The notes under the pieces are model-generated. The model saw only the letters and a list, made by a program, of their open reading frames with translations. It was not told the DNA's origin and did no database searches. Position numbers and translations under genes: made by a program. From the IMG/VR virus record IMGVR_UViG_3300035698_006921, positions 1 to 20,846 of that record: 20,846 nucleotides of DNA. One strand, written 5' to 3'. The stretch comes from a virus. Positions 1-20,846 of the stretch are shown here, one piece after another (position 1 is the first letter of the stretch; the number at the start of each line of letters is the position of its first letter).

Positions 1-87
1 AACGACATGGATATGATGGTCTTTATTGACACACTTCTGCCAAAATGGAAGGTACTTGGTCACATTGACTTTGACTTTCGGCTGTAA
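1..87 (+). CDS. 3' end of an unidentified gene (partial)
   Basis: The first frame is open from base 1 to a TAA at 85-87 and encodes the last 28 residues of a protein, ending in WKVLGHIDFDFRL. It lies in the same direction as the small genes that follow, 113 bases before the next start. Too little is left to recognise a family. It could also be a chance open frame, but acidic and hydrophobic residues alternate as in a real C-terminus and the frame is open to the window edge. Confidence 0.4.
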   Translation, partial: NDMDMMVFIDTLLPKWKVLGHIDFDFRL

Positions 88-200
88 TTGCCGATAATGC
101 CCGTATATGTTGCCGTGTGAGGCACGAACATCCAATATATACATCGTTATTTAACAAAACAGCACAAAAGCTTAAATAAGACACCTCACTAATAAATAGC

Positions 201-494
201 ATGAAAAAGAAAATCTACATCAGCGGAAGAATCACCGGCATAGAGCATGAAGCCGCAGCGATATTTGCCAAAGCAGAAAAAGAATTGCGTGCAAAGGGCT
301 TTGAACCCGTAAACCCAACCACCTTAAACCACGAACATGATAAAACATGGGAAGCTTATATGAAAGTGTGTATTTACGCTCTTTTGGTCTGCGACGGCAT
401 TTATATGCTCGAAAACTGGGGGTATAGCAAGGGCGCAAAAATTGAATATGATATTGCTGAAGCAATTGGATTGGAAATTATTAATAACTCTTAA
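201..494 (+). CDS. DUF4406 family protein (nucleoside 2-deoxyribosyltransferase-like fold)
   Basis: The 97-residue product has the full DUF4406 pattern: an N-terminal KIYISGRITG strand-loop, a VNPTT element near residue 40, a WEAYM segment near 51, an LLVCDGIYML segment near 65 and a SKGAKIEYDIA helix near 77. Proteins of this family are common in phage and prophage accessory regions and resemble the nucleoside 2-deoxyribosyltransferase/TIR-like fold. Their reaction is mostly untested, with nucleotide metabolism or defence against host systems suggested. The length is normal and the gene looks intact. The start is ATG in an A-rich region with no Shine-Dalgarno sequence, which is usual for Bacteroidota. 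It is the first complete gene of a rightward run of small accessory genes. Confidence 0.85.
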   Translation: MKKKIYISGRITGIEHEAAAIFAKAEKELRAKGFEPVNPTTLNHEHDKTWEAYMKVCIYALLVCDGIYMLENWGYSKGAKIEYDIAEAIGLEIINNS

Positions 495-513
495 GTAAAT
501 CAAACAACCCGCC

Positions 514-548
514 AATCTTTGAATTTTGAATCTTTAATCTTTGAATCC
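514..548 (+). repeat. Short degenerate TTTGAAT repeats between two genes
   Basis: The spacer after the DUF4406 gene holds AATCTTTGAAT at 514-524 and again at 537-547, with a degenerate TTTGAATC copy at 525-532. The copies are 23 bases apart. They sit directly before the ATG of the next gene and could be a binding site or low-complexity spacer. Confidence 0.4.
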
Positions 549-552
549 AAAA

Positions 553-894
553 ATGAAAAAAGAAACATTTGTAAACGCCATCAACGCCATACAACACCAG
601 ATGGACAGGAACTGGGAGATTGCCGTAAAACTTTCGGCAGCATTTCCTGATTGTGAGCCAGACAAGTTTATGTTTTACGACTACTCAGGCGATGCACTGA
701 CCAGTGTGCTGCAAGAGGCCATGAACGACACCGAGCTGGACGAAATGGGTAACACCTGGATAAGCTGGTTTTGCTTTGAAACCGAGTTTGGCAAAAACGA
801 CAACCACCTGGAAGCAACCGACAAACACGGTAAAGCCATCGAGCTAAAAGATGCCGGGGAGCTGTATGATTTTTTAGTGAGTGATAGGCGATAA
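553..894 (+). CDS. Conserved phage hypothetical protein, 113 aa
   Basis: This acidic protein begins MKKETFVNAINAIQ and ends with a KELYDFL-like segment (DAGELYDFLVSDRR). From memory, the shape matches a small protein family often seen in Bacteroidota phages and mobile elements: an N-terminal helix, a middle SVLQEAM helix, an aromatic WISWFCFE segment near residue 75 and a C-terminal G-K-x-I-x-L-K-D-A-x-E-L-Y-D-F-L pattern. No function is known to me and no catalytic motif is visible. The ATG at 553 is preferred to an in-frame TTG at 541, because the TTG lies inside the AATCTTTGAAT repeat. The gene is co-directional with its neighbours. Confidence 0.7.
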   Translation: MKKETFVNAINAIQHQMDRNWEIAVKLSAAFPDCEPDKFMFYDYSGDALTSVLQEAMNDTELDEMGNTWISWFCFETEFGKNDNHLEATDKHGKAIELKDAGELYDFLVSDRR

Positions 895-931
895 ATAACA
901 AACACGTCCTTACGGATTAGCTTTTAACAGT

Positions 932-1153
932 ATGCAAAAAAACACACTGCTACGCATGAAAAAAATAATTGATGAGTACAAAAAGCACGAACATCCGGGT
1001 GTGTCATCTGCCTATATCTATCGCAACTACATACTTCCAAAGTTTACCATCTCCCCTACCCGCTTCTACGATTGCCTGGCAACCCCGATAGATAAGTTGC
1101 TCAAAGAAATAGAAACCCAAGAAAATGAACCCAATACGAACCTAAATAATTAA
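932..1153 (+). CDS. Small hypothetical protein, 73 aa
   Basis: The product is small, basic and probably helical. The central part (MKKIIDEYKKHEHPGVSSA, then YIYRNYILPKFTISPTRFYDCL) looks like a compact helical domain with a winged-helix or HTH-like layout, as in phage proteins that read SxxYIYRxYI...ISxxxFYxxL. A DNA-binding role is possible but unproven. An internal ATG at residue 9 is an alternative start. The gene is 37 bases after its upstream neighbour and 5 bases before the next, consistent with one transcript. Confidence 0.55.
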   Translation: MQKNTLLRMKKIIDEYKKHEHPGVSSAYIYRNYILPKFTISPTRFYDCLATPIDKLLKEIETQENEPNTNLNN

Positions 1154-1158
1154 ACACT

Positions 1159-1356
1159 ATGGACACAAAAAGCCAAATGAAGGTATGCAACGCAGGCTTT
1201 GTTATTATCCGTAAGGACGACCAACCCGCGCCACGCATCAAGTACAAAAACATTGACCAGATCGAGTGGAAAACACTCGAAAAGTTTGAACGAAAAACCT
1301 ACCGCGACAAAGCGTTTGACGAGCTGCTCGAAAACCAACTGTTTGTTAGCGATTGA
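1159..1356 (+). CDS. Small conserved hypothetical protein, 65 aa
   Basis: The protein reads KVCNAGFVIIRKDDQPAPRI near the N-terminus and ends in a charged helix (WKTLEKFERKTYRDKAFDELL). I recall similar short proteins with an AGFxIIRxDDQPxPRI core in Bacteroidota Mu-like phages, always among small genes before the virion region, but no function is known. The ATG lies 5 bases after the previous stop, so the two are probably co-transcribed. There are no membrane segments or obvious metal sites. Confidence 0.6.
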   Translation: MDTKSQMKVCNAGFVIIRKDDQPAPRIKYKNIDQIEWKTLEKFERKTYRDKAFDELLENQLFVSD

Positions 1357-1385
1357 GCTAGCGTAATGATAAAAAATTAATTTTG
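1353..1385 (+). promoter_or_regulatory. Candidate Bacteroidota-type promoter for the membrane-protein gene
   Basis: TAATTTTG at 1378-1385 fits the TAnnTTTG -7 element exactly. A TTG at 1353-1355 gives a spacer of 22 bases, a little longer than the usual 19-21. Transcription would start near 1391, about 20 bases before the ATG at 1412. Confidence 0.35.
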
Positions 1386-1411
1386 CTTGAAAATCTATTA
1401 AAATAATTATT

Positions 1412-1990
1412 ATGAAAACGAAAACGTTTAAAAATTTACTGATTGCAATCCTTGTTATAGGCGGGATTAACATTATTGTTTTTACCATTATTGGTATAAC
1501 ATCAACCGTTAACGAAAAGCCTGTTGTGAAAGGCGTAAAAAACGCACTTGCTGAATTAAAAAGCACCTATGATTCCGTTGAGTTTGACAAGCAAATGGCT
1601 TATCTTGATTTAATGCAGGATTCAGTTAAAAATGATACTGCACTATACAATAGCGTAATATCAGCTTTAAAAGTACAAGAGTATAGCCGAATTATGATGA
1701 ATATAAGGGGAAATGAAAAGAGGTATTTGGATAGAAAGGAAAGTGTTAAAACCCAATTTAGCAGTTACGATGGTTCTCATTTCAAGCTCAACGCTTATAT
1801 CAAATCACAGCTAAATGACCCAAGTAGCTTTGAGCATTTGAATACACGTTACGATCTTGCCGCCGATTACCTAATGGTAAGAACTGAGTTTACTGCAAAA
1901 AACGCTTTCAATGGAAGAACCCGCCACACCATCAAGGCAGAGTGTGATATGGACAACGGAAACGTTCTTGAAATAATTATATTTGAGTAG
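1412..1990 (+). CDS. Membrane-anchored protein with a soluble C-terminal domain, unknown function
   Basis: The 192-residue product has one strong transmembrane segment at about residues 9-29 (LLIAILVIGGINIIVFTIIG), then a charged helical linker and a C-terminal domain from about residue 125. The C-terminal part (YIKSQLNDPSSFEHL, then TEFTAKNAFNGRTRHTIKAECD) resembles a small alpha/beta domain with an LNDPxSFEH motif that I recall in bacterial and phage proteins, often described only as hypothetical. The gene is more AT-rich than its neighbours, may have its own promoter and is followed directly by a non-coding RNA unit. This is a typical layout for an added cargo gene. A role in superinfection exclusion or host modification is possible but is inference only. 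Confidence 0.65.
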   Translation: MKTKTFKNLLIAILVIGGINIIVFTIIGITSTVNEKPVVKGVKNALAELKSTYDSVEFDKQMAYLDLMQDSVKNDTALYNSVISALKVQEYSRIMMNIRGNEKRYLDRKESVKTQFSSYDGSHFKLNAYIKSQLNDPSSFEHLNTRYDLAADYLMVRTEFTAKNAFNGRTRHTIKAECDMDNGNVLEIIIFE

Positions 1991-1993
1991 TTC

Positions 1994-2023
1994 TTGACTT
2001 TTTTATGTTTTGTTGTATATTTG
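1994..2023 (+). promoter_or_regulatory. Strong Bacteroidota-type promoter of the structured RNA
   Basis: TTGAC at 1994-1998 and a perfect -7 element, TATATTTG at 2016-2023, are separated by 19 bases counted from the TTG. This is the canonical Bacteroidota vegetative promoter arrangement. The predicted start, 5-7 bases past the -7 element, falls at about 2028-2030, which is the first base of the long RNA stem described next. Confidence 0.7.
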
Positions 2024-2027
2024 CCCC

Positions 2028-2179
2028 TGACTTACAGTTGATCTTCAGGGGTTATATCCTGAAACATTTAGTTTAATAATATAGCAAAGCTGCTAAGATG
2101 GTGTCAGAGGAAACGACGGCACTGGTTTCTCGCCCCGCGATTAACTGTAAGTCACATCTAAGGTAGCTTTGCTTTTTTT
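2028..2179 (+). ncRNA. Probable structured small RNA or RNA switch of about 150 nt, pseudoknotted, undescribed as far as I can tell
   Basis: No protein frame fits this interval, but it is highly self-complementary. Stem A pairs 2028-2043 with 2139-2154: 15 Watson-Crick pairs and one G-U. Stem B pairs 2083-2091 (AGCAAAGCT) with 2165-2173 (AGCTTTGCT), and 2096-2100 (AGATG) with 2155-2159 (CATCT), with G-U pairs and a small internal loop between. B starts inside the loop of A and closes outside it, so both together make an H-type pseudoknot whose two 3' arms are directly adjacent. Smaller hairpins lie in the loops (2044-2049 with 2058-2063; a bulged one at about 2107-2131). A promoter ends just before stem A and seven T residues follow stem B. 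I do not recognise the fold as tmRNA, 6S RNA, RNase P, a retron RNA or a known riboswitch. Confidence 0.6.
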
Positions 2180-2180
2180 A
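2165..2180 (+). terminator. U-tract terminator of the structured RNA
   Basis: The 3' arm of stem B (AGCTTTGCT) runs straight into seven T residues at 2173-2179. This resembles an intrinsic terminator, except that the matching 5' arm is over 70 bases upstream, so termination may depend on how the RNA folds. The downstream gene could then be reached only by read-through. Confidence 0.5.
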
Positions 2181-2200
2181 TTTACTTAAATTCTTTTATA

Positions 2201-2737
2201 ATGACTTACAAAAAGAATCAAAACGAGGCCGTAAGCCTTGAAGTAACTAAGGGTTTGACGGTTACAATCCTTCCGAGTTCAGACCACGAGTTTCTAATGA
2301 CCACAAAAGAAGTGGCGAAAGGTTACGGCATACACCCCGCGACACTTAGGAGACACTATCAAAATCATGCTGATGAACTTATTGAAGTCAAGCATTATTT
2401 GAGCAACGTTCAAATTTTACACGCTGCTTCAAAATCAGGGAGTTCAAGAACGACTATGTGGACAAAGCGCGGGATAATTCGCCTGGGCTTTTTTATCAAA
2501 AGCCGGCAGGCACGTTTGTTCAGAGATTGGGCAGAGGATTTAATCATTAAACGGATTGCGCAGCCGCAAACTGATTTGTTTGGCGAGCATGTGCGGCAGT
2601 TGCCCAAGCGGCGCAATCATAACCGGCTATCGCCAGATAGGTTGGTGAGCATATTGGCTGATGTGGCCATGGTTGAAAGCCAGCAACTACGAGAAAGCCT
2701 TATTGAAAAACTGTTAATGAAAGGAGGTGAAGCATGA
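2201..2737 (+). CDS. Phage antirepressor-like / Bro-N-like DNA-binding protein
   Basis: This is a 178-residue protein. Residues about 32-60 (MTTKEVAKGYGIHPATLRRH) look like a helix-turn-helix. Residues about 85-115 carry the pattern TxWTKRGIIRLGFFIKSRQA followed by RLFRDWAEDLI, which matches phage antirepressor (Bro-N/P22 Ant N-like) proteins, where a WTxRGxxRL...A..FRDWxED signature follows the DNA-binding part. The C-terminal 50 residues are basic, then helical. Such proteins counter repressors or switch phage gene expression. The start lies 21 bases after the U-tract of the structured RNA, has no Shine-Dalgarno sequence, and bases 2202-2210 repeat the first nine bases of that RNA. The gene heads a three-gene coupled operon and overlaps the next gene by four bases (ATGA). 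Confidence 0.65.
   Translation: MTYKKNQNEAVSLEVTKGLTVTILPSSDHEFLMTTKEVAKGYGIHPATLRRHYQNHADELIEVKHYLSNVQILHAASKSGSSRTTMWTKRGIIRLGFFIKSRQARLFRDWAEDLIIKRIAQPQTDLFGEHVRQLPKRRNHNRLSPDRLVSILADVAMVESQQLRESLIEKLLMKGGEA
2720..2730 (+). promoter_or_regulatory. Near-perfect Shine-Dalgarno sequence
   Basis: AAAGGAGGTGA at 2720-2730 is fully complementary to the 16S rRNA 3' end and lies three bases before the ATG at 2734. It also encodes the KGGE tail of the upstream protein. Such sites are rare in Bacteroidota, and most other genes in this window lack one. Confidence 0.8.
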
Positions 2738-2952
2738 CAACGATCTATGTAAACAAAAGGAGCAATTTAACAGCTCATAAGGCAAGTTTTGAGCTTGCCG
2801 GTCTTAAAGTTTATCGCACCCGTGCCGAGTGTGGCTGTGCACCTGGCAACAACAGGCGCAATGCGATAATAATAATAGATAGCAGTGGTTATGTTATGGT
2901 CATGGCGCTACAATGCAAAGCCTGCGTAAAGCTACAGGAAGGAGGTGAATAA
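2734..2952 (+). CDS. Small Cys-containing protein, 72 aa, possible zinc-binding
   Basis: The ATG overlaps the previous stop (ATGA) and is served by a near-perfect Shine-Dalgarno sequence, so translation is coupled. The product has a CxC pair near residue 34 (ECGCAPG) and a CxxC pair near residue 62 (QCKACVK), with a hydrophobic strand (NAIIIIDSSGYVMVMAL) between. The four cysteines could bind one zinc ion, as in small zinc ribbons. No family is recognised. Its position between an antirepressor-like gene and another tiny gene suggests an accessory or regulatory role, but nothing in the sequence proves this. Confidence 0.6.
   Translation: MTTIYVNKRSNLTAHKASFELAGLKVYRTRAECGCAPGNNRRNAIIIIDSSGYVMVMALQCKACVKLQEGGE
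2939..2948 (+). promoter_or_regulatory. Near-perfect Shine-Dalgarno sequence
   Basis: AAGGAGGTGA at 2939-2948 lies three bases before the ATG at 2952, in the same position relative to the start as the site at 2720. It encodes the EGGE end of the upstream protein. The stop and start overlap as TAATG. Confidence 0.8.
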
Positions 2953-3152
2953 TGGTAAAACTACACGAAGACGGTTACACCATACACCGCAACAACGACC
3001 ACGAAAACCTGTTTGATACCATAAAGGAGTTGATGTTTATGATGGGCGAGCTGCCATCGCACTACCCACGCGAAAGGCTTTGGCTGGTTACTTCACTGCT
3101 TTATGATATGATGCCCGACTCAGAGGTATTGCGACACATACCGAAAGCCTAA
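2952..3152 (+). CDS. Small hypothetical protein, 66 aa
   Basis: This is the last gene of the three-gene coupled operon; its start overlaps the previous stop (TAATG). The protein begins MVKLHEDGYTIHRNNDHENL and continues as a probable helix-turn-helix-sized alpha-helical domain (FDTIKELMFMMGELPSHYPR, then LWLVTSLLYDMMPDSEVL). No motif allows a function to be named. The stop codon lies just before the bidirectional terminator that ends the operon. Confidence 0.6.
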   Translation: MVKLHEDGYTIHRNNDHENLFDTIKELMFMMGELPSHYPRERLWLVTSLLYDMMPDSEVLRHIPKA

Positions 3153-3156
3153 CAAC

Positions 3157-3188
3157 AAAAAAGCCCCCGAATTTCGGGGGCTTTTTTT
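3157..3188. terminator. Bidirectional intrinsic terminator between convergent operons
   Basis: An eight-pair GC-rich stem (GCCCCCGA at 3163-3170 with TCGGGGGC at 3174-3181, three-base loop) is flanked by an A6 run on the left and a T7 run on the right. It can therefore terminate transcripts from both strands. It lies between the rightward small-gene operon and the leftward head-gene operon. The T-run overlaps the stop codon of the leftward gene by two bases. Confidence 0.9.
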
Positions 3189-3699
3189 ATGTTCTTACAA
3201 TGCTAACACTTGGCTTTATCACCTCTGGCACTTGCTCATGCAAGTCGGTAAGTTCGGTTATTGCGCTGGCATCTTTCAGCGTGGTTTTAAATAGCAATTG
3301 GTATTCCCTTATGCCATCGTCTCTTTTGTTACGCCTCAGGCCTACCCTTGTTAGTGTTCCGTAGTGGCTGTTGGCCTTGTGCCAGCCGTGTAGGCTCGTT
3401 TGTAGTGTTTGGCATAGCTCAAACACCTTTTCGCTGTTGGTGCGTTGTGTGGCAGTGGCGCGTTGGCTGCTTGGCGATAAGCGCAAAGCTGCCACCCTAA
3501 TCAGCACCGTTAGCTCAAGCAATTGCACAAGGCTGCCTACATTGCTTGGTTTGGCCTCAACAACATCTACCAGTGCCGTTGGCCACTTGGTTGGCGGGTT
3601 GGTGCTATAGTCGTCCAGCTGCCCCCAGTCCTCATCAATGTATTTGAAAAGTGCTAGCGAGTCTATTCTCTCTCTAAGGTCGTTTACCAATGTTTGCAT
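3187..3699 (-). CDS. Mu gp37-like / tail-terminator-like protein (tentative)
   Basis: The 170-residue product is the last gene of the leftward operon, directly after the gpG-type morphogenesis gene. It has the general pattern of neck or tail-terminator proteins: an N-terminal helix, a WPTALVDVVEA strand near residue 39 (compare the FPxVLI segments of such proteins), a QLLELTVLIRVAALRL strand pair, a helix leading to LHGWHKANSHYGTLTRVGLR, and a C-terminal strand REYQLLFKTTLKDAS. This fits proteins that cap the tail at the head-tail joint. Sequence alone does not settle the role, and a general minor head-tail protein is the alternative. The start is ATG. Confidence 0.5.
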   Translation of the reverse strand: MQTLVNDLRERIDSLALFKYIDEDWGQLDDYSTNPPTKWPTALVDVVEAKPSNVGSLVQLLELTVLIRVAALRLSPSSQRATATQRTNSEKVFELCQTLQTSLHGWHKANSHYGTLTRVGLRRNKRDDGIREYQLLFKTTLKDASAITELTDLHEQVPEVIKPSVSIVRT

Positions 3700-3700
3700 C

Positions 3701-4204
3701 TTACTTCTTTTTAAAGATTGTGTTTAAATAAGCGTTCAAATCTTTCATAAAACTGTCGCCAGCGCGTTGTATTCCGTTATGCACCTGCTGGTGAGTGCCT
3801 ATAAATTGCCGCTGTGGGATGGTGATCACACTCCCAACCGGTTTCAAAGCCATAGCCTTCCACATACTTGCCTCTGTTGATGCTCTCTTATTGCCGGCCA
3901 GCTCGTAATACTTTGCCCAGAAAAACTTACGCATTCTGGCCGTTACCTTTATTTTGCCGCCATCATTATGGATGTTAGCATAAGCCGCAGCCGACGACCA
4001 CTTGATTACACCTCCAGCCACGCTGCTTTGTATTGATCGCCTCAGGTTGTTAGTTCTGGCCATCATTGATCCACGGCGGTTAGGCATTTTATTGTCAGGC
4101 CATGGTTTATCAAAAAAAGCCTTGCGTTCAAAGTTGCGATCAAACTCGTCTGAGAGCTCAACCCGAATATCGTTTAAAAGACGTTTAAAAAGTTGATCAC
4201 TCAC
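3701..4204 (-). CDS. Phage virion morphogenesis protein (Mu gpG / P2 gpS type)
   Basis: The 167-residue product fits the phage virion morphogenesis family. Its N-terminal half has RNFERKAFFDKPW (the FxxxxWP-like element near residue 24-36) followed by NLRRSIQSSV near residue 53. Next come the strands around SSAAAYANIHNDGGKIKVT (the YAxIHNxGG signature) and the C-terminal IPQRQFIGTHQQV segment (IPxRxFIG). Proteins of this kind act in tail completion or head-tail joining. The start is GTG at 4204 and overlaps the upstream MuF gene by eight bases, so translation is probably coupled. Length is normal. Confidence 0.85.
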   Translation of the reverse strand: MSDQLFKRLLNDIRVELSDEFDRNFERKAFFDKPWPDNKMPNRRGSMMARTNNLRRSIQSSVAGGVIKWSSAAAYANIHNDGGKIKVTARMRKFFWAKYYELAGNKRASTEASMWKAMALKPVGSVITIPQRQFIGTHQQVHNGIQRAGDSFMKDLNAYLNTIFKKK

Positions 4205-5048
4205 TGTTTAAATCTCCTTTAAGTTTGTAATACGGGTGCGATTGCGGGAATATCACCTCCTGCTTTCCTGGATTAAACCGAAACATCTCAAGGCTGTTTC
4301 TGCCTTGCTTATCAATTTGTGTTGTGGCCTTTTCGCCCAAGGCAATTGATTCTTTTTTGCTGCTTTCCGGATGTTTATCCCTAAGCACTTGCACGGCGGT
4401 GCATCTGCATCTCCAACCATTAGGAGGGTAATATTGTCCCCAAAATTCGTCTGAAAATGGCAGGGTAATCCCAGCAAGTGCCGCATGTTCATCACGCACG
4501 CGATCGTCTTGTGCGGTTCGGTATTGCAGGTTGTAGTTGTCGCCATCTTTTGCATCGGCTTCCCAGCGGCTGGCCATATTGGCGCTTTGAGTAGCGAAAT
4601 TGTATTCAGCTTCCAAATAGGTTTTATTATAAAGCTGATTCAGCTTGGTCATTTCACTTTTAAATGAATTCCAGGAGCGGATAAGACCGTTTTCGTCAAT
4701 CAGCAGGCTCGAAGCCTCGCGGAGCTCTGCCACTGTTTTGCAGCCCGAAAACACAAACAAGTCTTCCCGGAGTTTATTTAACATCGCCTCTGGCACGCGG
4801 GTTTCAATGCCGGTGAGTGTGCTGGCCAGGCTTGCCTTTATGCTGTCCATTAGCGGCACCACAGCACCATCGGTGAGTAATGCAGCCGTGTAGCCACCAA
4901 CCTCAAACAAACGCTTCACAGCGGCGTCAAACAAGCTGGCATCAACAGGCACAACAGCGGCAAGGTTTACATTGCCACAATTTGGGCAGTCAATATCATA
5001 AATAGCTGACAGTTTACTGTGAAGCCCCAGCCAGGTGGGGCGGCTCAA
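4197..5048 (-). CDS. MuF / SPP1 gp7-type phage head morphogenesis protein
   Basis: The C-terminal half carries the MuF signature: YRTAQDDRVRDEHAALAGI at about residues 176-194 and YYPPNGWRCRC at 206-216. MuF proteins are minor capsid proteins that sit with the portal inside the head and may travel with the DNA. The N-terminal part is less typical and has one CPNCG motif at residues 21-25. The only start near the beginning is TTG, overlapping the portal stop as TTGA; the next ATG is about 66 codons inside. A T-TTT-TTT heptamer just upstream is placed so that a -1 shift would join the portal to this frame (see findings). Length, 283 aa, is modest for the family. Confidence 0.88.
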   Translation of the reverse strand: MSRPTWLGLHSKLSAIYDIDCPNCGNVNLAAVVPVDASLFDAAVKRLFEVGGYTAALLTDGAVVPLMDSIKASLASTLTGIETRVPEAMLNKLREDLFVFSGCKTVAELREASSLLIDENGLIRSWNSFKSEMTKLNQLYNKTYLEAEYNFATQSANMASRWEADAKDGDNYNLQYRTAQDDRVRDEHAALAGITLPFSDEFWGQYYPPNGWRCRCTAVQVLRDKHPESSKKESIALGEKATTQIDKQGRNSLEMFRFNPGKQEVIFPQSHPYYKLKGDLNSE

Positions 5049-6229
5049 AAAAAACCGTTCTGGTTGTTTCCAAAGGGCAGCTGCTTCTTTACGCCAGTTA
5101 TTTCAATACCAAACTTACTTCTTACCCATTCTGGGTCCACGTCAAAGTACTGAAACGTTTCCTTTGTTTTGTTCCACAGGTCGGTTAAGTCCTCTTCTGG
5201 TTCAAAAAAGTAAGTAAGCCCTTCGGGTAATATGCCAAGTTTTACAAGAGCAGGCATAACGGTTGAAGCCCAAAAGCCCTCAAGTGTTACTTTGTCGCTA
5301 TCTATCAGCTGGTGCAACGATTTTACACTCGTCTCCTCCTTGCTTCGGTTTCCGTTTACGGTGTCCTGGCCAATAATAGCACCTGAGAACAACATGGATA
5401 TTTCATTGTTGCACAACTGAATCAGGTTTTTAAAAACGTCTCCATTGGTGTTAATGCCATCGGCAAAGGTAAGGTCTTCCGTATCGTCGATAATAAACCA
5501 AGCCGCTGCACCCATATCCCGCATCATTTGCTCGGCTCTGCTAAGCATAACCGGGTCCTGGGTATTAGTTTTCAGGCTTCGAGGCGGGATGCCGTAAATT
5601 TCGGCAAGCTCACTCCAGCAGCTTTGGGCAAATCGTTTGAAAAGCACATGAGGCACGGCCTTGTTAATGAGTCCAAGTTCGTCGGGGTTTCCAAATTCGA
5701 GCACCCACCAGCCGTATTCGCGTGCATCCCGGTATTTTATTCCGGCAGTGTCGTTTTCGTCATACAGCAAAATGCCGTCTCGTGGCTCAATATTTCGGCG
5801 GTTGATCACCCTGAGCTTTAGCCCGTCTCCGGGATTGTAAAACTCAACCAGGGTTGGCCCCATAAAAATGCTGTCCCACATTGCGCCAACCAAATAAGGA
5901 TACCATATTGCCGACCGGAGTGCTTCGGTAAGTTCCTCTTCGGTGTCGCCGTTGGCGTTTTTTAGTGTAAAACTAGCACCAACAACCTGGTTTTTGCGGT
6001 TCTCGTACTGCGACGTCAGCAAAGCATCTCGGCGGATCTCAGTAAACAGCTGTTGAAGCCTCGACCTACGTGGATTGTCAACGGCCTGCGCACTTCGCTC
6101 AGCACCTTTCCAGCTTGCAATATCTTGCCTTGCCTGGCTTACTGCCTTCAGTACAATTTTATCGTTCCAGGTGTCCTTTCTTTTTGGAGCATCGGGCAGC
6201 TTATCAGTTGTTTCAAGTTCTTTTTTCAT
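5045..6229 (-). CDS. Portal protein, DUF935 family (Mu gp29-like)
   Basis: The 394-residue product fits Mu-type portals. Supporting stretches are RRDALLTSQYENRKNQVVGA near residue 68, the GAMWDSIFMGPTLVEFYNPGDG region near residue 136, NRRNIEPRDGILLYDENDTA, and the central LAEIYGIPPRSLKTNTQDP block near residue 213, equivalent to the EVFGmPxRxGKYD region of DUF935 proteins. The protein forms the ring at the head vertex through which DNA is packaged. It is followed immediately by MuF, its usual partner. The ATG at 6229 follows an AT-rich spacer carrying one copy of a 17-base repeat. The gene ends in a run of eight T residues on the coding strand. Confidence 0.85.
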   Translation of the reverse strand: MKKELETTDKLPDAPKRKDTWNDKIVLKAVSQARQDIASWKGAERSAQAVDNPRRSRLQQLFTEIRRDALLTSQYENRKNQVVGASFTLKNANGDTEEELTEALRSAIWYPYLVGAMWDSIFMGPTLVEFYNPGDGLKLRVINRRNIEPRDGILLYDENDTAGIKYRDAREYGWWVLEFGNPDELGLINKAVPHVLFKRFAQSCWSELAEIYGIPPRSLKTNTQDPVMLSRAEQMMRDMGAAAWFIIDDTEDLTFADGINTNGDVFKNLIQLCNNEISMLFSGAIIGQDTVNGNRSKEETSVKSLHQLIDSDKVTLEGFWASTVMPALVKLGILPEGLTYFFEPEEDLTDLWNKTKETFQYFDVDPEWVRSKFGIEITGVKKQLPFGNNQNGFF

Positions 6230-6232
6230 TGT

Positions 6233-6249
6233 TTTAAACAGTTTTTAAA
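6233..6249. repeat. 17-base intergenic repeat, copy 1
   Basis: TTTAAACAGTTTTTAAA, read on the + strand, lies between the DUF1320 gene and the portal start. An identical copy occurs at 14535-14551 before the tail chaperone gene. The core TTTAAACAG, or its complement CTGTTTAAA, also occurs at gene junctions at 4204-4212 and 19166-19174. Confidence 0.6.
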
Positions 6250-6252
6250 CGG

Positions 6253-6729
6253 TTATTCATGCGAGAATTTTGGGCGGCTGCCAAACCTAAATGGGAGAGA
6301 TGCGTCGTCCTCCGGGCTCAGTGGTGCTAACACCGGAAGGCTGGCATTGAGTGGCGGGCTGTCTTTATGCTTGCCGGTTGCGCTTACTTTCTCAAGCCAT
6401 TCAATAGCGCGGTCGTAGCGTTCTTTTACTTGCTCTTGAATAATATCAACATTCGCCAGGCGGCAGACGTAGTAAACCGCCATGCTTTTGCAAAGCTCCA
6501 GGATCAAGGCGTTTCGATTTATTCCGGTTGCCGAAAAAATAGCCAACACATCATAGCGTTTTCGTCCATCGCGAAACTGCGACTGATCACCGGGTGCCAG
6601 GTAGCTCTTCATCTCTTCAATAGCTGCGGCAATAGCCATTACAGGAATGTCGGCATCAGACTCGGTAATTTCAGCAAGTTGATAGCTGTAAAGCACACTC
6701 TTAAGCTCTTCTGTTGTTATAAATGACAT
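6253..6729 (-). CDS. DUF1320 protein (Mu gp36-like)
   Basis: The 158-residue product begins MSFITTEELKSVLYSYQLAE, has an acidic helix (AIAAAIEEMKSYLAPG) near residue 34, and continues with ALILELCKSMAVYYVCRLAN and QVKERYDRAIEWLEKV. This sequence of elements is typical of DUF1320 (gp36) proteins of Mu-like phages, thought to act at the head-tail connector. The C-terminal 40 residues are polar and proline-rich (PPLNASLPVLAPLSPEDD), as in the Bacteroidota versions. It lies between the small conserved gene and the portal in the leftward operon. In Mu itself gp36 lies further downstream, after the capsid gene. Confidence 0.8.
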   Translation of the reverse strand: MSFITTEELKSVLYSYQLAEITESDADIPVMAIAAAIEEMKSYLAPGDQSQFRDGRKRYDVLAIFSATGINRNALILELCKSMAVYYVCRLANVDIIQEQVKERYDRAIEWLEKVSATGKHKDSPPLNASLPVLAPLSPEDDASLPFRFGSRPKFSHE

Positions 6730-6739
6730 GGCTATTTGA

Positions 6740-7024
6740 TTAAGTGGTTATGTATAAGGCCTTGGATAAAACTTCATCCAGCGACATGCCTTTTTTAAAA
6801 GTGCCGCGCTGGTATAAATATTTGATTTCGGCACGGCGATAAATGCGAGGCCAGCCGCCTACTTTCATTACAACTTGCTTGTAGCCGGTGAGCTTTCGGC
6901 GGTTGTTGGCCTGCCTGATAGCCATATAAGTAGCCTCTTTAAAAACATAGTGATAGATTTTTTTTGCACCAGTTTCTAATAAAATAAACGGCGTAAAAAT
7001 GACGATTAAAAGGATTTTTTTCAT
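6740..7024 (-). CDS. Small conserved phage protein with a hydrophobic N-terminus, 94 aa
   Basis: The N-terminus (MKKILLIVIFTPFILLETGA) is a basic-then-hydrophobic stretch resembling an uncleaved signal or membrane anchor. The rest is basic and includes KVGGWPRIYRRAEIK near residue 54 and a C-terminal RGTFKKGMSLDEVLSKALY segment. I recall a small protein with an RGxFKxGxxxxDxxxxALYxT ending between the terminase and gp36 genes of other Bacteroidota Mu-like phages, so the gene is probably conserved, but no role is known. It starts two bases after the end of the terminase gene. An alternative start at the internal ATG near residue 34 would remove the hydrophobic part. Confidence 0.6.
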   Translation of the reverse strand: MKKILLIVIFTPFILLETGAKKIYHYVFKEATYMAIRQANNRRKLTGYKQVVMKVGGWPRIYRRAEIKYLYQRGTFKKGMSLDEVLSKALYITT

Positions 7025-7026
7025 TG

Positions 7027-8583
7027 TTAGTATTTGCGTGATTCAGGTTGTGCATATTTATAAGTCCCCTTTGTTTTTCGTGTTGCGAAGTTTAGCCTTC
7101 CGAGTGCTCCTTCAAAAGCATCGGGACCATCTACTGCAACTCCACTTCCTTTTTCAAAGGCAAGAAATTGATCAACGAGCTCAATTTGATCAGCATTGTT
7201 TTTTTCGTCCTCATTAAAGAAGACGTTTCTCCTTTCAAAATATGGCTGACAAGCCTCTATTCGTTCATGCTTGTCGCCTTTTGGTCTTTTGTCGGCAACC
7301 ACCGGAATATAATAGCCGCGGTCGTCTCCTTCATTATCAAAGTCATTCACAAATTCGTCCATAGAAAAGAGGCCTTCGATAAAGTACCGAATTCTTTTTT
7401 GGGCGTCAAGTCTTTTGTCCTCATAAAGGTCATAAAGCCACTTAGCTAGTTTAGACCTACTTGTCTGACGTACGAATGTGAAAATAACATGTACTTCTCT
7501 GCCTATTTTACCGAGTAATATCATTCCCTTAAAACAGGCATTGTCTTTAAACGAAAGGTCTCCATAAAAAACAAGTGCATCGTATTCCTTCAGTGGCAAT
7601 GCTTTTTTCCACTGCATATCCTCAAGCCTAAAAACATTACCATCTTCAATATGCAGGTGCATATATTCGCGCATGAAAGAGCGATAACTGCTATTTGAGA
7701 ATTTTCTTCTCCAGTAATCCGCGCTTGTTTTTGCCGGCCATGTTGGTTCAAAGGTGTTTAAATCTTTTACGGCCTTAACCTTAATTATTCTATGAGCAGG
7801 CTTGCGGCCTTCGTCCCTTGCTTTTTGAATAAGTCCTTTAAAAAGTATCTCCATTCTGTTTGTGATACTCTTTTTATGGAAGTTATTGTTTGAGTAAACA
7901 AACCTTTTCGTAGCTCCATTCATTTCATCAAAGGTGCCGATAATCTCCTCTAAAATGTAATCGACACCTTCACGCATCATTGTTTCATTTTTAACGTGCT
8001 TTTTGTTGTCGATGTCATCTACCGAAATATAATCAGGTCGCTGATCTTCTTCTCTAATTCCTCTGGGGTTTTGGCCAAAACCCATGGACATAAAACGAAC
8101 ACCTTTTTTTGTGATAAAGTCACCACCAGACCAATCGCCCATTTTGAATTGATACCCGTAATCACTTATAAATCGTTGGTTAAATTGTAGCTGTAATTGT
8201 ATGCCGCTAAGTAGTTTTTTTGCTTTTGGCTCGGTTTCTCCGACAAGGAGCATGAAATGAAGCTCATTTTTAACCGTTAAAAACAAAGGCACGCCAAGAT
8301 TAGCGTGTACAGACTTAGCTCCAGATCTGTAAACCTCAAATAGCATATAAATCTCCTTGTCGTTCTCCATCTGATTTGCGAAATCAAGATGAAAGTCTGC
8401 GCACTCAACTTTAGCGTATGTAGGAAAATAGTATTCAAACCATTTTCCATAATGGCCTTCGAGATATTTGATCCGCTTTACTTTTTCGGCCAGCGTTTCA
8501 TTAATATTAACGGTGGTGGCCTTAGCAATTCGCCTACAATGCTCATCGTAGTTGGTTAGAAGTTTTTCGTATGACTTAATCAT
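7027..8583 (-). CDS. Terminase large subunit (Mu gp28-like)
   Basis: This is the DNA-packaging motor with ATPase and nuclease domains. The ATPase part shows a divergent Walker A, YRSGAKS at about residues 85-91, as in many phage terminases, and a Walker B, PDYISVDDID at about 183-192, followed by a VYSNNNFHKKS coupling segment near 229. The RNase H-like nuclease domain shows VFYGDLSFKDN near 338-348 (acidic residue D342), FIEGLF near 401-406 and GPDAFEGAL near 486-494. Length, 518 aa, is normal. The ATG at 8583 is preferred to the GTG directly before it at 8586; it overlaps the small-terminase stop by eight bases, so the two are coupled. Confidence 0.92.
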   Translation of the reverse strand: MIKSYEKLLTNYDEHCRRIAKATTVNINETLAEKVKRIKYLEGHYGKWFEYYFPTYAKVECADFHLDFANQMENDKEIYMLFEVYRSGAKSVHANLGVPLFLTVKNELHFMLLVGETEPKAKKLLSGIQLQLQFNQRFISDYGYQFKMGDWSGGDFITKKGVRFMSMGFGQNPRGIREEDQRPDYISVDDIDNKKHVKNETMMREGVDYILEEIIGTFDEMNGATKRFVYSNNNFHKKSITNRMEILFKGLIQKARDEGRKPAHRIIKVKAVKDLNTFEPTWPAKTSADYWRRKFSNSSYRSFMREYMHLHIEDGNVFRLEDMQWKKALPLKEYDALVFYGDLSFKDNACFKGMILLGKIGREVHVIFTFVRQTSRSKLAKWLYDLYEDKRLDAQKRIRYFIEGLFSMDEFVNDFDNEGDDRGYYIPVVADKRPKGDKHERIEACQPYFERRNVFFNEDEKNNADQIELVDQFLAFEKGSGVAVDGPDAFEGALGRLNFATRKTKGTYKYAQPESRKY

Positions 8584-9019
8584 CACTTTGAGATTGAGCT
8601 AAATAATGAAGGTATTTTTTATGCCATTCGGTAAATGTAACAGCCAGTGGGGGATCATTGTCGGCCATCCAGTTGTCAAAAGATTTAAACACTGAAATAC
8701 TTACAGGAATAGAGGTGGCCTGTTTTTCAAAGCTTAAAAATACCTTTTGAATCTTACTTAATGAATCCGCGTTGATTTTAGGCTTTTCACCGTCAGCAAT
8801 ACTTCTAAGCTCTGCTAAAAGTAGCTCACGTATTTTTGATGGACTGGCTAAAAGCTCCTCGCGCTTCTTATCCCACGCGTACTTTTTGCGCCAGGTGGAC
8901 AATGTCGTTTCTGAAATTCTTAACGTTTCAGAAATAGCCACGGAGGTAAATCCACCGTCAACAAATAGTGACTCGGCATCATTATATAGACGATGCTTTG
9001 GAAGGCGTTTTATTGGCAT
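8576..9019 (-). CDS. Terminase small subunit-like HTH protein
   Basis: The product is 147 residues if it starts at the ATG at 9019 (MPIKRLPKHRLYNDAESLFV). Residues about 10-45 form a helix-turn-helix (LFVDGGFTSVAISETLRISE, then TTLSTWRKKYAWDKKREELL), the usual N-terminus of small terminases, which recognise phage DNA for packaging. A helical region follows (SKIRELLLAELRSIADGEKP). A 30-residue upstream extension is open in frame but runs back through the promoter and operator-like region and looks non-coding, so it is rejected. It is the first gene of the leftward operon and overlaps the large subunit by eight bases. Confidence 0.75.
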   Translation of the reverse strand: MPIKRLPKHRLYNDAESLFVDGGFTSVAISETLRISETTLSTWRKKYAWDKKREELLASPSKIRELLLAELRSIADGEKPKINADSLSKIQKVFLSFEKQATSIPVSISVFKSFDNWMADNDPPLAVTFTEWHKKYLHYLAQSQSDD

Positions 9020-9035
9020 GTAAGTTAACTTTGTG

Positions 9036-9066
9036 CAAATATGATGCATAGGTTTAGGTAAAGCAA
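9036..9066 (-). promoter_or_regulatory. Candidate promoter of the leftward head/packaging operon
   Basis: Read on the minus strand, TTG (9066-9064) and CATATTTG (9043-9036) are 20 bases apart. The second element matches TAnnTTTG at all but the first base. Transcription would start near 9030, giving a leader of about 11 bases before the ATG at 9019. Confidence 0.5.
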
Positions 9067-9089
9067 CACAATGTCCTATATGTGTGCAG

Positions 9090-9110
9090 TTTGTCCGCAT
9101 TCGGGACAAA
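9090..9110. promoter_or_regulatory. Inverted repeat between divergent promoters, candidate operator
   Basis: TTTGTCC (9090-9096) and GGACAAA (9104-9110) form a perfect seven-base inverted repeat with a seven-base spacer. A further TGTCC lies at 9072-9076, exactly 20 bases before the TGTCC at 9092. The site lies between the two divergent promoters and ends four bases before the rightward -33 element, where a regulator could act on both operons. Confidence 0.5.
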
Positions 9111-9113
9111 ATC

Positions 9114-9144
9114 TTGACATCGGCTAAAATACCTTTTATGTTTG
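9114..9144 (+). promoter_or_regulatory. Promoter of the rightward capsid/tail operon
   Basis: TTGAC at 9114-9118 and a perfect TAnnTTTG element, TATGTTTG at 9137-9144, are separated by 20 bases counted from the TTG. Transcription would start near 9150. A TTG at 9142 that opens a longer reading frame lies inside this element and so cannot be the true start. Confidence 0.7.
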
Positions 9145-9192
9145 CCGTTCAAATGGTGCGGAACTCCCGTAAAAACAGTTAAAACTTTGCTT

Positions 9193-10152
9193 ATGCCAAT
9201 GCCTGAATATTTTGTATTGAATGACGAAACCAAAAAGAACTCACATGGGTTTCGGCTGTTAAATGCAGGTGCTGTTCTCGACAGGTTTAATGATAACCCT
9301 GTTATGCTCGACTCGCACGATATGAAGTCGGTAATAGGCAGATGGGACAACCTCCGATTTGACGGTACTAAGATGCTGGCGTCTCCAGTTTTTGATGTGG
9401 ATGACGAAATAGGCAAAAAGATTGCCGGTAAAGTTGACCGGGGATTTTTAAAAGCTGCCAGCCTTGGCATTTATATCCTCGATGCAAAATATATAGAAAC
9501 CCTTGAAGGCGAAGCCGAGCTTGTTGTTACCAAATACGAAATACTCGAAGCCTCGGTTTTAGGCGTTCCATCAAATAGTGGAGCAATCGCTTTTTATGCA
9601 GAAAACGGCGTACAACTTAGTGCCGAAACAGTGCTTTCGACCGTTCAAAATCTTGCCGCACCTACAAAACCACAGACTATTAACCCAACACAAATCATGG
9701 AAAAAATCATCCTATCTGCCGAGGCTGCTACAGCTCTTGGCGTTGCCGTTGAACATGCTGAAATGACAGCTATCAACGCCGCAGTAACCACTTTGGCAGC
9801 ACGTGCTACCGAAGCCGAGAACAAACTTACCAACTTCAATAAAGAGCGTGCCACCACAATGGTTGAGCTTGCAATTGCTGAAGGTCTCCTGGAAGCCACC
9901 CGCCGCGAAAGCTTTACCAACCTGGCTATTGCCGATTTCAAACAAGCCACTGAGATTATTGGTGCTTTGCCAGCCAAAAAAGAAATGGGCGCCAATTTGA
10001 GAACTGGCGAAACGGGTGTTCACACCGAACGCGCCAACTGGGACTATATGAAATGGGCAAAAGAAGATCCTAACGGACTTGCTGAGCTCCAGGCCAAACA
10101 ACCCCAAGAGTTTAATAAACTCCGCGAATCTTACCAACCGAAATTTTCTTAA
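9193..10152 (+). CDS. Prohead protease fused to scaffold (Mu I/Z-like)
   Basis: The N-terminal 140 residues fit the HK97-type prohead serine protease: NPVMLDSHDMKSVIGRW with His42, VDRGFLKAASLGIYI with Ser90, and KYEILEASVLGVPSN with an acidic residue near 116-119. The C-terminal half (from about residue 170) is alanine- and glutamate-rich and helical (ATEAENKLTNFNKERATTMV), as expected for an internal scaffold. An in-frame ATG at 9697 (MEKIILSAEAATALG) could start a separate scaffold product, as with Mu gene Z inside gene I. The start at 9193 (MPMPEYFVLN) is chosen because the longer frame begins within the promoter. It is the first gene of the rightward operon, followed by the capsid gene. 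Confidence 0.85.
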   Translation: MPMPEYFVLNDETKKNSHGFRLLNAGAVLDRFNDNPVMLDSHDMKSVIGRWDNLRFDGTKMLASPVFDVDDEIGKKIAGKVDRGFLKAASLGIYILDAKYIETLEGEAELVVTKYEILEASVLGVPSNSGAIAFYAENGVQLSAETVLSTVQNLAAPTKPQTINPTQIMEKIILSAEAATALGVAVEHAEMTAINAAVTTLAARATEAENKLTNFNKERATTMVELAIAEGLLEATRRESFTNLAIADFKQATEIIGALPAKKEMGANLRTGETGVHTERANWDYMKWAKEDPNGLAELQAKQPQEFNKLRESYQPKFS

Positions 10153-10171
10153 CCTAAACACAATAACACCG

Positions 10172-11182
10172 ATGAAACGACTTTCATTTAAAAACCTTGG
10201 CTTTAACCTCATCGTTGCGATGATGGTTAGCTTTTTTCTTTCAGTTGCTCCCGCCGTGGCGATTGGAGCTTCACTTGTGGCCGGAACGCTGATGAGCTTT
10301 GCTCCTTCAGGCGTTGCAATGATGGCTATTCAAAAGCAAATTTGGACAGATAAGATCATGGAGGGCTTCTACCCTAAAGACGACTTCTTAATGGCGTCTG
10401 TTGACATGACCGAGCTGGTTGATTACAACACCATCAACATGGCAGAGGCCGGAGCTGATCCAACCTTGTTAATTGACAATACAACTTACCCTATTGCATC
10501 AAGCACGAGAACTGATTCGCCCTTAACCGTTACCTTGAAAACCCTTGACACTACTTCGACAATCGTCCGAAACCTTGAGAAAAAGGAACTTTCGTACAAT
10601 AAAATGGAGTCAGTTGTGCGTGGCCACCGTAATACTTTACGAAAAGGAGCTATAAGATTAGCCGCTTACTATTGGTCTGCCGCAAGCAATGGAACCTATA
10701 CGCCTGTTTTGGCTGCAAGTGGTGCTGTGAATAATGGCTTTAAGCGCTTACAATTTGAAGACATCTTATTGTTGCGTGCTAAGTTTAGAGCACTGGATAT
10801 TGATATTTCACGTGTCAATCTTATGCTTAACCCCACCCACGAAGCCGACTTGATGTATCAGGATATGAAGCTGTATAAACAGATGCTTACTGATAATAAG
10901 CTGTTTGGTATGACGATATTTGTCAACTCACAAACACCAATATTCAACGCATCTACCGGAGTAAAAGTAGCTTATGGAGCTGTCGCCGTGCCAGCAACCG
11001 ACACTATATCTACAACCGCATGGGTAACAGACGAAGTAATGAAAGCCGATGGATCGGTTGACGTATTTGCTAAATATATGGACCCAGACCAAAAAGGTGA
11101 TGTGATCAACTTCCAGAAACGCTTTATTGCGCTTCCATTGCGCTCAAAAGGCTTAGGAGCTATCTACTCACCATTGTCCTAG
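10172..11182 (+). CDS. Major capsid protein with an unusual hydrophobic N-terminus
   Basis: The 336-residue product lies directly after the protease/scaffold gene, and its body fits an HK97-fold capsid protein: QIWTDKIMEGFYPKDDFLMA near residue 55, YPIASSTRTDSPLTVTLKTL near 107, a LEKKELSYNKMESVVRGHRN helix near 135, the NLMLNPTHEADLMYQD block near 220 and a C-terminal IALPLRSKGLGAIYSP. The first 50 residues are unexpected: a basic start (MKRLSFKNLGFNLI) followed by two hydrophobic stretches (VAMMVSFFLSVAPAVAIGAS and LVAGTLMSFAPSGVAMM). The ATG at 10172 is chosen over a frame that begins inside the protease gene. An internal Met before IQKQIWTD, near residue 50, is an alternative start. Confidence 0.8.
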   Translation: MKRLSFKNLGFNLIVAMMVSFFLSVAPAVAIGASLVAGTLMSFAPSGVAMMAIQKQIWTDKIMEGFYPKDDFLMASVDMTELVDYNTINMAEAGADPTLLIDNTTYPIASSTRTDSPLTVTLKTLDTTSTIVRNLEKKELSYNKMESVVRGHRNTLRKGAIRLAAYYWSAASNGTYTPVLAASGAVNNGFKRLQFEDILLLRAKFRALDIDISRVNLMLNPTHEADLMYQDMKLYKQMLTDNKLFGMTIFVNSQTPIFNASTGVKVAYGAVAVPATDTISTTAWVTDEVMKADGSVDVFAKYMDPDQKGDVINFQKRFIALPLRSKGLGAIYSPLS

Positions 11183-11211
11183 TCCTATCTAAAGACTAAC
11201 CCCCAACTACC

Positions 11212-11679
11212 ATGAGAACCGTTGAGCTACTCATAATACACTGCACCGCTACGCCCCGAGGACGTGAGGTAACATCTGACCTAATACGCAGGTGGCATAC
11301 CTCACCTCCTCCGGCTGGCAGGGGGTGGAAACAAGTCGGATACACCGACATGATTCACCTGAACGGGCATGTAGAGCGGCTGGCTAATAACAATGACGAC
11401 GGCAAGGTAGATTCCTGGGAAATAACCAACGGCGCTGCCGGGTTCAACTCAAAAAGCCGACACATTGTTTATGTTGGTGGTGGCTTTAAAAAAGCCGAAG
11501 ACACCCGCACTTTTGCTCAAAAGGAAGCTTTAAAAAAGTACGTTCTTGAGTTTATTAAGCGTGTGCCAGGAGTAAAAGTAGCCGGACATTCACAATTGAA
11601 TTCTAGTAAAGATTGCCCTTCTTTTAGTGTGCCAACGTGGCTTAGGCTTATTGGCGTTCACCAAAAAAACATCTATTAA
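11212..11679 (+). CDS. Endolysin: N-acetylmuramoyl-L-alanine amidase (T7 lysozyme type)
   Basis: The 155-residue product is an Amidase_2 zinc amidase that cuts the bond between muramic acid and the stem peptide of peptidoglycan. The zinc ligands are visible as His10 (LIIHCTATP), His126 (VAGHSQL) and Cys135 (SKDCPSF). Tyr44 (VGYTDMIH) and Lys133 match the catalytic Tyr and Lys of T7 lysozyme. There is no signal peptide, so export to the periplasm would need a holin; the next gene, which overlaps the stop (TAATG), is a plausible holin. Length is typical of a single-domain phage amidase. Confidence 0.92.
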   Translation: MRTVELLIIHCTATPRGREVTSDLIRRWHTSPPPAGRGWKQVGYTDMIHLNGHVERLANNNDDGKVDSWEITNGAAGFNSKSRHIVYVGGGFKKAEDTRTFAQKEALKKYVLEFIKRVPGVKVAGHSQLNSSKDCPSFSVPTWLRLIGVHQKNIY

Positions 11680-12044
11680 TGAGCCTGGAAATCATTAGTA
11701 TCATTTTAAACGCTTTGCTTGGTTCTGGGCTGGTTGTTTCTATATTCACTATAAAAACAGACCGTCAGAAAGCGAAAAATGAGGTTGGTACGAGTAATGT
11801 TGACCTGGTGACTAAGTCAGTTACTTCAATGATAGAATCGCAGCAAAGGTTGATGAAACACAACGACGACCTTATCACAGCACTTACCAATTCGCGTCGC
11901 GAAAACAATGAGTTGAGTGAGAAGCTCGACGAGCTCGAGAAAAAAATCAACACCATGCTAAAAGCAAATAGGCAGATAGTGGGTTTGTTGAAAAAGTTAA
12001 AAGTTGATGACGACTACATTAAGATGCTCGAAAACAATGTATAA
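11679..12044 (+). CDS. Probable holin-like membrane protein with a coiled coil
   Basis: The 121-residue product has one transmembrane segment at about residues 4-24 (IISIILNALLGSGLVVSIFT), a basic stop-transfer stretch (KTDRQKAKNE), and then a long heptad-like helix (SQQRLMKHNDDLITAL, RRENNELSEKLDELEKKINT) to near the end. It overlaps the amidase stop and is followed by a spanin-like gene, so it belongs to the lysis cassette. It could be a one-segment holin or an inner-membrane spanin (Rz-like). Topology alone does not separate these, but the next gene seems to supply a complete spanin by itself, which favours holin. Confidence 0.6.
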   Translation: MSLEIISIILNALLGSGLVVSIFTIKTDRQKAKNEVGTSNVDLVTKSVTSMIESQQRLMKHNDDLITALTNSRRENNELSEKLDELEKKINTMLKANRQIVGLLKKLKVDDDYIKMLENNV

Positions 12045-12552
12045 GCTGATAGTTATATTGATCGCCCTGGTGATGTTCACCTCTTGCCGCACAACCCGCA
12101 CGGGATCGCAGGTGGTTGATACTGTTTATACAGAGCGAACAGTAACCATACAGGACACTATTATTGAAATACAGGCAGACTCAAGCACATACAACGCGCT
12201 GATTATTTGCGACTCGCTCGGTCAAGCTCATTTGAGCGAATTAAACGAGCTAAAGAAGGGCTTACGTTCGCAGCTAATCAATGTAACACTTACGCCACTC
12301 AATGCAGGCAACCTTTTGCAATTTGGCTGTAGATGCGATTCACTCGCTATTGGTTTAGCGATGTACAAGATTATCGAGAGTACCAAAGAAACTAAATCTA
12401 AGGTTGAAACCATCACCGTTGAAGTAAACAAACTCAACTGGTGGCAACAAACGCAGATATATGGCTTTCGAGGCATCTCGGCTATTATAGCAGTAATTCT
12501 CATTTTAAATCTAATAAAGACATGGCTAAATCCAAAAAGACTAATAAAGTAG
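12037..12552 (+). CDS. Lipoprotein with a C-terminal membrane segment, candidate unimolecular spanin
   Basis: The 171-residue product starts MYKLIVILIALVMFTSC, a lipoprotein signal whose lipobox ends at Cys17. The middle is a strand- and helix-rich periplasmic stretch with three more cysteines (IICDSLG, FGCRCDS). A second hydrophobic segment (ISAIIAVILILNLIKTWL) lies near residues 147-164, followed by a basic tail. A lipid anchor at one end and a membrane span at the other is the layout of u-spanins such as T1 gp11, which join the outer and inner membranes to finish lysis. The ATG at 12037 overlaps the upstream stop by eight bases. The longer frame starting at 12004 would bury the signal sequence and is rejected. 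Confidence 0.6.
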   Translation: MYKLIVILIALVMFTSCRTTRTGSQVVDTVYTERTVTIQDTIIEIQADSSTYNALIICDSLGQAHLSELNELKKGLRSQLINVTLTPLNAGNLLQFGCRCDSLAIGLAMYKIIESTKETKSKVETITVEVNKLNWWQQTQIYGFRGISAIIAVILILNLIKTWLNPKRLIK

Positions 12553-12896
12553 AGACTCCAAAAGCACCAGAAATGGAAGCTCCAAAAGTCCCTGAAGTAG
12601 AGACTCCAAAAGCACCAGAAATGGAAGCTCCAAAAGTCCCTGAAGTAGAGACTCCAAAAGCACCAGAAAAGGAAGCTCCAAAAGTCCCTGAAGTAGAGAC
12701 CCCAGAAGCTCCAAAAAAGGAAAAGAAGGTTTCTCCTCGTATCTCCCGCGCTCGTGAGGTGTTCGAGACACACGCCGTTGACGAAGTTTATTTCACCACC
12801 GACGACACCTGCTTTGTAAATCGCTCGTATGCAACTATGCACGCGGCCAACCTCAAAGATGCAAGAATTGATGTAGTAACCAAAAAAGAAGTATAA
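12522..12896 (+). CDS. Pro/Glu/Lys-repeat protein with a small conserved C-terminal domain
   Basis: The 124-residue product begins MAKSKKTNK, then has three and a half copies of a 16-residue repeat (VETPKAPEMEAPKVPE, itself two similar 8-residue halves). It ends with a domain of about 50 residues (ISRAREVFETHAVDEVYFTT, then CFVNRSYATMHAANLKDARI). The repeats should form an extended, flexible, highly charged tether. The C-terminal part resembles a small domain with a YFTsDxxxF...A..HAxxLKD pattern seen next to structural genes in Bacteroidota phages. It may be a minor head or decoration protein, but that is inference. The ATG lies 31 bases inside the end of the upstream gene, and the sheath gene starts 3 bases after this stop. 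Confidence 0.6.
   Translation: MAKSKKTNKVETPKAPEMEAPKVPEVETPKAPEMEAPKVPEVETPKAPEKEAPKVPEVETPEAPKKEKKVSPRISRAREVFETHAVDEVYFTTDDTCFVNRSYATMHAANLKDARIDVVTKKEV
12549..12722 (+). repeat. 48-base in-frame tandem repeat, about 3.6 copies
   Basis: Copies start at 12549, 12597, 12645 and 12693 (partial). The first two copies are identical and the third differs by one base (ATG to AAG, Met to Lys). The fourth degenerates after about 30 bases. Such near-identical copies point to recent expansion and probable length variation between related phages. Confidence 0.9.
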
Positions 12897-12898
12897 AA

Positions 12899-14104
12899 AT
12901 GCCACTACCACGCGTTAAAATAGCATTTTCAAACGGTGCCTTAGGCAGCGTTTCACCCTCAGCCGATGGCGTTTTGGGTTTGATTACCACAGCCGTTGCA
13001 GTTGCGGCAACGTTTCTGCTCAATACGGCCTATAAAATTACTAGCCTGGACGACTTGGAGGAGCTCGGCGTTACCGAGGTCAACAACCCACGCTTGTATA
13101 AAGATGTAAGCGAATTTTACCTTGCCGCCGGAACGGCCAGTAAAGCCGAGTTGTGGATATTTGGCGTAGCCGACACGGTTACACTTGCAAACATGACCGA
13201 TTCCACCTCTGCTACCACTGCCCGTGCATTGCTTCAGGCAGCAAATGGCCGCATACGTGGGCTAATGTTTAGCCGCGAACCAGCGACTCCTTATACGCCA
13301 GCCATAACCAACGGCATTGATTCCGATGTGGAGGCGGCTATTGTAAATGCTCAGGTATTGCGTGGCTATGCAAAAGACACATACCAGGCCCCTATTTTTA
13401 GCCTTATCGAAGGCAGAGCCTATTCGGGTGTTCCTGCTGATCTCACTGATCAGCGTCAGGCTAGCCAGAACGGTGTGGCGGTGTTAATTGGCGATACTGA
13501 AAACGATTCAGACAATGCCTCTATTGGAATCCTTGGCGGGACAATTGCCTCCTTGCCGGTGATGCGAAACATTGGCCGCATGAAAAACGGCGCTTTGCCT
13601 CTTACGGCTGCCTATCTCAATGATAAGGCTGTTGGCGTGGCTGATTCTGAAGGCGTACACGACAAAGGATACATCACCTTCCGTAAATTTACCGGACGCA
13701 CCGGCATTTACTTTAGCGACGATCCAACCTGCACGTTAATATCTGACGACTACCACAGTCTAACAGCTGTGCGCACTATTGACAAGGCGTATCGCATTGC
13801 TTATGAAACACTCCTGGACGAACTCCTGGACGAATTGCCAGTGCTTGCAAATGGAACGCTACAGCCTTCAGTAGTTAAAAGCTGGCAGGCAACCGTTGAA
13901 AATGCCATCAGCTTGCAAATGACTTCAAACGGTGAACTTTCAGCCGATGCCGACGACCGCAACGATCGCGGTGTGAAATGCTTTATCGACTCAACACAAA
14001 ACGTGGTGAGCACTTCTAAGGTGGCAGTCGTGCTTCAGGTGCGGCCTTTTGGATATGCACGCTACATCAACGTGGAGTTGGGATTTCAAACCATAAACGC
14101 TTAA
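12899..14104 (+). CDS. Contractile tail sheath protein (DUF2586 / Mu gp39-like)
   Basis: The 401-residue product begins MPLPRVKIAFSNGALGSVSP and continues through DGVLGLITTAVAVAATFLLN and KITSLDDLEELGVTEVNNPR, the N-terminal pattern of phage and contractile-system sheath proteins. The later GILGGTIASLPVMRNIGRMK and GYITFRKFTGRTGIYFSDDP segments and a C-terminal YINVELGFQTINA strand also fit. Sheath subunits stack around the tail tube and contract to drive it through the cell envelope. It lies directly before the tube-like gene, as in other myophages. Length is normal and no disruption is visible. Confidence 0.82.
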   Translation: MPLPRVKIAFSNGALGSVSPSADGVLGLITTAVAVAATFLLNTAYKITSLDDLEELGVTEVNNPRLYKDVSEFYLAAGTASKAELWIFGVADTVTLANMTDSTSATTARALLQAANGRIRGLMFSREPATPYTPAITNGIDSDVEAAIVNAQVLRGYAKDTYQAPIFSLIEGRAYSGVPADLTDQRQASQNGVAVLIGDTENDSDNASIGILGGTIASLPVMRNIGRMKNGALPLTAAYLNDKAVGVADSEGVHDKGYITFRKFTGRTGIYFSDDPTCTLISDDYHSLTAVRTIDKAYRIAYETLLDELLDELPVLANGTLQPSVVKSWQATVENAISLQMTSNGELSADADDRNDRGVKCFIDSTQNVVSTSKVAVVLQVRPFGYARYINVELGFQTINA

Positions 14105-14115
14105 AATAAACAGCT

Positions 14116-14529
14116 ATGTTCGACTCAAGAGAATACGAATGGGCAGACATTACTATCGTCCTTGGTGGCGGTGTTGTACTTGCCGGTCGCGAAATTAAAT
14201 ACACCGAAAAGCAGGAAAAGGAGTTGGCTTACGCCAAAGGCAATCAGCCGCACTCTATCCAAAAAGGCAACTTCGGATATGAAGGAACGCTTAAAGTGCT
14301 GCAAAGCGACTATGAGGCACTTGTGGCCAAAGGAAAAGGCAGCGTGCTCAACATTGAGGCAGATATTATCTGCTCTTATGGCAACCCTTCAAATGGCGAC
14401 ATACTCACAACCGACCGCATCAGCAAGATGCAATTTACAGAAGCGGCTAAGGGTATGGCACAAGGGGATAAGTTTATGGAGGTTGACCTTCCATTTATTT
14501 TCCTGCGCCTGCAAAATCAGATAGTTTAA
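14116..14529 (+). CDS. Tail tube protein-like
   Basis: The 137-residue product is rich in predicted beta strands: EYEWADITIVLGGGVVLAGR, EIKYTEKQEKELAYAKG, the IQKGNFGYEGTLKVLQSDY block and a C-terminal FMEVDLPFIFLRLQNQIV. A KGN(x)-YEGTLxxxQSEY-like segment is typical of tube proteins in Bacteroidota Mu-like phages, and the gene sits between sheath and tail chaperones, where the tube gene always lies. It would form the hollow DNA channel inside the sheath. The motif evidence is from memory, so the position carries much of the weight. Confidence 0.7.
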   Translation: MFDSREYEWADITIVLGGGVVLAGREIKYTEKQEKELAYAKGNQPHSIQKGNFGYEGTLKVLQSDYEALVAKGKGSVLNIEADIICSYGNPSNGDILTTDRISKMQFTEAAKGMAQGDKFMEVDLPFIFLRLQNQIV

Positions 14530-14534
14530 ACACC

Positions 14535-14551
14535 TTTAAACAGTTTTTAAA
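14535..14551. repeat. 17-base intergenic repeat, copy 2
   Basis: TTTAAACAGTTTTTAAA ends on the first base of the ATG at 14551. It is identical to the copy at 6233-6249 before the portal gene. Here it lies on the coding strand, whereas at the portal it lies on the opposite strand relative to the gene. Confidence 0.6.
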
Positions 14552-14874
14552 TGACAACAAAAAATAGTATTGCAGCAAAAGAGGTAACGCCTGAAATGAT
14601 GGCTGAGTGGAGTAAAAAGTTTGGCGAAGGCAAATGTGCCAGGGTAAAATCAGAAGGTAAAACCTGCTATTTGCGCCCACCAAGCCGTACCGAAATGGGT
14701 GCTTACTCCATCGCTTATAGAACCAATCCTGTTAAGGCCAATGAATATTTGGCAAAACAGTGCTGGCTGGGAGGCGATGCCGAAATGCTGACCGAAGACC
14801 GCTTGTTTTATGCGGTTGCCGAAAAACTCCCGGAGCTGGTTGAAAGTGCCTCCGCAGAGTTGGACAGGTTTTAG
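14551..14874 (+). CDS. Tail assembly chaperone, short form (gpG/Mu gp41-like)
   Basis: The 107-residue product starts MTTKNSIAAKEVTPEMMAEW and contains a strand-turn segment around KTCYLRPPSRTEMGAYSIAY, then NPVKANEYLAKQCWLGG near residue 70 and the helix AVAEKLPELVESASAEL before the stop. Small acidic proteins of this kind between the tube and tape measure genes are tail assembly chaperones. They bind the tape measure protein during tail assembly and are not part of the virion. The ribosome reads to TAG at 14872, but a second frame continues past it with no start codon of its own, as expected for a frameshifted long form. Confidence 0.7.
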   Translation: MTTKNSIAAKEVTPEMMAEWSKKFGEGKCARVKSEGKTCYLRPPSRTEMGAYSIAYRTNPVKANEYLAKQCWLGGDAEMLTEDRLFYAVAEKLPELVESASAELDRF

Positions 14875-15041
14875 CCGCCGCGTCGATCCGCGATGGGGAC
14901 GACTCGCTTAGGAAGATAGACGCACAGCTGCGCTACTTCTTCCACCTCGACCCCGATTTGCTGGACGATCAAACGTGGGCGGCACGAGTGAAAGAACTCG
15001 AATACGTTCGTAAAAAAGAAGCCGAAAGAAACGGCAGATAA
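14844..15041 (+). CDS. Tail chaperone -1-frame extension (long form by probable programmed frameshift)
   Basis: Relative to the short chaperone, the -1 frame is open from 14844 (after a TGA at 14841-14843) to TAA at 15039-15041. From 14868 it encodes 57 residues, including IRDGDDSLRKIDAQLRYFFH and LLDDQTWAARVKELEYVRKK. The composition is protein-like and matches the acidic, then basic, end of long chaperones. The frame has no ATG or GTG before the distal part; its only early candidate is a TTG far inside. Translation therefore most simply comes from a -1 shift in the 30-base overlap with the short form. No standard X-XXY-YYZ heptamer is visible there, and the sequence around the zero-frame stop is CAGGTTTTAG. 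A sequencing error or true mutation is the alternative. Confidence 0.6.
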   Translation, partial: KCLRRVGQVLAAASIRDGDDSLRKIDAQLRYFFHLDPDLLDDQTWAARVKELEYVRKKEAERNGR

Positions 15042-15045
15042 CAAT

Positions 15046-15072
15046 AAGGCGCAGCTGCTATGGCTGCGCCTT
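15046..15072 (+). terminator. Strong hairpin between chaperone and tape measure genes
   Basis: AAGGCGCAGC (15046-15055) pairs perfectly with GCTGCGCCTT (15063-15072) around a seven-base loop. Only a weak TTCTT follows, so it may be a partial terminator, an mRNA-stabilising element or an attenuator that lowers expression of the tape measure gene, which begins 18 bases later. Confidence 0.55.
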
Positions 15073-15089
15073 CTTAAAAATTACCAGCC

Positions 15090-17150
15090 TTGAATAAACT
15101 CGAATACATCCTCCTTATCAACGACAAGATGTCGGGTAAGCTTAAACAAATAGGCAGCGCAAGTGATGCCACTTTGGGTAAGTTTTCGGGGCTAGAAGGC
15201 CGCACCGGTCGCGTTGATGCTAAATTTAGACAAGCAGGCGTAAGCGCAACCGCCCTCAGTGGAAAGCTGAAGCTGTTGGGTGCCGATGCTATGAGAAGCA
15301 TTCCTGGATTATCATTGCTGATGAATCCTATTGTTGCCGCTGGCACAGCAATCACCGTAATGACCGGCCAGGCTTTAAAGTTTGACCAGGGCATGGCAAA
15401 AATTAACACCACCGCACAACTTAGCCAGGATGAGCTGGCCGGGTTAAAAACAAAGATTTTAGACGTGGGCAAGGCCATAGGTGCCGATCCCGGACAACTT
15501 ACCACCACTTTTGAAAAAATACTCTCCCAGGTTGGTGATGTTGACGTTTCCATGAAGATTTTTAAGGCTACGCTAAGAGGCGCAAAAGGTGGTTTTACTG
15601 ATGCCGCTGTGGTAGCTGATGCACTCGCCAACTCGGTGTCAGCCATTGGTGCTAACAACGTGGAAGCCGAACATGTGCTTGACGTTCTAAACGCTGCGAA
15701 GCGTGTGGGAGCTGGTGAGTTTGCGGATTATGCCCGCTATGTTCCTGGGCTGATAGCCGATGCCCGAAACTTGGGAATTGCGTTTGAAGACACCGCAGGG
15801 CTCTTTGCTTATATGACGGCAAAGGGAAATAGTGCCGAAAAATCAGCGGTGTATATGCAAAACGCTTTCACAGCCTTATCCAAATCAGAAATACAAGTAG
15901 GCCTTAAAAATGAAGGCATTGATATTTTTGATAAGGATGGCGCTACAAAAAACATTGCCGACATCATGGAGATGATAGGCACTAAAATTAACGGCCTTGG
16001 GGATAAGGATCGGATTAATTTCCTTGAAAAAATTGGCCTCAGAGATGCACAAGCCAAAACGGCCATTTCAATTTTGTCTGCTGATGCTGAAAAGCTTCGT
16101 AAAACACTTTATGAAACCGCTAACGCAGCCGGTGAAACGGATGCCGCAATAGCTTTGTCGGCTAATCCTTTGCAACGACTAACTGATTTATGGAACAAGT
16201 TTAAAATTACAACCCTACAGGCTGCTGATGTTTTATTGGTATTATTAGACCCACTTACAACCGTGGCTGGGGTTTTGTTAAATGTGATAAGCCCTGTTTT
16301 ATTGGCTATTTCAAGCTCTATTCTTTGGGTTACTCAAGGACTAAAAGACGGGAATCCCTTTATTTGGGGAGCCGTGTCTGCATTAACAGCTTATGCTGCT
16401 ATTACTGGTTTCGCGGCTGTAGGCACTATGGGTCTCTCGGCTGTTTTTAAAATCGCGGCACTGGCTACTGGAGGATGGACGGCTGCTATGACCTTTTTAA
16501 ATGCGGCATTTATTGCCAGTCCAATTGGTTGGATAGTATTAGGTATTGGAGCTGTTGTTGCTGGAGTGATGTACGCCTGGAATACTTTCGATGGGTTTCG
16601 CGAAACCGTTTTCGGCCTTTGGGATGCCTTTAAGCAAGTGCTGACGAATATAGGCGACTTTTTTACAAAGATATTTTCGCCCATCTTTGAGGCTATTGAT
16701 GCTTTTAAAGAAGGCCGCTGGGGCGATGCCGCTATTGCAGTTGGTAAAGCAGCCTTTAATTTATCTCCTGTAGGCATGGTGGTTGAAGGTGTAAAGTTTG
16801 CCGCTGATGGAGGCTTTACAAAGGGAGTTGGCGATGCTTTTGCTAAGGGCAAAACAAATGCAGCTGAAAAAGCCGTAAAAGAGCTTGCTGGTATGCCAGT
16901 AGTTCCGGGCGCACCGGCAGCGCCTGGCAATGGTGGCAAAACCAATTCGCCTGCTACTACTACCACCGCCGAGGCCATTGCCACCGGTGGCAGCAAAACA
17001 CAGAACTTCAATATCTCAATTGGTAGCCTGGTTGATAAAATGAACATTCATAATGGCGACAATTCACTTGGTGTTGATGACATAAAAGACAAAGTACTCG
17101 ACGCGCTGATGCGTGCTATTAACATGAGCCAAAGCCTTGCAAATGGATAA
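15090..17150 (+). CDS. Tail tape measure protein
   Basis: This is a 686-residue protein with an N-terminal YILLINDKMSGKLKQIGSAS segment, typical of Bacteroidota tape measure proteins. A long alanine-rich helical region with TP901-type features follows (FDQGMAKINTTAQLSQDELA near 93; GEFADYARYVPGLIADARNL near 208; AYMTAKGNSAEKSAVYMQNA near 240). From about residue 380 to 500 there are several hydrophobic stretches (LLVLLDPLTTVAGVLLNVIS; WIVLGIGAVVAGVMYAW), then a polar Ala/Pro/Thr linker. The protein sets tail length and enters the host envelope. The start is TTG at 15090; the next ATG is 13 codons inside and would remove the first strand. Confidence 0.88.
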   Translation: MNKLEYILLINDKMSGKLKQIGSASDATLGKFSGLEGRTGRVDAKFRQAGVSATALSGKLKLLGADAMRSIPGLSLLMNPIVAAGTAITVMTGQALKFDQGMAKINTTAQLSQDELAGLKTKILDVGKAIGADPGQLTTTFEKILSQVGDVDVSMKIFKATLRGAKGGFTDAAVVADALANSVSAIGANNVEAEHVLDVLNAAKRVGAGEFADYARYVPGLIADARNLGIAFEDTAGLFAYMTAKGNSAEKSAVYMQNAFTALSKSEIQVGLKNEGIDIFDKDGATKNIADIMEMIGTKINGLGDKDRINFLEKIGLRDAQAKTAISILSADAEKLRKTLYETANAAGETDAAIALSANPLQRLTDLWNKFKITTLQAADVLLVLLDPLTTVAGVLLNVISPVLLAISSSILWVTQGLKDGNPFIWGAVSALTAYAAITGFAAVGTMGLSAVFKIAALATGGWTAAMTFLNAAFIASPIGWIVLGIGAVVAGVMYAWNTFDGFRETVFGLWDAFKQVLTNIGDFFTKIFSPIFEAIDAFKEGRWGDAAIAVGKAAFNLSPVGMVVEGVKFAADGGFTKGVGDAFAKGKTNAAEKAVKELAGMPVVPGAPAAPGNGGKTNSPATTTTAEAIATGGSKTQNFNISIGSLVDKMNIHNGDNSLGVDDIKDKVLDALMRAINMSQSLANG

Positions 17151-17733
17151 CGTATATAACATACCACAACTTGAAGGATTGCGCTTTTTCAATATTCAGC
17201 GTTCCAAGGTCTTCAAAACAGCCGAACCCGGTTTTGAAGTGAAAACCTTTAGAAACGCCGGTGGAAAAACCCGCTTTTCTGAGGCCAACGCAAATGGCGT
17301 TCCGATGGTCATGCCACTCAGGATCAAACTTGAGTCGTGGCCTGATTGGTGGTTGCTGCCAATAGAACCGCTGGTATCAATTGCAGGTGGCAATGTTATT
17401 GCAAAACGCACGGTAGCCAAAGGCAAGCTTCGCGGCACAATTAAGGAACGCTGGACACAGGACGACTATGCTATAACCATCCAGGGTCTTTTTATAAACT
17501 CAAATGATGAAGGAGTTTATCCAGAACAGCAGGTTTCATTACTTCGCGAAATATGCGAAGCCCGTGAAGCCGTGCAGGTAGAATGCGACTTATTAACCTA
17601 TTTTGATGTGTTTCGTATCGTTATCGAAACCTACAACTTTCCATTCACGAATGGCGAAAACCAACAGCAGTACTCAATCAAGGCCGTAAGTGATGACATT
17701 ACGGACGTATTAATGCAGGAGGAACAACTATAA
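17143..17733 (+). CDS. Tail/baseplate protein, DUF6046-like
   Basis: The 196-residue product begins MDNVYNIPQLEGLRFFNIQR and has the central block EPLVSIAGGNVIAKRTVAKG then RGTIKERWTQDDYAITIQGL, which I associate with DUF6046 proteins of Bacteroidota Mu-like phages. The family appears between tape measure and hub genes, where other myophages have a LysM-like connector or the Mu gp43 protein, so a role joining tube, tape measure and hub is likely but inferred. The ATG at 17143 overlaps the tape measure stop by eight bases. The TTG two codons earlier is not needed. The stop overlaps the next start (TAATG). Confidence 0.65.
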   Translation: MDNVYNIPQLEGLRFFNIQRSKVFKTAEPGFEVKTFRNAGGKTRFSEANANGVPMVMPLRIKLESWPDWWLLPIEPLVSIAGGNVIAKRTVAKGKLRGTIKERWTQDDYAITIQGLFINSNDEGVYPEQQVSLLREICEAREAVQVECDLLTYFDVFRIVIETYNFPFTNGENQQQYSIKAVSDDITDVLMQEEQL

Positions 17734-18686
17734 TGTATTACAACCTCAACTGGCATATTACAATTGGAGGCTATAAGCTGCTACTGCTCGAAAGCGCTGA
17801 GATACACCTGAGCGTTGACCTGCTGGCAGATACTGCTGTTATTAAACTACCAGCCACAAACCTTAACAAGAAGCTGGACGTAGAAAGCAAGCTGAAGCGT
17901 GGCGATAAGGTGGTGATTGAGTTTGGCTATGGCGACGATCTTGTGAATGAATTTGAAGGCTACATTCAGCGAATAGCAACCGATGACGGTGGCATTACGC
18001 TTGAGTGTGAGGACGGCCTTTGGCTTTTCAGAAAACCCATTGCCGACAAAGCACTTAAATCAATCACCACATCAGACATAGCTCAATATGTTGCTGATCA
18101 AATTGGCGGCATTACGGTAGTTTGCGATTATAATTTTACCTACGATAAATTTGTTATTTCACGAGCAACCGGATACGACGTATTAAAAAAGCTTCAGGAA
18201 GAAACCAAGGCAAATATTTATATGCTGGGCAATGAGCTACACATCCATCCGGCATACATAGAAAAGTTTGGAGAGGCCACTTACGACTTTGCCCGCAACA
18301 TCGAAAAGAGCGACTTAGTTTATAAACGCGCTGATGAGCGACTTTATGAAATTGAAGTGGAAGGGATTGCCCGGGATGGAAAGCGTGTAAGCGTTGTTGT
18401 TGGCACATCAGGTGGCGACAAAAGAAGCATTAAAATGTATGGCGTTTCAAACCTCGAAGCACTCAAGGCCAGAGGTGAGGAGGAGCTGAAAAGAGTCTCT
18501 TATGACGGCTATGAGGGTTCAATCACCTGCTGGCTAAAGCCCGTTTGCAGACCTGGTTATTCTGCCACAATCATTGATGCCGAATATCCAGAAAAAGAAG
18601 GCGCATATTACGTGGTTGCCGTTACCACTTCCATACAAGAAGCTGGCGGCATTCGCAAGGTTCAACTTGGCAAAAGATTAAGCTAA
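17733..18686 (+). CDS. Baseplate hub protein (Mu gp44 / P2 gpD-like)
   Basis: The 317-residue product matches the hub family: an N-terminal strand-rich domain (KLLLLESAEIHLSVDLLADT, then AVIKLPATNLNKKLDVES), a first barrel with VVIEFGYGDDLVNEFEGYIQ near residue 63, and ITLECEDGLWLFRKPIADKA near 88. Next is the middle domain (DVLKKLQEETKANIYMLGNE near 147) and a second barrel ending in WLKPVCRPGYSATIIDAEYP and YYVVAVTTSIQEAGGIRKVQ. The hub links tail tube and spike at the centre of the baseplate. Start and stop each overlap their neighbours as TAATG, so gene order and expression are tightly coupled. Confidence 0.8.
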   Translation: MYYNLNWHITIGGYKLLLLESAEIHLSVDLLADTAVIKLPATNLNKKLDVESKLKRGDKVVIEFGYGDDLVNEFEGYIQRIATDDGGITLECEDGLWLFRKPIADKALKSITTSDIAQYVADQIGGITVVCDYNFTYDKFVISRATGYDVLKKLQEETKANIYMLGNELHIHPAYIEKFGEATYDFARNIEKSDLVYKRADERLYEIEVEGIARDGKRVSVVVGTSGGDKRSIKMYGVSNLEALKARGEEELKRVSYDGYEGSITCWLKPVCRPGYSATIIDAEYPEKEGAYYVVAVTTSIQEAGGIRKVQLGKRLS

Positions 18687-19177
18687 TGGATAAATACGCA
18701 CAACTGGCAAACGCATTAAAGCTGCTCGGCAAACAACCGGGCCAGGTGCTTTTTTATGCCCAGGTGAAATCCGTGGAAGGTGATACATGCACCATCACCC
18801 TGGCTGATCTGGATATTGACGATGTAAAGCTTTTGGCAACCGGAGCTGAAGTAAGCAATAAACTTACCATCACACCAAAAACCGGAACAATGGCACTCAT
18901 TGGAAGCCTTAGCGGTGAACTAAGTGATTTAGTATTGCTGAAATGTGATGAACCCGAAAAAGTGGCCTATACCTACAACGGACTGGAGTTTATTATTGAC
19001 TCCAGCGATAAGAAGGTTTCAATTAAAAACGATAGCACCTCACTGAAGGAGCTGTTCACTAAAATTAAAACCACAATTCAAAACCTGAAGGTTGATCCCA
19101 GCACCGGCATTGTGCTTCCAGATACGGTCGTATCAATTACCGAGTTTGAAACAACTATGAAAACACTGTTTAAATAA
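18686..19177 (+). CDS. Baseplate spike-like protein (Mu gp45 / gpV-like)
   Basis: The 163-residue product starts with a helix (MDKYAQLANALKLLG) followed by an OB-fold-like strand series: VLFYAQVKSVEGDTCTITLA, LDIDDVKLLATGAEVSNKLT, PKTGTMALIGSLSGELSDLV. It ends with a short strand region (LEFIIDSSDKKVSIKNDSTS) and a helical tail. Its position between hub and gp25-like wedge is that of the central spike, which pierces the outer membrane. A long beta-helix tip is not visible, so this may be a short spike or a spike base that carries another tip. It ends with CTGTTTAAATAA, one copy of the recurrent junction motif. Confidence 0.65.
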   Translation: MDKYAQLANALKLLGKQPGQVLFYAQVKSVEGDTCTITLADLDIDDVKLLATGAEVSNKLTITPKTGTMALIGSLSGELSDLVLLKCDEPEKVAYTYNGLEFIIDSSDKKVSIKNDSTSLKELFTKIKTTIQNLKVDPSTGIVLPDTVVSITEFETTMKTLFK

Positions 19178-19184
19178 TGTTTAA

Positions 19185-19475
19185 ATGATACCTAAAGATA
19201 TACTTCTGGACCCTGATTTTGACCTCACATATAAAGATGGTGATTTTGTAGTGTCAGACGCCAGCTATCAACATCAGGCACTTTTGTTGGCGGCAGCTCC
19301 CGGCGAATTCAAACAATCGCCCACAAGCGGCATAGGAATAGAAGGCTATTTATTAGATGAAAACCCAGCGAGCCTATTACGGGAAATTCGCAGCCAGTTT
19401 ACAAAAGACGGCATGAAAGTAACAAAAGTTGCCATTACTGATGGAGAGTTGGATATAAAAGCGATATACGAATAA
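19185..19475 (+). CDS. Baseplate wedge protein, gp25/gpW-like (Mu gp46)
   Basis: The 96-residue product has the order of a small lysozyme-like wedge protein: an N-terminal LDPDFDLTYKDGDFVVSDAS, a helix YQHQALLLAAAPGEFKQSPT, the GIGIEGYLLDENPASLLREI segment and a final strand KVTKVAITDGELDIKAIY. The GEFxxxPxxGIGI stretch is characteristic of this family in Bacteroidota phages. The protein joins baseplate wedges to the sheath. It starts at an ATG 8 bases after the spike gene stop, within an AT-rich junction. Confidence 0.82.
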   Translation: MIPKDILLDPDFDLTYKDGDFVVSDASYQHQALLLAAAPGEFKQSPTSGIGIEGYLLDENPASLLREIRSQFTKDGMKVTKVAITDGELDIKAIYE

Positions 19476-19486
19476 AACGACAATTT

Positions 19487-20323
19487 ATGCTTATCAAAAC
19501 CATATCCGTAAAGCCCTTTCAATCTATTGTGAACATCGCAATACAAGAGTATCGGACAGTTCGTGGTGTTTACACCTTACTGGCTTACAATCAGGACAAG
19601 CTGCACAGCATCACCCAGGAGCTGGAACCCGGCATGTTGCTCGAAATTCATCCTATTGTCGAAGATTGGCGCGGGCTTATAAAAACACCTGTAAGGATGC
19701 CGTTTCTTGTGCATGAGTGGCAAGATATTGTTTGCGCTCAAATAGAAAGCGGAGGTTACAATCACAGCTGGAGCGGTGTAGTTTGCGTTAAACAGTTGCC
19801 GGCGGCTTACACGCACAGCTGGAAAAATCCGGTTTGCGTTCAGGCTTATGACACTTACACACACAGCTGGCGCAACGTGGTTTGTGTGAGTAGGCAGGAA
19901 GCGCAATTTAGTGCGATGTGGTTAGATGCAATTTGCGTCCAGGCTCCTGGAAATGCCTTCAGCTCAAACTGGATAGAAACTGCTTGCGTGCAAATACCCG
20001 GCGATGCTTATCAGGCAGCATGGAGTAACATAATTTGTGTGCAAACCCAAGCTGCCTTATATACCTCAGAATGGAAGATTGACACCTGCGTACAAGTTCC
20101 AGCTGACCTATACAGCTACGACTGGAAGCTAACCGCTTGCGTGCAAGTTCCGGCAGATGAGTACAGCTACGACTGGAACTTAACCGCCTGCGTGCAAGTT
20201 CCGGCAGATGAGTACAGCTATGGCTGGACGGAAACCACCTGCGTACAAGTTCCTGCGGCCACATACAGCGCACGCTGGGGGGATACAATTTGTGTACAGG
20301 AAACTACATTAGAATCAACATAA
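19487..20323 (+). CDS. Tail-associated protein: LysM/gpX-like N-terminus plus 12 Trp/Cys repeats
   Basis: The first 60 residues (VKPFQSIVNIAIQEYRTVRG, LEPGMLLEIHP) resemble the small LysM-like tail protein X domain. The remaining 200 are an array of 17-residue repeats with consensus xxWxxxxCVQxPxxxYS. Trp occurs at 78, 95, 112, 128, 145, 162, 179, 196, 213, 230, 247 and 264, and Cys exactly five residues after each. A degenerate unit at Trp61 lacks the Cys. The even spacing suggests a stack of short beta strands or hairpins. It lies between wedge and baseplate genes, so a baseplate or receptor-contact role is likely but inferred. I do not recognise the repeat. No signal peptide or membrane segment is seen. 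Confidence 0.7.
   Translation: MLIKTISVKPFQSIVNIAIQEYRTVRGVYTLLAYNQDKLHSITQELEPGMLLEIHPIVEDWRGLIKTPVRMPFLVHEWQDIVCAQIESGGYNHSWSGVVCVKQLPAAYTHSWKNPVCVQAYDTYTHSWRNVVCVSRQEAQFSAMWLDAICVQAPGNAFSSNWIETACVQIPGDAYQAAWSNIICVQTQAALYTSEWKIDTCVQVPADLYSYDWKLTACVQVPADEYSYDWNLTACVQVPADEYSYGWTETTCVQVPAATYSARWGDTICVQETTLEST
19712..20320 (+). repeat. 51-base coding repeats, 12 units
   Basis: Each unit encodes 17 residues (one unit, ending before Trp128, has 16). The units near the 3' end, roughly 20071-20230, are almost identical in DNA (for example GTGCAAGTTCCGGCAGATGA twice), while early units have diverged. This suggests ongoing expansion from the C-terminal side. Confidence 0.9.
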
Positions 20324-20348
20324 TTTCAAAACCTTAAAAATCAATACA

Positions 20349-20687
20349 ATGGCAAATTACATTCAAACCGGTGAAGGCCGTAAGACAATCCTTCAGATTA
20401 ACAAAACTGATGCCGACGGCAATGTCGTTTCTGGCTTTCCGAAGCAATACTCAATCTTGCCGGCCTTCACCGATCCGGTGTCGAGTATCGCATACAGTGC
20501 ATTAACAAGCACAACTTACGCTCGCTTAACCAACACGGCATTCAATGCCAGGCTTGCGGCATTTGATAACTATGTGAAATCGCTTAATGCGGGAATCGAA
20601 AACGACATCCCGAGCCTCAGCTCTGGCTGCTATCAATCAGAAAGCTCAAGCTGCGTTGTTAACCTTGTTGTGCCTCCAGAAAGCTAA
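20349..20687 (+). CDS. Small hypothetical phage protein, 112 aa
   Basis: The product starts MANYIQTGEGRKTILQINKT, has a Thr/Ser/Ala-rich centre with SALTSTTYARLTNTAFNARL, and ends with two cysteines in SSGCYQSESSSCVVN. No family is recognised and no membrane or enzymatic motif is visible. It lies between the Trp/Cys repeat gene and the large baseplate gene, in a rightward run with short spacers, so it is probably a small virion or assembly protein. It is complete, with an ATG 26 bases after the previous stop. Confidence 0.6.
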   Translation: MANYIQTGEGRKTILQINKTDADGNVVSGFPKQYSILPAFTDPVSSIAYSALTSTTYARLTNTAFNARLAAFDNYVKSLNAGIENDIPSLSSGCYQSESSSCVVNLVVPPES

Positions 20688-20689
20688 TC

Positions 20690-20846
20690 ATGTCGCGAAA
20701 AATAAACGACATCTACGAACAAATGCTTTCCGCTAAGCAAGCAGAAAGCAGCTTGCAAGGCCTTACAAGCAATAGCCTAACCGCAATTTGGCGGCTGCTG
20801 TTATATGTAGCCGCCGTTGGCGTTTGGGTTGTGGAGGAACAGTTCG
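20690..20846 (+). CDS. Large baseplate protein, 5' end (partial; Mu gp47 / gpJ position)
   Basis: The frame from the ATG at 20690 is open to the window end and gives 52 residues: MSRKINDIYEQMLSAKQAES, then LTSNSLTAIWRLLLYVAAVGVW. This start, with an N-terminal helix, a LTSxSxxAIWRLxLYVxAVxxW segment and an acidic EEQF, is what I recall for the large wedge/baseplate protein of Bacteroidota Mu-like phages, which occupies the gpJ position after the gp25-like gene. It starts two bases after the previous stop. The rest lies outside the window, so domain content cannot be checked. Confidence 0.65.
   Translation, partial: MSRKINDIYEQMLSAKQAESSLQGLTSNSLTAIWRLLLYVAAVGVWVVEEQF

Follow-up and report, generated by a model that had tools for sequence, protein, structure and literature searches.

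A probable C4-class antisense RNA module of a divergent c4-2 branch upstream of a Bro-N-like gene in a Mu-like Bacteroidota phage

The window, by which we mean the whole stretch of 20,846 nucleotides analysed, is a 20.8-kb Mu-like phage fragment on a viral contig in which Mu F-like, Mu portal and Gp36 are present. Near one end it carries a promoter followed by a sequence able to form two long crossing stems (S1 and S2) and a U tract, and a gene for a Bro-N-like protein starts 21 bp past that tract. The features of the locus are as follows.

1994-2023, plus strand: sigma-A promoter of the Bacteroidota type, with TTG at 1994-1996, N19 and TATATTTG at 2016-2023; predicted transcription start at 2028
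2020-2027, plus strand: 'up' segment TTTGCCCC, spanning promoter and pre-start sequence; complementary to 'mid' and present in the RNA only if transcription starts upstream
2028-2043, plus strand: 5' arm of S1, at the 5' end of the RNA; a copy of the target, analogous to P1 a1/b1, proposed to mask the antisense
2044-2063, plus strand: 'mid' hairpin UUCAGGGGUUAUAUCCUGAA; 68.8% of cells paired, three pairs with two-sided change
2083-2100, plus strand: 5' arm of S2, the outer stem of a C4-like body, from the c4-2 alignment; 95.6% of cells paired, two-sided changes in 9 of 10 pairs
2101-2122, plus strand: P3 hairpin with a GGAAAC-type loop; 90% paired, two-sided change in 4 of 5 pairs
2130-2140, plus strand: P4 hairpin, UCGC-CCC-GCGA; 92% paired, loop covarying with mid
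2139-2154, plus strand: 3' arm of S1; antisense core UGUAAGUCA at 2146-2154
2155-2173, plus strand: 3' arm of S2, directly abutting the antisense
2173-2179, plus strand: U tract, with S2 a possible intrinsic terminator; present in half of the loci
2190-2218, plus strand: target hairpin AUUCUUUU...AAAAGAAU, start codon and target in the loop; from 0/20000 permutations and the fold
2201-2737, plus strand: gene for a Bro-N-like, antirepressor-like protein of 178 aa; Pfam Bro-N E=3.6e-4, below the cut-off, and PHROG
2202-2210, plus strand: antisense target UGACUUACA, overlapping the Bro-N start codon, its first U being the U of AUG

The 178-aa protein matches PHROG anti-repressor families with a best E of 2.5e-6, a weak match, as is that to Pfam Bro-N, and a search of solved structures with the Bro-N profile returned no match. 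The gene adjoins the late genes, and Mu has its late activators at the corresponding place, so the protein may not be an antirepressor. The middle of the domain (alignment A1, columns 48-85) is strongly variable while its flanks are conserved, a pattern that, to judge from the sequences, would suit a specificity region.

Searches with the Bro-N-like protein and an alignment of its relatives yielded 122 loci on viral and bacterial contigs. A geometric search with hand-checked registers then placed the element directly upstream of the Bro-N gene in 42 of these, 34 of which count as distinct by their antisense cores. The covariance model built on 16 sequences (R1) found a single sense-strand place per scoring locus, at the gene. 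When phage records were searched at the DNA level with the RNA as query, all that came back were short, AT-rich matches attributable to chance. No relatives of the upstream 192-aa and downstream 66-aa ORFs were found by search, and the 170-aa ORF retrieved a single distant relative that was uninformative. Four loci (L030, L039, L065 and L071) hold a second sub-family upstream of the Bro-N ORF, with another S2, a 5' copy CTAAGT, an antisense ACTTAG and a target GTCTAAA that sits from a few to about 30 nt before the ATG, not at it. Two loci (L012 and L014) have a Bro-N relative without the RNA; roughly 60 nt before the ORF they carry an inverted repeat, GTCGTTGACTAAGTTTAACGACG, that resembles a DNA operator taking the place of the RNA.

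In Flavobacterium transcription start maps the TAnnTTTG box lies at -12 to -5 (PMC9723704), which puts the predicted +1 exactly at 2028, the first base of S1. The first-pass annotation had given the promoter as TTG-N19-TATATTTG with a start at about 2028-2030; its coordinates were right, and the Flavobacterium offset selects 2028. TAnnTTTG is present in 31/34 distinct loci, and S1 begins 3-4 nt 3' of TTTG in 32/34. The earlier proposal of a discrete pseudoknotted phage RNA with promoter and ends coinciding with its stems is supported.

As the same annotation had described, S1 (2028-2043 with 2139-2154) comprises 16 pairs, one of them G-U, and is crossed by S2 (2083-2100 with 2155-2173), the 3' arms abutting; the innermost 2 bp of S1 overlap the small P4 hairpin. 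A pseudoknot-free fold of the window RNA has z = -3.2, and none of 200 shuffles folded as well. Both stems recur with changed sequence in the 42 homologous loci, and without exception no more than 0-1 nt lies between their 3' arms, which argues that the structure is not due to chance. Covariation was assessed in an alignment of the 16 closest sequences, with shuffling and sliding as controls. In this alignment 87.7% of cells pair, compared with 65.1% after shuffling (0/500) and 33-42% when the arms are slid, and the outer helix of S1 is paired in 97.5% of cells and S2 in 95.6%. Compensatory changes, which had been suggested as a check on both stems, are present, with two-sided changes in 30 of 45 pairs; arms changing without compensation, named beforehand as a refuting outcome, are not what the family shows. 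The seven U residues reported 3' of S2 are there in the window, but only 17/34 loci have a run of at least five, and a terminator there is accordingly not shared by all members.

What had been overlooked in an otherwise accurate anatomy is a complementarity between the 3' arm of S1 and the beginning of the adjoining ORF: UGUAAGUCA can pair with UGACUUACA across the Bro-N start region. The exact target 9-mer has no other occurrence in the window, and the RNA always immediately precedes its target, at a distance of 31-52 nt. The antisense and target sequences differ from locus to locus, yet each antisense still matches its own target. With a fixed register, positions 3-8 are all paired in 32/34 own combinations and in 11/1122 foreign ones, a test that is biased, since the positions were chosen with the own target. 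It was therefore repeated with re-optimised positions, and 8/8 pairs then form with the own target in 30/34 cases, as against 4/204 for foreign and 3/136 for shuffled targets. In three loci (L029, L057 and L073) contiguous pairing with the target is limited to 4-6 pairs. The 5' arm pairs with the antisense at positions 3-8 in all 34 distinct loci.

Conservation of the coding sequence was considered as the cause of this match and rejected. In L016 and L081 the ATG at the target place is lost (ATT and AAG) and the first ATG lies downstream, but complementarity is kept, which indicates that conservation does not act on the N-terminal peptide. The arms of the target hairpin also differ in sequence between loci, and in 0/20000 permutations did foreign arms pair as well as own ones. 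No second, b2-like target was seen on inspection by eye.

The first-pass annotation had held that the RNA fits no known family. Indeed, no Rfam family scores over its cut-off in the window. Rfam c4-2 (RF02944) matches over its full model (positions 1-79) at 2088-2170 with 16.2 bits, a chance-level score against a cut-off of 41, and the outer stem, inner GG/CC stem, P3 and P4 follow in c4-2 order over that whole length. Two direct homologues, however, do exceed the cut-off (L029 with 53.5 bits and L057 with 41.8 bits). Below it, L005 reaches 30.3 bits (E = 7e-5), and apart from L029 and L057, 12 of the 41 records score 15-35 bits. In the reverse direction R1, trained on a set with L029 and L057 in it, recovers the full-length c4-2 RNAs L136 and L137 (E = 5e-6 for L136). 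The window RNA is thus a distant homologue of c4-2, not a member by Rfam's rule, and the claim that it fits no known RNA falls. The guess that it might be a regulatory sRNA was right in kind; we found no support for a decoy or an antitoxin-like RNA. Plain C4 (RF01695) was rejected as an assignment, with 0/41 records over its cut-off of 45 bits and a best score of 15.2 bits elsewhere in the record.

The body shared with c4-2 consists of the outer stem S2, an inner AUGGUGG/CACACCUAA stem, P3 with GGAAAC and a small P4. Strong Bacteroidota members of c4-2 likewise have a 5' copy, an antisense and a target copy at an ATG, and part of this layout may be known already. The Rfam model spans only S2 to S2 (79 positions) and leaves out the 5' arm as well as pseudoknot and target. 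Whereas most strong c4-2 RNAs carry a variable antisense in the P4 loop plus UAGGA, the window family has one continuous antisense strand that abuts S2 and forms 14-16 bp with the 5' arm. The inspected strong members also adjoin small chromosomal ORFs, not Bro-N.

The order of elements also recalls the C4 and c4-a1b1 RNAs of P1 and P7 (RF01695, RF03163), namely promoter, a1/b1, C4, a2/b2 and a regulator including an antirepressor. In the P1 record this order is promoter, a1, b1 (annotated as putative), c4, a2, b2, icd and ant1/ant2. In P1, a' lies immediately next to the outer stem's 3' strand; pairing of a1 with a' therefore gives, together with that stem, the topology of S1/S2. The window family differs in having one antisense over the start codon, where P1 and P7 have two segments around the ribosome-binding site. 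It has no icd in between, its host phylum and promoter type are different, and its 5' copy starts at the transcription start site. Without C4, ant is not fully repressed (PMC8198154). According to the available part of PMC5320573, P1 C4 is released by RNase P, and P1 and P7 are set apart by a 4-nt difference. The same part describes chromosomal Group 1 C4-like sRNAs of Acinetobacter baumannii, which have the C4 fold with a variable specificity segment, number several per genome and are cut from longer transcripts; it describes no adjoining target copy, and they are set beside the window RNA here by description.

The architecture, its covariation, the locus-specific match of antisense and target and the homology to c4-2 are shown by the sequences, the last two with good support. 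Taken together, we consider it probable that the element is a C4-class antisense RNA module, of a divergent c4-2 branch, in a Mu-like Bacteroidota phage, and that it blocks translation of the antirepressor-like gene. A transcript from its own promoter would start at 2028, and its 3' half (2083-2179) would fold into a C4-like body closed by S2, leaving UGUAAGUCA as a single strand just before the 3' arm of S2. The antisense would then pair with UGACUUACA, displayed in its hairpin loop, and thereby block translation initiation of the Bro-N gene. Being a copy of the target, the 16 nt at the transcript's 5' end would mask the antisense as S1. Unmasking would probably occur by cleavage 5' of S2, by analogy with RNase P and P1 C4, or alternatively through an up/mid hairpin that traps the 5' arm in transcripts from upstream. 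Antisense/target pairs are specific to each phage lineage. A prophage RNA would therefore be expected to shut off the matching gene in a related phage entering the cell, and a phage with another pair would be expected to escape.

The 5' arm is the weaker partner in this arrangement. At positions that distinguish the 5' arm from the target, the arm almost always has U opposite G and the target C (17 versus 4 positions, in 15 versus 3 loci). Over the same segment, antisense:target pairing is stronger than antisense:5' arm pairing in 15 loci, weaker in one and equal in 16 (sign test, p = 0.0005). This wobble bias is absent from the window itself, in which the 5' arm equals the target over the 9-nt core. 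A systematically weaker upstream copy is as expected of a removable mask, on sequence grounds. It suggests a function for the upstream a1/b1 copy, only 'putative' in P1, in masking the antisense by a pseudoknot.

The sequence around the start site may hold a further switch. GGGG at 2048-2051 in mid can pair either with the P4 loop or with up. The up segment TTTGCCCC, which includes the -7 box, pairs with AGGGGCAAA of mid in its own locus better than in other loci (0/20000 permutations), and mid and the P4 region also match (1/20000), up and P4 having no special match to each other. TTTG lies upstream of the start, so an RNA can contain the up-mid pairing only if transcription enters from upstream, and a same-strand ORF lies upstream in 26/34 loci. 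In the predicted fold of a read-through transcript the up/mid hairpin forms and S1 is lost, while the body and a free antisense remain; for an RNA trimmed at S2, most of the antisense is predicted to be single-stranded. These models make it conceivable, though we hold the idea only tentatively, that the transcription start site sets antisense activity and that the RNA signals which of the phage's promoters is in use. Transcripts of the local promoter, beginning inside the masking arm, would form the pseudoknot and cover the antisense. Read-in RNA carrying UUUGCCCC would form the up/mid hairpin, trap the masking arm and expose the antisense. To our knowledge, such promoter-reporting logic has not been described for C4.

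Several of these features bear on whether a diffusible RNA is involved at all. The element could act only in cis, as a 5' UTR belonging to the Bro-N mRNA, the start codon being free when S1 is formed and covered by the 3' arm when S1 is open. Its constant place 31-52 nt upstream of the target and the single sense-strand R1 place per locus would suit such a leader, and with a run of at least five U residues in only 17/34 loci the RNA may often run into the ORF. In half of the loci, however, S2 is followed by a U tract, and the MFE fold of the trimmed mRNA contains no cis pairing between antisense and target. The target sits in a hairpin loop of its own, as expected for intermolecular loop contacts, and the characterised relative, P1 C4, acts in trans. 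On balance we regard a leader switch confined to cis as unlikely.

A C4-type antisense RNA also accounts better for the data than two other readings. Were the repeats repressor operators around promoter and start codon, with the RNA structure a by-product, the covarying inverted repeat of up and mid over the -7 box (TTTGCCCC/GGGGCAAA) would be explained. Against this, the crossing of S1 and S2 is that of an RNA pseudoknot, P3 and P4 covary, G-U pairs are used throughout, and the up-mid spacing varies between loci, which suits an RNA loop rather than a fixed operator; we judge a DNA-level element very improbable. An unrelated new sRNA family with targets elsewhere, its match to the adjoining ORF incidental, would agree with the lack of an Rfam match over cut-off in the window. 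We give it next to no credence in view of the homologues over the c4-2 cut-off and of the locus-specific complementarity, 30/34 compared with 2% for foreign or shuffled targets.

If the antisense reading holds, a C4-type RNA switch, of the kind that holds such phages dormant, is placed in the Mu-like phages of Bacteroidota, in which lysis/lysogeny control is poorly known. New in this variant are the continuous antisense over the start codon, the long masking arm beginning at the transcription start site, Bro-N as a target in these phages and a candidate start-site-dependent switch. The 34 natural antisense/target pairs are available for specificity tests, and the Rfam c4-2 model can be extended at both ends.

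RNAs over the c4-2 cut-off occur in 9/396 Bacteroidota genomes, and most of the copies inspected there have one copy behind a promoter, an antisense in the RNA and a second copy ending at an ATG. Some chromosomes hold up to six such RNAs (L126-L155, L161-L164). Those inspected adjoin a small uncharacterised ORF with the target copy at its ATG, the ORF families including one of 77 aa (L136:1604-1837) and one of 93 aa (L161:1665-1946), and from their sequences these loci look like C4-type modules. Upstream of position 1501 in L126, L128 and L136, the 5' copy precedes an ATG and a short leader ORF extending into the c4-2 body, with the possible consequence that translating the leader disrupts the RNA.

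Weak Rfam matches to mir-6, NPPA-AS1_3 and leaders near 3160-3190 were rejected as chance or terminator matches. Elsewhere in the window, a strong two-way terminator, GCCCCCGAATTTCGGGGGC, flanked by A and T runs, lies at 3160-3190 and separates the convergent early and structural operons. The 278-aa ORF at 19487-20323 contains many tandem CVQ..YS..W units of about 20 residues each and is probably a tail-related repeat protein.
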